DNA of 64,000 bases from Paractinoplanes abujensis. Its GTDB lineage: Bacteria > Actinomycetota > Actinomycetes > Mycobacteriales > Micromonosporaceae. A program made the position numbers and the translations under genes. The stretch covers positions 4,898,001-4,962,000 of the forward strand of contig NZ_JACHMF010000001.1 of the NCBI RefSeq assembly GCF_014204895.1, written 5' to 3'. The notes under the pieces are model-generated. The model was not told the origin of the DNA, ran no database searches, and worked only from the letters and a program-made list of their open reading frames with translations. This document shows positions 1 to 64,000 of the stretch, piece after piece (position 1 is the first letter of the stretch; each line of letters starts with the position of its first letter).

Positions 1-250
1 CGAGCGCGCGCGAGAAGGCCTCGCCGAGCGTGATCGCGGTGTCCTCCATGGTGTGGTGCGCGTCGATCTCGAGGTCGCCCTCGGTGCGCACCGTGAGGTC
101 GAAGCCGCCGTGCCGGGCGAGCTGGTTGAGCATGTGGTCGTAGAAGCCGACGCCGGTGCTCAGGTCGCCCTTACCGGTGCCGTCGAGGTCGATCTCGACG
201 AGCACCTTGGTCTCGTTGGTGACGCGCTCGATGCGCGCGGTGCGGCTCAC
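1..250 (-). CDS. hisB: Imidazoleglycerol-phosphate dehydratase, N-terminal part (cut by window edge)
   Basis: Only the first ~83 codons lie in the window; the 3' end is beyond position 1. The translation carries the HisB signature: a conserved strand with ETKV and DLDGTG, then GVGFYDHML, then [11 protein letters not shown], whose His and Glu residues bind the catalytic manganese. HisB dehydrates imidazoleglycerol phosphate to imidazoleacetol phosphate, and the next gene upstream (hisC) uses that product. The GTG start at 250 overlaps the hisC stop in a GTGA junction, so translation is probably coupled. Completeness of the 3' part cannot be judged. Confidence 0.93.
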
Positions 251-1311
251 TTCAAGGCCTCCAAGAATGCATCGGTCTCAGCCGGGGTTCCCGCGGTCAC
301 GCGCAGCCAGCCCGGCAGGCCGACGTCGCGGATGAGCACACCGCGGTCGAGCAGCCGCTGCCAAGCGATTTTCTGATCGCCACCCACCTCGAACAGCACG
401 AAGTTGGCGTCGCTGTCGGCCACCTTGACGCCGCGATCGCGGAGCGTGGTGACGATGCGGTCACGCTGCTGCTTGATCGCCTCGACGGTGGCCAGCAGAG
501 CGTCGCGCTGGGCCAGGGCGGCCCGCGCGGCGGCCTGCGTGAGGGCGGACAGGTGATAGGGCAGCCGCACCAGCTGCACGGCGTCGACCACGGCGGGGTC
601 GGCGGCGAGATAGCCCAACCGGCCCCCGGCGAAGCCGAACGCCTTGCTCATCGTGCGGGTGACCACCAGGCGCGGGTGGCCCGGCAGCACGGTCAGCGCG
701 CTCGGGGTGCCGGGGCGGGCGAACTCCGCATACGCCTCGTCGACGATCACCATGCCGCGCGCCGCTTCCAGCACGGCCGCGACCACCTCGGGGTCGAGCG
801 CCGTGCCGGTCGGATTGTTCGGCGAGCACAGGAAGATCAGATCGGGATCGTGCTCCTCGATCTGGGCCACCGCGGCCGCCGGGGTCAGCCCGAAGTCGGG
901 GTCGCGCAGCGCGCCCACCCACCGGCTGCCCGTGCCCTGGGCCAGCAGCGGGTGCATCGAATAGGACGGGCCGAAGCCGAGCGCTGTGCGGCCGGGGCCC
1001 GCGAACGCCTGCAACAGCTGCTGCTGGATCTCGTTGGAGCCGTTCGCGGCCCAGGTGTTGGCCCCGGTCAGCCCGTGCCCGAGATACCCGGCGAGGTCGG
1101 CCCGCAGCGCCACCGCGTCCCGGTCGGGATAGCGGTTGAGCTCGTGCAGCTCGGCCTGCACGGCCTTCGCGATCGCGTCGACCACCGCATCGGGCAGCGG
1201 ATACGAATTCTCGTTGGTGTTGAGCCGGACCGCGACGTCGAGCTGCGGAGCCCCGTACGGGGTCTTGCCCCGCAGATCGTCACGGATCGGCAGGTCGTCG
1301 ATGGTGGTCAC
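247..1311 (-). CDS. hisC: Histidinol-phosphate aminotransferase
   Basis: A 354-residue fold-type I PLP aminotransferase that converts imidazoleacetol phosphate to histidinol phosphate. Visible hallmarks are NTNENSYP near the N-terminus, CSPNNPTG for PLP/substrate binding, VDEAYAEF, and TRTMSKAFG, which contains the Schiff-base lysine. Length is normal for HisC. The GTG start at 1311 overlaps the hisD stop (GTGA), and an upstream extension of the frame would run far into hisD, so this start is preferred. It lies between hisD and hisB, the common actinobacterial order hisD-hisC-hisB. Confidence 0.96.
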
Positions 1312-2615
1312 GGGAACCTCGCCTTCACCGCGTCGCCGTGCGCGGGCAGATCCTCGGCGTTGGCCAGGGCGACCACGTGACCGGAGACGTCGCGCAGCGC
1401 CTCCTCGGTGTATTCGATGACGTGCACGCCCCGCAGGAACGACTGCACCGACAGGCCCGACGAGTGCCGCGCGCAGCCACCGGTGGGCAGCACGTGGTTG
1501 GAGCCGGCCGCGTAGTCGCCCAGCGACACCGGCGACCAGGCCCCGACGAAGATTGCGCCGGCGTTGCGGACCCGCAGGGCCCACTCGCGCGCGTTGCGGG
1601 TCTGGATCTCGAGGTGCTCCGCCGCGTAGGCGTCGACCACGCGCAGACCCTGCTCGAGGTCGTCGACCAGCACGATGCCGGACTGCTCGCCGGCCAGCGC
1701 GGTCTGCACCCGGGCGGCGTGTTTCGTGCTCGCCACCTGGCGCACCAGCTCGGTGTCGACCGCCGCGGCCAGCGCCTCGGAGTCGGTGACCAGCACACTC
1801 GCCGCGAGCGGGTCGTGCTCGGCCTGGCTGATCAGGTCGGCCGCCAGGTGCCGAGGGTCGGCCGAGTCGTCGGCCAGGATCGCGATCTCGGTCGGACCGG
1901 CCTCGGCGTCGATGCCGACGGCGCCGCGCAGCATGCGCTTGGCCGCGGTGACCCAGATGTTGCCCGGGCCGGTGATCACGTCGACCGGCTCGCAGCGGTC
2001 GGCCTCGTCGATGCCGTCGGAGCCGTAACCCAGCATGGCGATCGCCTGGGCGCCGCCGACCGCGTAGACCTCGGTCACACCGAGCAGCGCGCACGCCGCC
2101 AGCACCCGGGCGTCGGGCAGGCCGCCGTTCTCCTTCTGCGGCGGGCTGGCCACGACCAGCGACTCGACCCCGGCCTCCTGCGCGGGCACCACGTTCATGA
2201 CCACGGTGGACGGATAGACCGCGAGGCCGCCGGGCACGTAGAGCCCGACGCGGCGCACCGGGATCCAGCGCTCGGTGACCGTGCCGCCGTCGACGACCTG
2301 GGTGGTCACGTCGGTGCGGCGCTGGTCGGCGTGCACCTTGCGGGCCCGCTCGATCACCACTTCGAGAGCCGCCCGCACCTCCGGCTCGAGCGTCTCGGCG
2401 GCGGCGGTGATCGCGGCCGCGGGCACCCGCAGCCGGTCGAGGGTCACGCCGTCGAACCGCTCGGTGGCCTCGCGGATCGCGGAGAAGCCATGCTGATGGA
2501 CCGCCTCGACGACCGGGCGGATCTGCTCGACAGCCTGGGAGACGTCGAGCTGGGCACGGGGCAGCAGGCCGCGCGGGTCACGGGAGGAGCCGCGCAGGTC
2601 GATCCGATTCAGCAC
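1308..2615 (-). CDS. hisD: Histidinol dehydrogenase
   Basis: A 435-residue NAD-dependent, zinc-containing enzyme that oxidises histidinol to histidine in the last two steps of the pathway. Family motifs are present: GLYVPGG, the [13 protein letters not shown] loop, AGPTEI, and SQAEHDPLA with the zinc-site Gln/His pair. Length is typical. The GTG start at 2615 has no Shine-Dalgarno sequence, but a TAGAAT -10-like hexamer ends 8 nt upstream of it, so the mRNA may be leaderless. It is the first gene of the his operon here and is divergent from the LON-domain gene at 2755. Confidence 0.96.
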
Positions 2616-2622
2616 GTCGCCA

Positions 2623-2645
2623 ATTCTAGGCGGAGGCCCCGACAG
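2623..2645 (-). promoter_or_regulatory. Candidate hisD promoter, RecA-NDp-like spacing
   Basis: On the minus strand CTGTCG (2645-2640) is followed after 11 nt by TAGAAT (2628-2623). The transcription start would fall at or next to the hisD GTG at 2615. The 11-nt gap is that of the RecA-NDp/PafBC consensus, but the first T is missing and his genes are not classic damage genes. The -10 is more certain than the regulation. Confidence 0.4.
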
Positions 2646-2720
2646 AACCGGCGCCGCCGCAGGCGGGCCCGAGGCGTGAGATGACGAACACCACTCGCGT
2701 GGCGACGCGGGCGCGACGGG

Positions 2721-2748
2721 TTGACCATGGAGGGGCTACCGATAGTCT
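2721..2748 (+). promoter_or_regulatory. Promoter of the LON-domain gene (leaderless)
   Basis: TTGACC at 2721-2726, a 16-bp spacer and TAGTCT at 2743-2748 form a good sigma-70-type promoter. Transcription would start about 7 nt downstream, at the GTG start codon at 2755, so the mRNA is probably leaderless. No Shine-Dalgarno sequence is seen at the usual distance. Confidence 0.55.
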
Positions 2749-2754
2749 GAATCG

Positions 2755-3462
2755 GTGAGCAATCGGTTGCCGGTGTTCCCGCTGGGTACGGTGCTCTTCC
2801 CCGGCCTGGTGCTGCCCCTGCACATCTTCGAGGAGCGCTACCGCACGCTCGTGCGCGAGCTGGTGGCCAGCCCCGAGGACGGGCCGCACGAGTTCGGGGT
2901 GGTGACGCTGCGCCGCGGAGCCGAGGCGCCCGGGCCCGAGGGAGCCGACGGCCCGGCCCCCGAGGCGGCCCCGATCGTGGTCGACGACCTCTACCCGACG
3001 GGCTGCACGGCCGAGTTGCGGCAGGTCACCGAGCTCGACGACGGCCGTTACGACATCATCACGGTCGGACGGCGGCGGTTCACGCTCAAGGACGTCCGCC
3101 AGGGTGACGAGCCTTACCTGACGGCCGACGTCGAGTGGCTGCCCGAGGAGTCCCCCGACGACCTGGCCGAGCTGCTGGCGCCGCGGGCCCTGGCCGCCTT
3201 CCGGGGCTACCTGGAGCTGCTGCGCCCCGACTCCGAGGTGCTCGACGCCGTCCCCGGCGACGCCACCGTGCTGTCCCACCTGATCGCGGCCACGGCCCAG
3301 CTCACCACCGACGAACGCCAGCTGCTGCTCTCCGCGCCCGACACCGCGACCCGGCTGCGCACCGAGCTCAAGCTGCTCAACCGCGAGTCGGGTCTGCTGG
3401 CCCGGGTGCGAGCGGTGCCGGTGCCGCTGAGCGACCTGGCCCGCCCGGCCAGCCCCAACTAG
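2755..3462 (+). CDS. LON substrate-binding domain protein
   Basis: A 235-residue protein whose first ~200 residues are the Lon N-terminal (PUA-like) domain, recognisable from LPVFPLGTVLFPG followed by LPLHIFEERYR, and later GRYDIITVGRRRF. It lacks the AAA+ and Ser-Lys protease domains of Lon, so it is a stand-alone substrate-binding-domain protein. Such proteins are widespread in actinobacteria, and their function is poorly known. The GTG start at 2755 directly follows the predicted -10. It is a single-gene unit, divergent from hisD and followed by a repeat-rich gap. Confidence 0.85.
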   Translation: MSNRLPVFPLGTVLFPGLVLPLHIFEERYRTLVRELVASPEDGPHEFGVVTLRRGAEAPGPEGADGPAPEAAPIVVDDLYPTGCTAELRQVTELDDGRYDIITVGRRRFTLKDVRQGDEPYLTADVEWLPEESPDDLAELLAPRALAAFRGYLELLRPDSEVLDAVPGDATVLSHLIAATAQLTTDERQLLLSAPDTATRLRTELKLLNRESGLLARVRAVPVPLSDLARPASPN

Positions 3463-3919
3463 CCGGCCCGGCCGCCGGCCCCGCCCCGGCCGATGTGCAC
3501 GTGCTGCGGATCGCCGGCACCGAGCCGGCAGCCCGACCGTGCTTGAGCCCCTTCCCGCCCGCGATCCGGCCCGTCCAACACCCACGCGACGCGCCCAGCC
3601 CGCCGGAGCCGAGAGCCGGCCCGACCCGCCCGACACCCACCCGACGCGCCCGGTCACGCCCGAGCCGAGGGCCGGCCCGACTTGCACGGCCAGCCCGACA
3701 CCCACACGACGCGCCCAGCCCGCCGGAGCAGAGCCGGCTCGACCCGCCCGACACCCCCCCGACGCGCCCGGTCACGCCGAGCCAAGCCGCACGGCCAGCC
3801 CGACTCGCACGGCCAGCCCGACACCCACACGACGCGCCCGGTCACGCCGAGCCGAGAGCCGGCCCGACTCGCACGGCCAGCCCGGCACCCGCACGACGCG
3901 CCCGGAGTCGAGGCCGGCC
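3463..3919. repeat. Degenerate tandem-repeat intergenic region
   Basis: This 457-bp gap between two convergent genes is very C-rich on the plus strand. It is built from degenerate copies of a ~50-70 bp unit containing ACGGCCAGCCCGAC, a CACCCACACGACGCGCCC-like core and GTCACGCCGAGCC. The ACGCGCCC core recurs about six times. Open frames through it give only Pro/Ala/Arg-rich translations with no family resemblance, so I treat it as non-coding. Confidence 0.7.
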
Positions 3920-4783
3920 CTACCCGCGTGGCTCGGCCGGCCGCTCAGCGTGCGGATAACCGTCGCCCGGGTTGCTGCCAGGCTGGTGAGGGCCGGCGCC
4001 GTAATAGCCGGGGCCGGCCGCGTCCGGGCCGGGATAGCCGGGCCCGGATTGGTCCGGGCCGGGATAACCGGCGTCCGGGTTGTTGGGGCCGTAGCCCGGC
4101 TTGGCGCCCGGCTGGTCGAGGTCGGGGTCGTTGGACCAGCCGGCCATCAGCGTCAGCACGATCGCCGCGGCGAAGGCGGGCACCAGCGTCGGTCCGAGCG
4201 AGTGCACCTCGGGCGGCGCCATGTAGGTCGCGCCCTGCTGGGCCGTTTCGATCCAGCTCTCGTAATCGGAGCGGCCGATCAGCTCACCCACCCGGGGAGC
4301 CACCAGCCAGCCCGCCCCGAGCGTGCCCAGCACCACGCTGAGCAGCAGGAAAGGCCCCCGGTCGCGACGCAGCAGGAACCAGGCGGCGATCGCCACGAGC
4401 AGACCGAACCCGAGGCCGAGCAGCGTGAACAAGCCGTCGGCGGCGACGAACTCCTCGGGCGACGGGTCGTTGATCACGACTCCGGATTGGCCGGCGTCGA
4501 TCACCGGCACCGAGGGGGCCAGCGCGCGCCAGAGCAGGCCCAGCGGGCCACCGAGCACGACGATGACCAGGAAGCTCACGACGGCGACCGTGAGTGTGCG
4601 CTTCCAGGGCCGGTGCGACGACATCCCCGGGTTCCACGCCCGGCCGAAGAGACCCCGCTGCTCGACTGGCCCGGCCGGATGTGCGAGCTCGTAACCCGCG
4701 CCGTAGCCGTAGCCGACGGCACTGGTTTCGGGTGCCGGGCGCTCGCCGGGCTGGTGCGGCGCCGGTTCCTGACTCGCGTTCAC
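3920..4783 (-). CDS. Uncharacterised membrane protein with Gly/Pro/Tyr-rich tail
   Basis: A 287-residue protein I do not recognise with certainty. The N-terminal ~60 residues are hydrophilic. A hydrophobic segment (around 63-85) is followed by an extracytoplasmic stretch of ~30 residues, two close hydrophobic helices, a second loop (with SDYESWIETAQQG) and a fourth helix. The last ~65 residues are a low-complexity tail of repeated GYPGPD-like units. Four-helix membrane proteins of this kind occur in actinobacteria next to dnaE (possibly DUF2567-like; not verifiable here). It lies just downstream of dnaE1, on the same strand. Confidence 0.75.
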   Translation of the reverse strand: MNASQEPAPHQPGERPAPETSAVGYGYGAGYELAHPAGPVEQRGLFGRAWNPGMSSHRPWKRTLTVAVVSFLVIVVLGGPLGLLWRALAPSVPVIDAGQSGVVINDPSPEEFVAADGLFTLLGLGFGLLVAIAAWFLLRRDRGPFLLLSVVLGTLGAGWLVAPRVGELIGRSDYESWIETAQQGATYMAPPEVHSLGPTLVPAFAAAIVLTLMAGWSNDPDLDQPGAKPGYGPNNPDAGYPGPDQSGPGYPGPDAAGPGYYGAGPHQPGSNPGDGYPHAERPAEPRG

Positions 4784-4838
4784 CCTACGATCCTGCCAGG
4801 TGCCGGGGCCCGCCGTTCACCATGCCGGGTCACGAACG

Positions 4839-7800
4839 TCAGCCCACCGCGGACGGGCCGAGGATCATTTTGAGGTCGGCCCGCAGCGCCGGGGTCGGCG
4901 CGACCCGCACCGCGCCCAGCCGCAGCACCGTCGTGCGGCTGCCGTTCTGCAGGTGAACGTGCACCTCGGAGTCGCCCGGGTGGCTGGTCAGGATCTCCTT
5001 CAGCTCCGAGACCAGCGGCGGCGTGCACCGGGTGATCGGCATGGTCAGCGTGACCGGCTTGCTGTCGGGGTTGTGGCTGATGTCGGGCAGCGACATGTCC
5101 ATCGCCATGATGCGCGGGGTGTCGTCGCGCCGGTCGACCCGGCCCTTGACCACCACGATCGCGTCCTCGGCGATGAACTGGCCGATCACCTCGTAGGTGT
5201 TCGGGAAGAACAGCGCCTCGACCCCGCCGGCCAGGTCTTCGAGGGTGGCCGAGGCCCAGGCCCGGCCCTGCTTGGTGATGCGGCGCTGCACGCCGGTGAG
5301 GATGCCGGCCAGCGTGACGACCTGGCCGTCGGGCACCGAGCCCTCCTCGTTGAGCGCGGCGATCGTGGTGTCGGCCGCGTTGTGCAGCAGCTGCTCGAGC
5401 CCGGCCAGGGGGTGGTCGCTGACGTAGAGGCCGAGCATTTCGCGCTCGAACGCCAGCTTGTCGCGCTTGTCCCACTCGGAGTCGCCGATCGGGGGCATGG
5501 CCACCGTGGCCGCGCTGCCGCCCTCGGTGTCGCCGAACGCCCCGAACAGGTCGAACTGGCCGGCCGCCTCGTTGCGCTTGACGTCGGCGTACGCGTCGAT
5601 GGCCTCGGCGTGCACGGCGAGCAGGCCCTTGCGGCTGTGCCCCATCGAGTCGAACGCGCCCGCCTTGATCAGGGATTCAATCGTCTTCTTGTTGCAGGCG
5701 ACGGCATCCACCTTGGACAAGAAGTCGTAGAAGTCCTGATACTCGCCCTTCTCGGTGCGGCAGCGGGCGATCGCCTCGACGACGTTGTTGCCGACGTTGC
5801 GCACCGCGGCCAGGCCGAACCGGATGTCCTTGCCGACCGGGGTGAACGGGCCCGCGGACTGGTTGACGTCGGGCGGGAGGACCTGGATGCCCATGCGCCG
5901 GCACTCGGCCAGATACATCGCCATCTTGTCCTTGTCGTCGCCGACGCTGGTCAGCAGACCACCCATGTATTCGGCCGGGTAGTGCGCCTTGAGATAGGCC
6001 GTCCAGTAGGAGACCAGCCCGTACGCCGCGGAGTGGGCCTTGTTGAACGCGTAGCCCGCGAAGGGGACCAGCACGTCCCACACCGCCTGGATGGCTTCCT
6101 TGGAGTATCCGTGGTCGAGGCAGCCCTGCTGGAACGGGCCGAACTCCTTGTCCAGGATCTCCTTTTTCTTCTTACCCATGGCGCGGCGCAGCAGGTCGGC
6201 CTGGCCGAGGCTGTAACCGGCGAGGATCTGCGCGGCGCGCTGCACCTGCTCCTGATAGACGATCAGCCCGTACGTCGGTTCGAGGATCTCGCGCAGCGGC
6301 TCCTCGAGCTCGGGGTGGATCGGCGTGATGTCCTGCAGCTTGTTCTTGCGCAGCGCGTAGTTGGTGTGCGACTCGACGCCCATCGGGCCCGGACGATACA
6401 GCGCCAGGACGGCCGAGATGTCCTCGAAGTTGTCGGGCTTCATCAGGCGCAGCAGCGACCGCATGGGGCCGCCGTCGAGCTGGAACACGCCGAGCGTGTC
6501 GCCGCGGGCCAGCAACTCGTACGCCGCCTTGTCGTCCAGCGGCAGCGCCAGCAGATCGAGGTCGAGGTCGTGGTTGAGCTTGATGTTCTTGACCGCGTCG
6601 TCGAGGATCGTCAGGTTGCGCAGGCCCAGGAAGTCCATCTTGAGCAGGCCGAGCGTCTCGCACGTGGGGTAGTCGAACTGCGTGATGATGACGCCGTCGG
6701 AGGCGCGCCGCATCAGCGGGATGTGGTCGATGATCGGCTCGGCCGACATGATGACGCCTGCGGCGTGCACCCCGGTCTGCCGGATCAGGCCCTCGATGCC
6801 GCGCGCGGTGTCGATCACCTTTTTGACGTCGGGATCGGTCTCGTAAAGCGTGCGGACCTCGCCGGCCTCGCTGTAGCGCTTGTGCTCCTTGTCGAAGATG
6901 CCGGAGAGCGGGATGCCCTTGCCCATGACGTCGGGCGGCAACGCCTTGGTGATCCGGTCGCCGACCGCGAACGGGTAGCCCAGCACACGGGCCGAGTCCT
7001 TGATCGCGGCCTTGGCCTTGATCGTGCCGAAGGTGGCGATCTGGGCGACCTTGTCGTCGCCCCAGCGGTCGGTCACGTATTTGATGACCTCACCCCGGCG
7101 GCGCTCGTCGAAGTCGATGTCGACATCGGGCATCGAGATGCGCTCGGGGTTGAGGAATCGCTCGAAGATCAGGCCGTGCGGCAGGGGGTCGAGGTCGGTG
7201 ATGCCCATCGCGTACGCGATCAGGGAGCCCGCGGCCGAGCCGCGGCCGGGGCCGACCGCGATGCCGTTGCGCTTGGACCACTGGATGAAGTCGGCGACCA
7301 CCAGGAAGTACGCCGGGAAGCCCATCGAGATGATCACGCCGAGTTCGTATTCCGCCTGCTTGACGTGGGTCTCGGGGATGCCGTCGGGGAACCGGTTGCG
7401 CAGGCCTTCGAACGCGACGTGCCGGAAGTACTCCTCTTCGGTGTAACCGTCGGGGATGGGGAACCGGGGCATGAGGTTCTTGAAGGTGAACATCCCCTCG
7501 GTGTCCACCTTCTCCGCCACGAGCAGCGTGTTGCGGCAGCCCTCCTGCCATGCCTCGGACGAGTCGACCGCGCGCATCTGGTCGGCCGATTTCACGAAGT
7601 AACCCGCGCCGTCGAAGCGGAACCGGTTGGGGTCGGCCACGTTGCTGCCGGTCTGCACGCACAGCAGCACGTCGTGGGCCGAGGCCTGTGCCTCGTGCGT
7701 GTAGTGGGAGTCGTTGGTGACCAGGGGCGGAATGCCCAGTTTCTGCCCGATCTCGAGCAGGCCGTCCCGGACCCGCTTCTCGATGGACAGGCCGTGGTCC

Positions 7801-8372
7801 ATGATCTCGAGGAAGTAGTTGTCCTTGCCCAGGGCTTCCTGATAGCGCGCGGCCGACTTGAGCGCCTCGTCGAACTGGCCGAGCCGCAGGCGGGTCTGCA
7901 CGGCGCCGGACGGGCAGCCGGTGGTGCCCATGATGCCCTCGGCGTGCTCGGCGATGATGTCGAAGTCCATGCGCGGGTACTTACCGAGCTGGCCCTCGAT
8001 CGAGGCGCGCGAGTTGAGCCGGAACAGGTTCTTCAGGCCGACCGCGTTGCGGGCCCACATGGTCATGTGGGTGTAGGCGCCGTTACCCGAGACGTCGTCG
8101 CTCTTCTGCTCGGGACGGCCCCATTTGACGCGGCTCTTGTTGTCCCGCGAGTCGGGCGCGACATACGCCTCGACGCCGATCACCGGGATCACCCCGGCCG
8201 ACGTGGCCTGGGTGTAGAAGTCGTAGGCCCCGTGCATGTTGCCGTGGTCGGTGATCGCCGCGGCCGGCATGCCCAGCCGCTTGGCCTCGGCCAGCAACTC
8301 TTTGACCCGGGCCGCCCCGTCGAGCATCGAATACTCGGTGTGCACGTGGAGATGCACGAACGAGTCAGACAC
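4839..8372 (-). CDS. dnaE1: DNA polymerase III alpha subunit (replicative)
   Basis: A 1177-residue C-family replicative polymerase. The N-terminal PHP domain starts with [13 protein letters not shown] (residues 7-19). The palm has [10 protein letters not shown] (374-383) and the catalytic motif [11 protein letters not shown] (415-425) with its acidic triad. A C-terminal OB-fold region ([19 protein letters not shown]) is also visible. Length matches actinobacterial DnaE1. The GTG start at 8372 is preceded by AAGGGGG, and a promoter-like site lies 50 nt upstream. A second, mutagenic homologue (dnaE2) sits at 55433, so this window holds both C-family polymerases. Confidence 0.97.
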
Positions 8373-8405
8373 CCCGGGCCCCCTTAAGTTGTGTGGACCC
8401 GAGCG

Positions 8406-8428
8406 ACTCTAGCTGGACCCTCCGACAA
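8406..8428 (-). promoter_or_regulatory. RecA-NDp/PafBC-type promoter of dnaE1
   Basis: On the minus strand TTGTCG (8428-8423), GAG, an 8-nt spacer and TAGAGT (8411-8406) fit the published mycobacterial RecA-NDp consensus tTGTCRgtg-N8-TAnnnT, apart from the weakly conserved gtg. Predicted transcription starts near 8399, giving a ~27-nt leader with an AAGGGGG ribosome-binding site. The match is read from sequence; damage induction is inferred. Confidence 0.55.
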
Positions 8429-8448
8429 GAACGAGGGCTACACGCGTG

Positions 8449-9909
8449 TCATTCGGCGAACGGCTCGATCATGACCGAGGCCGCCTTGAGCCACGCCGTA
8501 CGGGTCTCCTGCTGAAGATCCGCGTACTCGATCGAGGAGCCGACCTCGAGCGCCTGGTCGTAGGGCACGATCGCGACCGCCCGGGTGCGGGTGGCGAAGT
8601 GCTTGGCGAAGTCGTTGAGCAGCGGCAGCGGGCCCGGCGAGGGGCAGGAGATCAACGTCACCGCGTTGGAGACCAGGTCGCCCATGCCGCTGTCGTCGAG
8701 CACGTCGAGCATCCAGTCGGCGGTGAACGCGGCGTCCTCACGGGGCACCGTGGTGATCACGAGCTGATCGGCCTGGCGCATGACGGTCTGCCAGTTCACG
8801 CTCTCGACGTTGTTGCCGGTGTCGACGCAGATCACGTCGTGGGTGCGGCGCAGCAGATCCATCACCCGGCGCACGGTGGCCTGGTCGAGGCGGGCCGCGA
8901 AGCGCGGATTCTCCTCGCCCGCGAGCACGTCGTACGACCCGTCGGAGGCGTGCCGCAGGTAGCCGTCGAGCTCCTGCAGCAGCCCGTCGCCGTGCAGATT
9001 CTCGATCTGCATCAGGTCGGCCAGCAGATGCTTGATCGTGCGGGCGTGGCGGGCGCTGCCGGCGCGCAGGCCGAGCGTGCCGCGCAGCTCGTTGTCGTCC
9101 CACGCGAGCACACCGCGGCCGCGGACGCTGCCGATGGTGGCCGCGGCCAGCACGGTCGCCGTGGTCTTGTGCACGCCGCCCTTGGGGTTGGCGAAGGCCA
9201 GCACGCGGGGCTTGCCGAGCTTGCGCCGCATCACCGCGACCGCGCGCTCGAGCTCGTCGTCGGCGCGGCCCTGCCGCCACTCGATGCGCGCCGGGGCGGG
9301 CGAGGTGGGCTGCGGGGCGACCGGCTGCTGCACCGGCATCATGGGCGGCTGGTGCACGGGCATGACCGGCGGCTGCGGCCCGGGCCGGACCGGCGCCACC
9401 GGGGCGGCCGACCCCCGCACCTGCGGATAGTCGCGGCCGGGAGGCGGGGCCGCGGGCGGGCGAGCCGACGGGCTGAAGAAACTGTGCGGCTCCTCGACCG
9501 GCGGGGCCGCGGGCGGCGGGGGCGGCGGGACCGCGGCGCGGCGGCCGCCTCCGTTGAGCTCGGCGGGCCGGGGCGGCTCGGCCTGGCGGCCCTGCCAGCG
9601 CGGGTCGAGCGGGTTGATCGGCCGCTGCGGCATCGGGCGCGGCTCGGGCTGGGCGGCCTCGGGCGGCGGCGGCTGCTCGTAACGGCCGGCACCGTACTGC
9701 CCGCGGCCGTCGAGCGGGTTGACCGGGCGGCGGGTCGGCAGCGGCTGCCCGTACTGCTGGGCGGACGGTTGCTGGCCGGGCTGGGCCTCACGCTCCGGGT
9801 CGGACTGCTCCTCGGCCTGGCGGGAACCGTGCCGGGCGCGATCGAGCAGCGCCCGCCAACGCGGGGCTGGTTCCGCAGGCCGGCCCCAGCCGGTCTCGGT
9901 CCCGTCCAC
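8449..9909 (-). CDS. ParA/MinD-like ATPase with proline-rich N-terminal tail
   Basis: A 486-residue protein. The first ~220 residues are Pro/Gly/Gln-rich and probably disordered. The rest is a ParA/MinD-type ATPase with a deviant Walker A, NPKGGVHKTTA, in which His replaces the usual Gly before Lys. WDDNELRGTLGLR and DVICVDTGNNVES follow. This architecture resembles actinobacterial EspI/MinD-like proteins linked to secretion or polar localisation. The start at GTG 9909 is chosen because GGGAGG (9922-9917) sits 7 nt upstream; a GTG 18 nt further out lacks one. It lies just upstream of dnaE1, but dnaE1 has its own promoter. Confidence 0.85.
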   Translation of the reverse strand: MDGTETGWGRPAEPAPRWRALLDRARHGSRQAEEQSDPEREAQPGQQPSAQQYGQPLPTRRPVNPLDGRGQYGAGRYEQPPPPEAAQPEPRPMPQRPINPLDPRWQGRQAEPPRPAELNGGGRRAAVPPPPPPAAPPVEEPHSFFSPSARPPAAPPPGRDYPQVRGSAAPVAPVRPGPQPPVMPVHQPPMMPVQQPVAPQPTSPAPARIEWRQGRADDELERAVAVMRRKLGKPRVLAFANPKGGVHKTTATVLAAATIGSVRGRGVLAWDDNELRGTLGLRAGSARHARTIKHLLADLMQIENLHGDGLLQELDGYLRHASDGSYDVLAGEENPRFAARLDQATVRRVMDLLRRTHDVICVDTGNNVESVNWQTVMRQADQLVITTVPREDAAFTADWMLDVLDDSGMGDLVSNAVTLISCPSPGPLPLLNDFAKHFATRTRAVAIVPYDQALEVGSSIEYADLQQETRTAWLKAASVMIEPFAE

Positions 9910-10091
9910 GGCTCGTCCTCCCTGCACAATGCTTTCGGTATGCCCACGGCTTTCGGTGTGCCCACGCCCGGGCTCCTCGCCCCTGACAGGCTACGGAGCC
10001 AACCCCGTTCGGGCCACTGCCCGTTCGGAACGACCGCGGCCCCCATCGGCCACATCACCGGCGGACGAAGAAACTAACGTCCGGGCCGGGT

Positions 10092-11075
10092 TCAAGGTGC
10101 TGCCGAACGGCTGGTCGCATCGTGAGCAGGAGTCGCGTCCGAGGCAGAGGGTACGGCAGAACGCTCCTCGTGGGCCGGGGTGGAAGGCGTGCTCGTGCGT
10201 CCGGCGACGCTCGATGAGGCAGATGTCACAGGCGCCCCGGGCGACGACACTATCGGCGCGGGCGGGCGGGAGGCAATGCCCGGAGTCCCCATTGGCACAG
10301 CGGGCGAACGGGACGGTTCGGGCGGCACGGTGCCGTTCTCCTCGGGCTGCGGCGGCCGGAACTGCGTCCGGTCCAGACTCCTGACCTCGGGGGCCGGGTC
10401 GACCGCGCGCACGCCGGGCCGGTCGGCCAGGTCGCGCAGCGCGGACGGCGCGGCGCGCACCACGGCCGCGAACACGCAGGAACAGCCCGACCGGTACGCC
10501 GAGGCCTCCTGGGCCGCTGTCCGGGCCGCCGTCGCGTACGCCCGCCGGGCCCGCTGCTGGTTGTCGTCGTCCCCGGCCAGGCGGCGGGCCAGCTGCTCGT
10601 ACTCGGCGTGCTCCCGGTCGCGGGCCAGGGCCGTGTCGAGCATCCCGCTCATCACGTCGGCGGGCAGCCGGTAGACCGGGATGCGCACCACCGGAGTGTG
10701 CGTACCGGGCAGCGGCACCCGGGCGTAGGCCTGAGCCACCGCCGTGCCCGCGAGCAGATCGGGCAGCAGCCCGGGTCCGACGTAGCCGTCCAGGCTGACC
10801 AGGGCCCACGTCTCCCCGGCGGCGGGCGCCGACGGATCGGTCAGGGCGGTCAGCTCGCTGCGGGTCGCGTCGAGATAGCCGGGCACCGACTGGCCCTGCA
10901 CGACCCCCACCCGTACGACGTCACTCGGATCTTCCGGCGGCACGGCGTCGCGCCGGCTCACCCAGATCAGCCCGACCAGCAGCACCCCGGCCGAGACGGC
11001 CGCGACCGTGGCCGCCAGGCGCACCGCGGGGGCGCCGCCCAGGACCGGCCCTCGTATCCGCTCCGCGGGCCCCAC
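10092..11075 (-). CDS. Uncharacterised membrane-anchored protein with Pro/Ser-rich tail
   Basis: A 327-residue protein that I cannot assign. Residues ~18-40 form one transmembrane helix (VRLAATVAAVSAGVLLVGLIW), giving a single-pass, probably N-in anchor. The extracytoplasmic part (~45-230) contains a helical stretch rich in Ala/Arg and an unusual SGCSC motif. The last ~95 residues are Pro/Ser/Ala-rich and low complexity, typical of a cell-wall spacer. GTG at 11075 follows an AGGGA sequence 11 nt upstream and lies 19 nt after the pseudouridine synthase gene, suggesting co-transcription. Confidence 0.75.
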   Translation of the reverse strand: MGPAERIRGPVLGGAPAVRLAATVAAVSAGVLLVGLIWVSRRDAVPPEDPSDVVRVGVVQGQSVPGYLDATRSELTALTDPSAPAAGETWALVSLDGYVGPGLLPDLLAGTAVAQAYARVPLPGTHTPVVRIPVYRLPADVMSGMLDTALARDREHAEYEQLARRLAGDDDNQQRARRAYATAARTAAQEASAYRSGCSCVFAAVVRAAPSALRDLADRPGVRAVDPAPEVRSLDRTQFRPPQPEENGTVPPEPSRSPAVPMGTPGIASRPPAPIVSSPGAPVTSASSSVAGRTSTPSTPAHEERSAVPSASDATPAHDATSRSAAP

Positions 11076-11094
11076 CGGTGACCGCTTTCCCTGA

Positions 11095-12024
11095 TCAGCT
11101 CGCGTCCTGCAGCATGCTCAGCGCGCGCTGCAGGTCGTCGGGGTAGTCGCTGACGAAGCGCACCTCGTCGAGCGTGCGCGGGTGCAGGAAGGACAGTTCG
11201 CGGGCGTGCAGCCACTGCCGGGTCAGCCCGAGCCGGGCCGCCAGCGTCGGGTCGGCGCCGTACTGCTGGTCGCCGACGCACGGGTGCCGCAGCGCCGAGA
11301 AGTGCACCCGGATCTGATGGGTGCGGCCGGTCTCCAGCTTCACGTCGACCAGGCTGGCCGAGCGGAACGCCTCGACCGTGTCGTAGTGAGTGACGCTCGG
11401 CTTGCCGGTCGACATCACGGCGAACCGGTAGTCGGCGGTCGGGTGCCGGTCGATCGGCGCGTCGATCGTGCCGCGGAGCGGGTCGAGGTGACCCTGCACG
11501 ACCGCGTGGTAGCGCTTGTCGACCTCGCGCTCCTTGAAGGCCCGCTTGAGCGCGCTGTACGCCGTCTCGCTCTTGGCCACGACCATGATGCCGGTGGTGC
11601 CGACGTCGAGCCGGTGCACCACGCCCTGCCGCTCAGCGGCGCCGCTGGTCGCGACGTTCTGCCCCATCGCGGCCAGCCCGCCCACCACCGTCGGCCCCGT
11701 CCAGCCGGGGCTCGGGTGCGCGGCCACGCCGACCGGCTTGTCGACCACCACGATGTCGTCGTCGCTGTAGATCACCCGTAGGCCGTGCACCGGCTCGGCC
11801 ACCAGCGCCGGGGCGGCCGCCGGGGCGGGCAGCGTGACCTCGAGCCAGGCGCCCGCCGAGACCTTGTCGGACTTGGGGCGCGGGATGCCGTCGACCAGCG
11901 CGTCGCCCGATTCCACGAGCGTCGCGGCGGCCGTGCGGGACAGCCCGAACAACCGGCTCACGGCCTGGTCGAGGCGCATGCCGTCGAGGCCGTCGGGCAC
12001 CGGGAGAGACCGCTGCGAGCTCAC
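11095..12024 (-). CDS. rluD: RluD-family 23S rRNA pseudouridine synthase
   Basis: A 309-residue protein that isomerises uridine to pseudouridine in rRNA. The N-terminal S4 RNA-binding domain ([16 protein letters not shown]) precedes the catalytic domain. That domain holds the RluA/C/D signature [15 protein letters not shown] with the catalytic aspartate at residue 140, and GRTHQIRVH further on. Length and order fit RluD, but RluA/RluC specificity cannot be excluded. The GTG start at 12024 overlaps the lspA stop (GTGA), and the lspA-rluD pairing is common in many bacteria. Confidence 0.92.
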
Positions 12025-12638
12025 TTGGTCTCGTCCTTCTTCTTCCGTACGGAGATGCGGCTGCCGTCACGCTGCCGCCCGGTCAGTTCGAGCAGCACGG
12101 CGAGCACGACGCCGACGCTGAGGCAGCTGTCGGCGATGTTGAACACGGCGAAGTACTCCGCGTACGGACCGAACAGGCTGATCATGTCGACCACGTGCCC
12201 GTGCAGCGGGCCGGGAGCGCGGAACAGCCGGTCGCCGAGGTTGCCCAGCGCGCCGCCGAGCACCAGGCCGAGCGCGATCGCCCAGGGCACCGAGCGCAGC
12301 CGGGTCGCCATGTAGCCGATCCAGCTGACCACGACGAGGGTCACCACCGGGAAGACCCACGTGTAGTCGCTGCCGAAGCTGAACGCTGCCCCGGGGTTGC
12401 GCAGATATGACAGATAGATGAGGCCGCCGAGAATGCGGACCGGGCTGCCCTCGTCCAGATTCTCGGTGGTGAGCCACTTGGTCCACTGGTCGATGGCCAC
12501 CGCGATCACCGCGGTGACGCCCAGCACCGTCACGGCACGGCCGCTGAACCGGGGCTTCGGCTCCGGCGCCGGCTCGTCCACCGTGGGTGCTGCCGCCTGG
12601 TCGTCCGCGTTCAGCGTCGTTCCTCCAGCTGCTTGCAT
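12021..12638 (-). CDS. lspA: Prolipoprotein signal peptidase (signal peptidase II)
   Basis: A 205-residue membrane aspartic protease that cleaves signal peptides from diacylated prolipoproteins. Family blocks are present: [27 protein letters not shown] and [11 protein letters not shown], the last two carrying the catalytic aspartates. Four hydrophobic helices are visible, plus an unusual acidic/Pro N-terminal extension. The start is uncertain. ATG at 12638 lies inside the upstream gene with no ribosome-binding site, whereas GGAGG (12627-12623 region) is ideally placed for a rare CTG start at 12614. Confidence 0.93.
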
Positions 12639-13045
12639 GACACACAGAGGGTCGCGGACGGGAACGCCGCCAGTCGCTCGACCGGGATCGCGTTGCCGCA
12701 TCGCTCGCACCAACCGTAGTTGCCCTCGCCGAGGCGGTCGATGGCGCGTTCCACCTGTGTGATGCGCTCCAGCAGATTGTTCGCCAGAGTGATCTCCTGC
12801 TCACGCTCGAACGTCTTGGTGCCGGTGTCGGCCTGATCGTCGCCGGCCGAGTCCTCCAGACGGTCACGTTGCAGCTCGGTGAGCTCGGTGATCGAGGTGT
12901 CGTACTCGGCCTGCAGCTCGTCGCGCCGCTCGACCAGGGCGACCCGGATCTTCTCGGTCTCGGCGGCGTCGCGGGTCTTGCGGGCAGCGCCCGTGTCCCC
13001 GGTTTTGCTGCTGGCGGCCGCTCTGGTGCCGGTTGCCTTGGCCAT
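12611..13045 (-). CDS. DksA/TraR-family C4 zinc-finger protein
   Basis: A 144-residue protein with an Ala/Lys-rich N-terminus, a coiled-coil region (residues ~50-105), and a C-terminal zinc finger of the form CERCG-17 residues-CVSC, which is the DksA/TraR signature. DksA-type proteins bind in the RNA polymerase secondary channel. Actinobacterial short forms are not well characterised, so the exact role is uncertain. The ATG at 13045 is chosen because GAGGGAG precedes it; the frame extends further upstream without support. The stop overlaps the start of lspA. Confidence 0.85.
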   Translation of the reverse strand: MAKATGTRAAASSKTGDTGAARKTRDAAETEKIRVALVERRDELQAEYDTSITELTELQRDRLEDSAGDDQADTGTKTFEREQEITLANNLLERITQVERAIDRLGEGNYGWCERCGNAIPVERLAAFPSATLCVSCKQLEERR

Positions 13046-13255
13046 CGTCGCTCCCTCAGCCGCGCGCCGCGCGGCGATCAGCGTCCCTTGAGCCGGTGAG
13101 CGTCCCCCTGGCGCCCGCCGGCATCCTCTTCTTTTGTTTCTGCCCACCCGGCGACCGGCTCACGCCCCGGTCCCGCGCGGCCGCGCAGTAGATCTTGCCC
13201 CACCTGCACGGACGGCGCGGCCGAACGACCAGCCGCGCACTCTTCGAGGGTGGCA

Positions 13256-13284
13256 AGGATACGGAACGTATACCGCACCGACAA
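13256..13284 (-). promoter_or_regulatory. Promoter upstream of the DksA/TraR-type gene
   Basis: TTGTCG (13284-13279), a 17-bp spacer and TATCCT (13261-13256) on the minus strand give a conventional promoter. The expected transcript starts near 13249, about 200 nt before the ATG at 13045. This ~290-bp gap between the DksA-type and antiporter genes holds nothing else I can identify. Confidence 0.45.
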
Positions 13285-13338
13285 CAGCCCGTACGGGATC
13301 ATGTTCCACAATCGGCCCGAATCGCCGCGAAAGCCGGG

Positions 13339-14879
<1,541 letters not shown>

Positions 14880-14883
<4 letters not shown>

Positions 14884-15209
14884 CGGCCGCCCGTACCGTC
14901 CCGCAGCGCGGCCAGCCGCCCGGCGACCTCGGCCCCGGCCGCGGCGACGGTGAAGACCTTGTCGCGGCTCGTCGCGCCGAGCCGCAGCTCCACATCGGCG
15001 GGCCGCACAGCCAGCGCCTCGGCCAGCGCGCGACGCACGGCCTCGGTGGCCTTGCCGTCGACGGCCGGGGCGCCCACGGCGACGATCAGGGCGGGGCCGT
15101 GGGGGCCCTCGTAACGCCCACCGACCCGGTTGCGGCCGGCACCGGGACGCACCCGCACGGGCACGGCGAGCCGGCTCTCGTCGGGCGGGGGCACGCGGCG
15201 CTTGACCAT
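14880..15209 (-). CDS. DUF167/YggU family protein
   Basis: A 109-residue small protein with the DUF167 pattern: VRVRPGAGRNRVGG near the start, VAVGAPAVDGKATEAV in the middle, and VELRLGATSRDKVF towards the end. The family has an alpha/beta fold of unknown function. The start is the ATG at 15209. It overlaps the downstream antiporter gene by 4 nt. The ~95 bp between it and the membrane-protein gene downstream at 15306 contain nothing recognisable. Confidence 0.85.
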
Positions 15210-15305
15210 GCCTCATTGTGCCGATCGGCGCCGGTCCCGGGGAGGCCCGGTTTCCGTGCCCTTTCCGACGGTCCCGGCTGCCCTCGGCCGCGCCCGCGAC
15301 GGCCG

Positions 15306-16220
15306 TCAGCGGCGGGCGTCCGCGCCGACCAGGCGGTCGACCGGGCGGCACAGCCCGCACGGGCTGAAGCCGAGTTCGACCGCCTCCCGCACCGGAATCG
15401 GCTCGGCGAGCCGCCCGGCCAGGCTGGGGCAGTCGGCCACGTGATAGCGCGGGCGCCCGTCGACCACGAGCACCTCGGCGTCGAGGCGGGCCACCCGTAC
15501 GGCGTCGGCAGGCTGCACCGACTGGGGCAGCGGCTCGTCGTCGGGGTCGTCGTCGTCGGGTTCGGCGAACTCGTCGGGTCCGGAACCCGCGGCGTTCTCC
15601 GGCCGGCGGGGCCACGCGTCCTCGTCGGAGGCTTCACTGCGGGCGGCGTTGATCGCATCCGAGGCACGCTCGTAATCGGGCGCCCGCTCGTGGTCCGGCG
15701 ACTCAAGATCCCGACGTCGGGCCTCATCTGCTGACAAATCGCCCGCCGGGGCGGCGCCCGCCTGATCGGCGAAGACGGCGGTGTCGGCGTGATCAGCGTA
15801 GGCGGGCCCGTCCGCGGCCGCCGAGAAGTCGGGACCGGCCGAGGGCCGCGCAGCGGCCAGGTCACCCGGGTCGAACTGAACGGTCTCCCGCTGGTCGTCG
15901 TACGGGTCGTCGAGCCGGGCGTCGTACGGGTCGTCGTATGCGGCGGAGCGGCGCGCGCCGGCCTCCTGGGCCGCGGCGGCGAACTCGGGCTCGGCCACGA
16001 AGACGGAATTCTCGTCGGCGGGGGCGGCCGGCTCCTTGTCCTGGGGGGCGGCCGTTGCCCGCCGGGTCGCGGCGGCCTGACGCGCGCCGATGACCAGGAA
16101 CACCGCGGCCACGAGACTGGCCACGATGGAGCAGATGAGCAGGGTGCTCGACCCGCCGGTGAGGCCCAGCACGAGCAGCGTCACCGCGACGAGGATGAGC
16201 AGGAGGCTAACAACGATCAT
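15306..16220 (-). CDS. Uncharacterised membrane protein with C-terminal Cys-rich motif
   Basis: A 304-residue protein with two adjacent hydrophobic helices at residues ~3-20 and ~26-46, then ~190 acidic, Asp/Glu/Ala-rich residues that look disordered. The C-terminal ~70 residues are folded-looking and carry YHVADCPSLAGR, then EAVELGFSPCGLCRP. This His/Cys arrangement resembles Ada-like or nuclease-tail zinc-binding motifs (inference). It lies directly downstream of divIVA on the same strand, at the end of the dcw region, and may be part of that transcript. The ATG at 16220 is used. Confidence 0.8.
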   Translation of the reverse strand: MIVVSLLLILVAVTLLVLGLTGGSSTLLICSIVASLVAAVFLVIGARQAAATRRATAAPQDKEPAAPADENSVFVAEPEFAAAAQEAGARRSAAYDDPYDARLDDPYDDQRETVQFDPGDLAAARPSAGPDFSAAADGPAYADHADTAVFADQAGAAPAGDLSADEARRRDLESPDHERAPDYERASDAINAARSEASDEDAWPRRPENAAGSGPDEFAEPDDDDPDDEPLPQSVQPADAVRVARLDAEVLVVDGRPRYHVADCPSLAGRLAEPIPVREAVELGFSPCGLCRPVDRLVGADARR

Positions 16221-16259
16221 GGCTCATCCTCGTCGAGGTGCCGGAGGGAGAGAGAAGAC

Positions 16260-17072
16260 TCAGCGCCCGGATTCGATGGCGTTGCGGCCACCGTACGAAC
16301 CGGCGAGACCGGCCGCGGCGAGACCCCCGCTTCCGCCGACGGCACGACCGGAGTCGGCCCGCGACATCTCGGCCTCGAGGCCCTGGCCCCGGCCGTCGAG
16401 GTCGCGCAGCTGGCTCTCCAGATACGCCTTCAGGCGGGTGCGGTACTCCCGCTCGAACTGCTTGAGCTCCTCGATGTGCTTCTGCAGCGCGGAGCGCTTC
16501 GCGTCGAGGCCGCCCATGGCTTCCTGGTGGCGCTGACGGGCGTCGCGCTCGAGGGCGTCGGCCTTGGCGCGGGCCTCGCGGGTGACCTCTTCGGCCTTGG
16601 AGCGGGCGTCGGAGAGGAGCTTGTCGGCCTCGCGGCGGGCGTCGGCGACGTGGTCGTCGGCCGTGCGCTGGGCCATCATCAGCACCCGCAGGGCCTGCTG
16701 CTCGCCGTCAGCACCGGACCCAGCGGCGCCACCACCGACCGGACCCTGGGCACGGACCTGCTCGAGCTCGGCCTGCATCTGCCGCGCGGCCTGCTCGGCC
16801 TGCGACTTGTCGCGCTGCACACGGTCGAGCTGTGCCTTGACTTCGTTGAGCTCGGCCGCGAGGCGCGGGTCGGCGCTCGGACCGGCTGGCGCGCCACCCC
16901 GACCGCCGCGCTCCACCTGGGCGCGCAGCTCGTTGTTCTCCTCGATCAGACGGGCGAGCTCACGCTCGACCTCGTCCAGGAAGGCGTCAACCTCCTCCTC
17001 GTCATACCCCCGCTTGCCGATGGGGGGTTTCTTGAAGGCGACGTTGTGCACGTCGGCCGGGGTCAGCGGCAT
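16260..17072 (-). CDS. divIVA: DivIVA-family polar growth protein (Wag31)
   Basis: A 270-residue DivIVA homologue. Residues 1-40 match the membrane-binding N-terminal domain: [20 protein letters not shown] followed by [13 protein letters not shown]. Long coiled-coil stretches follow (~40-75 and ~85-250), with a Gly/Ala linker between. In actinobacteria Wag31/DivIVA marks negative curvature at poles and recruits cell-wall synthesis. The ATG at 17072 has GAGGAG 7 nt upstream. It is downstream of yggT, the usual position at the end of the dcw cluster. Confidence 0.95.
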
Positions 17073-17115
17073 CGAAACTCCTCGGGTCAGTCGCGGCCGC
17101 GGTTGGGGCTGCTGT

Positions 17116-17421
17116 TTAGCTGAAGTTCAGGATCAATCTTTGAAGCACGAACCTCATGAGCACGAACAGGATAACCAGCAGCACGATGGAAGCCAGGTCC
17201 AAACTCACGTTACCAATGCGCAGCGGGGGGATCACACGCCTCAACGCCTTGAGGGGCGGATCAGTGACGCTCCACACCGTTTCCAATGCCGCCGACGCCC
17301 CACGACTGGGCTGCCACCGACGACCGTATTGGAGTACCGCACCCAGCACGAACCTGGCAAGCAGGACGAGGAAGAAGATGTAAACGACTAAATACAATAT
17401 TTGGAACACGATCGAGAGCAC
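17116..17421 (-). CDS. yggT: YggT family membrane protein
   Basis: A 101-residue integral membrane protein with two hydrophobic segments (~5-30 and ~75-98) separated by a loop with the family pattern [15 protein letters not shown]. YggT proteins are conserved in sepF-linked clusters and implicated in membrane organisation or osmotic tolerance; the molecular role is unclear. The GTG start at 17421 is used. It lies between sepF and divIVA, the usual actinobacterial arrangement. Confidence 0.9.
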
Positions 17422-17466
17422 TCGTGCGGATCCCCCATCTGGGTGGCGGGCTGCGCGCGGCCCGCC

Positions 17467-18165
17467 TCAGGCCTGCCCGAAGAACCCACCCTCGGCGATC
17501 TTGGCCTTGTCCTCCGCGGTGACCTGGACATTTGCCGGTGAGAGCAGGAAAACCCGGTTAGTAACGCGCTCGATCGTACCGCGAAGGCCGAAGGCAAGTC
17601 CGGCGGCGAAGTCGACCAGCCGGCGGGCGTCACCTTCATCCATCTCAGTGAGATTGATGATGACCGGAACCCCGTCGCGGAAGTGCTCCCCGATGGTGCG
17701 CGCCTCGCGGTAGGTGGTCGGGTGCAGCGTGGTGATCTGATACCGCTGCTCCTCCTCGACCGGGCGCGGACGCGTCTCGGGCGGGTGCACCGGTTGCGGC
17801 GCCAGGGCCAGATTCTCCCGAGTGGAGTAGCTCAGCGCGGACGAGTTGTCACTGACCGTGCTCGGCCGGGTGATCGACCGGACGCTGGCCCGCTCGCTGC
17901 GCTCGGCACGTTCCACCCGATCGTGGTCGTCCAGGTCGGCATGCGACGACAGACGGTCGGACGGGCGACTGCGCTCCGTGCGCGCCCGCGGCACCGGACG
18001 CTCCTCCTCGACGTCTTCCTCGTCGGCGAACTCGTCCTCGGCGTACCGGCTTCCCGAGTACCGGCTGCGAGGACGGTAGGAGCTGTCGTCGTAATCGTTG
18101 TAGCCGCGGTCGTCGTCCTCCTCGACGAGGCCCAGCCACACGCCCGCCTTGCGAAGCGCGCTCAT
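17467..18165 (-). CDS. sepF: Cell division protein SepF
   Basis: A 232-residue protein. The N-terminus ([17 protein letters not shown]) forms the membrane-targeting amphipathic helix. An acidic/Arg-rich linker spans ~20-135. The conserved SepF core follows ([20 protein letters not shown], then [17 protein letters not shown]), and the end is EGGFFGQA. SepF polymerises and anchors FtsZ to the membrane, and is essential in actinobacteria that lack FtsA and ZipA. The partner is the C-terminal peptide of FtsZ encoded nearby. A 247-bp gap to yggS may hold its promoter. Confidence 0.95.
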
Positions 18166-18412
18166 GCCATCACCCCGTCACGCCACCCCGAGTTGACCCG
18201 ACCAGCCATGTGCCCCCACCTTCGTCCGCTGCTGCGGAACGCACCCCCTCGGCGTACCGCATTCCCCCTTTGCACGGTCGGAAGGTCTTAGCAGTCCCTC
18301 GTCCCGCGACGTGCCGCGCCGTCACGCTTACCCACCGCCGCGCGAATCAGAACCCTGGTCGCGAGCGGTGTCGCGTAAACAACACCCATGTAGTTTGCTG
18401 CCCGCCGCAAGG

Positions 18413-19120
18413 CTACCGCAGCGGGTTTCGCATTCCGAGCAAAGAAGTGCCGATTCGGACGTGTGTCGCGCCGTGCCGGATCGCCGCCTCGAGATCGCCG
18501 CTCATGCCGGCGGAGATGACGGAAGCCCCCGGATGGGTGATGACCAGGCGTTCCGACAGCTCGCGCAGGGTCGCGAAGGCCCGGTCGGGGTCCCAGTCCA
18601 TCGGGGCCACCGCCATCACCCCGCCCAGCCGCAGCGTGTCCGCGGCCGCCACCGAGTCGGATACCCGCCACAGGTCGTCGCCCGCCGCGCCCCCACGCGC
18701 CGGATCACCGTCGATGCTCACCTGCACCAGCACGTCGAGCGGCTCGGAGCGCCCGGCGGCGGCCCGGGCCAGCGCCTCGACCAGGCGGACCGAGTCGGCC
18801 GACTCCACCACGTCGGCGTACCGGACAACCGAGCGGGCTTTGTTGCGCTGCAGCTGACCGATGAAGTGCCACCGCGGGGTGGCTCCCTCGGCCCGGGCCA
18901 GCTCGGCCTTGGGGCCCGCGTCCTGATCCTTGTTCTCGCCGACGTCGGTGACACCGAGCCCCGTCAGCAGCACCACGTCACTGGCCGGATAGGTCTTGGT
19001 CACCGCGACGAGGGTGACCTCGTCAGCGGGACGACCGGCGGCCGCGCAGGCGCGGCCGATCCGGTCGTTGACGTCGCTCAGGGCGGCGGCCAGCTCGGCC
19101 CGCCGCCCCTCACCGGTCAC
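18413..19120 (-). CDS. yggS: YggS/PROSC family PLP-binding protein
   Basis: A 235-residue single-domain fold-type III PLP protein that manages pyridoxal phosphate homeostasis. The PLP-lysine motif is [11 protein letters not shown]. The phosphate-binding region has [10 protein letters not shown] with GATHVRIGT after it, and [13 protein letters not shown] is typical of the family. The GTG start at 19120 overlaps the ftsZ stop (GTGA), so translation is coupled to ftsZ. A pgeF/yfiH gene usually lies between ftsZ and yggS in actinobacterial dcw clusters and is absent here. Confidence 0.93.
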
Positions 19121-20262
19121 GAGCCGTTCTTGAGGAAGTCCGGCACGTCCACGTCGTCGAAGAGCACGCGCCGCGGCGGCGGCGTGGCCTGGGCCGGAGC
19201 CGGCGCCGGCGTGGTCGACGCCGCGGCGGCGGCGGGCGCCGGCGGTGTGACCGCCGTGCGTTCGGCCGGCTGCTGCACGACCTTGCGGGCGGGCTCGGAC
19301 GGCTTGTAGGAGGGCGTGCCCCCGTCGAAGCCGGCCGCGATCACGGTGACCCGCACCTCGTCGCCGAGCGCGTCGTCGATGACCGCACCGAAGATGATGT
19401 TCGCGTCCGGGTGGGCCGCGTCGGTGACCAGCTGCGCCGCGTCGTTGATCTCGAACAGGCCCAGGTCGGAGCCACCGGCGATGGAGAGCAGCACGCCGCG
19501 GGCGCCGTCCATGCTCTGCTCGAGCAGCGGGCTCGAGATCGCCTTCTCGGCCGCCTCGACCGCGCGGTTGTCCCCGCGGGCGCTGCCGATGCCCATGAGC
19601 GCGCTGCCGGCCCCGCTCATCACGCTCTTGACGTCGGCGAAGTCGAGGTTGATCAGACCCGGGGTCGTGATCAGGTCGGTGATGCCCTGCACGCCGGAGA
19701 GCAGCACCTGGTCGGCCTGACGGAACGCGTCCATCATGCTTATTCCGCGGTCGCCCAGCGCGAGGAGCCGGTCGTTCGGGATGACGATGAGCGTGTCGCA
19801 CTGGTTGCGCAGCTCGTCGATGCCGGATTCGGCCTGCACCTGACGGCGCTTGCCCTCGAACGAGAACGGCCGCGTGACGACGCCGATGGTAAGGGCGCCG
19901 AGCTTGCGGGCGATGTTCGCGACCACCGGCGCACCGCCGGTCCCGGTGCCGCCGCCCTCGCCGCACGTCACGAAGACCATGTCGGCGCCCTTGAGCACCT
20001 CCTCGATCTCGTCGCGGTGGTCCTCGGCGGCGTTCTTGCCGACCTCGGGCTGCGCGCCGGCGCCGAGGCCCCGGGTCAGCTCGCGGCCGACGTCGAGCTT
20101 GACGTCGGCGTCGCTCATCAGCAGCGCCTGAGCATCGGTGTTGATCGCGATGAACTCGACGCCCTTGAGCCCGACCTCGATCATTCGGTTGACGGCGTTC
20201 ACGCCGCCGCCGCCGATCCCGACGACCTTGATGACCGCCAGGTAGTTGTGGGGAGGTGTCAT
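19117..20262 (-). CDS. ftsZ: Cell division protein FtsZ
   Basis: A 381-residue tubulin-like GTPase that forms the division ring. Visible elements are [13 protein letters not shown], the tubulin signature [13 protein letters not shown], the T7 synergy loop [11 protein letters not shown], and a Pro/Ala-rich linker. The C-terminal conserved peptide is [13 protein letters not shown], the expected SepF-binding tail. The ATG at 20262 is used. The preceding 296-bp gap carries three inverted repeats and probably its own promoter. It is followed by yggS with a 4-nt overlap. Confidence 0.98.
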
Positions 20263-20306
20263 GGGCTCAGCCTTCCCTTCCAGGGTTAGTGGGTGTCATG
20301 GGCCCC

Positions 20307-20328
20307 GTGCGGTCCGGCCAGACCGCAC
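20307..20328 (-). promoter_or_regulatory. Hairpin in ftsZ leader
   Basis: Arms GTGCGGTC (20307-20314) and GACCGCAC (20321-20328) with a 6-nt loop form an 8-bp stem 45 nt upstream of the ftsZ ATG. It may be an RNA structure in the leader or a DNA operator. Confidence 0.5.
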
Positions 20329-20368
20329 CTTCGTCACCCGCTGCCGTACAAGGGAGGGCGAGGAAACC

Positions 20369-20391
20369 CTCACCCTCTACTAGAGGGTGAG
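20369..20391. promoter_or_regulatory. Near-perfect palindrome upstream of ftsZ
   Basis: CTCACCCTCTA and TAGAGGGTGAG are 11-bp arms around a single central base (20380). The almost absent loop suggests a dimeric regulator's operator rather than a terminator. It lies 107 bp upstream of ftsZ. No known consensus is recognised. Confidence 0.5.
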
Positions 20392-20422
20392 AGTTATGTC
20401 AACCACTCAACCTCTGGTGGCA

Positions 20423-20484
20423 ACGTAAGCGGACATCCCACATCAACCAAAGAACCGGCGCGGCGTGTCGGCGTCCGCTTACGT
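20423..20484. promoter_or_regulatory. 12-bp inverted repeat in the ftsQ-ftsZ gap
   Basis: ACGTAAGCGGAC (20423-20434) and GTCCGCTTACGT (20473-20484) are perfect inverted copies separated by 38 bp. They lie in an AT-enriched stretch between ftsQ and ftsZ and look like paired binding sites. The remainder of this 296-bp gap (20263-20558) has no gene. Confidence 0.55.
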
Positions 20485-20558
20485 GGCGAAAATCCGACCG
20501 ACCCGTAACCTCGACCAAAATATGGCGTTTCCGCCCCTATGTCCGTTAGACGCTGCTA

Positions 20559-21320
20559 TTAACGGATCGTCACGACCGATGGGGCGGAGACGTCGATCTC
20601 CTTACCCGCCCGCTTGAGCAGGACCGTCGCGACCTGACTCTTGGTGTCGCTCTGGGTGTCGTCGCCCCAGACCACCGTGCGCTCCTTGCTCAGCTCCAGC
20701 TTGATCTGCGCGGGGGCGGCCACCGAGACGGCCACCACCTGCTCGCGCAGCTCGTCGCTGAGGGCCGCCAGCACGGTCAGCGCCGACCGCGTGTTCACGT
20801 CGGAGGCTCCGGGGAAATCGACCCGTACGAGCGGCAGGCCAGCGGGCGGCTCCTTGACCGTCCGGTAGGCCACCCCCGTACGGTCGATCAGCGCGAACTC
20901 CCCGTGCTGGGGCACCGCGGCCACCGGCGTGCGCTCCACCACCTCGACCACCAAGGTGGACGGCCAGCTGCGGCGTACCACGACCCGCTCCACCGGCGGC
21001 AGCTCCCGCACCCGGGCCCGGACGCCGTCGAGGTCGACCCGGGCCAGCGGCTCGGCGTCGGGCACCGCGGCGGCCTGCTCGATCTGCGTCACGGCCACGA
21101 ACTGGGTGCCCACCACCTTCACCTCGCGCACACCCAGCACCGAGGTGCCGTAGACCAGCCAGACCAGGCCCCCGGCCACGAGCAGCACGCCCGCGGCCAC
21201 CGCCCAGGGCAGCGCGGCGCGCATCCGGCGCTGACGGGCGCGCGCCATGAACCGGCGCGCGGACGACGGCACCGCATCGGTGCCCGCCCGCACCAGCCTC
21301 CAGTTGCGCCCCCCGCTCAT
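20559..21320 (-). CDS. ftsQ: Cell division protein FtsQ
   Basis: A 253-residue bitopic protein. A cytoplasmic Arg-rich tail (~1-34) is followed by a single transmembrane helix (~36-60), a POTRA domain beginning at VLGVREVKVVGTQFV, and the FtsQ beta domain (PSTLVVEVVERTPVA and IDRTGVAYRTV). FtsQ links FtsL/FtsB to FtsW-FtsI in the divisome. The ATG at 21320 is used. It is 18 nt downstream of murC and the last gene before the ftsZ leader. Confidence 0.93.
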   Translation of the reverse strand: MSGGRNWRLVRAGTDAVPSSARRFMARARQRRMRAALPWAVAAGVLLVAGGLVWLVYGTSVLGVREVKVVGTQFVAVTQIEQAAAVPDAEPLARVDLDGVRARVRELPPVERVVVRRSWPSTLVVEVVERTPVAAVPQHGEFALIDRTGVAYRTVKEPPAGLPLVRVDFPGASDVNTRSALTVLAALSDELREQVVAVSVAAPAQIKLELSKERTVVWGDDTQSDTKSQVATVLLKRAGKEIDVSAPSVVTIR

Positions 21321-21338
21321 GCCCCCGCCTCCGCTTCG

Positions 21339-22766
21339 CTACGCCCGGTCGGCCTCGTCCAGCGCGGCCAGCAGCTCGTCGCCCATCAGCGAGATCGGCG
21401 GCGCGCCCATCGTCACCACCACATCACCCGGCCGGCTGCGCCGCACGACCTCGGCCGGCACGTCCTCCCAGTCGGGCACGAAAACCTTCTGCGCGTCGGG
21501 CAGGTCGATGGCGGCGGTGAGCGCCACCCCGCCCTCGCCCGGGCCGCGCACCTCGCCCGGCCCGAAGACCTCCATGCAGATGACCTGATCGGCGATGGCC
21601 AGCCCCTCGGCCAGCTCGGCCTGCAGGTCACGGGTGCGATAGACCCGGTACGGCTGGAAGACCACCAGCAGGCGCCCGTCCCCGGCCACCTCACGCAGCG
21701 TGCGCAGCGCGGCCTTGACCGAGGTCGGGTGGTACGCGTACTCGTCGTAGACCCGCACGCCGGCCGCGATGCCCTTGCGCTCGAAGCGCCGCCGCACCCC
21801 GGGGAACGACGCCAGCGCCTCGGTGATCTTGTCGAGCGGCAGGCCCAGGCGCAGCGCCGTGAGCACCGCGGCGGCGCTGTTGAGGCCCATGTGCTTGCCC
21901 GGCAGCGCCAGCTTGAGCTCGCCGAGCGGCTTGCCGTCGAGCTCGGCGGAGTAGCGCACGCCGCTGACGGTCGAGACCACCTCGCTGATCCGCAGGTCGG
22001 ATCCGGCCGTCTCGCCGTACGTGTAAACGGTCTTGCCCTTGGCCCGCAGCGCCGCGATCAGCTCCTGCGTGCCGGGGTCGTCGGCGCAGGTGATCACGAA
22101 GCCGCCGGGCGCGGTCAGCTCGGCGAACTGCAGGAAGCCCGCCTTGAGGCCGTCGAGGTCGCCCCAGTTGTTGAGGTGGTCGCCCTCGATGTTGGTGACG
22201 ATCGCGACGTGCGGCCGATAGATCAGGAACGACTTGTCGCTCTCGTCGGCCTCGGCCACGAAGTGCGGGCCGGTGCCGTGGTGGCCGTTGGACCCGGCCT
22301 CGCTGATCTCGCCGCCGATGACGAACGACGGGTCCTGACCGGCGTGCTGCAGGATCACCGTCATGATCGACGTCGTGGTGGTCTTGCCGTGGGTGCCGGC
22401 GACCGCGATGGCCTGCCGGTTGGTCATCGCCGCGGCCAGGGCCTCCGAGCGGTGCAGGACGCGCAGCCCGCGCTCGCGCGCGGTGACCAGCTCGAGGTGG
22501 TCGTGCGGGATGGCCGTGGAGTAGACGACCGTGTCCACACCGTCCAGGTTCTCGGCCACGTGAGCCATGTGCACCGTGCCGCCCAGCGCGCGCAGGCCGG
22601 CCAGCGCGGGCCACTCGCGCAGTTCGCTGCCCGAGACTGCGACACCGCGGGTCAGCAGCAGGCGGGCCAGCCCCGCCATGCCCACGCCGCCGATGCCGAT
22701 GAGGTGCACGCTGCCCAGATCCTCGGCGGTCAACTCGCCGGCCGGCCGCAGCTCCGCCGTGTTCAC
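21339..22766 (-). CDS. murC: UDP-N-acetylmuramate--L-alanine ligase
   Basis: A 475-residue Mur ligase that adds L-Ala to UDP-MurNAc using ATP. The N-terminal Rossmann motif is VHLIGIGGVGMAGLARLL. The P-loop is GTHGKTTTTS, then EADESDKSFL with the metal-binding acidics, and DEYAYHPT in the C-terminal domain. The GTG start at 22766 has AGGGAG upstream; a longer frame would enter murG. It lies 22 nt downstream of murG and just upstream of ftsQ. Confidence 0.96.
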   Translation of the reverse strand: MNTAELRPAGELTAEDLGSVHLIGIGGVGMAGLARLLLTRGVAVSGSELREWPALAGLRALGGTVHMAHVAENLDGVDTVVYSTAIPHDHLELVTARERGLRVLHRSEALAAAMTNRQAIAVAGTHGKTTTTSIMTVILQHAGQDPSFVIGGEISEAGSNGHHGTGPHFVAEADESDKSFLIYRPHVAIVTNIEGDHLNNWGDLDGLKAGFLQFAELTAPGGFVITCADDPGTQELIAALRAKGKTVYTYGETAGSDLRISEVVSTVSGVRYSAELDGKPLGELKLALPGKHMGLNSAAAVLTALRLGLPLDKITEALASFPGVRRRFERKGIAAGVRVYDEYAYHPTSVKAALRTLREVAGDGRLLVVFQPYRVYRTRDLQAELAEGLAIADQVICMEVFGPGEVRGPGEGGVALTAAIDLPDAQKVFVPDWEDVPAEVVRRSRPGDVVVTMGAPPISLMGDELLAALDEADRA

Positions 22767-22788
22767 TCGTCTGCTCCCTTGGTCACGT

Positions 22789-23901
22789 TCATTTGGCCTT
22801 CGCCACCACTTCGAGAACGAACTCGAGCAGTGCCTCGTCACCGTCGCGACGACCGTACCGGGAGGCCGCGTGGCCCATCGCCCCGAGGCGCTGCCGGTCG
22901 CGGGCGAGCGGGATGATGTTCTGCTCGATCCACTCGGGGGTGAGATCGCCGTTGTCGACCAGGATGCCGCCGCCCGCCTGCACGACCGGCTGCGCGTTCC
23001 GGGTCTGTTCCTGGTTGCTGTACGGATAGGGCACGTAGATCGCGGGCACGCCCAGCGCGGTCGTCTCGGCCACCGTGATCGCACCGCCGCGGCACAGCAT
23101 CAGGTCGGCCGCCGCGTAGCCCAGCTGCATGTCCGACAGGTACGGCACCACCACGTAGGGCACGGGCAGGTCGGTGGGCACCTCGAACGGGTCGTTGCGC
23201 CCGCCCTGCACGTGCAGCACCTGCACCCCGGCGTGGGCCAGCCGCTTGGCCGCCGCGGCCACGGCCAGGTTGATCGTGCGCGCGCCCGAGGAGCCGCCCG
23301 AGACGAACAGCACCGGCAGGTCGGGGCGCAGGCCGAACTGGTAGAGCGCCTGCGGGCGCAGCGCCGCGCGGTCGAGATGCGTCAGCGCGGTGCGCAGCGG
23401 CACCCCGACCACGCGGGCGTCCTTGAGCGACTCGGCCTGCTGCGGCTGCTGCGGGAAACCGACGGCCACGTTCTTGGTGAACTTCATGCCCATCCGGTTG
23501 GCCACGCCCGGCGGCACGTTGACCTCGTGGATGACGATCGGCAGCTCACGCCGCCAGGCCGCCAGATACGCCGGCACCGACACGTAACCCCCGAAACCGA
23601 CCACCACGTCGGCCTGGACCTCGTCGAGGATCTTGCCGGCCGCGTGGGCCGACTTCCACATCCGGTCGGGCGTGCGGATCAGGTTGAGGTTGATCGAGCG
23701 CGGCAGCTGGAAGGCGGGGATCACGCGCAGGTCGTAACCGGCCGCCGGGATCAGCTGGTTCTCCATGCCCTGCGGGCTGCCCAGCGTGGTGATCCGGACG
23801 TCGGGGAAGTGCCGTTTGACCGCGTCGGCGAAGGCCAGCAGCGGATAGATGTGACCACCGGTGCCTCCCCCGGCGAGCACGACCGACCGCAGCGAACCCA
23901 T
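22789..23901 (-). CDS. murG: UDP-GlcNAc--lipid I N-acetylglucosaminyltransferase
   Basis: A 370-residue GT-B glycosyltransferase that converts lipid I to lipid II at the inner membrane face. N-terminal GGGTGGHIYP binds the lipid phosphate region. VVGFGGYVSVPAYLAA, FVSGGSSGA, and the donor-site region CRGGAITVAETTALG are characteristic. The ATG at 23901 overlaps the ftsW stop by one nucleotide (TGATG), indicating tight coupling with ftsW. Confidence 0.97.
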   Translation of the reverse strand: MGSLRSVVLAGGGTGGHIYPLLAFADAVKRHFPDVRITTLGSPQGMENQLIPAAGYDLRVIPAFQLPRSINLNLIRTPDRMWKSAHAAGKILDEVQADVVVGFGGYVSVPAYLAAWRRELPIVIHEVNVPPGVANRMGMKFTKNVAVGFPQQPQQAESLKDARVVGVPLRTALTHLDRAALRPQALYQFGLRPDLPVLFVSGGSSGARTINLAVAAAAKRLAHAGVQVLHVQGGRNDPFEVPTDLPVPYVVVPYLSDMQLGYAAADLMLCRGGAITVAETTALGVPAIYVPYPYSNQEQTRNAQPVVQAGGGILVDNGDLTPEWIEQNIIPLARDRQRLGAMGHAASRYGRRDGDEALLEFVLEVVAKAK

Positions 23902-25274
23902 CACCGTCTCCTCTCTGCCCCCGCGGTCTCCCGGACGGCGGGGCTGGGCCGCCGCGAAGGGGGAAGCGGCGGCAGCGGGGCCCAGACTAGCCGTACCCAT
24001 CTCGCGGGCGGACGCGCGTTCAGGGCAAGTGACGCCTGCGGTTCGGCGCGGGCGAAGGAGGCCAGCATCCCGATCGCCGCCATGGTCACGACAAGGGCGC
24101 TGCCACCTGCGGAGATGAAGGGCAGCGGCAGGCCGGTGATGGGCAGCGTGCCGGTCACCCCGCCCATGTTGATCACGGCCTGGGAGACCAGCCAGGTGGT
24201 GATCGCGGCCGCGGCCAGCCGGCGGAACGGGTCCTGCGAGCGCCGGGCGATCCGGAAACCGGTGTAGGCCAGCACCGAGAACAGCACCAGGATGACCGCG
24301 CAGCCGACCACGCCCAGTTCCTCGGCGACCACCGCGAAGATGAAGTCGTTGTCGGCCATGGGCAGCCAGTTCCACTTGAGCGCGCCCTTGCCCAGGCCGA
24401 CCCCGAACCAGCCGCCCTCGAAGATCGCCGAGCGGGCCTGGATCAGCTGATAGCAAGGCCCGGCGAGGTCGCACTGGTCGATCGGCTGCAGGAAGTTGGT
24501 GAGCCGGGCGAGCCGGTAGTTCTCCTCACCGGCCTGGCCCGAACCGGCGCCGCCGGACGCGGCCGCGATCAGCAGGCTGATGCCGGCCAGGCCGAGCACG
24601 CCGAGCGCGGCGAAGATCCGCAGGCGGATGCCGGCCGCCCACAGCAGGCCGACGATGAGCGCCAGCAGCACCAGCATGGAGCCCAGGTCGTTATAGCCGA
24701 CCAGCACGAACAGCAGCCCGACGACCGGGAACAGCGGGCGCGACAGCTCCTTCCAGTGCCCCAGCGCCGGGCCCTTGCGGGCGATCACGTCGGCTCCCCA
24801 GAGCACCATGCCGAGCTTGGCGAACTCGGCGGGCTGCAGACCGATCGGGCCGAAGTAGAGCCAGAGCAGTTCGGCGTGCACCGGGCCGATCCGGGGCGAG
24901 CTCAGCAGGCCGACCGAGGCCAGCGCCCCGAGCAGGTCGAGGATGATCAGCAGCACGACGGCCAGGCCGAGCACGACCTTGCCGAGGTCGCGCAGCGTGC
25001 CGGCGGGCAGGCGCTGGCAGACCCAGAAGGCGAACAGCCCCAGCAGCGCGAAGACGGCCTGGTTGGCGATCGCGCTGAAGGCGTTGCCGTTCTCCGCGTA
25101 CGCCTTCACGCTGGTCGCCGAGAAGACCATGGTCAGACCGATCAGCAGCAGCAGACCGGAGCACGCGAGCAGCAGGTAGTACGAGGAGAGCGGGCGCGCC
25201 AGCATCCCGTGCACGGCGGGCAGCAGCTGCCGGCTCAGTGACGGGCGGGGTTCCTGCTCGGTCCGATCCGCCAT
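23901..25274 (-). CDS. ftsW: Peptidoglycan glycosyltransferase FtsW
   Basis: A 457-residue SEDS protein with about ten transmembrane helices that polymerises lipid II at the septum with FtsI. Family features include QPAEFAKLGMVLW, GYNDLGSMLVL with the key acidic residue, SAIFEGGWFGVGLGKG, ADNDFIFAVVAEELG, and LPFISAGGSALV. The C-terminal ~45 residues form a Pro/Arg-rich cytoplasmic tail. The ATG at 25274 is used. It follows mraY after only 65 bp, with no murD in between. Confidence 0.96.
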   Translation of the reverse strand: MADRTEQEPRPSLSRQLLPAVHGMLARPLSSYYLLLACSGLLLLIGLTMVFSATSVKAYAENGNAFSAIANQAVFALLGLFAFWVCQRLPAGTLRDLGKVVLGLAVVLLIILDLLGALASVGLLSSPRIGPVHAELLWLYFGPIGLQPAEFAKLGMVLWGADVIARKGPALGHWKELSRPLFPVVGLLFVLVGYNDLGSMLVLLALIVGLLWAAGIRLRIFAALGVLGLAGISLLIAAASGGAGSGQAGEENYRLARLTNFLQPIDQCDLAGPCYQLIQARSAIFEGGWFGVGLGKGALKWNWLPMADNDFIFAVVAEELGVVGCAVILVLFSVLAYTGFRIARRSQDPFRRLAAAAITTWLVSQAVINMGGVTGTLPITGLPLPFISAGGSALVVTMAAIGMLASFARAEPQASLALNARPPARWVRLVWAPLPPLPPSRRPSPAVRETAGAERRR

Positions 25275-25292
25275 TCACTCATCTTCGTCCCG

Positions 25293-25330
25293 GCGACACG
25301 CCAAGGTCCGGATGGCGCTTGGCGTGTCGC
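25293..25330. other. Perfect 13-bp inverted repeat at the mraY-ftsW junction
   Basis: GCGACACGCCAAG (25293-25305) and CTTGGCGTGTCGC (25318-25330) flank a 12-nt loop. The hairpin fills the short gap between the mraY stop (25340) and the ftsW start (25274), the slot where murD normally lies. It may attenuate transcription into ftsW or be a deletion scar. There is no U-tract. Confidence 0.6.
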
Positions 25331-25339
25331 GAGAGATAT

Positions 25340-26443
25340 CTATCCCATGACGGCGAGGAAGTCTGAATAGAACAGTCCCAAGCCGATGGCGACGCAGATG
25401 CCGGCGACGATCCAGAACCGGACGACGATGTTGACCTCGCTCCACCCGGCCAGCTCGAAGTGGTGCTGCAGCGGCGACATCCGGAAGACCCGCTTGCCGG
25501 TGGTCTTGAACGAGATGATCTGGATGACCACGGACATCGTGATGATCACGAACAGGCCGCCGATGATGACCGACAGCAGCGTGGTCCGGGTGGCCACGGC
25601 CAGACCACCGATCAGGCCGCCCAGCCCGAGCGCACCGGTGTCGCCCATGAAGATGCGGGCCGGGGACGTGTTCCACCACAGGAAGCCCACACAGGCGGCG
25701 GCCGCCGCGGCGGCGATCATCGCGATCTCCAGCGGGTCGCGCACCTGGTAGCAGTAGTCGTTGACCCGGGCGTAGTCCGAGTCGCCGCACCAGTGGCGGT
25801 ACTGCCAGAAACCGATCAGCGCGTACGCCCCCAGCACGAGGATCGAGGCGCCGGTGGCCAGGCCGTCGAGACCGTCGGTCAGGTTCACGCCGTTCGACAT
25901 GGCCATGATGACGAACACGAAGACCATGACCGAGCCGACCTTGCCCACGTCCAGCAGGTCGATGTCGCGGATGAAGGAGATCTTCTCGCTGGCCACGGTC
26001 TCGCCGTTGGTGCTGGGCACGTAGAGCGCCACGACCGCGAACGCGCCGCCGACGAGCAACTGGCCGAGCAGCTTGCCCTTGGCGCTCAGGCCGTCGGAGT
26101 TGCGCCGGCGCACCTTGAGGAAGTCGTCCAGGAAGCCGACCACGCCGCAGAACACGAACAAGCCGAGCAGGACCAGCGCCGTCATGGTCGGCGACTCCTG
26201 CGCGATCTGCCGCTCGGGCAGCGTCGTCAGGGCGATGTGCCCCGCCACGTACGCGAAGACCGTGGCGATGATGAAGGCGACCCCACCCATCGTGGGGGTG
26301 CCCTTCTTGCCCTGGTGGGTCGCCGGCCCGAGGGTGCGGATCGGCTGGCCGGCCTTGAGCGCCGTGAAGACCCGGATCGCGATCGGTGTGCCGAACAGCG
26401 AGATGATGAACGCGACCGCGGCCGCGACGATGACTGCCCTCAC
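25340..26443 (-). CDS. mraY: Phospho-N-acetylmuramoyl-pentapeptide transferase
   Basis: A 367-residue polytopic enzyme that transfers phospho-MurNAc-pentapeptide to undecaprenyl phosphate, forming lipid I. Ten hydrophobic segments are visible, with the catalytic motifs [24 protein letters not shown] and [12 protein letters not shown], plus [13 protein letters not shown] near the C-terminus. The GTG start at 26443 overlaps the murF stop (GTGA). It is followed by the inverted repeat and ftsW. Confidence 0.97.
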
Positions 26444-27825
26444 GGGCGAACCTCCTCGGGGCGCAGCGCGTCCACCACGTCCCACGTGCGGTAGCGGGAA
26501 CCCTTGACCAGCACGACGTCGTCGCGGCCGAGGTCACCGGCCAGGATCTCGGTGGCGGCGGCCTGATCGGGCACGACGACCGCCTCGCCCGTCCAGCCCT
26601 CGGCCGTCTCGGCGCCGGTCGCGATCGGGGCGGCCTCGGCGCCGACCACGATCAGCCGGTCCACGCCGAGCCCGGCGGCGAGCCGGCCGACCTCCTCGTG
26701 ACCGGAACGCTCGTGCTCGCCGAGCTCGGCCATGTAGCCGAGCACGGCGGTGGTGCGGCGCCCGCCGGCCATCGCGGCGAGCGCCTGCAGGGCGGCCGCC
26801 GTCGACGACGGGTTGGCGTTGTACGAGTCGTCGATCACCGTCGCGCCGTCGGGGCGGGTGAAGACGTCCATGCGGCGGCCGGAGACGATGCCGACCTCGC
26901 CCAGGGCGGAGGCCAGGTCGTCGAACGGCAGGCCGGCCGAGAGGGCCACGGCCGCCGCCGCGAGGGTGTTCGCGACCTGGTGACGCCCCGCGACGGCGAG
27001 CACGACGCGCACGTCCCGGCCATCGTGGTGGAGCGTGTAGGAGGCCCGGCCCTGAGCGTCGACGCTGACGTCGGAGGCCCGCAATTCAGAAATGTCAGAT
27101 TCGCCAACGAGACAAACGCGAGCGCGGGTGCGTGGCGCCATCCCGGCCACCAGCGGGTCATCGGCGTTGAGCACCGCCACTCCCGCATCCGGGAGTGCCT
27201 CGACCAGCTCGCCCTTGGCCCGCGCGGTGCCCTCGACCGAGCCGAACTCGCCGATGTGGGCCGCCCCGACGTTGAGCACCGCGCCGATCGACGGCCGGGC
27301 GATCTCGGTCAGGTAGCGGATGTGCCCGATCCCCCGGGCCCCCATCTCGAGCACCAGGAACCGGGTGTCCGCACCGGCCTGCAGCACCGTGTACGGAAAG
27401 CCCAGCTCGTTGTTGAGCGACCCGGCGGGCGCGATCGTCGGCCCGACCCGGGACAGCAACTGACCGATGTAGTCCTTGGTCGTGGTCTTGCCCGACGACC
27501 CGGTCAGCCCCACGACCGTGAGGTTGTCCAGCCGCGTGACCACCACCCGGGCCAGCGCCGCCAGCGCCTGCAGCGGCTCCTCGACGACCACGCCCGGCTG
27601 CCCGGTGTCGCGGGTGCTCAGCACGGCGGCGGCCCCGGCCGCGACCGCGGTGCCCGCGAACTCGTGGCCGTCGGCCTTCTCGCCCTCGAACGCGACGAAC
27701 AGGCCACCCGGGCCGATCTTGCGGGAGTCGTACTCCACTCCCCCGGTGACCTCGAGCCCCGGCTCCGCGTGCACGACGCGGCCGCCGGTGATCTCCGCGA
27801 TCTCCCCCAGCGTCAGACGAATCAC
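26440..27825 (-). CDS. murF: UDP-MurNAc-tripeptide--D-Ala-D-Ala ligase
   Basis: A 461-residue Mur ligase that adds D-Ala-D-Ala to UDP-MurNAc-tripeptide. The P-loop is [13 protein letters not shown], with [21 protein letters not shown] and DSYNANPSS for the MurF C-terminal domain. The GTG start at 27825 overlaps the murE stop (GTGA). The stop overlaps mraY in the same way, so murE-murF-mraY form a chain of coupled genes. Confidence 0.97.
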
Positions 27826-29336
27826 GAAATACCCCCGGCCGCGGCGGTCAGCGCCTCGGCGAGCTCGATGCGGTCGTCGAACGGCAACATCTGGCCGTCC
27901 ACCTCCTGGCCCCGCTCGTGTCCCTTGCCCAGCAACGCGATCACGTCGCCCGGGCCGGCCAGCCGTACGGCCTCGTCGATCGCGGCCCGCCGGCCGGGAA
28001 CCTCGATGATCTTCGCACCCGACCCGGCCTCCTCGGCACCGGCCCGCACCGCCGCGCGGACGGCCGCGGGGTCCTCGGTGCGGGGGTTGTCGTCGGTGAC
28101 GATCACCAGGTCGGCTCCGCGGGCCGCGGCCGCGCCCATCAGCGGGCGCTTGCCCTTGTCGCGGTCGCCCCCGGCCCCGATCAGGCCGATCACCCGGCCG
28201 CCGCGCCCGGTGGCCAGTTCGCGCAGCGCGGCCAGGGCGGCCACGATCGCGTCGGGCTTGTGCGCGTAGTCGACCACGCCCAGCACCTCGCCCGGGGCGG
28301 TCACCTGCTCGAGCCGTCCCGGCACCCCGGGGCAGGCCGCGATGCCGCCGGCCGCCGTGCGCGCATCGACGCCCGCGGCCACCAGCGCGGCCAGGGCCAG
28401 CAGGGCGTTGGCCACGTTGTGCCGCCCGGGCAGCGCCACGCCCGCCTCGACCTCGACCCCCGGGCCGTGCGCGACGAACCGCTGGCCGAACTCGGAGGGC
28501 CGCACGTCGGAGGCCCACCACGTGGCCGCCGGATCCCCGGCCGCCGAGTAGCTGATCGTGGCCGGCTTGAACAGCGGGCGCAGCGCCGCGTCGTCGAGGT
28601 TGAGCACCTCGAACCGGCTGCGCCCGTCGAACAGCTTGGCCTTGGCCGCGAAGTAGTCGTCGGCGTCGGCGTGGAAGTCGAGGTGGTCGAGGCCGAAGTT
28701 GGTGTAGCCGCCGACGGTGAAGCCGATGCCGCCGACCCGGCCGACCGCGAGGGCGTGGCTGGACACCTCCATCACCACGGCCTCGACCCCGCGCTCGAGG
28801 CCCGCGGCCAGGATCGCGTGCAGGTCGGTGGCCTCGGGGGTGGTGCGCACGCTGGGCACGACGAGGTCGCCGATGCGGGTCTCGACCGTGCCGATCAGCC
28901 CGGTGGTCCGCCCGGCCGCGCGCAGGCCCGACTCCACCAGATATGCCGTCGAGGTCTTGCCCGCGGTGCCGGTGATCCCGATCATCGTGAGCCGGCCCGA
29001 GGGGTCGCCGTAGATCGCGGCCGCGGCCGTGCCGAGCACCGCCCGCGGGTCGTCGGCCACCAGCACCGGCAGCCCGGCCGCGGTGGCCGCGGCGTGCCCG
29101 CCGGCGTCGGTGAGCACGGCGGCCGCACCGGACGCGGCGACGTCGCCGGCGAACTCGGCACCGTGCCGGTGGGCGCCGGGCAGCGCCGCGTAGAGATCGC
29201 CCGGGCGCACCGCCCGGCTGTCGTGCGTGACGCCCGTGACCTCGACGTCCGCGCCGCTCAGGGTCGCCGGCAACAGCGCCGCCAACCGGGCCAGACGATA
29301 CGGGGCAACAGTTGCGGGACGGGGAATGCCGGACAC
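27822..29336 (-). CDS. murE: UDP-MurNAc-L-Ala-D-Glu--meso-diaminopimelate ligase
   Basis: A 504-residue Mur ligase for the third stem-peptide residue. The P-loop is GITGTAGKTSTAYL, with VMEVSSHALAVGRV. IVTDDNPRTEDP carries the DNPR motif that selects meso-diaminopimelate, as expected for actinobacteria. The GTG start at 29336 is 54 nt downstream of the ftsI stop. It overlaps murF by 4 nt. Confidence 0.97.
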   Translation of the reverse strand: MSGIPRPATVAPYRLARLAALLPATLSGADVEVTGVTHDSRAVRPGDLYAALPGAHRHGAEFAGDVAASGAAAVLTDAGGHAAATAAGLPVLVADDPRAVLGTAAAAIYGDPSGRLTMIGITGTAGKTSTAYLVESGLRAAGRTTGLIGTVETRIGDLVVPSVRTTPEATDLHAILAAGLERGVEAVVMEVSSHALAVGRVGGIGFTVGGYTNFGLDHLDFHADADDYFAAKAKLFDGRSRFEVLNLDDAALRPLFKPATISYSAAGDPAATWWASDVRPSEFGQRFVAHGPGVEVEAGVALPGRHNVANALLALAALVAAGVDARTAAGGIAACPGVPGRLEQVTAPGEVLGVVDYAHKPDAIVAALAALRELATGRGGRVIGLIGAGGDRDKGKRPLMGAAAARGADLVIVTDDNPRTEDPAAVRAAVRAGAEEAGSGAKIIEVPGRRAAIDEAVRLAGPGDVIALLGKGHERGQEVDGQMLPFDDRIELAEALTAAAGGIS

Positions 29337-29390
29337 GGCGTCAGACCCTACCCCGTGCCCGGCCCCGCGCGGAAAACGCCATGCAGAGGG

Positions 29391-31742
29391 TCATGGATGG
29401 ATCTTGAACTTCGGCGCCGGCGTCGAGGACGGCGGCACCCGGTAGTGCAGCAACGCGTACGACATCATCTCCGAGAAGGCCGGTGCGGCCACGTCGCCGC
29501 CGGTGCCCACCGGCACGTCGGCCGACACCGCGATGACGAAACGCGGGTTCTCGGCCGGGGCCATCCCGATGAACGAGCCGTAGTTGGCGCTGGTGTACTG
29601 CCCGTCGATGAGCCGCTTGCCCGTGCCGGTCTTGCCGGCCACCCGGTACGCCGGGACGGCCGCCTGGGTTCCGGTCGCGCCCTTGTTGTCGACCACGGAC
29701 TCCATCCAGCTGCGCAGCTGCGCCGCCACGCCCGGGTCGAGCACCTTGTGCGTCGCGGGCGGGGCGGCCTCGGTGACCTCGCCGTCCCGGCCCGAGATCA
29801 TCGACTTGATCAGGCGGGGCTGGATGTACACGCCGTCGTTCGCGATCGCCGCATAGCCGGCCGCCATCTGCACCAGTGTCGCGTCCACGCTCATGCCGAT
29901 CGGCACCGAGCCGTACGCCGAGCCACTCCACTCCTCCGGGGCCAGGATGCGGCCTTCGGCCTCACCCGGCATGCCCTCGTTGGTCGATCGGCCCAGCCCG
30001 AACTTGCGCTGGTACTCGACGACCTTCTCCTTGCCCAGCCGCTCCGCGATGAGGATGGTCCCGACGTTGGACGACAGCGCCAGCAGGCCGGGCATCGTCA
30101 TCTTGGTGCCCTTCTTCTGCATGTGACCGTCCTGGAAGCGGTATCCGCCGCGTTCCACGGCCGGGCCGATGGTCAGCACCGAGTCGTCCGAGATCAGCCC
30201 CTCCTGCAGCGCCGCCCCGAAGATGAACGCCTTGTGCACCGAACCGGGGTCGGCCACGACGCTGCTCGGCGCGTCCTCACGCTCGGTCGGCTTGTAGTCG
30301 CCGGGCTTGGCCGCGTTGTACATCGGGTAGCTCGCCTGGGCCAGCACCTCGCCGGTCTTCACGTCGATCACCACGGCGCCGGCCATGGTGGCCTTGGTCC
30401 GCTTGCTCTCCTTGGCCAGAATCCGCTGCACCTCGTACTGCAGCTTGCTGTCGATCGTGAGCTGCAGCGACGTGCCCGGCTGGGGCTCCGTGTACTTCTC
30501 GAACCCGCCCGGGATGGGCTTGTTCAGGTCGCCCTTGCCGATCTCGAACTGACGCTCGCCGTCGGTGCCGCGCAGCAGCGAGTCGTACCGGGCCTCGAGA
30601 CCCTCCAGGCCGGAGTTGTCGGCGCCGGTGAACCCGATCAGGTTAGCCGCGAGGTCGGCGTTCGGCACGTCGCGCCGCTCGTCCTCCTTGACCACGATGC
30701 CGGGCAGCTCCATGGCCTTGATCCGGTCGCCGACCGAGATGTCGACACCCTGCTTCAGGAACTCGAAGCGGGCGTCGAGGCCGTCGGGCCGCTTGTGCGG
30801 TGTCATCAGCGGCACCAGCTCGGACTGGGCCACGCCGATCATCGGGCTGAGGATGGCCGCGGTGTTGACCGGGTCCTTGATCAGCCCGGGGTCGGCGGCC
30901 ACGAACCGGGCCTTCACGCTGTGCGCGAGCACGGCGCCCTCGCGGTCGAAGATGCTGCCGCGCGGGGCGGGCAGACGCACCTCGGCCAGACGGTCCTTAC
31001 GCAGCGCGACCAGGCGTTGCGCGTCCTCGGGGGACGACGCCACCTGCAGCACCACAAGCCGGATGCCGATCATCGCGAACAGGGACAGCGCGACGACGGC
31101 GCCGACCCGCAGCCGCCGAGTGCTGTTGGCCAGGCGGGGCGGCTCGGGCGCGACCGCGCGGACGGCCCGGTCGACCCGCGGTCCGCTCACCGTCCGTCGT
31201 GGTCCGGCCGCTTTTCCCGTACGGGGTGAGGCCGTCGGACGTCCCGTACGGCCCGGCTTGGCCGCGGTCGTGCGGCCCGGCTTGGCCGCGGTCGTGCGGA
31301 CCCGCTCGCGGTCGGCCACGATGCGCCCGCTCGTCCGCCGTACGGGACGGATGTCGTCCTCGTCGTCGTCCTCGGGCTCGGGCCGGCGGCTGCGCGGCGG
31401 CTGCTTCTTCTCCGGGGTCTTCCGCTCGGGTGTCCTCTTCCCCACCCGGTCGGACGGCTCGTCCACGGCGGGCCGGCCCCGGCGCGGCGGCTGACCGCCG
31501 TCGAGCACCTGCAACGCCGGACGGAACGGGTCGGACGTGCGCCCGGCCCGCGGCGAACGGGTGCGCTGATCACGCTCGGCCACGGTGCGTCCGCGCGGGG
31601 TGTAGGCCCGCGCGTCACCGATACCGCCGAACCCCCGGCTCGGCTTCGGCGCCTCGTCACCCTCGGCGGAGACGTCACGAGACGTGCCACGCCGGGGCTG
31701 AGCGCCCCGGCGCGGTGGAGTGTCGTCGGCTCGCGGCGGCAT
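29391..31742 (-). CDS. ftsI: Septal penicillin-binding protein (FtsI/PBP3)
   Basis: A 783-residue class B PBP that cross-links septal peptidoglycan. Residues 1-210 are a basic, Arg/Pro-rich cytoplasmic tail with a short internal duplication (TTAAKPGR twice, near 150-165). One transmembrane helix lies at ~213-233. The pedestal domain follows, then the transpeptidase with SVHK (Ser501/Lys504), SSN (557-559) and KTG (704-706). The cytoplasmic tail is far longer than in E. coli FtsI. The ATG at 31742 lies 6 nt after the ftsL stop. Confidence 0.95.
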   Translation of the reverse strand: MPPRADDTPPRRGAQPRRGTSRDVSAEGDEAPKPSRGFGGIGDARAYTPRGRTVAERDQRTRSPRAGRTSDPFRPALQVLDGGQPPRRGRPAVDEPSDRVGKRTPERKTPEKKQPPRSRRPEPEDDDEDDIRPVRRTSGRIVADRERVRTTAAKPGRTTAAKPGRTGRPTASPRTGKAAGPRRTVSGPRVDRAVRAVAPEPPRLANSTRRLRVGAVVALSLFAMIGIRLVVLQVASSPEDAQRLVALRKDRLAEVRLPAPRGSIFDREGAVLAHSVKARFVAADPGLIKDPVNTAAILSPMIGVAQSELVPLMTPHKRPDGLDARFEFLKQGVDISVGDRIKAMELPGIVVKEDERRDVPNADLAANLIGFTGADNSGLEGLEARYDSLLRGTDGERQFEIGKGDLNKPIPGGFEKYTEPQPGTSLQLTIDSKLQYEVQRILAKESKRTKATMAGAVVIDVKTGEVLAQASYPMYNAAKPGDYKPTEREDAPSSVVADPGSVHKAFIFGAALQEGLISDDSVLTIGPAVERGGYRFQDGHMQKKGTKMTMPGLLALSSNVGTILIAERLGKEKVVEYQRKFGLGRSTNEGMPGEAEGRILAPEEWSGSAYGSVPIGMSVDATLVQMAAGYAAIANDGVYIQPRLIKSMISGRDGEVTEAAPPATHKVLDPGVAAQLRSWMESVVDNKGATGTQAAVPAYRVAGKTGTGKRLIDGQYTSANYGSFIGMAPAENPRFVIAVSADVPVGTGGDVAAPAFSEMMSYALLHYRVPPSSTPAPKFKIHP

Positions 31743-31748
31743 CGGTGG

Positions 31749-32747
31749 CTACCGCCCCGTGCCGTCGGCGGGCGAGATGTTCCCGCCGCCCTTGTCGGTC
31801 GCCGCGTCGGGCTGGGTGATCGACGGCTGGCCCTGCACCGGCTTCGGCACCTGGATGATCTTGCCGTCGGGCAGCCGCAGCTTGGCCACTTCCCGGATGT
31901 CGGCCCGCACCAGGCCGAGCCGGCGGGCCGCGGCGTCCAGATTGCCGATGCTCGACGCCTCGACCAGCTGGTTGTCCAGATCCTGCCGCTGATTCTCCAG
32001 CGCGGTGTTCTGCTTCTGCAGGTCGGCGATGCGGAACGAGTTCTCGTTGGTCTTCGTGTTGATCAGCAGGATGCCGAGCACCCCGACGATCACCACGCCG
32101 ATCACGCCCGCCACGAACGGCGCTCGCGGTCCACCGTGGATCGGTGGCGGCGGAGCGACGCGCAGCCGCGGCGCGGCGGGCACCTCACCCGTCGTCCGCA
32201 GCGGCTCGGCGGCGGTCACCTCGAGCTGCAGCGCGGCCGCACCGTCGACCGGGGCCTCGACCCTGCGACCCCGTGCACCCTCTGCCGTGCGCGTCTTTGC
32301 ACGTACGGCGTCGGTGTTGCGGGTCTTGGGCCGCACGCCCTCGGTGGTACGCGTCTTGGCCCGCGCGCCCTCGGTGGTGCGAGTCTTGGCCCGCGCGACC
32401 GGCTCGCGGGTCGTGCGGCCCGCCCGCTCGTCACGGCTCGTCCGCTCGTCACGGCCCGTACGGGTGTCGCGGCCCGGCCGGTCGTCACGCGTCGCGCGGC
32501 GCTCGTCCCGCTCGCGGCGCGCCTCGGCCGGCGTCCGCTTCTCTTCCTTGCTCCGTGTCCCTGACCGGCGCGTGTCGGACCGGCGAGCTCCGCCGTCCTC
32601 CGCTCCGGCGAACTGCCGCGCCCCCCGGCCGGCACTTCCCGGGGCGTCCGCATCGCGGCTCGACCCCGGCTGGCGCCGCCCGGTGGCCGGACGCTGCTCG
32701 TCCGCGGTCCGGCCCCCCGACCGCGGCGCGTAGGTGCGCTCGCTCAT
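31749..32747 (-). CDS. ftsL: FtsL-like division protein with long repetitive N-terminal tail
   Basis: A 332-residue protein in the FtsL slot between rsmH and ftsI. One transmembrane helix (211-230) precedes a heptad-like coiled coil (~236-270) and a short periplasmic tail ([15 protein letters not shown] region), the FtsL topology. Residues 1-210 form a highly charged Arg/Thr-rich cytoplasmic tail, including four tandem 10-residue repeats at 118-157 (consensus [10 protein letters not shown]). The ATG at 32747 overlaps the rsmH stop (ATGA). The assignment rests on position and topology because FtsL sequences diverge strongly. Confidence 0.85.
32277..32396 (-). repeat. 30-bp tandem repeat, four copies, inside ftsL
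   Basis: Four in-frame 30-bp units encode [30 protein letters not shown] and [10 protein letters not shown]. They sit in the cytoplasmic tail of the FtsL-like protein, so copy-number change would not shift the frame. Confidence 0.85.
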
Positions 32748-33811
32748 GCTTTCCCCTCCCCCTCTTCGCGTTCCCCCGGGCGTAACCGCCCTTGTCCCCC
32801 GTGCGTTGTAGTCAATCGGGGCCGTTCGCGGGCGGCCCCGGGTGTTGCCTGGTCGATGCGCTCGACCGCGCGCAGCTTCACCGAAGCCGCTCGCGGGTTG
32901 GCCGCGACCTCCTGCTCGCTGGGCGGCTCCGACCCCCTTGTCAGCAGCCGCAGCGTCGGACCCGTCCCGGGCAGCTCGACCGGCAGGTCGACCGGCCCGG
33001 TGCTGCGCGACCTCGCGGTGAGGGCACGCTTGACGATCCGGTCCTCCAAAGATTGGTAGCTCATCACCACAAGGCGCCCTTTCGGGGCCAAGGCGTCCAA
33101 AGCCTCCGGCACGGCGGCTTCGAGCGTGGCGAGTTCGCCATTTACCTCAATACGTAGCGCCTGAAACGTTCTTTTCGCGGGATTTCCACCCGTTCGTCGC
33201 GCGGCGGCCGGGATCGACTCCTTGACCAGCTCGGACAGTCGCGCCGTGGACGTGATCCGGCCCCTCTGCCGCTCGCGCACGATCGACGACACGACCCGCT
33301 GCGCGAACTTCTCCTCGCCGTACTGCCGCAGAATCCGGACCAGCTCGCCCGGCTCGTACTCGTTGACGACCTGCTCGGCGGTGATGCCCGAGGTCTGGTC
33401 CATCCGCATGTCGAGCGGGGCGTCCTGCGCGTACGCAAAACCGCGGTCCGCCTCGTCCAGCTGCAACGACGAGACACCCAGGTCGAACAGTCCGCTGTGG
33501 AACCCGGCCAGGTCCAGCTCGCCGAGCACGCGGGGCAGCTCGTCGTAGACGGCGTGCACCAGCTTGACCCGCTCACCGAACCGCGCGAGCCGGTGCCGCG
33601 AGTGCGCCAGCGCCTCGGTGTCGCGGTCAAGTCCGACCAGGACCACGTCCGGATAGCGCTCCAGAACCGCCTCGGCGTGACCGCCCAGGCCCAGCGTGAA
33701 GTCGACGTGCACGGCGCCCGGCAGCCGGAGAGCGGGGTCGAGCAGCTCGAGGCAGCGCTCGAGCAGCACCGGCACGTGCGTGCCGCGAAGCTCCCCCATA
33801 ACGACCCCCAT
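32744..33811 (-). CDS. rsmH: 16S rRNA (cytosine-1402-N4)-methyltransferase
   Basis: A 355-residue SAM-dependent methyltransferase. [13 protein letters not shown] opens the protein. [15 protein letters not shown] is the SAM-binding motif, with [19 protein letters not shown] and [15 protein letters not shown] following. It methylates C1402 of 16S rRNA. The C-terminal ~40 residues are a charged extension. The ATG at 33811 has a G-rich stretch upstream; an alternative ATG is at 33799. It overlaps the ftsL start by 4 nt. The 276-bp gap to mraZ shows nothing identifiable. Confidence 0.95.
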
Positions 33812-34087
33812 CGCCCCACCCCGACTGTCCCGCGCGCCCTGCCCGGCACCGACCTGCCGGTTGTTTGTGCCGACGCCCGCGTACGTCACCCGTTCCGCGG
33901 CATTTCCCGGACGCCCGCCCGTACCGCCAGATCCCCATCCGCTCGTGCCCGTTGCCAATCGGGCTCGCCCTTGGCCGGACACGCGCCTGGCGCCGGGGAA
34001 GAGGCGCCAGGAGCGGGAGCGGCTGGAGATCTCGCAGTACGGAAGCGGCAGCGTCCGGGCCTTCGCGGGCCCAGTCGAGTGCCGTGC

Positions 34088-34519
34088 CTACAGTCCGCCG
34101 GGCAGCACCCCCTCCTCGATGTCGGCGAACTCGTCTTCGCTCGCCGCGAGGTAGTCCTCCCAGGACTGCTTGTCCCAGATCTCCACACGCGTGCTCGCGC
34201 CGATGACGACGAGCTCGCGATCGAGGGCCGCGTACTCCCGCAGATGGCCGGGGATGGTGACCCGCCCCTGCTTGTCCGGGACCTCGTCGTGCGCGCTGGC
34301 GAAGAAGACCCGGCTGTAAGCCCGGGCCGCCTTGTTGGTGACCGGCGCCTCACGCAGCTGACCGGCGATGCGCTGGAACTCCGGCATCGGGAACACATAC
34401 AAGCAGCGCTCTTGCCCCTTGGTGATCACGACACCTCCCGCCAGCTCATCACGGAACTTCGCCGGAAGGATCAGCCGCCCCTTGTCGTCGAGGCGCGGAG
34501 TATGCGTGCCGAGAAACAT
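34088..34519 (-). CDS. mraZ: Transcriptional regulator MraZ
   Basis: A 143-residue protein with two SpoVT/AbrB-like DNA-binding repeats: [17 protein letters not shown] (residues ~10-26) and [16 protein letters not shown] (~81-96). MraZ is a ring-forming regulator that binds direct repeats upstream of its own operon and controls the dcw cluster. The ATG at 34519 follows a G-rich ribosome-binding region. The repeat array at 34611-34644 is the expected binding site, so autoregulation is likely. Confidence 0.97.
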
Positions 34520-34558
34520 CGGCCCCTACCCCCTGCCCCGGGCGGTTCGCGGTCCGCC

Positions 34559-34564
34559 TGTCAA
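34559..34564 (-). promoter_or_regulatory. Possible -35 box of the mraZ promoter
   Basis: TTGACA lies on the minus strand between the MraZ repeats and mraZ, 40 nt before the ATG. No convincing -10 is found at 16-18 bp, so the promoter assignment is tentative. Confidence 0.3.
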
Positions 34565-34610
34565 CTCGGGCCGGCAGGCCCCTCAGGTCTGGTTCGACTT
34601 TTCGGCCCTG

Positions 34611-34644
34611 CCACTGCGCTCCACTCTACTCCACTTCCCTCCAC
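34611..34644 (-). promoter_or_regulatory. MraZ box: four GTGG repeats at 10-bp spacing
   Basis: On the minus strand GTGG occurs at 34644, 34634, 34624 and 34614, exactly 10 bp apart, and three of the four are GTGGAG or GTGGAA-like. The direct-repeat, one-helical-turn periodicity is the known design of MraZ operators. The array lies 92-125 bp upstream of the mraZ start. Confidence 0.75.
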
Positions 34645-34988
34645 CCGCAAGCCGAATGAGCGGGGTCGCGAACCCCATTCGCAGACGAAACCGCAGCTCA
34701 ACGAGGTGGGTGCGAAGTGGAGGGGCCAAGCATGATCAACCACGTCCGGTTTCCGACATCCTCCCGGGGCCCCTGTCAAGAACCATCCCAAACACGCCCA
34801 AACATCCCAGACGGCCACGATGTCAACCCCCACGGGGGAGGAAAGTGGAGGACGAAGGGGCGATGCCCTGCTGGTCGCCGACCCCTGACTCGCCCACCCC
34901 TGACTCGCCCCACCCCTGACCCGCCCTCCCAGGGGGCCCACCGCCACCGCAGATTGTGGTCAAAATCGTGGATCTTGGGGCGCGGCCC

Positions 34989-35014
34989 TGTGGACAACCC
35001 CGGACTGTGGACAA
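34989..35014. promoter_or_regulatory. Two consensus DnaA boxes
   Basis: TGTGGACAA occurs at 34989-34997 and 35006-35014. Its complement TTGTCCACA is the high-GC actinobacterial DnaA-box consensus. Both have the same orientation, with start points 17 bp apart. They lie ~470 bp upstream of mraZ. Confidence 0.65.
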
Positions 35015-35051
35015 CGCCCTGATCAAGGGGCTTCGGGTGTAAGGCGAGGGC

Positions 35052-35063
35052 CCTATATATAGG
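35052..35063. promoter_or_regulatory. AT-rich palindrome near the DnaA boxes
   Basis: CCTATATATAGG is a perfect 12-bp palindrome in a GC-rich setting, 38 bp from the DnaA boxes. It could serve as a -10 region on either strand or as a melting site. No function is proven. Confidence 0.35.
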
Positions 35064-35333
35064 TGGCGGCCCGGCGGCACAGCAGAGCCGGCGGGCGGCA
35101 CGGCGGCACGGCCGGCGGACGGCACGGCTGGCGGCGGAGCTTGGGCAGCACGGAACGGGAGGGCGCGGCCGGGGTGGCCAAGGCCGCCAGGAAGCGGAAG
35201 CGGCGCAGGACAGGGAGGCGTCGGCCGGACCGGGCGCACGCAGAGCGGACCAGACCGGCCGCGGACAGAGCAGGCTGGGCGTTGGCAGAACGGGCCCGGC
35301 CGGGCGCGGTTAGAGCGGGACCGGACGTGAAGA

Positions 35334-35364
35334 AACGCCGGGCCGCGTGGGGCGGCCCGGCGTT
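35334..35364. terminator. Strong GC hairpin, terminator-like
   Basis: AACGCCGGGCCGC (35334-35346) and GCGGCCCGGCGTT (35352-35364) pair perfectly over 13 bp with a 5-nt loop. There is no U-tract. It could stop transcription from either side of the intergenic region. Confidence 0.45.
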
Positions 35365-35525
35365 CCGGGGATGGGGTGGCGCTGGGGTGCGGTCCGGCCG
35401 CAGCAGGTGGGCAGCGGGGATGAGCGACCGGGATGGGGGAAACGTGGCGGGTCACCCGGCGCGAGGAACGGCAGCTCGGGACTGCCGGGCCGGACGCGTA
35501 CGGGAGAAAGCCGACGTGGCGTGAC

Positions 35526-35558
35526 AGCGGGACGCGCCCGAACCGGACACGTCCCGCT
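35526..35558 (-). terminator. Terminator-like hairpin after the NlpC/P60 gene
   Basis: AGCGGGACG (35526-35534) and CGTCCCGCT (35550-35558) form a 9-bp stem 15 nt beyond the stop codon of the NlpC/P60 gene. Confidence 0.5.
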
Positions 35559-35573
35559 GAGTCAGGCTCGGCG

Positions 35574-36392
35574 TCAGACCAGACGGCGAACCACGTAGTT
35601 CGAGCCGATCATCTTGCGCTTCGACACCCGCGCGCCGGTGTGCGGGGAGTCGTACATGTAGCCGCTGCCGGCGTAGATGCCGGCGTGGTAACCGTACGAG
35701 CCGTTACGGAAGATGATCAGGTCGCCGATCTGCTTGCTGCCCTTGGCGACCGACTTGCCGTACTTCTGCTGCGAGTTGGCCTTGTGGGGCAGGCTCTTGC
35801 CGACTGCCTTCTTGTAGACCCACATGGTGTAGCCCGAGCAGTCGAAGCGGGAGGGGCCGGACGCGCCGTACTTGTACAGCGAGCCGACGTGCTTCTTCGC
35901 CTCGTTGATGATCTTGGTGCGAGCGGGGGCCGACTTCGGCTTGACGGTCACCGAGAACTTGCCGCCGGCCGCCGCCTTGTAGGTCGGCGTGCCCACGTAG
36001 TAGGCGCGAACCGCGCCGCTCACGTGCGGCTCGCCGGTCAGCGTGACGCTGCCGCTCTTGCCCAGCGTCTTGGCCGACAGGTTGACCCACTTGCTCTTGC
36101 GGAGCGCCTGCAGTCGCACGGTCCCCGAAGTGATCACCTTGCCGTTGGCCGGGTTGATGTACTTCGCGGTGACCTTGATCTTGCCGCCGTAGGTGACGGA
36201 CCGCGTGGAGATGGAGCTGCGGACCGACGGCTTGACCTTCGCCTTGGCGGCAGCCGCCGCGGTGACGATCGGGGCCGCGCTGGCGGGCGACGGGGCGATC
36301 AGCTGGCCTGCGCAGAGGCAGAGACCCAGAGACAGTGCGATGGCGCCGGCACCGAGCGAACGGCGGCCACGGCTCGAACTGTGTTCGTGCAC
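35574..36392 (-). CDS. Secreted NlpC/P60 peptidoglycan endopeptidase
   Basis: A 272-residue exported protein. A signal peptide with an Arg-rich n-region and a hydrophobic core ends near ASAA (residue ~40). An Ig-like/bacterial surface domain (~52-150) follows, then an NlpC/P60 domain (155-272) with catalytic Cys185 in FDCSGYTMW, His236 in GYHAGIYAG and a third polar residue His251. It should cleave stem peptides in peptidoglycan. The GTG start at 36392 lies directly downstream of a c-di-AMP riboswitch, so expression probably responds to cyclic di-AMP. It is divergent from murT-gatD. Confidence 0.92.
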   Translation of the reverse strand: MHEHSSSRGRRSLGAGAIALSLGLCLCAGQLIAPSPASAAPIVTAAAAAKAKVKPSVRSSISTRSVTYGGKIKVTAKYINPANGKVITSGTVRLQALRKSKWVNLSAKTLGKSGSVTLTGEPHVSGAVRAYYVGTPTYKAAAGGKFSVTVKPKSAPARTKIINEAKKHVGSLYKYGASGPSRFDCSGYTMWVYKKAVGKSLPHKANSQQKYGKSVAKGSKQIGDLIIFRNGSYGYHAGIYAGSGYMYDSPHTGARVSKRKMIGSNYVVRRLV

Positions 36393-36409
36393 GGTAGAGA
36401 TATCCCTCC

Positions 36410-36561
36410 GGCACGCCTGCGAGGTTAGCTGTCGGGTTCGGGCGGGAAGGTGTGCCCGGTCGCCGGAGCGACTTCACCCCAAGGTTCTCCGTGATCGCCA
36501 CCGGAGCGGGTGGCGGCGGAGTGAACCGGAAATGGTTCCCCCGTCCCTGCCCCCGTATGCC
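36410..36561 (-). ncRNA. Cyclic di-AMP riboswitch (ydaO/yuaA class)
   Basis: The minus-strand leader of the NlpC/P60 gene contains the class's conserved blocks in order: GGGGGAACC (36542-36534), TTGGGGTGAA (around 36482-36473), GCCCGAACCCGACAGCTAACC (36443-36423 region) and GCAGGCGT. A closing stem can be drawn between GGCA (36561-36558) and TGCC (36413-36410). In actinobacteria this riboswitch precedes cell-wall hydrolases, where c-di-AMP turns expression off. Confidence 0.85.
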
Positions 36562-37021
36562 TTTGTGGTTGTTCATGGTGCGGGTGGTCGAGACGACCGG
36601 CCCGGGGCAGGGCTCGGCGTAAGCCAGGTCGTCGCGAGTCAGGCAGCGGGTGCTGCCGGCCAGACCTTGCTACACCGATTCCGGGCGCTCTGGGGGAACC
36701 GGTTCAGTAACAGAGAGTGTTTGGCACAGTGGACAGTGTCCGATTTGTTACTAGGCGGCAAGAATTGCCATGACGACTCGTGATTGGTGAATTACCGAGG
36801 GTCGAAGGTTACGCGTGAATCAGAACACATTTTTGCTCGGAACCATTCGGGTGACGCACACCGCAATTTCACTCTTCCGCCGTTCAAACCTTTCTCACCG
36901 GCGAAAATGGTCACTGGTAAATGGCTGGGCCGGAGGGTGGGGAGGAGACGGCCGGCCGGGTGTCCGGAACCGGATGCTCGGCAACTCGACGTGACAGCCG
37001 GGTCCGGTACGCTCGTCTCCC
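36562..37021. other. Divergent promoter region, locally AT-enriched
   Basis: This stretch separates the riboswitch from murT. Positions ~36690-36910 are clearly less GC-rich than the surroundings and contain a GTAACA/TGTTAC inverted pair (36707-36712 and 36746-36751) and a CACAGTG-GACAGTG direct repeat between them. It presumably carries the promoter for the riboswitch transcript. No supported gene is present. Confidence 0.5.
36986..37013 (+). promoter_or_regulatory. Promoter of murT-gatD (probably leaderless)
   Basis: TCGACG (36986-36991), a 16-bp spacer and TACGCT (37008-37013) place the transcription start at or within 1-2 nt of the murT GTG at 37022. No Shine-Dalgarno sequence is at the right distance. 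Confidence 0.45.
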
Positions 37022-38257
37022 GTGACGGACGGGAAAATGCCCCTGCGGGCCAAGGTCGCGACGTCGGTGTCGAAGACGGCGGCCGCACTCTCCAGGGCCG
37101 CCGGGCGCGGCGACGGCTCGGTCATCGGCGGCTGGATCGGTCTGAAGATCGACCCTGATCTGCTGCGCAACCTGGCCGCCGGGCGCGCGATCGCGCTGGT
37201 GTCCGGCACCAACGGCAAGACCACCACGACCCGGCTGGCGGCGGCCGGCCTGGGCGTGCTCGGCCCGGTGGCCACCAACTCGTTCGGCGCCAACATGCCC
37301 ACGGGGCACACCTCGGCCCTGGCCAAGGCGGGCTCGACCCCGTTCGCGGTGCTCGAGGTCGACGAGCACTACCTGGCCCGGGTGATCGACGAGACCAACC
37401 CGCGCGTGGTGGCGCTGCTCAACCTCTCGCGCGACCAGCTCGACCGGGCCAAAGAGGTCGCGATGATGGCCCAGATGTGGCGCACCGCGCTGGCCGGGCA
37501 CCCCGACATCTCGGTGGTGGCCAACGCCGACGACCCGATGGTCGTGTGGGCGGCCCGGGGCTCGTCGCACATCACCTGGTTCAGCGCCGGCCAGCGCTGG
37601 ACCGACGACTCGGTGGTGTGCCCCGAGAGCGGCGACCCGATCGAGCGGGCCAACGGCGACTGGTGGTGCACGGGCTGCCCGCTGCGCCGCCCGCAGGCCC
37701 AGTGGCGCGTCGAGGACGACGGCGTCATCGACCCCCGCGGCGACTGGCACCTGGTCAAGCTGCAGCTGCCGGGCACGGTCAACCTGGGCAACGCGGCCAC
37801 CGCGCTGGCCGTGGCGGCCGAGTTCGGCGTGCGGCCCATCGAGGCGCTCCCCCGGCTGGCCACGGTGGCCTCCATCGCCGGGCGGTACGCGCAGGTCGAC
37901 CGGGACGGCCGCAACATCCGCCTGCTGCTGGCCAAGAACCCGGCCAGCTGGCTCGAGGCGTTCGACATGGCCGAGCAGGCGCCGACGCTGCTCTCCATCA
38001 ACGCCCGCGACCCCGACGGTTTCGACACCTCGTGGCTCTACGACGTCGATTTCTCGCCCCTGCACGACCGGCCGGTGCTGATCACCGGCGAGCGGGCGTT
38101 CGACCTCGCCGTACGCCTCGAGGTGAACGGAATCGGTTTCCGGCACGTGTTGAGTTTCGAGGAGGCGCTCCGGTCGGTGCCGCCGGGCCGCCTCGAGGTG
38201 ATCGCCAACTACACGGCGTTCCAGGACATCCGAGCGGAGTTGGACCGTGTCAACTGA
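37022..38257 (+). CDS. murT: Lipid II isoglutaminyl synthase, MurT subunit
   Basis: A 411-residue Mur-ligase-like protein. The P-loop is VSGTNGKTTTTRL. An inserted zinc ribbon, typical of MurT, has cysteines near residue 200 and in WWCTGCPLRR (~216-219). The C-terminal domain is DUF1727-like and ends with the GatD-contact region. MurT with GatD amidates the D-Glu alpha-carboxylate of lipid II to D-isoglutamine, which is required for efficient cross-linking. The GTG start at 37022 is used. Its stop lies 11 bp inside gatD, so the two are translationally coupled. Confidence 0.94.
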   Translation: MTDGKMPLRAKVATSVSKTAAALSRAAGRGDGSVIGGWIGLKIDPDLLRNLAAGRAIALVSGTNGKTTTTRLAAAGLGVLGPVATNSFGANMPTGHTSALAKAGSTPFAVLEVDEHYLARVIDETNPRVVALLNLSRDQLDRAKEVAMMAQMWRTALAGHPDISVVANADDPMVVWAARGSSHITWFSAGQRWTDDSVVCPESGDPIERANGDWWCTGCPLRRPQAQWRVEDDGVIDPRGDWHLVKLQLPGTVNLGNAATALAVAAEFGVRPIEALPRLATVASIAGRYAQVDRDGRNIRLLLAKNPASWLEAFDMAEQAPTLLSINARDPDGFDTSWLYDVDFSPLHDRPVLITGERAFDLAVRLEVNGIGFRHVLSFEEALRSVPPGRLEVIANYTAFQDIRAELDRVN

Positions 38258-38960
38258 GAGCGTCCTGCGCATCGTCTGGATCTATCCGGACCTGCTCTCC
38301 ACGTACGGGGACCGGGGCAACCTGCTGATCCTGGGCCGGCGGGCGGCCATGCGCGGCATCCCCGTCGAGACGTATTCCGTACGCTCCGACCAGCCCATGC
38401 CCTCGACAGCCGACATCTATCTGATCGGCGGCGGCGAGGACGGCCCGCAGGCCCTGGCGGCCCAGCGGCTGATCACCGACGGCGGCCTGCACCGGGCGGT
38501 CAACCAGGGCGCGGCCGTGCTGGCCATCTGCGCGGGTTACCAGTTGTTCGGTCACTCGTTCTTCGCCAAGGGGGCCAAGTGCCCCGGCCTGGGGCTGCTC
38601 GACCTGCATTCCGACCGCGGCGAGACCCGTGCGGTGGGTGAGATCCGGGGGGACATCGACCCGCGGCTGGGCCTGCCCCCGCTGACCGGTTTCGAGAACC
38701 ACGGCGGGCGTACGCACCTCGGGCCCGGGGTGGCGCCGCTCGCCCGGGTGACGGCCGGGGTTGGCAATGACGGGCAAACCGAGGGAGCCTGGCACGGGAA
38801 GATCCTGGGCACCTACTCGCACGGCCCGGCTTTGGCTCGCAACCCAGCTATAGCCGATCTGCTACTGCGTTGGGCGATCGGCGCGGATAGTCTTTCCCCG
38901 GTCGACGACACCTGGCCCGACAAACTGCGAGCGGAACGCCTCGCCGCAGCCGGCTCCTGA
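38247..38960 (+). CDS. gatD: Lipid II isoglutaminyl synthase, glutaminase subunit GatD
   Basis: A 237-residue class I glutamine amidotransferase. IYLIGGGEDGPQ binds substrate. The nucleophile is Cys95 in LAICAGYQLFG, and His192 in TYSHGPALARNP completes the dyad. It supplies ammonia to MurT for amidation of the stem peptide. The GTG start at 38247 overlaps the end of murT by 11 bp. Confidence 0.94.
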   Translation: MSTESVLRIVWIYPDLLSTYGDRGNLLILGRRAAMRGIPVETYSVRSDQPMPSTADIYLIGGGEDGPQALAAQRLITDGGLHRAVNQGAAVLAICAGYQLFGHSFFAKGAKCPGLGLLDLHSDRGETRAVGEIRGDIDPRLGLPPLTGFENHGGRTHLGPGVAPLARVTAGVGNDGQTEGAWHGKILGTYSHGPALARNPAIADLLLRWAIGADSLSPVDDTWPDKLRAERLAAAGS

Positions 38961-38994
38961 AACAGACCCGACGAGCAAGGGACGGTACGCCTGC

Positions 38995-39741
38995 ATGACT
39001 GACATCCTGATCGCCCCGCGGGGCGTGAATCTCGCGGCGGATACTCAGGTTTCTCAGCCCCAGCAGACCACCGGCGAAAAGTCCGAGATGGGCTGGAAGC
39101 GCCGACTCGTCCGGTTCGGCGTTCTCGGTGTCGTCGTCGGGGGCATCGCGGCCGCGGCCGCGGTGCTGCCGATCCGCGAGATCGCCGACACCGTCGCCGC
39201 CCTCGGCCCCGCGGCCGCCGTCGGCATCGCGGTCATCGGCGGTCTCCTGCTCTCGGTGCTCGTCCCCCGCACGGCGATCACGCTGGCCTGCGGCGCCCTG
39301 CTGGGTGCGGCCACCGGCGCGGCGACCGCCCTGGCCGCGGCCGTGATCGCGGCCGCCGCCACCTACTACGCGGGCCGCTGGGTCGGCCGGGGCGCGCTGG
39401 CCGCCCGCTCCGGCGGCAAGCTCGACCGTCTCGACGGCTGGCTCAACCGTCGTGGCCTCTCGGCTGTGCTGCTCGTCCGGTTCCTGCCGCTGGCCCCGTT
39501 CGGCCTGGTCGGCTACGCGTACGGCACCACCAGCGTCTGCCGCAAGCGTTACCTGCTGGGCACCACGCTGGCCTCGATCCCGTCGGCCATCTCGTACGCG
39601 GTGATCGGCGCGGCAGTCGTCAAGCCGGGCGAGATGAGCCCGCTGTCGCTGGCCCCGGCCCTCATCGGTTTCACCCTGACCACCAGCATCGTCCTCTGGT
39701 GGAAGCGCTCGGCCAAGAAGGCCGCCGCCACAGCAGCCTGA
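38995..39741 (+). CDS. TVP38/TMEM64 (DedA-like, VTT domain) membrane protein
   Basis: A 248-residue polytopic protein with about six hydrophobic segments. The VTT-domain signature is visible: LVRFLPLAPFGLVGYAYG, preceded by a re-entrant Gly/Ala-rich region and followed by KRYLLGTTLASIP. Members of this superfamily act as lipid or undecaprenyl-phosphate scramblases or translocases. A link to cell-wall lipid recycling is plausible here next to murT-gatD but is inference. The ATG at 38995 is used. It ends at a strong bidirectional terminator. Confidence 0.88.
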   Translation: MTDILIAPRGVNLAADTQVSQPQQTTGEKSEMGWKRRLVRFGVLGVVVGGIAAAAAVLPIREIADTVAALGPAAAVGIAVIGGLLLSVLVPRTAITLACGALLGAATGAATALAAAVIAAAATYYAGRWVGRGALAARSGGKLDRLDGWLNRRGLSAVLLVRFLPLAPFGLVGYAYGTTSVCRKRYLLGTTLASIPSAISYAVIGAAVVKPGEMSPLSLAPALIGFTLTTSIVLWWKRSAKKAAATAA

Positions 39742-39745
39742 TCAA

Positions 39746-39783
39746 CGGAAAAGGCCCACCTCGGACGAGGTGGGCCTTTTCCG
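39746..39783. terminator. Bidirectional intrinsic terminator
   Basis: CGGAAAAGGCCCACCTCG (39746-39763) and CGAGGTGGGCCTTTTCCG (39766-39783) form a perfect 18-bp inverted repeat whose outer part supplies A- and T-runs on both strands. It sits between the convergent membrane-protein gene (+) and leuS (-) and serves both. Confidence 0.9.
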
Positions 39784-39796
39784 TGTTCGGAGGGCG

Positions 39797-42610
39797 TCAG
39801 ACGACGACGCTGACCAGGCGGCCCGCGACGACGATGACCTTCTTGGGCGTCCGCCCGGCCAGTGCGTCCACCACGGCGGCCAGCGCCTGCTCGCGCACCT
39901 CGGCCTCGGGGGCCGACGGCGACACCTCGACGCGCGCCTTGACCTTGCCGTTGATCTGCACCGGATACGTGATCGACTCGGCCACCAGCTGCGCCGGGTC
40001 GGCCACCGGGAAGTCGGCGTAGGCCAGCGTGCCCGCGTGCCCCAGTTTGCCCCACAGCTCCTCGGCCAGGTGCGGCGCGAACGGCGACAGCATCAGCAGC
40101 AGCGGCTCGACCGCCTCCCGCGACGCCGACGGCAGCGGGGTCAGCGTGTTGGTCAGCTCGATCAGCTTCGCGATGGCGGTGTTGAAGCGCAGCTCGTCCA
40201 GGTCCTCGCGGACGCCCGCGATCGTCCGGTGCAGCGTCTTGCGCACCGCCGGTTCCAGCGGCTCGTCCCCCACCCGTACGGCTCCGGTCTCCTCATCGAC
40301 CACCAGACGCCACACGCGCTGCAGGAACCGCTGCGACCCCACGACCGCCCGGGTCTCCCACGGGCGGGAGACGTCCAGCGGGCCCATCGCCATCTCGTAG
40401 ACCCGGAACGTGTCCGCGCCGTACTGCTCGCACATCTCGTCGGGGGTGACGACGTTCTTCAGCGACTTGCCCATCTTGCCGTACTCGCGGAAGACCTCCT
40501 GGGTGTTGCGGTAGTAGTACCGGCCGCCCAGCTCCTCCACCTCCTCGGCGGGCACGATGACGCCGCGCTCGTCGCGGAACGCGTACGCCTGGATGTAGCC
40601 CTGGTTGAACAGCCGGCGGAACGGCTCGAACGACGAGACGTGCCCCAGGTCGTACAGGACCTTGTGCCAGAACCGGGCGTACAGCAGGTGCAGGACGGCG
40701 TGCTCGACACCGCCGACGTACAGGTCGACACCACCGCAGTCGCCGTCGCGCTGCGGGCCCATCCAGTACGCCTCGTTGTCCGCGTCGACCAGCGCCTTGT
40801 CGTTGTGCGGGTCCAGGTAGCGCAGCTCGTACCAGCAGGAACCGGCCCACTGCGGCATGGTGTTGGTCTCGCGGGTGTACGACTTCAGGCCGTCGCCCAG
40901 GTCCAGCTCGACGTTGACCCAGTCCTTCTTGCGCGACAGCGGGGTCTCGGGCTCGCTGTCCGCGTCGTCCGGGTCGAACGTGCGGGGCGAGAAGTCGTCG
41001 ACGTCGGGCAGCACGACCGGCAGCATCGACTCGGGCAGCGCCACCGGCAGGCCGGTCTCGTCGTAGACGATCGGGAACGGCTCGCCCCAGTAGCGCTGCC
41101 GGCTGAACAGCCAGTCGCGCAGGCGCCACGTGGTCGCGCCCTTGCCGTGGCCGTGCTGCTCCAGCCAGGTGATCATCTCGGCCTTGGCCTCGGCGACGCC
41201 CTTGCCGTCCAGCCAGTCACTGTTGATCGCCACACCCTCGCCGGTGAAGGCACCCTCAAAATCGTCGGGAGCTTTCACCGTACGGATGATGGGCAGCTCG
41301 AAGACCTCGGCGAACTCCCAGTCGCGGGTGTCCTGGCCGGGCACCGCCATGATCGCGCCGGTGCCGTAGCCGGCCAGCACGTAGTCGGCGATGAAGACCG
41401 GCACGTCCTTGCCGTTGACCGGGTTGGTCGCGTACGCGCCGGTGAAGACGCCGGTCTTCTCCTTGCCCTCGGTGCGCTGCTCCTCGGTCTTGGCCGCGGC
41501 GGCCGCGCGATAGGCGGCGATCGCCTCGCCGGGCGTGGCGGCGCCACCGGTCCACTTCGCGTTCGTGCCGGTCGGCCAGTCCTTCGGCGCGATGCGGGAG
41601 ACCAGCTCGTGCTCGGGCGCCAGCACCATGTAGGTGGCGCCGAACAGGGTGTCGGGCCGCGTGGTGAAGACGGTGATCTTGTCAGCGCCGACCGTGAAGT
41701 CGACGTGGGCCCCGCGGGACCGGCCGATCCAGTTGCGCTGCATCAGCTTGACCGGCTCCGGCCAGTCCAGCGTGTCCAGGTCCTCGACCAGGCGATCCCC
41801 GTACGCGGTGATCCGCATCATCCACTGCTTCAGGTTGCGCTGGAACACGGGGTAGTTGCCGCGTTCGCTGCGCCCGTCCGGCGTGACCTCCTCATTGGCC
41901 AGCACCGTGCCCAGGCCGGGGCACCAGTTGACCGGGGCCTCGCTGACGTAGGCCAGGCGGTGGTCGTCGATCAGCTGCCGGCGCTCGACCGGTGACAGCT
42001 CGGCCCAGGTCTTACCGGGCGTGGGACGGGTGCCGGACTCGAACTCCGCGATCAGGTCCGCGATCGGGCGGGCCTTGCGGATCGTGGTGTCGTACCAGGA
42101 GTTGAAGACCTGCAGGAAGATCCACTGCGTCCACCGGTAGTACTCCGGGTCGGTGGTCGCGAACGAGCGCCGGTCGTCGTAGGCCAGGCCCAGGCGGCGC
42201 AGCTGGTTCTTGTAGCGCTCGACGTTGGCCGCCGTGGTGACCGCCGGGTGCGTGCCGGTCTGCACCGCGTACTGCTCGGCGGGCAGGCCGAAGGCGTCGA
42301 AGCCCATCGGGTGCAGCACGTTGAAGCCGGCCATGCGCTTGTACCGGGTGTAGCTGTCGGTGCCGATGTAGCCGAGCGGGTGCCCGACGTGCAGGCCCGC
42401 CCCGGAGGGGTACGGGAACATGTCCTGCACGTGCAGCTTGGGCGCGCCGAACCGCGGGTGCGCGGGATCGGCCAGCTCGCCCGCCGGGTTGGGCGCCTGG
42501 AACGTCCCGTTCTCGGCCCAGTAGGCCTGCCAGCGCGGCTCGATCTCGTTGGCCAGCGCGGCGGTGTAACGGAACTTCGGGGTCTCTGACTCGCTGCTCA
42601 TCGTCGGCAT
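39797..42610 (-). CDS. leuS: Leucyl-tRNA synthetase
   Basis: A 937-residue class Ia aminoacyl-tRNA synthetase. The HIGH-like motif is [12 protein letters not shown]. The zinc/CP1 editing region has [20 protein letters not shown], and the KMSKS-like loop is [10 protein letters not shown]. Length suits the bacterial type with an extended insertion. The start is the ATG at 42610; a second in-frame ATG is at 42601. The leader upstream contains a leucine-codon peptide and a terminator, so the gene is probably attenuated by charged tRNA-Leu. Confidence 0.97.
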
Positions 42611-42643
42611 CCGTCTTCTCGTCTAAGGGCGGCTCTGGGCATG

Positions 42644-42668
42644 AAAAAACCCCTCACGCAGGAGGGGT
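42644..42668 (-). terminator. Attenuator terminator in the leuS leader
   Basis: On the minus strand ACCCCTC (42668-42662), a 6-nt loop and GAGGGGT (42655-42649) are followed at once by a run of six T residues (42649-42644). This classic intrinsic terminator lies 34 nt before leuS and downstream of the leader peptide. Confidence 0.85.
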
Positions 42669-42669
42669 C

Positions 42670-42707
42670 GCCGTGCTGGGCCGCTGTTGCAGCGGAATCA
42701 GCACGGC
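42670..42707 (-). promoter_or_regulatory. Leader hairpin preceding the leuS attenuator
   Basis: GCCGTGCTG (42707-42699) pairs with CAGCACGGC (42678-42670), with an inner CCGCTG/CAGCGG stem, both read on the minus strand. The upstream arm overlaps the stop region of the leader peptide, so a ribosome stalled at the Leu codons would prevent this hairpin from forming. Confidence 0.7.
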
Positions 42708-42745
42708 CGGCTAAGAAGCAGGAAACGCCGAGCCATGTGTTGCAT
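42698..42745 (-). CDS. leuS leader peptide with three consecutive Leu codons
   Basis: A 15-codon frame encodes MQHMARRFLLLSRPC. The Leu triplet uses CTG-CTT-CTT, and CTT is rare in this GC-rich genome. A second ATG (codon 4) could be the true start; TATCAT lies 7 nt before it, so a leaderless transcript is possible. No Shine-Dalgarno sequence is visible. The stop codon falls inside the downstream hairpin and the attenuator follows, as in classical amino-acid attenuators. Confidence 0.75.
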   Translation of the reverse strand: MQHMARRFLLLSRPC

Positions 42746-42781
42746 GATACCGGTCGCCGCCCGGAGACGGCGACCGGTATC
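42746..42781 (-). terminator. Terminator-like hairpin after the M36 protease gene
   Basis: GATACCGGTCGCCG (42746-42759) and CGGCGACCGGTATC (42768-42781) form a perfect 14-bp stem with an 8-nt loop, 10 nt beyond the protease stop codon and directly before the leuS leader peptide. There is no U-tract, so termination is inferred from stability and position. Confidence 0.6.
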
Positions 42782-42791
42782 ACCCGTACTA

Positions 42792-45662
42792 CTAGCCGGC
42801 CTGTCCGTAGACGGCGAGCTCGGTGCTGTCGAGGAACACGCAGCCGCTGACCGTCGGCGGCTGGCCGGCCGGGCAGAGACCCGCGTCCTGGCCCTGCGAG
42901 GTCAACATCGTGAACCGGACGAAGCCGATGCCGTCGCCGGTGCCCGCGGCCAGCGCGACCGGGGTGGGCGTGACGGTGCCGGCCGGGAAGGTGCCGCTCG
43001 CGGCGACCGCCCAGGTCGTGCCGTCGACCGAGGTCTCGACGCGGTAGCCACCGGTCGAGGCGGTCTCGTCGTCACCACAGGTGGCCGACGGGTTGATCAC
43101 GAGCTCGGAGACGTCGACCGTGCCGGAGAGCCGGATCACGGCGTTCTGCCCGGCCTCGGTCTCGATCTCGGAGCCCCAGCCCGCGAGCTGCGACTGGTCG
43201 ATCAGCTCGTTCGGGCCACAGCCGTACGGGGTGTAGTCGACGCCGGTGAAGCTGACGATCGACGCGCCGCCCGAGGAGGCGGCCCAGTCCTTGCGGACCG
43301 ACCAGTTCTCGGTCTTGGTGCCCGAGTTGATCGACAGCGTCTTGACGACCTGGTCGTAGCCCGCGCCACGCGCGTAGACCTTGGCGTACGTGCCCGGGAT
43401 GATGCCCGAGATCGTGTAGGTGCCGTCCGCGCCCGTGGTGGCCCGGTAGTCACCGGCGAAGCCGGAGGCGTGGCCGCCGAAGGCGACGGTCAGGCCGGCC
43501 ACCGCGGCGCCGGTGTCCGAGTCGGTCGCCTTGCCCTTGAGGGTGCCCCGCGGGGTGTTGGCCGACGGCGGCGTCGAGAAGTCCTCGACCGGCTGCGCGT
43601 CGTCTCCGTCGATCGCGGCGGCGAAGTAGCCCATGCCCCGCTTGGCGAAGACCTTCCAGATCGTCTTGGCGTTCTTGCCCTTGTTGACGACCAGGTCGGC
43701 GGCGAGGATCGAGTTGCGCATGTCCAGGAAGGACGGGTTGGACGGGGAGAGCTCCATGCCGCGCGTCACGATCGACTGCGCGGTCTTGCTGCCCACCGCC
43801 TGACGCAGGTCCCACAGGGTCTGCGCCCAGATCTCACCGTCGGCGTGCACCTCGGGGCCACCGGCGTAGATCTTGCCGTAGTCGCCGTAGGTGAAGCCGC
43901 CGGGACCGGCGCCCGGGGTGCCCGCGCACTCGGTCGCGGCCGAGCCGACCGGGCAGTCCAGGGCCTCGTAGCGGATCGTGCCGCCTGCGGTCCAGTACTT
44001 GCCGACCAGCACCTCACCGGGCTTGGCGGTGTCCTTCTCCAGGCCCTTGGCCACCAGGTAGTCCCAGGCGTAGAAGTCGCTCCACGCCTCACCCATCGCG
44101 CCGCCCTGCTGGTCGCTGAGCGTCGAGTTGCCGTCCGCGTCGACCACGAGGCGGTTGGACAGGCCGTGGGTGTACTCGTGGAACACCACGTCGGCCTCGT
44201 CGCCGGTGTTGGCGGCGACCGAGCTCGGGCCCGGGCTCAGCAGGTACATCTGCATGACCGGCGGGATGCCGTCGGGCGGGGTGTTCATGTTGGCGTTGTC
44301 GGTGTGGTTGGCGTCGGGCAGGCCGTCCGCCGTGTTGGCGCCGTCCATGGCCTGGCCCTGCACCGCGTCGCCGTCCTGCGCCTCGAAGTTGCCGGCGGCC
44401 CGGGTGAAGCCGATCGGGCCGGCCTTGAGGTGGTCGTGGAAGGTACCCAGGAACGCGAACAGCTGCACCGCGTTCTGCTTGCGGTTGGTCTGCCACGAGT
44501 TCGGCGTCTCCGGGTCCCACGAGCAGGGGTACGCGTCGGAGCACAGGCCCCCGACCTCGTCGTTGAAGTCGACGAACGGGTAGTTCCAGGACCGTACGCC
44601 GGAGGGACCGACCTCTTCCGAGGCGTCCGGGAGGTCGTTGTCGTTGACGTCCGACCAGACGTGCGCGACGTTGCCGCTGAGCACGCGGGCGTTGTTCGGC
44701 AGCCAGCCCTTGCCGGCCAGGTCGACCGGCTGCTGCTTGCCGCCCTTGGGCGCGCCCGGGTAGTTCTGCCATACGTCGGCGCGGTCGTTCGCGATCGTGC
44801 TCTTGCGGTAGAGCACCTCGCCGCTGGCCGCGTCGACGACGTGCACGTAGCCCTCGTCGACGGCGATCGTCTGCCAGGCCAGCCGGGGGCCCGAGGCGGT
44901 CTGGAACCAGACCTGCTTGGCGTTGCCCTTGTCGCTGAACGTGGTCTTGCCGCCCTCGGTCTTGGTGACCTTGGCGGTGGAGGTGCCGAACACGTCCTTC
45001 ACGGCGGCGGCGCGCGCGGCCGTGGCCGAGACCTTCGCGGCGCCGGCACTGGACGGCAGCGCCTTGAGCGGCGAGCCGTCGACCTGCACGAGGCGGCCGT
45101 CGGCGGTCACGTGAGCCTTCAGGCCGTTGCCGAAGACCGGCACGCCGTCGGCCACCTGCACCCAGCTGAGGTGGTGGGTGCCCTCGACGTCGACGTAGTC
45201 CTGGCGCAGCACCAGCGTGGCGAGGTCGGCCGCGTCGATGCCGAACACCTCGGGGTGGGCCTTGACGTAGTCGAGCGCGATCTTCGCCGGCTTCTTGGTG
45301 CTGGGCCCGGTGAGGAACCCGTCGAGCTTCGCCACCCGGCGCGGAGTTCCCGTCGCCCGGTCGATGTCGACGATCCCCTGTACACCCAGGGAGTCACGCA
45401 GAGTCTTCACCGCGTTGCCCGCGGGTGCCGGCACGACGGCGCGGCTCAGGGCGGCGGTCGGTTGCGCGGCCGCGGCGGCGGCCAGGTTCTGGCGGCTGTC
45501 GTAGTCGGCTCGCCGCTGCTGCTTGCTGTCGGTGGCCCCGGTCACTGCGCCGGGTACCGGCGCGGCCTGCGCCTGCGCGGGCAACAACGCTGCCAGCAGG
45601 ACGACACCGGCGGCCGCCGCCCCGACCCGCCGGGTCGCGGACGGTACGGAAAACGGTCTCAA
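42792..45662 (-). CDS. Secreted M36 (fungalysin) metalloprotease
   Basis: A 956-residue exported protease. An Arg-containing signal peptide (~1-33) is followed by an inhibitory FTP/PepSY propeptide (~60-250). The catalytic domain has HEYTH at residues 495-499, with the third zinc ligand Glu in GEAWSDF about 30 residues later. A carboxypeptidase-regulatory-like beta domain (TLKGKATDSDTG region) and a C-terminal discoidin-like domain follow. The start is TTG at 45662, with a GAGAGGGG sequence upstream and no better in-frame start. It is a single-gene unit with an AT-rich upstream region. Confidence 0.92.
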   Translation of the reverse strand: MRPFSVPSATRRVGAAAAGVVLLAALLPAQAQAAPVPGAVTGATDSKQQRRADYDSRQNLAAAAAAQPTAALSRAVVPAPAGNAVKTLRDSLGVQGIVDIDRATGTPRRVAKLDGFLTGPSTKKPAKIALDYVKAHPEVFGIDAADLATLVLRQDYVDVEGTHHLSWVQVADGVPVFGNGLKAHVTADGRLVQVDGSPLKALPSSAGAAKVSATAARAAAVKDVFGTSTAKVTKTEGGKTTFSDKGNAKQVWFQTASGPRLAWQTIAVDEGYVHVVDAASGEVLYRKSTIANDRADVWQNYPGAPKGGKQQPVDLAGKGWLPNNARVLSGNVAHVWSDVNDNDLPDASEEVGPSGVRSWNYPFVDFNDEVGGLCSDAYPCSWDPETPNSWQTNRKQNAVQLFAFLGTFHDHLKAGPIGFTRAAGNFEAQDGDAVQGQAMDGANTADGLPDANHTDNANMNTPPDGIPPVMQMYLLSPGPSSVAANTGDEADVVFHEYTHGLSNRLVVDADGNSTLSDQQGGAMGEAWSDFYAWDYLVAKGLEKDTAKPGEVLVGKYWTAGGTIRYEALDCPVGSAATECAGTPGAGPGGFTYGDYGKIYAGGPEVHADGEIWAQTLWDLRQAVGSKTAQSIVTRGMELSPSNPSFLDMRNSILAADLVVNKGKNAKTIWKVFAKRGMGYFAAAIDGDDAQPVEDFSTPPSANTPRGTLKGKATDSDTGAAVAGLTVAFGGHASGFAGDYRATTGADGTYTISGIIPGTYAKVYARGAGYDQVVKTLSINSGTKTENWSVRKDWAASSGGASIVSFTGVDYTPYGCGPNELIDQSQLAGWGSEIETEAGQNAVIRLSGTVDVSELVINPSATCGDDETASTGGYRVETSVDGTTWAVAASGTFPAGTVTPTPVALAAGTGDGIGFVRFTMLTSQGQDAGLCPAGQPPTVSGCVFLDSTELAVYGQAG

Positions 45663-45976
45663 TTCAGCCCCTCTCGATCGGGCTCAGATGCGGCCGCGAG
45701 CAGGGCAAAACCCCCCGCCGGCCCCACCTCACTTGTGTGGCCCGTCGATGGCTGACTCTCTTGAACATCGGCAAATATAACTAGAGCGATGTCTGATTCT
45801 TTACCTATCTGATACGCATGTCCGGTTGACGGTTGTCGAATCAGGCCGACGGCCGACCTCGGCGAGTTGCTGTGATCGGGCTAACCTGTGGGTGACGGGG
45901 CGGCTCGCTCAGCTTTTCGCTGCCCTTTCGCCCCGGCTGCGCAAGATTGGCGCGCACACCAACTTGGAGGAGGCCC
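45663..45976. other. Divergent promoter region, protease and MoxR operon
   Basis: This 314-bp gap between the divergent M36 protease and MoxR genes is AT-enriched at ~45760-45850. A TAACCT hexamer at ~45882-45887 could be a -10 for the MoxR operon, but no matching -35 is convincing. AGGAGG directly precedes the MoxR GTG. Confidence 0.4.
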
Positions 45977-47026
<1,050 letters not shown>

Positions 47027-47028
47027 CC

Positions 47029-48327
47029 ATGCGGGAGGCCTTGCGAGGGCTGACCACCCGCGGTCGCTCGTTCCTCGCGGCGGCCGCGGCGGCCGGCATC
47101 TCCGCGATCATTCTCGGCGAGCGCGACCTGCTGCGGGTGGCGGTTCTGCTCGCTGCCCTGCCGCTGCTGGCCGCGGCGTACGTGGGCCGCAGCCGGTACA
47201 AGCTGGCCTGCACCCGCTCGCTCGACCCGGGCCGCGCGCCGGTCGGCTCGAGCGCGCGGGTGATCCTGCGCCTGCAGAACATGTCCCGCCTGCCCACCGG
47301 CACCCTGCTCCTGGAGGACAGGCTGCCGTACGCGCTGGGCAGCCGGCCCCGGGTCGTGCTGGAGCGGCTCGGCTCGCACCAGGCCAGCAGCGTGGCGTAC
47401 ACGGTGCGGGCCGACGTGCGGGGCCGCTACCCGATCGGCCCGCTGGTGATCCGGCTGACCGACCCGTTCGGGCTGTGCGAGCTGACCCGCTCGTTCCCCA
47501 GCGTCGACAAGCTCACCGTCATCCCCCAGGTGTTCACGCTGCCCCCGGTCCGGCTCGCGGGCGAATACGCCGGCACCGGCGACAGCCGCGCCCGGTCGGT
47601 GGCCGTGCACGGCGAGGACGACGCCGCCACCCGGGAGTACCGCCGCGGCGACGACCTGCGGCGGGTGCACTGGCGGTCCACCGCCCGTACGGGCGAGCTG
47701 ATGGTGCGCCGCGAGGAGCAGCCCTGGGAGAGCCGGGCCACGGTCGTGCTCGACACCCGGGTCTACGCCCACCGCGGCGAGGGCCCGACGGCCAGCTTCG
47801 AGTGGGCCGTCTCGGCCGCCGCCAGCGTCGCCATGCACCTGCGTCAGCAGGGCTACAAGCTGCGGCTGGTCACCGGTTCCGGCATCGACATCGACGCGGC
47901 CGAAGCCACCGGCGAGGGCGTCATCCTGGACACCCTGGCCGACGTGAAGCCGGCCCAGAACGGCGACATCTCGGTGCTCGTCGAGCAGGTGCGCCGCCGC
48001 TCCGACGGCGGCCTGGTGATCGGCATCTTCGGCGCCCTCACCGTGCCCGAGGCCGAGCTCCTGGCCGGGCTGCGCGGCAACGGCGCCACCTGCATCGGCT
48101 TCGCCATCGACAGCTCGACCTGGGTCACCATGTCGCCCGGGGAACGTTCGGAATCCGACCGTGAGCACTCGGCGGCCGCGCTGGCTCTGGTGCACAGCGG
48201 CTGGCGTTCGGTGCCGGTCGTGCACGGGTCGACGCTGCCCGCGCTGTGGCCGGCCGCCGCACGCGGCTCCAGCGGCTTCGCGTGGCGGGCGGCGATGGCC
48301 GAGACCGTGGGCGGGGTGATCCGATGA
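47029..48327 (+). CDS. DUF58 domain protein
   Basis: A 432-residue protein with two N-terminal hydrophobic segments (~15-60), a beta-rich middle, and the DUF58 signature EYRRGDDLRRVHWRSTARTG at ~203-222. The downstream part is VWA-like (TVVLDTR). DUF58 proteins are standard partners of MoxR ATPases and appear in clusters with transglutaminase-like proteins; their role is unclear. The start codon ATG at 47029 is 2 nt after the MoxR stop. Its stop overlaps the next gene (ATGA). Confidence 0.9.
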   Translation: MREALRGLTTRGRSFLAAAAAAGISAIILGERDLLRVAVLLAALPLLAAAYVGRSRYKLACTRSLDPGRAPVGSSARVILRLQNMSRLPTGTLLLEDRLPYALGSRPRVVLERLGSHQASSVAYTVRADVRGRYPIGPLVIRLTDPFGLCELTRSFPSVDKLTVIPQVFTLPPVRLAGEYAGTGDSRARSVAVHGEDDAATREYRRGDDLRRVHWRSTARTGELMVRREEQPWESRATVVLDTRVYAHRGEGPTASFEWAVSAAASVAMHLRQQGYKLRLVTGSGIDIDAAEATGEGVILDTLADVKPAQNGDISVLVEQVRRRSDGGLVIGIFGALTVPEAELLAGLRGNGATCIGFAIDSSTWVTMSPGERSESDREHSAAALALVHSGWRSVPVVHGSTLPALWPAAARGSSGFAWRAAMAETVGGVIR

Positions 48328-50765
48328 GCGGCCGGCGACGGCTCGGGCTCGTCGCGGCGGGGGCCACCCTGCTCGCGGCCGCGCCCATCGTCTCGATCTT
48401 CGACAGCTACACGTGGCTGATGCAGTGCTTGCTCACGGTGGGCCTGATCGCCGGGGCCGCGGTCGGCGCCCGGACGCTGCGGTTCCCCTCGTGGGCCCAG
48501 GCGCTCAGCATGATCATGGTGCTGCTGCTGACCCTGACCTGGCTGTTCCCCAGCGGCGAAGAGTTCCTGATCCCCACGCCGAGCACGTTCGGCCACTTCG
48601 CCGACCTGTTCACCCAGGCCGGGCAGGACACCCGGTCGTACGGGGTGCCCGTGCCCGACCGGGACGGGCTGCTGTTCGTCACCGTGCTCGGCATCGGCTC
48701 GGTCGCCATCGCGGTCGACCTGCTGACCGTGATCGCGCGCCGGCCCGCCCTGGCCGGCCTGCCGATGCTGGCGATCTACTCGGTGCCGGTCGCGGTCTAC
48801 GTCGACAGCGTGCCGGTGCTGCCGTTCATCATCGGGGCCTTCGGCTTCCTGTGGCTGCTGGTCAGCGACAACATCGACCGCGTACGCCGGTTCGGCCGCC
48901 GCTTCACCGGCGACGGGCGCGACGTCGACGTGTGGGAGCCGTCGCCGCTGGCCGCGGCCGGGCGCCGGCTCGGGCTCATCGGCGTGATCGCGGCCGTCCT
49001 GCTGCCGCTGCTCGTCCCCACGATCAACGGCGGGCTGCTGTCGCGGCTGACCCAGACCGGCTCCGGGGTGGGCGTCGGCACGGGCAACGGCACCGGCGGG
49101 CGGATCAACCTGTTCGCCTCGCTGGCCGGCGAGCTGACCAGGACCGAGGTGGTCGACCTGGTGCGGCTCAAGACCGACGAGCAGACGCCCTACTACCTGC
49201 GGTTCGGGGTGGCCGACCAGCTCACCACCAACGGGTTCGGCAGCCGCACACCCAACGGCGAGAGCGTCACCCAGGGCCTGCCCGACCCGCGCACCTCGAC
49301 GGCGACCAGCAACTTCACCGAGCACCGGGCCGAGGTGCAGGTCACCGACGACCTCCAGCAGGGCATGCTGCCGATCTACCAGAACACGGTGGGGGTCGAC
49401 GGGCTGCAGAGCGGCTGGAACTTCGACGACAACCAGCAGGTCGTCTTCTCCAACCGCCGGTCCACCAAGGGGCTGACGTACACGTTCGACTACGTACGGG
49501 CCCGGCCCACCGCCGCCCAGCTGCGGCAGGCCGAGCCGCTGAACCCGGACGACCCGATCGTGCGGCTCAACACGGCCCACCCGGACGACGCCGCGGTCAC
49601 CGCCCTGGTCGACCGGCTGACCGCGAACAAGCGCACCGAGTACGACAAGGTGCTGGCACTCTACGAGCACTTCTCGTCCAAGAACGGCTTCAGCTACCGG
49701 CTGTCGACGCAGCCCGTCGGGGCCAGCTCCGAGATCGCGGCGTTCCTCAACACCAAGGTCGGCTACTGCCAGCAGTACGCGGCGGCGCTGGCCTGGATGG
49801 CCCGCGAGGCCGGGATCCCGGCCCGGGTGGCGTTCGGCTTCACCCGCGGCGAGCGCGAAGAGGACGGCACCTACAAGATCACCAACCGCAACGCCCACGC
49901 GTGGACCGAGGTCTACCTGCGCGGCTTCGGCTGGATCCCGTTCGACGCCACCCCGGCGGCGAGCGTGACCGGCGCGGCCCGCTCGGACTACGCGCCCGAC
50001 GTCGACCTGCCCACGCAGGCCCCGACGGCGGCGGAGTCGCAGGCGGCGCCGGGCGCGGACCCGTCCGCGGCGGGCCGGGTCGAACGGCCCGACCGGGCCG
50101 ACCTCAACGACCCGGGCGCGGTCGGCCCGATCGACGACGGCACCTCCGGCGGCATCTCCACCACCTCCGTGCTGATCATCGCCCTGGCCGCCCTGCTCCT
50201 GGCATTGCTGCTGGTGCCCGCGTTGCGGCGGGTGCTGGTGCGACGGCATCGGCACGCGGCCACCGTGCCCAAGGAACCGAAGGTCACGACGCTGGGCGGC
50301 CCGTCCGACATCGTGGTGACCTCCGAGACCACGAAGGCGCGGGCCGACGCGCACGCGGCCTGGGACGAACTGATGGACACGATGGTCGACTTCCGGATCC
50401 CCATCGACCTCACCGAGACGCCTCGGGTCACCGCCCAGCGGCTGGTGAAGGACGCGGTGCTGCTCGAGGAGTCCGCCTCCGCGGCGACGCTGCTCGGGTC
50501 GGCGGAGGAACGGGCCCGGTACGCTCGCACACCGCTGCAGGGTGGCGAGCTGACCACGGCGCTGACCCAGGTGCGCAAGGGTCTGGCCCGGTCGGCCACC
50601 CGCCGCACCCGCGTCACGGCGGTGCTGCTGCCGCCGTCGGTGCTGATGCGCTGGCGCCTCGGGATCGCCGAGGGGTCGGCCCGGCTGGTCGGCGCGTCCG
50701 GACGGGTGCGGGACGTGCTGGTCAAGTTCAGCCCGCGCCGGCTGCTCCCCCACCGGAGCCGCTGA
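48324..50765 (+). CDS. Transglutaminase-like membrane protein (TgpA type)
   Basis: An 813-residue protein. The N-terminal ~210 residues contain about six transmembrane helices (DUF3488-like). An extracytoplasmic region carries a transglutaminase-like domain with Cys near residue 482 (GYCQQYAAALAWM), His near 523 (NAHAWTEVYL) and Asp near 539 (FDATP). A further helix (~612-634) is followed by a cytoplasmic DUF4129-like tail. The substrate is unknown. The ATG at 48324 overlaps the DUF58 gene by 4 nt, completing the MoxR-DUF58-Tgp operon. Confidence 0.92.
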   Translation: MSGRRRLGLVAAGATLLAAAPIVSIFDSYTWLMQCLLTVGLIAGAAVGARTLRFPSWAQALSMIMVLLLTLTWLFPSGEEFLIPTPSTFGHFADLFTQAGQDTRSYGVPVPDRDGLLFVTVLGIGSVAIAVDLLTVIARRPALAGLPMLAIYSVPVAVYVDSVPVLPFIIGAFGFLWLLVSDNIDRVRRFGRRFTGDGRDVDVWEPSPLAAAGRRLGLIGVIAAVLLPLLVPTINGGLLSRLTQTGSGVGVGTGNGTGGRINLFASLAGELTRTEVVDLVRLKTDEQTPYYLRFGVADQLTTNGFGSRTPNGESVTQGLPDPRTSTATSNFTEHRAEVQVTDDLQQGMLPIYQNTVGVDGLQSGWNFDDNQQVVFSNRRSTKGLTYTFDYVRARPTAAQLRQAEPLNPDDPIVRLNTAHPDDAAVTALVDRLTANKRTEYDKVLALYEHFSSKNGFSYRLSTQPVGASSEIAAFLNTKVGYCQQYAAALAWMAREAGIPARVAFGFTRGEREEDGTYKITNRNAHAWTEVYLRGFGWIPFDATPAASVTGAARSDYAPDVDLPTQAPTAAESQAAPGADPSAAGRVERPDRADLNDPGAVGPIDDGTSGGISTTSVLIIALAALLLALLLVPALRRVLVRRHRHAATVPKEPKVTTLGGPSDIVVTSETTKARADAHAAWDELMDTMVDFRIPIDLTETPRVTAQRLVKDAVLLEESASAATLLGSAEERARYARTPLQGGELTTALTQVRKGLARSATRRTRVTAVLLPPSVLMRWRLGIAEGSARLVGASGRVRDVLVKFSPRRLLPHRSR

Positions 50766-50804
50766 CACCACACGGCCGCCCCAACCGGCACCGCCGACAA
50801 CCGC

Positions 50805-50847
50805 ACAGCAAAGCGCCGCTCCCCGGGCGGGGGCGGCGCTTTGCTGT
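50805..50847. terminator. Bidirectional terminator hairpin
   Basis: ACAGCAAAGCGCCGC (50805-50819) and GCGGCGCTTTGCTGT (50833-50847) form a perfect 15-bp stem 39 nt after the transglutaminase stop. It separates convergent transcription units. Confidence 0.8.
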
Positions 50848-50900
50848 GTCCGGAGTCCGTGCCGGTTCGACGCGCGACGGCCGATTACTTGACGCGGTCT

Positions 50901-50992
50901 GGGCAACCGGGTCCGCGCAGCGGGGGCAACCGGTCCGCGCAGCGGGGGCAACCGGTCGGCGCGGCCTGGGCAACGGGGTCGGCGCAGCGGTG
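50901..50992. repeat. 22-bp tandem repeat, about four degenerate copies
   Basis: Units of GGGGCAACCGGTCCGCGCAGCG begin at 50901, 50923 and 50945, with a fourth degenerate copy near 50968. The second copy is nearly identical to the first, and the third and fourth diverge. Confidence 0.75.
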
Positions 50993-51194
50993 GGCGGAAG
51001 CTCGACGCGGCCGGAGCGACGCGGTCGGCGCAGGCGGGTTGGCGCGGGGTCAGTGCGGCGCGGCACGGTGGGCGCGGGAAAGACCGATGGCGGCCCGCAT
51101 GGCCGCCATCTTCGGTGGTCTCCCGGACCGGCCGGGCTTGGTTGTACCGAGATCCGCGGCTGCCGTCACCGTCAGCCGCGGGTCTGCGGGACCG

Positions 51195-51584
51195 TCAGCG
51201 ATGACCCTCGGGGCGCTGGCGCCAGCGGTCCTCCAGCCGGTCGATGAAACCGGCCTTGCGGGTCTGGCGGGTGCGCCGCGTGGCGGTGCCGCCCACGGCG
51301 TGCAGGTCGGTCGGGGCCGAGCTCTTGCGGCGGGACTGCATCGCGAAAGCGGCGGAACCCAGCATGACCACGAAGCCCGCCACGCCCAGCGGCGTGTTGC
51401 TGCTGACCGTGCCATAGACGACCAGCGCTAGGCCAAGGACGATGACGAACGCGGCGACCAGCAGCCGGCGCCGTGCGTGAAAACGCGGGTCGCTGGCCCG
51501 CACAGCCGAGGCGAACTTAGGATCCTCGGCAAGCGACCGCTCGATCTGATCGAACAGCCGCTGCTCGTGCTCCGAGAGCGGCAC
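51195..51584 (-). CDS. DUF3040 domain membrane protein
   Basis: A 129-residue small membrane protein. It begins with PLSEHEQRLFDQIERSL and DPKFAS, the DUF3040 signature. Two adjacent hydrophobic helices (~39-58 and ~63-80) are followed by a basic C-terminal tail. Function is unknown; the family is actinobacterial and often adjacent to dinB or dcw genes. The GTG start at 51584 has GGGGAGG 6 nt upstream; a longer frame exists but lacks a ribosome-binding site. It is downstream of dinB on the same strand. Confidence 0.88.
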   Translation of the reverse strand: MPLSEHEQRLFDQIERSLAEDPKFASAVRASDPRFHARRRLLVAAFVIVLGLALVVYGTVSSNTPLGVAGFVVMLGSAAFAMQSRRKSSAPTDLHAVGGTATRRTRQTRKAGFIDRLEDRWRQRPEGHR

Positions 51585-51684
51585 GGCATTCCTCCCCGGG
51601 CGCAAATCCAACCCCCCAGGCGGGGTCGGGGTGTCACTAAGGTAAGTGGCGCGGGACAGCCGTCGGCTGCCTTACCGAGCAAGT

Positions 51685-52980
51685 CTACGAGGGGGTTGGC
51701 GGGTCGGAAAGCGGGACGACCGTCGAGTGCGGGTGATTTTCGGTTCTTCGTAGATCGCTTCGTCCCAAAAGACTGGCCGGACCGACGCTGGCTCGACCGA
51801 AACGGGCGATTACTGCATCCTTGGCCGCTTCCGCCTCGCGCCAGCCGTGCTCCGGTTCACCGAGGCTGAGCTGCCGCGACGTGGTGGCGGCGGGGGTCAG
51901 GCCCTCGAGCCGGACGCCGACGAGGCGAATGTGGTCGCTCGCCCCCAGAGCCGTGAACAACGACCAGGAGATCTCAAAGATCTCACGCGACACATCGGTG
52001 CTCGTGGGCATCGTGCGGGAGCGGTTGACCGTCCGGAAGTCGGCCAGGCGCACCTTGATCGCCACCGTGCGGCCCACGAAGCCGCTCGCCCGCACCCGGG
52101 CCCCGACCTTGTCGGCCAGCGCGAGCATGCTCTTGCGCAGCACCTCGGGGTCGGCCACGTCGACGTCGAAGGTCATCTCGGCCCCGATCGACTTCTCCTC
52201 CCGATCGGGGCTGACCCGGCGGGGATCACGCCCCCGCGAGAGCTCGTGCAGGTGGGCGGCGGCGGCCTCGCCCAGGGCGCCGCGCAGCAGGCCGGCCGGG
52301 GCGTGCGCGATCTCGCCGACCGTGGTCAGGCCGAGCCGGCGCAGGGTCTCGGCCGCGCGCTCCCCCACGCCCCACAGCGCGTCGACCGGCAGCGGGTGCA
52401 GAAAGTCGAGCACCAGCCCGGCCGGCACGACGATCAGGCCGTCGGGCTTGGCCCGGGTGGAGCCCAGCTTGGCCACGAACTTGGTCGGCGCGACCCCGAC
52501 CGAGCAGGTCAGCCGCTGCTCCTGCTGCATGCGGCGGCGGATCAGCCGGGCGATCTCGACGGGCCGGCCGAGCAGCCGCTGGGCGCCCGCCACGTCGAGA
52601 AAGGCCTCGTCGGAGGAGAGCGGCTCGACCAGGGGGGTGACATCGCGGAAGATCGCCATAACCGCCTCGGACGCCTCGCCGATGGCCGGGCCGTCGACGG
52701 GCAGGAAGATGCCGCGGGGGCAGAGGGCACGGGCCCGGGCCGTCGGCATGGCGCTGCGCACCCCGAATCGGCGGGCCTCGTAACTGGCCGAGCTGACCAC
52801 GCCCCGCGGGCCGACCCCGCCGACGATCACCGGCTTGCCCCGCAGCTCGGGGCGCGCGCGGACGGCCACCGAGGCGAAAAAGGCATCCATGTCGACGTGC
52901 AGGATCGTGCAGCCCGCGTCGTCGGCCTGCGGCCCGAACCGCGGGTCACGGCCCTTCGGCACCGCCTGGCTGCGTCCCAC
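51685..52980 (-). CDS. dinB: DNA polymerase IV (Y-family, DinB)
   Basis: A 431-residue translesion polymerase. Catalytic residues are intact: ILHVDMDAFFAS (Asp30, Asp32) and SSDEAFLDV (Asp124, Glu125). The thumb helix-hairpin-helix region (LWGVGERAAETLRRLG) and little finger are present. RQLSLGE near residues 369-375 matches a beta-clamp-binding motif. The GTG start at 52980 coincides with the predicted transcription start of a RecA-NDp-type promoter, so the mRNA is probably leaderless and damage-inducible. Confidence 0.95.
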   Translation of the reverse strand: MGRSQAVPKGRDPRFGPQADDAGCTILHVDMDAFFASVAVRARPELRGKPVIVGGVGPRGVVSSASYEARRFGVRSAMPTARARALCPRGIFLPVDGPAIGEASEAVMAIFRDVTPLVEPLSSDEAFLDVAGAQRLLGRPVEIARLIRRRMQQEQRLTCSVGVAPTKFVAKLGSTRAKPDGLIVVPAGLVLDFLHPLPVDALWGVGERAAETLRRLGLTTVGEIAHAPAGLLRGALGEAAAAHLHELSRGRDPRRVSPDREEKSIGAEMTFDVDVADPEVLRKSMLALADKVGARVRASGFVGRTVAIKVRLADFRTVNRSRTMPTSTDVSREIFEISWSLFTALGASDHIRLVGVRLEGLTPAATTSRQLSLGEPEHGWREAEAAKDAVIARFGRASVGPASLLGRSDLRRTENHPHSTVVPLSDPPTPS

Positions 52981-52986
52981 GTCAGC

Positions 52987-53009
52987 AGGCTAGCCCGACC
53001 CCCTGACAA
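52987..53009 (-). promoter_or_regulatory. RecA-NDp/PafBC-type promoter of dinB
   Basis: TTGTCA (53009-53004), GGG, 8 nt and TAGCCT (52992-52987) on the minus strand match tTGTCRgtg-N8-TAnnnT. Seven nucleotides beyond the -10 lies position 52980, the first base of the dinB GTG. Confidence 0.6.
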
Positions 53010-53018
53010 GATCGCGGA

Positions 53019-54191
53019 TCAGCGGGCGATCAACAGCGGGATCTGCATCTCGGCCGCGGTCACCGAGGCGTGGTAGGCGATCAGCCGGCCCACCGGGGGC
53101 GGTTCCCAGCCGCCGGCCACGGCGATCGTGCGGCCCTGGCAGATGACCACGATCTCGCCGATGCGGTCGCGGTGACCGGGCGGCACCGGACCGAACCAGC
53201 CGCCGTCGATCGCCTCCTCGCGGGGCAGCACCCACGCCTGGTCGCCGAAGACACCGCGCCAGCCGGCCACCACGTCGTCGAGGGCCCCGGGCTCGGTGTA
53301 GAGGTAGCGGACCCGCGGCTCGCCCGCGACCCCGGCCACGCCGGCCCTGAGGTCCGGGATGTCGGCCATGTCGAAACGGGCGTCGGCGGGCACGTTGAGC
53401 TGGCCGTGGTCGGCGATCACGAGCAGGGCCGCCCGGGGTGGCAGCGCGTGCACGATCCGGTCGATCAGGGCCTCCACGCCGCGGGCGGCCGCACGCCACG
53501 AGGGGGAGTCGACGCCGTCCTCGTGGCCCTTCTTGTCCAGGTCGGGGTGGTAGCCGTAGACCAGCGCCGGCCCGGAGGCGGCGGACAACGCGGCGATCAT
53601 GTCGGCCGCCAGGTCGTTCTGGCCGACGAAGCGGGCGCCGCCGTAGGCCGAGACGGTCAGGCCACTGCCCTCGAACTCCGGCCGGACGACGGCGGTCGCG
53701 GCCACCCCGGCGGCAGCGGCGGTGGCGAAGCGGGTCGGCTCCGGCTGCCAGGCCGCCGGGTCGGGGTCGTGTTTCCAGTGCACGTGGTTGACCGTGCGGC
53801 CGTCGGGCCGCCGCACGGTGAAGCCTAGGATGCCGTGCACGCCGGGTGGCACCCCCGTGCCCACGGTGACCAGGCTGGTCGGGGTGGTCGAGGGGAAGCC
53901 GGCGGTCAGCGTGCGCCCCGACGTGGCCAGGTCGGCGACCGTCGGGGCGTACGGGGAGAGCACCGGGATCTGGTGCGCGCCCAGACCGTCGACCAGCAAC
54001 ACGCCGATGCGGGTCACGCCGTCGAGACGGTCACGCAGCCCCAGCACGTCGGGGGCGCCGGGCACCCCGAGCACGGCACACGCGCTCGGCAGCACGTCGG
54101 CCAGGCTGTGCGACCCGTACGCGGGTCGCACCGGCTCGAGCGCGGCGTCGGGCAGGTGGTCGGCGGGCACCACGAGCGGCTCGGTGGTCAC
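53019..54191 (-). CDS. Alkaline-phosphatase-superfamily nucleotide pyrophosphatase/phosphodiesterase
   Basis: A 390-residue protein of the type I phosphodiesterase/nucleotide pyrophosphatase fold. Metal and catalytic motifs are RIGVLLVDGLGAHQIP, FPSTTPTSLVTVGTG with the nucleophilic Thr, YHPDLDKKGHEDG, and VIADHGQLNVP. No signal peptide is seen, so it is probably cytoplasmic. The GTG start at 54191 is used. It lies between dinB and a methyltransferase gene on the same strand; the substrate is unknown. Confidence 0.85.
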   Translation of the reverse strand: MTTEPLVVPADHLPDAALEPVRPAYGSHSLADVLPSACAVLGVPGAPDVLGLRDRLDGVTRIGVLLVDGLGAHQIPVLSPYAPTVADLATSGRTLTAGFPSTTPTSLVTVGTGVPPGVHGILGFTVRRPDGRTVNHVHWKHDPDPAAWQPEPTRFATAAAAGVAATAVVRPEFEGSGLTVSAYGGARFVGQNDLAADMIAALSAASGPALVYGYHPDLDKKGHEDGVDSPSWRAAARGVEALIDRIVHALPPRAALLVIADHGQLNVPADARFDMADIPDLRAGVAGVAGEPRVRYLYTEPGALDDVVAGWRGVFGDQAWVLPREEAIDGGWFGPVPPGHRDRIGEIVVICQGRTIAVAGGWEPPPVGRLIAYHASVTAAEMQIPLLIAR

Positions 54192-54237
54192 AGCCGCTAT
54201 CCGATCACGCCGCCCGCGCGGCCGCGACCGGAAAACG

Positions 54238-54984
54238 TCACGGCTTGCGGGCGAACAGGTGCAGCTGGGAGGCGATGTCGCGGAACGGTGGCCGGGACGA
54301 CAACTCGATTTCGAGGTCGAGCAGCGCCTGCGGGTCCTCCTCGACGACGGCCGCCGGGAGAAGATCGGCCAGGACCCGTACGCCGTGGGTCTGCTCGACG
54401 GTCAGCCCGGCCGCGCCGAGCAGGGCGGCCGCGCTCTCCGCGTCGTAGCGCCGGCGCAGGGTGTCGCGCGTGCCGGCCCGGCCCTCGGCGTCGGCCGCGA
54501 CCGCCGCGGCCGCCCGCAGATGCCCGTTGATCGCCCGGCCCAGGATGGCCGCGGCCCGGCTCGCCACCAGCACGCTGGCCGCTCCCCCGGGACGCAACGC
54601 GGCGGCGATGGCGGCGACCACGCCGGCCGGGTCGTCGACGACCTCGAGCACGGCGTGGCACAGGATCAGGTCGGCGCTCGCCGGCTCGACCAGGCCGGCC
54701 AGCGCGTCGCCGTCGCCCTGCACGGCCCGGACCCGGTCGGCGACCCCGGCATCGGCGGCGCGGCGGGTCAGCGCGGCCAGGGCGTCGGGGCTGGCGTCGA
54801 CGACGGTGACGGTGTGCCCGGCCTCGGCCAGCGGCACGGCGAACCCGCCGGTGCCCCCGCCGACATCGAGCACTGTCAGCTCGCGGCCGGCGTGCCGGTC
54901 CAGCTCGCGCCGCAGCACGGCCCAGACGGCGGCGGTGCGGGCGGAGACGAGCGGGCGCGCTGTCCGCGCCGATGCGATTTCCAC
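54238..54984 (-). CDS. SAM-dependent methyltransferase
   Basis: A 248-residue class I methyltransferase. Motif I is TVLDVGGGTGGFAVPLAE, motif II includes VTVVDASPDAL, an acidic loop reads VQGDGDALAG, and motif IV is DLILCHAVLEVVDDP. The architecture resembles SmtA/CmoM-like enzymes, but the substrate cannot be told. The GTG at 54984 is chosen as the start; the frame continues upstream into the inhibitor gene without support. It is 46 nt upstream of the phosphodiesterase gene. Confidence 0.85.
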   Translation of the reverse strand: MEIASARTARPLVSARTAAVWAVLRRELDRHAGRELTVLDVGGGTGGFAVPLAEAGHTVTVVDASPDALAALTRRAADAGVADRVRAVQGDGDALAGLVEPASADLILCHAVLEVVDDPAGVVAAIAAALRPGGAASVLVASRAAAILGRAINGHLRAAAAVAADAEGRAGTRDTLRRRYDAESAAALLGAAGLTVEQTHGVRVLADLLPAAVVEEDPQALLDLEIELSSRPPFRDIASQLHLFARKP

Positions 54985-55004
54985 ACGGGCAGCGTAACGG
55001 CCGG

Positions 55005-55400
55005 TCAGAACCGGAACAGCACTCCCGTGGCGCGGCGCATCTCGCAGGCGTTGCCGAACCGCTGCTTCCAGCTCACCGGGCGCCCCTCCCATGTGCCGGT
55101 GAGCTCGGCCGTGACCGGCTTGTAGAGCAGGATGCACGCGGTGCCGGCGCGCTTGATCCGGCCCGGGTCGCCGTCCACCCCGGCGAGGGCCGCGCAGGCC
55201 TCGGCGGGGTCGGGGTGGCCGCCGCCGAGCGGGTCGCAGGTGAGCTTGACCGACATGGCGGAGCCTGCGCCCGCGACGTAGCTCAGCGTGAGCTCCTCCT
55301 GCGGCTGCGGGCGCGGGTGACCCCCGTACGTGGGTTTGGGGTCGGGAAGCGGGCCGAGGACAGCGGTGACGGCGGCTGCGGCGAGGACGACAGGAAGCAT
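55005..55400 (-). CDS. Subtilisin-inhibitor-like (SSI family) protease inhibitor
   Basis: A 131-residue exported protein of the Streptomyces subtilisin inhibitor family. Four cysteines (55, 69, 89, 119) are placed as in SSI: CDPLGGGHPDPAEAC, the reactive loop CILLYKPV, and NACEMRR near the end before the terminal VLFRF. By alignment with SSI the P1 residue is Leu91, predicting inhibition of subtilisin/chymotrypsin-like proteases. The N-terminal hydrophobic segment (1-17) lacks the usual positive residue. The ATG at 55400 has no clear ribosome-binding site. It is 32 nt downstream of dnaE2. Confidence 0.88.
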   Translation of the reverse strand: MLPVVLAAAAVTAVLGPLPDPKPTYGGHPRPQPQEELTLSYVAGAGSAMSVKLTCDPLGGGHPDPAEACAALAGVDGDPGRIKRAGTACILLYKPVTAELTGTWEGRPVSWKQRFGNACEMRRATGVLFRF

Positions 55401-55432
55401 GTCGCTAAAGGTACAAAATCGGGCAAGTCGAA

Positions 55433-58400
55433 TCAGCGGAAGTCCCGGGAGCCCGGCGCCACCGGCGGGGTGAGCGCCTCCAGCCGATCGGCCACCAGGT
55501 TGAGCACACTGCCCTCGGCGACCTTCTCCAGCCGGCCCCGCACGATCAGGGCCGTGCTGGTGCGGGCCACCCGCCGGTAGCGCTGCCACAGCCCCGGCGA
55601 GCAGGTCACGTTGAGCATCCCGGTCTCGTCCTCGAGGTTGATGAACGTGACCCCGCCCGCGGTCGCCGGCCGCTGCCGGTGCGTGACGATCCCGCCGACC
55701 CGGATGCGGGTGCCCGCCTCGACCCGGCCCAGCCGGTTGATCGGGATCGCGCCCGCCTGGTCGAGGTCGGCCCGGATGAACTGGGCCGGGTGCGAGTCGG
55801 GGGACAGCCCGGTGGCCCACACGTCGGCCACGAGTTCGTCGACCGCGCTCAGGCCGGGCAGCATCGGCGCGTCGGTGCCGGTCACCGTGCCGGGCAGACG
55901 GTCGGGCCGGTCCTGCGCGGCGGCCCCGGCGGCCCACAGCGCCTCCCGCCGGGTCAGGCCGAAACCGGCGAAGGCGTCGGCGGTCGCGAGGGCTTCCAGG
56001 TGCGCGGTGGAGCATCCCGTCCGCCGGGCCAGATCGGTCATTCCCCCGTACGGGCCGTGGGCGCGCCGCTCCTGCTCGATGCGCTCGGCCAGGCCCTCGC
56101 CCAGCGAGCGGATGCTGCCCAGCCCCTGCCGCACGGCCGGCCCGCCCAGCCCCCACGCGTGCGGCGGCTCACCGGGCAGCGCCCCCCAGCGGGTCTGCGG
56201 CGTCGATTCCAGCGTGGCCCGGGCATCGCTCAGGTTGATGTCGGGCCGGCGCACCTCGACCCCGTGCCGGCGGGCGTCGTCGACCAGCGACTGCGGCGAG
56301 TAGAAACCCATCGGCTGCGCGTTGAGCAGTGCCGCGCAGAAGGCCGCCGGGTGATAGCGCTTCAGCCACGCGCTGGCGTAGACGAGATAGGCGAAACTCA
56401 TCGAATGGCTCTCCGGAAAGCCGTAGTTGGCGAACGCGGAAAGCTTCACGAACAGGTCGTCGGCGAGCTGGCCGGTGATGCCGTTGGCGGCCATTCCCTC
56501 ATACAGGCGCCGCTTGATTTTCTCCATCTTCTCGACCGACCTTTTCGAGCCCATGGCCCGGCGCAGCTGATCCGCCTCGGCCGGGTCGAAACCGGCCACG
56601 TCGATCGCCAGCTGCATGAGTTGCTCCTGGAAGAGCGGCACCCCGAGCGTCTTCTCGAGCGCGTTGCGCATGAGCGGATGCGGATAGGTGACCTCTTCCA
56701 GACCGTTCTTGCGCCTGATGAACGGATGCACCGAGCCGCCCTGGATCGGGCCCGGGCGAATGAGCGCGACCTCGACCACCAGGTCGTAGAACTCGCGCGG
56801 TTTGAGCCGGGGCAGGGTGGCCATCTGGGCCCGGCTCTCCACCTGGAAAACGCCCACCGAATCGGCCCGGCAGAGCATGTCGTAGACCTCGGCATCGGTC
56901 AGGTCCATGGTGGAGATGTCCAGGTCGGATTCGATCATTTCGTACGCGTACCGCAGCGCGGACAGCATGCCCAGCCCCAGCAGATCGAACTTGACCAGTT
57001 CGATCGCTGCGCAGTCGTCCTTGTCCCACTGCAGCACCGTGCGGCCCGGCATCCGCCCCCACTCGACCGGGCACACCTCGATGATCGGCCGGTCGCAGAT
57101 CACCATGCCCCCGGAGTGGATGCCCAGGTGCCGCGGGAAGTTCTGCACCTGATTGGCGAACTCGACGACCTGGGGCGGGATGTCCTCCACGTCGACCGTG
57201 GCCGCGCTCCCCCACCGGTCGATCTGCTTGCTCCACGCGTCCTGCTGCCCCGGCGAGAAACCGAACGCCTTGGCCATGTCGCGCACCGCCGAGCGCGGCC
57301 GGTACGAGATGACGTTCGCGACCTGGGCCGTGTGCTCGCGGCCGTGCAGCTCGTAGACGTGCTGGATGACCTCCTCGCGCCGGTCGGACTCGATGTCGAC
57401 GTCGATGTCGGGCGGGCCGTCGCGCTCCGGGGCCAGGAACCGCTCGAACAGCAGGTTGTGCGCGACGGCGTCCACATTGGTGATGCGCAGCGCGTAACAG
57501 ACCGCCGAGTTGGCCGCACTGCCCCGGCCCTGGGCGTAGATCCGGTTGTCCCGGCAGAACTTGACGATGTCGTACACGACCAGGAAGTAACCGGGAAACC
57601 TGAGCTCCTCGATCATCCGGAGCTCGTACTCGATCTGCCGGTACGCCCGGGGGTGGGCCTCGGGCGGGCCGTAGCGGTCGAGGGCGCCGCGCATGGTGAG
57701 TTCGCGCAGCCAGCTCATCTCGGTGTGGTTCGCCGGCACCGGAAAATCGGGCAATCTCGGCGCGACCAGGTCGATGTCGAACGCCAGACCCTCGCCGAAC
57801 ATCGCGGCCGCCTCGACCGCGCCCGGGTAGGCGGCGAACCGGCGGGCCATCTCGTCGCCGCTGCGCAGATGGGCGGCACCGGCCGCGGGCAGCCAGCCGT
57901 CGATCTCGTCGAGGCCACGGCGCGCCCGCACGGCGGCCAGGGCGGTGGCCAGCCGGCGCCGGGCCGGTGTCGCGTAGTGCACGTTGTTGGTGGCCACGAC
58001 CTCCAGGCGGCGGCTCTTGGCCAGCGCGAACAGGACGTCGTTGCGGTCGTCGTCGTACGGGTCGCCGTGCGAGGTCAGCTCGACGGCCACGTTCGGCCGG
58101 CCGAACAGGGAGACCAGCCGGTCCAGCTCGTACGCGGCGGCCTCCACCCCCTCCGTGGCCAGCGCGAGCGGCACCGTGCCCTTGCGGCAGCCGGTGAGGA
58201 TCAGCACGTGATCGCGCAGGTTGGCCGCGATGTCCTCCAGATCCCCGTACTCGGGCTTGCCCTTCTCCCCGCCCGCCAGCTGGCCGCGGGACAGGGTGGT
58301 GGCCAGCCGCGCGTACCCCTCGTGACCGTGCGCGAGGGCCAGCAGGTGACGGCCCTCCGGGTCGGCCTCACCGTTCTGCGGCTTGGTCAGATCGAGGGAG

Positions 58401-58780
58401 AGCTCCGCGCCGAAGATCGTGGGCAGGCCCAGCTCACGAGCGGCCTGCGAAAACCGGACCACGCCGTAGAAGCCGTCGTGGTCGGTCACGGCCAGCCCGT
58501 TCAGACCCAGGCGGGCGGCCTCCTCGGCAAGCTCCTCGGGGTGGCTGGCGCCGTCGAGGAAGCTGAAGTTCGTGTGGCAGTGCAGTTCCGCGTACGGGGT
58601 GCGGTTCTCCCGGCGGATCAGGGCCGGCGCCTCGTACGCCTGCCGCTTGCGCGACCACGCGGGCGAGTCACCACCGTCCCCGTCGACAGCCAGCGGATCG
58701 ACGACGTGCTTGTCGTCCTTGTGGGAGGACAGCGTCTTCTCGAGGTCGGCCCACGAGATCTTGGGGTTATGAAAGCCCAC
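55433..58780 (-). CDS. dnaE2: Error-prone DNA polymerase DnaE2 (ImuC)
   Basis: A 1115-residue C-family polymerase specialised for mutagenic translesion synthesis. The PHP domain begins at AELHCHTNFSFLDG (residues ~65-78). The palm has YAQGRGSAANSAVCYALRI, then PPDIDVDIESDRREEV with the catalytic acidic residues. A C-terminal OB domain (IRVGGIVTHRQRP) is present. DnaE2 works with ImuA' and ImuB after DNA damage. The GTG start at 58780 is 8 nt downstream of the imuB stop, placing it last in the cassette. Confidence 0.96.
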   Translation of the reverse strand: MGFHNPKISWADLEKTLSSHKDDKHVVDPLAVDGDGGDSPAWSRKRQAYEAPALIRRENRTPYAELHCHTNFSFLDGASHPEELAEEAARLGLNGLAVTDHDGFYGVVRFSQAARELGLPTIFGAELSLDLTKPQNGEADPEGRHLLALAHGHEGYARLATTLSRGQLAGGEKGKPEYGDLEDIAANLRDHVLILTGCRKGTVPLALATEGVEAAAYELDRLVSLFGRPNVAVELTSHGDPYDDDRNDVLFALAKSRRLEVVATNNVHYATPARRRLATALAAVRARRGLDEIDGWLPAAGAAHLRSGDEMARRFAAYPGAVEAAAMFGEGLAFDIDLVAPRLPDFPVPANHTEMSWLRELTMRGALDRYGPPEAHPRAYRQIEYELRMIEELRFPGYFLVVYDIVKFCRDNRIYAQGRGSAANSAVCYALRITNVDAVAHNLLFERFLAPERDGPPDIDVDIESDRREEVIQHVYELHGREHTAQVANVISYRPRSAVRDMAKAFGFSPGQQDAWSKQIDRWGSAATVDVEDIPPQVVEFANQVQNFPRHLGIHSGGMVICDRPIIEVCPVEWGRMPGRTVLQWDKDDCAAIELVKFDLLGLGMLSALRYAYEMIESDLDISTMDLTDAEVYDMLCRADSVGVFQVESRAQMATLPRLKPREFYDLVVEVALIRPGPIQGGSVHPFIRRKNGLEEVTYPHPLMRNALEKTLGVPLFQEQLMQLAIDVAGFDPAEADQLRRAMGSKRSVEKMEKIKRRLYEGMAANGITGQLADDLFVKLSAFANYGFPESHSMSFAYLVYASAWLKRYHPAAFCAALLNAQPMGFYSPQSLVDDARRHGVEVRRPDINLSDARATLESTPQTRWGALPGEPPHAWGLGGPAVRQGLGSIRSLGEGLAERIEQERRAHGPYGGMTDLARRTGCSTAHLEALATADAFAGFGLTRREALWAAGAAAQDRPDRLPGTVTGTDAPMLPGLSAVDELVADVWATGLSPDSHPAQFIRADLDQAGAIPINRLGRVEAGTRIRVGGIVTHRQRPATAGGVTFINLEDETGMLNVTCSPGLWQRYRRVARTSTALIVRGRLEKVAEGSVLNLVADRLEALTPPVAPGSRDFR

Positions 58781-58788
58781 GGAAACCC

Positions 58789-60780
58789 CTAGTCATAGAT
58801 CGCCTCGACGGCCCAGTGCCCGCCGGACAGGCTGAGCAGGAACGCCCGCCCGTCTTCGAGCACCACCTGAAAACGGGCCCGCCGCCGGGCCTCGTTCGCG
58901 TCCCACCAGCGCTCGTCCACCGGCCAGGGGCCGGCCCAGCCGGTGATGGGCACCGGACGGGACCGCTCGACGATCAGCGCCGCGGGGCTGCCGGTCAGCT
59001 CGAGCCGGGCGCTCACCCCCACCGGGTCGCCGTGGCCGTCGAGCACCACTGCAGGTAGCGCCCTCGCAGGGACGATGGCCGGCGCGGGTTTGGGCAGTTT
59101 CCCCGGCCACGGCGGCTCTTGGGGCTGCTTCTTCCGCGCCTTGCCGGTGCTTGCCCGGCCCCGGCCCGGTGTCGCCTCCGCGGCGGTCGTCCACCTCTGG
59201 GCCGCCTCCGCTTCCGCCCCTGCCTGCGCCTCCGCCTGCGCGTTCGCCCCTGCTTCGGCTTTCGTCCCTGCTTTGGCTTTCGCCTCTGCCTTTGCTTTCG
59301 CCTCCGCCGCGGCCCATTCCGGCATTTCGCCCGCCGGGGCTCGCGTTGGCTGCCCGCCCGGCACCAGCCCCAGCACCGGCCGGCGAGGGCGCGCGTCGTC
59401 GTGGGCAGACTCATCCCGTACGGGAAAAGGGGTCGTCGGGGAGGGCAGGGCGAGCTCGGGCTGGATGTGGTGGGACAGCACCGGCACGGTCCTGATGCCG
59501 GGGATCGGGTCGGTGTGCGGGGCCGCGGGCCGGTGGGGTTCACGCTCGTCGCCCCACGGGACCAGGCGGATCTGGTCGTCGGCGTTGCGGCCACCACCCA
59601 GCACGGGAGTGACCACCGACTCGGGGCCGAGCAGACCCTGCACCCGGCTGAACGCGCGATGCGCCCGCTCCCGGTCGGCCCCGGCGTCACCCCACAGGCC
59701 GGGCTGCAGTCCAAGATGGACCAGCACGCCGTCGGGGACCAGACGCAGCCGGACGAGACCGGCGGTCGGCCGGGCGGGCGCACCACGGCGGGCCCCGGTG
59801 AGCCAGCCGTCGAGCTGCCAGCGGACCCGTTCGGCGATCGCGGCCGAGGTCAGCGTGCCGTCGTGCCGCCACACCCGGTGCAGCTCCTGACCGTTCGCGG
59901 TGACCGCCTCGATGCCCAGGCGGGTGCAGGCCAGCCCGTGCGCGGCCAGCTTGTCGTGCAGCCGCTCGGCCAGCGCGCGCCCCGCGAAGGCGGCCACGTC
60001 CACCCGTTCCAGCGGCTCGTCGTACGTCTCGGAGACCTCCAGATCGGGCGGCGGCCGGCGCACCGCCAACGGCCGATGATCGAACCCCGCCGCGAGCCGG
60101 TGCGCCAACGCCCCGTCGAAGCCGAACCGGGTCAGCACGTCCCCCGGCGGCAGCGCCGCGAACTCGCCCAGCGTCTTGAGGCCCAGCCGTTTGAGCAGGT
60201 CGGTCAGCTCGGGTCGTTCGATCGCCTCGATCGGCTGCCCCCGCAGGAAAGCGGCCGTCTCGCCGGGCGGCACAACCCGGCCCGCGCGGGCCGCCAGTCC
60301 CGCCGCGAACACCCCCTCGGCGATGCCGACCTGGCTCTCCACCTCACACGACTCGGCGACCTGCTCGACGATCCGCTCGGCCGCCGCCTCCTCCCCGCCG
60401 AAGTAACGCGACGGCCCGCGGGCGGCCACCGCGCACGCCCCCGGCCGGATCACCTCGACCCCCGCCGCGACTTCCTCGACGGCCGCGACCACCGGCTCGA
60501 ACGCACGCGCATCCCGCCCCGGATCGTGCTCGACCGCCACCACCTGCGGGCAGCGGCTCTGCGCCTCCCGCCGCCGCAGCCCCCGCCGTACGCCCTCCCG
60601 CCGGGCCGCCTCCGAACAGGCGACCACCCGATTACCGTGCAACACGATGACCGGTTCCGCGGCCGCCACCCCCAGCACGATCTCAGCCGCGATGACCGGC
60701 CAGTCCGGACACCAGAGCAGCATGGTCCGAGCCCCGACGGTGCCCGCCACCACCCGGCTGCCCGCTTCCTTGCCCCCCAC
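58789..60780 (-). CDS. imuB: ImuB, inactive Y-family polymerase homologue
   Basis: A 663-residue Y-family-like protein. The N-terminus has MLLWCPDWPVIAAE, where catalytic Y polymerases have LHVDMDAFFAS, so the catalytic aspartates are absent as in known ImuB. RPGACAVAARGPSRYFGGEE and the little-finger-like region follow. QIRLVPWGDER (~residue 425) may be the beta-clamp contact. A long Ala/Lys/Glu/Gly low-complexity linker (~residues 487-530) precedes a conserved C-terminal ImuB domain. GTG at 60780 is 1 nt after the imuA' stop. It acts as the hub of the mutasome. Confidence 0.9.
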   Translation of the reverse strand: MGGKEAGSRVVAGTVGARTMLLWCPDWPVIAAEIVLGVAAAEPVIVLHGNRVVACSEAARREGVRRGLRRREAQSRCPQVVAVEHDPGRDARAFEPVVAAVEEVAAGVEVIRPGACAVAARGPSRYFGGEEAAAERIVEQVAESCEVESQVGIAEGVFAAGLAARAGRVVPPGETAAFLRGQPIEAIERPELTDLLKRLGLKTLGEFAALPPGDVLTRFGFDGALAHRLAAGFDHRPLAVRRPPPDLEVSETYDEPLERVDVAAFAGRALAERLHDKLAAHGLACTRLGIEAVTANGQELHRVWRHDGTLTSAAIAERVRWQLDGWLTGARRGAPARPTAGLVRLRLVPDGVLVHLGLQPGLWGDAGADRERAHRAFSRVQGLLGPESVVTPVLGGGRNADDQIRLVPWGDEREPHRPAAPHTDPIPGIRTVPVLSHHIQPELALPSPTTPFPVRDESAHDDARPRRPVLGLVPGGQPTRAPAGEMPEWAAAEAKAKAEAKAKAGTKAEAGANAQAEAQAGAEAEAAQRWTTAAEATPGRGRASTGKARKKQPQEPPWPGKLPKPAPAIVPARALPAVVLDGHGDPVGVSARLELTGSPAALIVERSRPVPITGWAGPWPVDERWWDANEARRRARFQVVLEDGRAFLLSLSGGHWAVEAIYD

Positions 60781-60781
60781 G

Positions 60782-61996
60782 TCACATCACAGCCGTCACT
60801 CGGTGCTCGCTCTTCTTCGCCCGAAGAGCCACCACCCGCCGATCCCCGGCCCCCACGCCGCCGGCCTCGACACCCGCTTCGCCGCCGGCCTCCGCTTCCT
60901 CCCCGGCTCTCTCTCCGACGCCGGGCTCCTGCCTCGCCCACTCTCCAGCGCGCCTCTGCTTTCCCACGTTCTCCCCGGGGCGCCTCTCCTGCCCCGCACT
61001 CTCCCCAGTACGCCTTTCCCGGCCCGCACCTTCCCCAGCGCGCCGCTCCCCTCCGGCACCCTCCCCGACGCGCTGCTCGCCTCCGGTTCTCTCCCCAGCG
61101 CGCCGCTCCCCTCCGGCACCTTCCCCAGCGCGTCGTTCCCCTCCGGCGCTGACTTTCTCGCCGGCTCCCATCGGCTCGTCCTGTTCGGGTGGCGGCACCA
61201 GGGACAACTGGGGCGAATAACCCGCGCTCGCGGCTGGGGACGGCTTCGGGGTGGTTGGCGAGGGGACGGCGGTGAGGTGCGGCCGGGTCCGGCGCTCCAT
61301 CGTGGAATCGTTCTGGGCGGGAGCCGGGGGCAACGGCAGCCGGCGGATCGTGACGCCCGGCATCCACATGGTCACCTCTTTGGGGCGGGCCGCCGCACCG
61401 CGGCCGCGGGCCAGCACCCGCACCTCGCGGCGGCGCAGACGGCCGTGGCCCTCGTCGAGGCCTTCCCAGCGGGCTTCGAGGACGCTCAGGGTCACGTCGG
61501 CGCCGGACCAGTCCCCGTACGGGACCAGCACACTCCCCCGCTGGCGGGCCCGGGCCACCAGGCGGGAAGCGATCGAGGCGGAGACGCCGCCGGGGACGGC
61601 CAGCACGATGACGTCCACGCCGTCGATCAGCGCAGCCACGACGGTGGGCCACTCCGGCCCGGGGTCGGGCACCAGCGCGAGCCGGTCGAGCGCGATGCCG
61701 CTCTCGGCGGCGGCGGTCGCCCCCAGCGAGGGCACGCCGACCACGGCACACCACGACCCCGTACGGGAGGCTTCGGCCAGCAACGCCAGCACCAGCGACG
61801 TCCCGCCCGCGGCGGTGGCCGACCGGCCTGCCGCCACCGCGACGGTGCTGCCCCGGCGCAGTCCGTGCCCGGGCAGCAGCGCACTCAACTCGGGCGCGAC
61901 CGGCAACGTCCGGTCGATGCCCGACGTCTCGGTCTCACCCGCCGCCCGCACCAGTTCAGCAAGGGCGGCCGCACCGCTGATCATGCGTCCCGCCAT
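60782..61996 (-). CDS. imuA': ImuA' (RecA-like) mutasome accessory protein with repeat tail
   Basis: A 404-residue protein. Residues ~35-220 form a RecA/SulA-like core (LPGHGLRRGSTVAVAAG with a degenerate P-loop, then IVLAVPGGVSASIASRL), matching actinobacterial ImuA'. PQLSLVPP at ~262-269 resembles a clamp-binding motif. Residues 285-364 comprise eight tandem 10-residue units (consensus GGERRAGEGA), then an acidic tail. The ATG at 61996 has AGG 6 nt upstream. It is 1 nt upstream of imuB. Confidence 0.85.
   Translation of the reverse strand: MAGRMISGAAALAELVRAAGETETSGIDRTLPVAPELSALLPGHGLRRGSTVAVAAGRSATAAGGTSLVLALLAEASRTGSWCAVVGVPSLGATAAAESGIALDRLALVPDPGPEWPTVVAALIDGVDVIVLAVPGGVSASIASRLVARARQRGSVLVPYGDWSGADVTLSVLEARWEGLDEGHGRLRRREVRVLARGRGAAARPKEVTMWMPGVTIRRLPLPPAPAQNDSTMERRTRPHLTAVPSPTTPKPSPAASAGYSPQLSLVPPPEQDEPMGAGEKVSAGGERRAGEGAGGERRAGERTGGEQRVGEGAGGERRAGEGAGRERRTGESAGQERRPGENVGKQRRAGEWARQEPGVGERAGEEAEAGGEAGVEAGGVGAGDRRVVALRAKKSEHRVTAVM
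60905..61144 (-). repeat. 30-bp minisatellite, eight copies, in imuA'
   Basis: Eight in-frame 30-bp units encode 10-residue repeats, the first four nearly identical (GGERRAGEGA type) and the last four increasingly diverged. Units keep the reading frame, so the count can vary without inactivating the gene. Confidence 0.85.
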
Positions 61997-62468
61997 GTGT
62001 TGCCTCACTCTTGTTGCCTGTTCTTCCTGCCTGCCCCCCGTCACTGACGCCCACCCGGCGAGCAGGCATGACTGATCAGCGGCCTCCTGACGGGAAGCCG
62101 CCGAGCAGCGGGGAAGAACCGCCCGGACGGGTCCGGGGTACAACGGGCCGTCGTCTCGCCGGCCGGGAAAGCCGACGGCGAGAGACGACCGGGTCAAGGC
62201 CGCGGCCAGGGTCACCCGGCCCGGCCCGGCCCCGGCCCCGACCAAGATCAGCCGACCACGGCTAGCCAGTCAGCCAGCTACAGCCAGCCAGCCAACCAAC
62301 CAGTCCCAGCAAGCCAGTCCCAGCCAACCAGTCCCAGCAAGCCACGGTCAGCCAGTCAGGGCCGCCGGCCACGGCCAGCCGGCCCCGGCCGGCCAGTCAG
62401 GGCCAGCCGGCCACGGTCGGCGGGTCAGGCGGCCACGGTCGGCGAGTCAGGCGGCCACGGTCGGCGGG
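61997..62468. other. 472-bp gap between the HEPN gene and imuA', repeat-rich
   Basis: From ~62260 to 62474 the sequence consists of GCCAGCCA/CAGTCCCAGC-type short repeats that grade into a 22-bp tandem repeat at the end of the HEPN gene. From 61997 to ~62250 nothing is recognised except a weak in-frame extension of imuA'. No LexA box or RecA-NDp site is visible here. Confidence 0.55.
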
Positions 62469-62474
62469 TCAGGC
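62409..62474. repeat. 22-bp tandem repeat, three copies
   Basis: GGCCACGGTCGGCGGGTCAGGC begins at 62409, 62431 and 62453, with a single-base difference in the second copy. The array runs up to and over the stop codon of the HEPN gene (62469). Confidence 0.85.
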
Positions 62475-63602
62475 GGCCAGCGGGGGCTGATAGGTCAGGC
62501 CCAGCGACGACTCGACCACGGCCACGAACTGTTCGGCGGCCCGCAACAGGTCGTCGGCCTCGCGGGGGGTCACGACGCGCGGGATGCCGGCTTCGGCCGC
62601 GGCACGTTTGGAGGCGCCGAGGGCGAAATAGTTGGCCCATTCGCCGAAGTCGGGCGCCACCAGCACCAGCAACGACCAGACGCTGGTCACCTTGCTGCGG
62701 CGGCTGGCCGGTGCGGGGCGGGCCCGGGCCGCGAGCACGGCGGCCGCGGCGCGCAGGGCGGCCAGGTGGGCCGTCGCGTAACGAATGCCGTCGGGCTGGG
62801 TGCGCGCCGCCTCGGCCAGCCCGTCGCGGGCGATGGCCAGCAGCTGCGCGGGCGTGCGCTGCGGAAGCATGTGAGCCGGCACGGTCGGGGCATCGGCCCG
62901 GGCCGCCGCCGTGGGCGCGTGCGCCAGCCCCGGCACGCTCAGCCCGGAAACATCCACACCGGACGAGCCCCGCCGGGAAGACACTCCGCCACCGGCCGCA
63001 GCCGAAAGCCCGGAGCCGGCCGCAGCCGTCGCGGGCCCAGCCACCTGGCGAGGCACTGCCGGACCGGAGGGCTCCCGGGGGCCAGGGGCCGAGGCAGAAA
63101 CGGAGGACCCGCTGTGGCTGAGGGCCGGGGCAGGAACAGCGGGCTCTCGGTGAGCGGGCGCCGACGACGGATCGGGTGCAGCCTGGCGGGGCACGACCCA
63201 GCCGGAGGCGCGGGCCATGACCGAGCCGGAAGGTTCTTCGGGGGCCGGACGGGAGGACGGCGCGCTGGTGAAGACCGACGGGTCGATGAGGGCCGTGCGG
63301 GCCGAAGCCGCGCGAGGCGTCGCCGCGCGAGCCGGGGCCGAAGCGGTCGCGTCAGGCGTCACGCCGGGGGTGGCCAGCCCGGGGAGCGCGGGGTATGCGT
63401 AGGGCGCGCCGGGGGCGGCGGAACCGGGCGATGGCGCGCCTGGCGTGGCCGGACGCGGGGGGACCGGGGCCGGGCCTGCCGAGGCCGGGTGTGTCGAGGC
63501 CGAAGCTGAGGCCCGGCCGGCATGGGCCGAGTCAGCATGGGCCCGGCCGGCATGGGCCAGGTCGGGAGCCGGCAAAAGGCTTGGCGCCGTGTGGCTCGCC
63601 AT
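62469..63602 (-). CDS. SAV_6107-family HEPN-domain protein of the mutasome cassette
   Basis: A 377-residue protein. Residues 1-240 are Ala/Pro/Ser-rich and probably disordered. The C-terminal ~130 residues are all-helical and match the SAV_6107-type HEPN domain (QLLAIARDGLAEAARTQPDG and FGEWANYFALGASKR). RYATAH at 274-279 is an R-x4-H pattern, as in HEPN ribonucleases; activity is unproven. The ATG at 63602 follows GAGGAGAG. It is the first gene of the HEPN-imuA'-imuB-dnaE2 order and lies ~310 nt downstream of a LexA box and a RecA-NDp promoter. Confidence 0.82.
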   Translation of the reverse strand: MASHTAPSLLPAPDLAHAGRAHADSAHAGRASASASTHPASAGPAPVPPRPATPGAPSPGSAAPGAPYAYPALPGLATPGVTPDATASAPARAATPRAASARTALIDPSVFTSAPSSRPAPEEPSGSVMARASGWVVPRQAAPDPSSAPAHREPAVPAPALSHSGSSVSASAPGPREPSGPAVPRQVAGPATAAAGSGLSAAAGGGVSSRRGSSGVDVSGLSVPGLAHAPTAAARADAPTVPAHMLPQRTPAQLLAIARDGLAEAARTQPDGIRYATAHLAALRAAAAVLAARARPAPASRRSKVTSVWSLLVLVAPDFGEWANYFALGASKRAAAEAGIPRVVTPREADDLLRAAEQFVAVVESSLGLTYQPPLAA

Positions 63603-63688
63603 GTGTCTCTCCTCGCGTGTCTCGCATCCGACGTGCCGGGTCGAACCGAGGCGCTGCGGAGGAAGGAGCAGCAGCCCCGTGGTGGTGA

Positions 63689-63728
63689 CCGGCCGGGTGT
63701 GAAGCTTCCCCACACCACACCCGGCCGG
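63689..63728 (-). promoter_or_regulatory. Perfect 13-bp hairpin in the HEPN gene leader
   Basis: CCGGCCGGGTGTG (63689-63701) and CACACCCGGCCGG (63716-63728) flank a 14-nt loop, 87 nt before the HEPN ATG and downstream of the promoter. It has no U-tract, so a role in leader RNA structure or pausing is more likely than simple termination. Confidence 0.55.
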
Positions 63729-63912
63729 ACCTGCCGGCGGGTCCGTCGCCCGCCACCCGGGGGTCGGGGGCAGCGGACGACGGTCCTGCCTTGTCTGAAG
63801 GCCCGGACCCGCGAATGCCCGGAACCTCATGCGCAGCACTTCGCGGGTGCCACGCTGTGGGAGCCGCGCCGCGAAACACGGCCCCCGGTGTCAGCCCGGA
63901 CGTTCGAGCGTT

Positions 63913-63928
63913 TCGAACATCCGTTCTA
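63913..63928. promoter_or_regulatory. LexA (SOS) box
   Basis: TCGAAC-ATCC-GTTCTA matches the actinobacterial LexA consensus TCGAAC-N4-GTTCGA with one mismatch. It sits just downstream of the RecA-NDp -10 at the expected transcription start, a good repressing position. Confidence 0.75.
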
Positions 63929-63938
63929 ACTAAGGAGA

Positions 63939-63961
63939 AGACTAGCACTGACGTACGACAA
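63939..63961 (-). promoter_or_regulatory. RecA-NDp/PafBC-type promoter of the mutasome cassette
   Basis: TTGTCG (63961-63956), TAC, 8 nt and TAGTCT (63944-63939) on the minus strand match tTGTCRgtg-N8-TAnnnT in all strongly conserved positions. Transcription would begin near 63932, immediately before the LexA box, implying dual LexA and PafBC control. Confidence 0.65.
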
Positions 63962-64000
63962 AAATGCAAGACGGCGCGAGTCAGCCCAGCCGGAAGAGTT

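Follow-up and report, generated by a model that had tools for sequence, protein, structure and literature searches.

Mutasomes stand for deliberate mutation-making under stress, and the locus described here raised the question of how such a system was opened when its promoter carried the marks of two damage response pathways, and of what the transcript carried ahead of its first gene. The window (the whole stretch of DNA that was analyzed, 64,000 nucleotides from a soil actinobacterium) held the following genes.

62469 to 63602, minus strand: HEPN_SAV_6107 gene (PF18726, E 2.7e-34)
60782 to 61996, minus strand: imuA' (NF058630, 175.8 bits, cut-off 65)
58789 to 60780, minus strand: imuB (PF00817, E 1.6e-16)
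55433 to 58780, minus strand: dnaE2 (NF004225, error-prone DNA polymerase, 1485.6 bits, cut-off 939)

Pfam and NCBIfam models bore out the order HEPN-imuA'-imuB-dnaE2 that an earlier note on this DNA had given, with the mutasome genes imuA', imuB, and dnaE2 in one cassette. The HEPN gene started at an ATG (63602-63600) behind a GAGGAG. All four genes were found in this order in 32 of the 36 same-genus stretches; the exceptions were a cut stretch (G001), one whose stretch gave neither an imuB nor a dnaE2 match (G006), one without an imuA' match (G015), and the extra copy in G032. The HEPN protein had an Rx4-6H motif of the R-x4-H form (RYATAH), in which the R was invariant and the H was kept in at least 90% of 16 sequences. 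We took this motif to be the HEPN ribonuclease signature, and an RNase activity of this protein is a prediction. A sequence search of PDB gave no match to it. Low-complexity repeats (cagccagccaacc) followed the HEPN gene (window 62240-62470), and the N-terminal region of the HEPN protein and the C-terminal region of ImuA' also looked repetitive by eye.

Architecture of the promoter site

The promoter pair (NDp motif and LexA box) was located 310 nt upstream of the operon and consisted of the following elements.

63964 to 63969, minus strand: TTGCAT, -35-like element, 19 nt from the -10 element (spacing counted over composite rows)
63956 to 63961, minus strand: TTGTCG, -26 element of the PafBC/RecA-NDp type (motif match, conservation)
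63939 to 63944, minus strand: TAGTCT, -10 element, with an upstream TG that gave it an extended -10 look
63931 to 63932, minus strand: predicted transcription start, +1 at about 63932 (from spacing only)
63913 to 63928, minus strand: LexA box TAGAACGGATGTTCGA with one mismatch (motif match, conservation)

On the minus strand the order was therefore TTGCAT, TTGTCG, 11 nt, TAGTCT, and, after a further 10 nt, the LexA box. The TTGTCG (63961-63956) and the TAGTCT (63944-63939), 11 nt apart, agreed with the consensus TTGTCR-N11-TANNNT of PafBC-dependent (RecA-NDp) promoters, given as tTGTCRgtg-N8-TAnnnT in the available text of PMC5656591. This NDp motif, which the earlier note had pointed out, was real and conserved among relatives. 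The near-consensus LexA box (63928-63913) was confirmed as well; its single mismatch to TCGAACN4GTTCGA was the second base, and its conserved position at the promoter made the operon a predicted member of the LexA/SOS regulon. The two signals had been said to abut and overlap. They were indeed close together, but that wording was loose, the LexA box lying 10 nt downstream of the -10 element. A conserved AGTTAGAACG started at the predicted transcription start, and relative to this start the LexA box would cover approximately +5 to +20.

The earlier note had missed the 310-nt leader with its structured RNA and also the conserved TTGC/TTGAC element, which stood some 19 nt away from the -10 element and was more constant than the strict NDp motif. 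A TTG[AC] stood 19-20 nt from the -10 element in 38/39 and 27/27 composite rows. TTGTCR was also kept across relatives, and the 11 nt after it were variable. The left half of the LexA box read TAGAAC (63928-63923) in 34/39 and 25/27 composite rows (59/66). This conserved deviation may tune the affinity of the box or the transcription start.

Conservation of the composite site

In the same genus, the composite was defined as an NDp motif and a LexA box, each with at most one mismatch, at an offset of 32-34. It was present at 34 of the 37 HEPN copies, with an exact NDp in 33, and the offset was 33 in 29 of the 34. The misses were two loci at contig ends (G012 and G020) and the second HEPN copy in G032, which had no imu genes. 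On the reverse strand of these HEPN copies the composite was found in 0/37. Among the named loci, it occurred in 29/35 of those from Micromonosporaceae and near relatives and in 0/45 of the remaining ones (44 Streptomyces-type, 1 Modestobacter). Of the loci from the order's other families, 8/20 had it at a looser spacing of 18-40. Micromonospora promoters often had TCGTCG in place of TTGTCG, and the LexA boxes were the most constant part of the promoter across families. In the class, the composite pattern was present in 114 of 394 genomes, and the reversed control pattern gave 8 hits (our own count over all rows); a HEPN gene was found at 17 of the 30 class composite loci that were fetched. 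This conservation in the same genus, in the named loci, and in the class led us to reject a chance motif.

Some other class composite loci had ruvC-like (L254, L256, L258, L259) or 13E12/HNH-like genes (by eye), and some had no clear target. A separate observation concerned the Streptomyces-type HEPN loci (L170-L218), 40/44 of which had TTGTCAGTG within 450 nt upstream, possibly a PafBC-type element. According to the available part of PMC9380542, the M. smegmatis motif was seemingly not conserved in S. venezuelae.

The NDp motif in the genome

The NDp motif marked a DNA-repair regulon in this genome. Exact TTGTCRN11TANNNT matched 40 times in 9.33 Mb, versus 8 times for the reversed pattern, and at 20 of the 40 sites a start codon lay 6-8 nt past the motif (our own reading). 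Eighteen proteins downstream of these sites, picked by eye beforehand, were scanned, several of them being fragments below the full-length cut-off at stretch ends. Seventeen belonged to DNA repair, replication, segregation, or Pup families, and the remaining one was of the magnesium-chelatase family. The targets included pup, ligA, uvrA, uvrB, polA, dnaE1, dinB, pcrA, recA, scpA, and a gyrB/parE gene, together with a PD-(D/E)XK nuclease, a pol III delta'-type subunit, a RadA-like ATPase (named by eye), a helicase, a methyladenine glycosylase, and an AlkZ-like glycosylase. Several of the other 22 sites, which were outside the protein scan, looked unrelated to repair. Exact NDp motifs were also present in the window at 8406-8428 and 52987-53009, upstream of dnaE1 and a dinB-like gene. 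The exact NDp at the pup gene (L013:1501-1786) pointed to a possible PafBC-Pup link outside mycobacteria.

Only this one of the 40 sites had a LexA box (at most 2 mismatches) within 100 nt downstream. The recA site was the only other one with a LexA box near the NDp motif at that threshold, the recA box (2 mismatches) lying 69 nt upstream of its NDp. A TTGC-type element was found at only 2 of the 40 sites, namely this one and L036. The regulators were encoded: PafC (PF19187; best PDB match PafC 7p5x, E 1.9e-77), an adjoining WYL/WCX protein as PafB, RecA, and three proteins above the LexA model cut-off (L220, L221, L222). The available text of PMC8223512 states that several genes bear both motifs and that RecA-NDp promoters reach beyond mycobacteria.

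A structured leader RNA

The sequence between the promoter and the HEPN gene contained a folded leader.

63603 to 63932, minus strand: the operon's structured leader RNA, approximately 330 nt (fold z-score, conserved hairpins)
63743 to 63783, minus strand: hairpin H4, loop CGACCCCC
63690 to 63727, minus strand: hairpin H5, loop GGGGAA (GGGGAAG at 63705-63711)
63653 to 63672, minus strand: hairpin H6, whose loop contains CUUCCUC (63659-63665) and is complementary to that of H5
63609 to 63614, minus strand: GAGGAG, the HEPN gene's Shine-Dalgarno sequence, which complements the H6 loop as its putative partner

The leader (333 nt) had a fold z-score of -6.13 against shuffles. Removing near-identical leaders kept 46 of 55, and 36 of the 46 were in alignment A3; the leader alignments left out L145, L147, and L148, which had no recognized start codon, and G001, G010, and G032b, which were at least 440 nt long. 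In H4 and H5, 99.1% of the alignment cells were paired, while slid versions paired 35-53%. Changes on both sides were seen in 14 of the 30 pairs, with 43 such cells versus 9.5 in shuffles (0/500 as high); in H4, two-sided changes occurred in at least one sequence for 11 of the 15 pairs. The cross-family comparison gave a similar picture, with 14/20 pairs changed on both sides and 45 cells versus 9.0 in shuffles (0/500 as high). The 24 sequences of alignment A4 were picked for having both loops and their loop conservation was by construction, therefore only the A4 stems counted as a test. Among 20 folded loci, two (G039, G040) lacked the full two-hairpin unit and three (G024, G044, G049) had it in part. 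A coding region was rejected because the alignment columns paired and changed together and the lengths varied. A known RNA was rejected too, as Rfam 15 gave no match at the gathering score for the window's own leader and 9 loci.

The GGGGAAG of H5 and the CUUCCUC (or CUUCCCC) of H6 could form 7 pairs at -8.2 or -11.2 kcal/mol, and these complementary loops probably kiss. Alternatively, the CUUCCUC loop would pair with the HEPN Shine-Dalgarno, and thus the leader may set the translation of the operon. The loops were nearly invariant and it was the stems that covaried, so covariation cannot test these loop-loop and Shine-Dalgarno pairings. A further kissing interaction between H1 and H3 (UUCGCGG with CCGCGAA) was suggestive.

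Instead of a translation switch, the hairpins could form a transcription attenuator, or the leader could be cut off as a damage-induced small RNA. Their high stability and single copy would fit such a role, as would the invariant loops, which are typical of protein- or RNA-binding RNAs. On the other hand, the sequence had no U-tract after the leader hairpins, and what directly followed the element was either the Shine-Dalgarno region or a short upstream ORF. We considered a role of this kind unlikely.

Distribution of the leader RNA

With strict filters, model R1 found one sense copy per genome in 35/36 same-genus genomes and none in 24 other genomes; G008 had an extra weak antisense match at the same place. 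Single-locus matches at the same place were found in Catellatospora, Rhizocola, and two Micromonosporaceae MAGs, and weaker ones in other families. The idea that R1 was confined to one family, as the strict filters implied, was dropped on account of these weaker matches, which led to model R2. In many loci R1 also matched weakly on the antisense strand over these palindromic hairpins, and L146 and L165 each had a weak match elsewhere. In other families the loops GUGGGGAAGC (or GAGGGGAAGC) and CUUCCYC were kept and the stems were changed. The loop pair GGGGAAGC and then CUUCCYY was present in 74/167 loci, namely 35/37 from the same genus, 7/20 from other families, 30/80 named, and 2/30 from the class; it was absent from the Streptomyces-type loci. 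At other places in approximately 282 kb of the organism's own sequence (some stretches overlapping), 0/12 occurrences of GGGGAAGC had a CUUCCYC 15-60 nt further on.

Model R2 matched in 22 of 197 class genomes; it was trained on A4, and this genome and G109 among its matches were not independent. A LexA box (at most 1 mismatch) lay within 420 nt upstream of 17/22 matches and a HEPN gene downstream of 16/22, the other six having no HEPN match in the stretch (L309, L312, L316, L317, L319, L320). An NDp motif (at most 1 mismatch) was found at only 5/22. Thus, the leader RNA went with LexA rather than with PafBC. Four R2 matches from one family (L309, L317, L319, L320) had the GUGGGGAAGC hairpin between nrdR and the B12-dependent reductase gene nrdJ (positions about 1480-1560, reversed in L319), with NrdR assigned by Pfam in L319, the reductase by Pfam in L319 and L309, and the rest by eye. 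Therefore, hairpin H5 alone was not specific to the mutasome operon.

The same layout in mycobacteria

The earlier note had contrasted this locus with mycobacteria, where the signals were said to be separate. The contrast held for recA but failed for imuA'. The mycobacterial sample consisted of 25 genomes of genus g8, which was inferred to be Mycobacterium, and imuA' was found in all 25. Upstream of it were TTGACG (25/25), TGTC[AG] (22/25, by eye), and a LexA box with at most one mismatch (25/25), and the three elements stood in the same close order in 22/25. We therefore dropped the overlap as a mark setting this group apart from mycobacteria. The 11-nt hexamer spacing could not be called diagnostic of PafBC promoters either, as the strict NDp motif (at most 1 mismatch) stood just upstream of the imuA' LexA box in only 8/25 of these genomes because the distance from TGTCG to TACT was 18 nt, not 16. 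By eye, the distance from TTGAC to TA was constant at about 25-26. According to the available part of PMC10421592 (citing Adefisayo 2021), the mycobacterial cassette was controlled by both the SOS and the PafBC pathways. The idea of dual control was therefore already known.

Logic of the combined promoter

We interpreted the site as a LexA-gated, PafBC-activated mutasome promoter feeding a structured leader RNA, with a probability of roughly 0.65. Combined LexA and PafBC-type control, as the earlier note had proposed, was the best reading because the signals were real and conserved, PafBC and LexA were encoded, and the NDp motif marked the repair regulon. The frequent TCGTCG in Micromonospora, the 8/25 fit of the strict motif at the inferred mycobacterial imuA' promoters, the lack of the composite in 45 named loci, and the preference of the leader RNA for LexA counted against this interpretation. 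The available text of PMC11804915 describes PafBC as an ssDNA-activated factor that inserts itself between the promoter and domain 4 of sigma, where it contacts the -26 motif. By analogy, ssDNA-activated PafBC would bind TTGTCG and recruit the housekeeping RNA polymerase to the -10 element, and LexA over about +5 to +20 would block the polymerase until RecA filaments triggered LexA cleavage. A LexA box in this position would obstruct the PafBC complex, which suggested AND-like logic dominated by LexA: release of LexA would be required, and the strength would be set by PafBC. The poor 19-nt-spaced -35 element could let some transcription through without PafBC. The transcript would then bear the folded leader, in which the H5 and H6 loops may kiss or the H6 loop may pair with the HEPN Shine-Dalgarno.

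Alternatively, either pathway alone could induce substantially, LexA being an imperfect roadblock over which PafBC can fire, in which case the adjacency of the sites would only save space. For the mycobacterial cassette of the same layout, the accessible text of PMC10421592 describes the two inputs as a fail-safe with partial redundancy for UV and mitomycin C. Moreover, PMC12702967 reports, in the part available, that biofilm dnaE2 in a pafBC mutant was lower than in the wild type yet widespread, with recA as the main route; the two reports speak against a strict AND gate. However, PMC10421592 also calls mutagenesis co-dependent on both pathways, and the promoter that the LexA box would cover at about +5 to +20 was the only conserved one. 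As far as PMC8151990 is available, it states that the induction of imuA', imuB, and dnaE2 in M. tuberculosis required RecA although PafBC acts without RecA, which would be expected if LexA dominates; it also describes a residual dnaE2 up-regulation without recA and with pafBC knocked down, which was not seen for imuA'-imuB. Such OR-like control seemed to us rather improbable. It was very unlikely that the polymerase simply used TTGCAT and TAGTCT under LexA repression, with no PafBC role for TTGTCG: the constant 19-nt position of the -35-like element, the constancy of the LexA boxes across families, and the stronger association of the leader RNA with LexA than with NDp elsewhere fitted this, but TTGTCR was kept while the following 11 nt varied, the same motif marked the repair regulon here, and the TTGC element was missing at 38/39 other NDp sites.

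On the LexA-gated, PafBC-activated reading, this geometry places LexA on top of the PafBC start site, and point mutations within a single reporter could directly show how SOS and PafBC combine. A functional leader RNA would bring RNA-level control to mutagenesis and connect an uncharacterized HEPN protein of wide conservation with the response to DNA damage. We tentatively proposed, at a little short of even odds, that Actinobacteria have a damage-induced kissing-loop RNA between a LexA-gated promoter and an HEPN_SAV_6107 operon (often with the mutasome). It would be an undescribed class of cis-acting RNA that controls programmed mutagenesis as a third gate and that the neighboring HEPN protein may read or cut.

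Comparison with known systems

The site shared with RecA-NDp/PafBC-dependent promoters the motif, its -26 position, the repair regulon, and the presence of PafBC. In contrast to it, the other NDp sites of this genome, except recA, had no nearby LexA box (at most 2 mismatches). The recA P1/P2 promoters have both regulators in common with the site, but the recA LexA site stands apart, here by 69 nt.

Kissing loops and anti-Shine-Dalgarno loops are known from a class of 5' leader RNAs. The leader described here resembled these RNAs in having hairpins with complementary conserved loops upstream of the ribosome site, and differed in matching no Rfam 15 family.

The closest system was the mycobacterial imuA'-imuB/dnaE2 mutasome, with the same genes, the promoter elements in the same close order (22/25), and both pathways acting on it. 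Unlike the operon here, the mycobacterial cassette is split, according to the available literature excerpts. Additionally, the mycobacterial imuA' coding region began about 30-100 nt past the LexA box (by eye), which left no room for a 310-nt leader or a HEPN gene. Thus, the promoter was a well-conserved case of a known dual control, and the leader RNA was the part that may be new.
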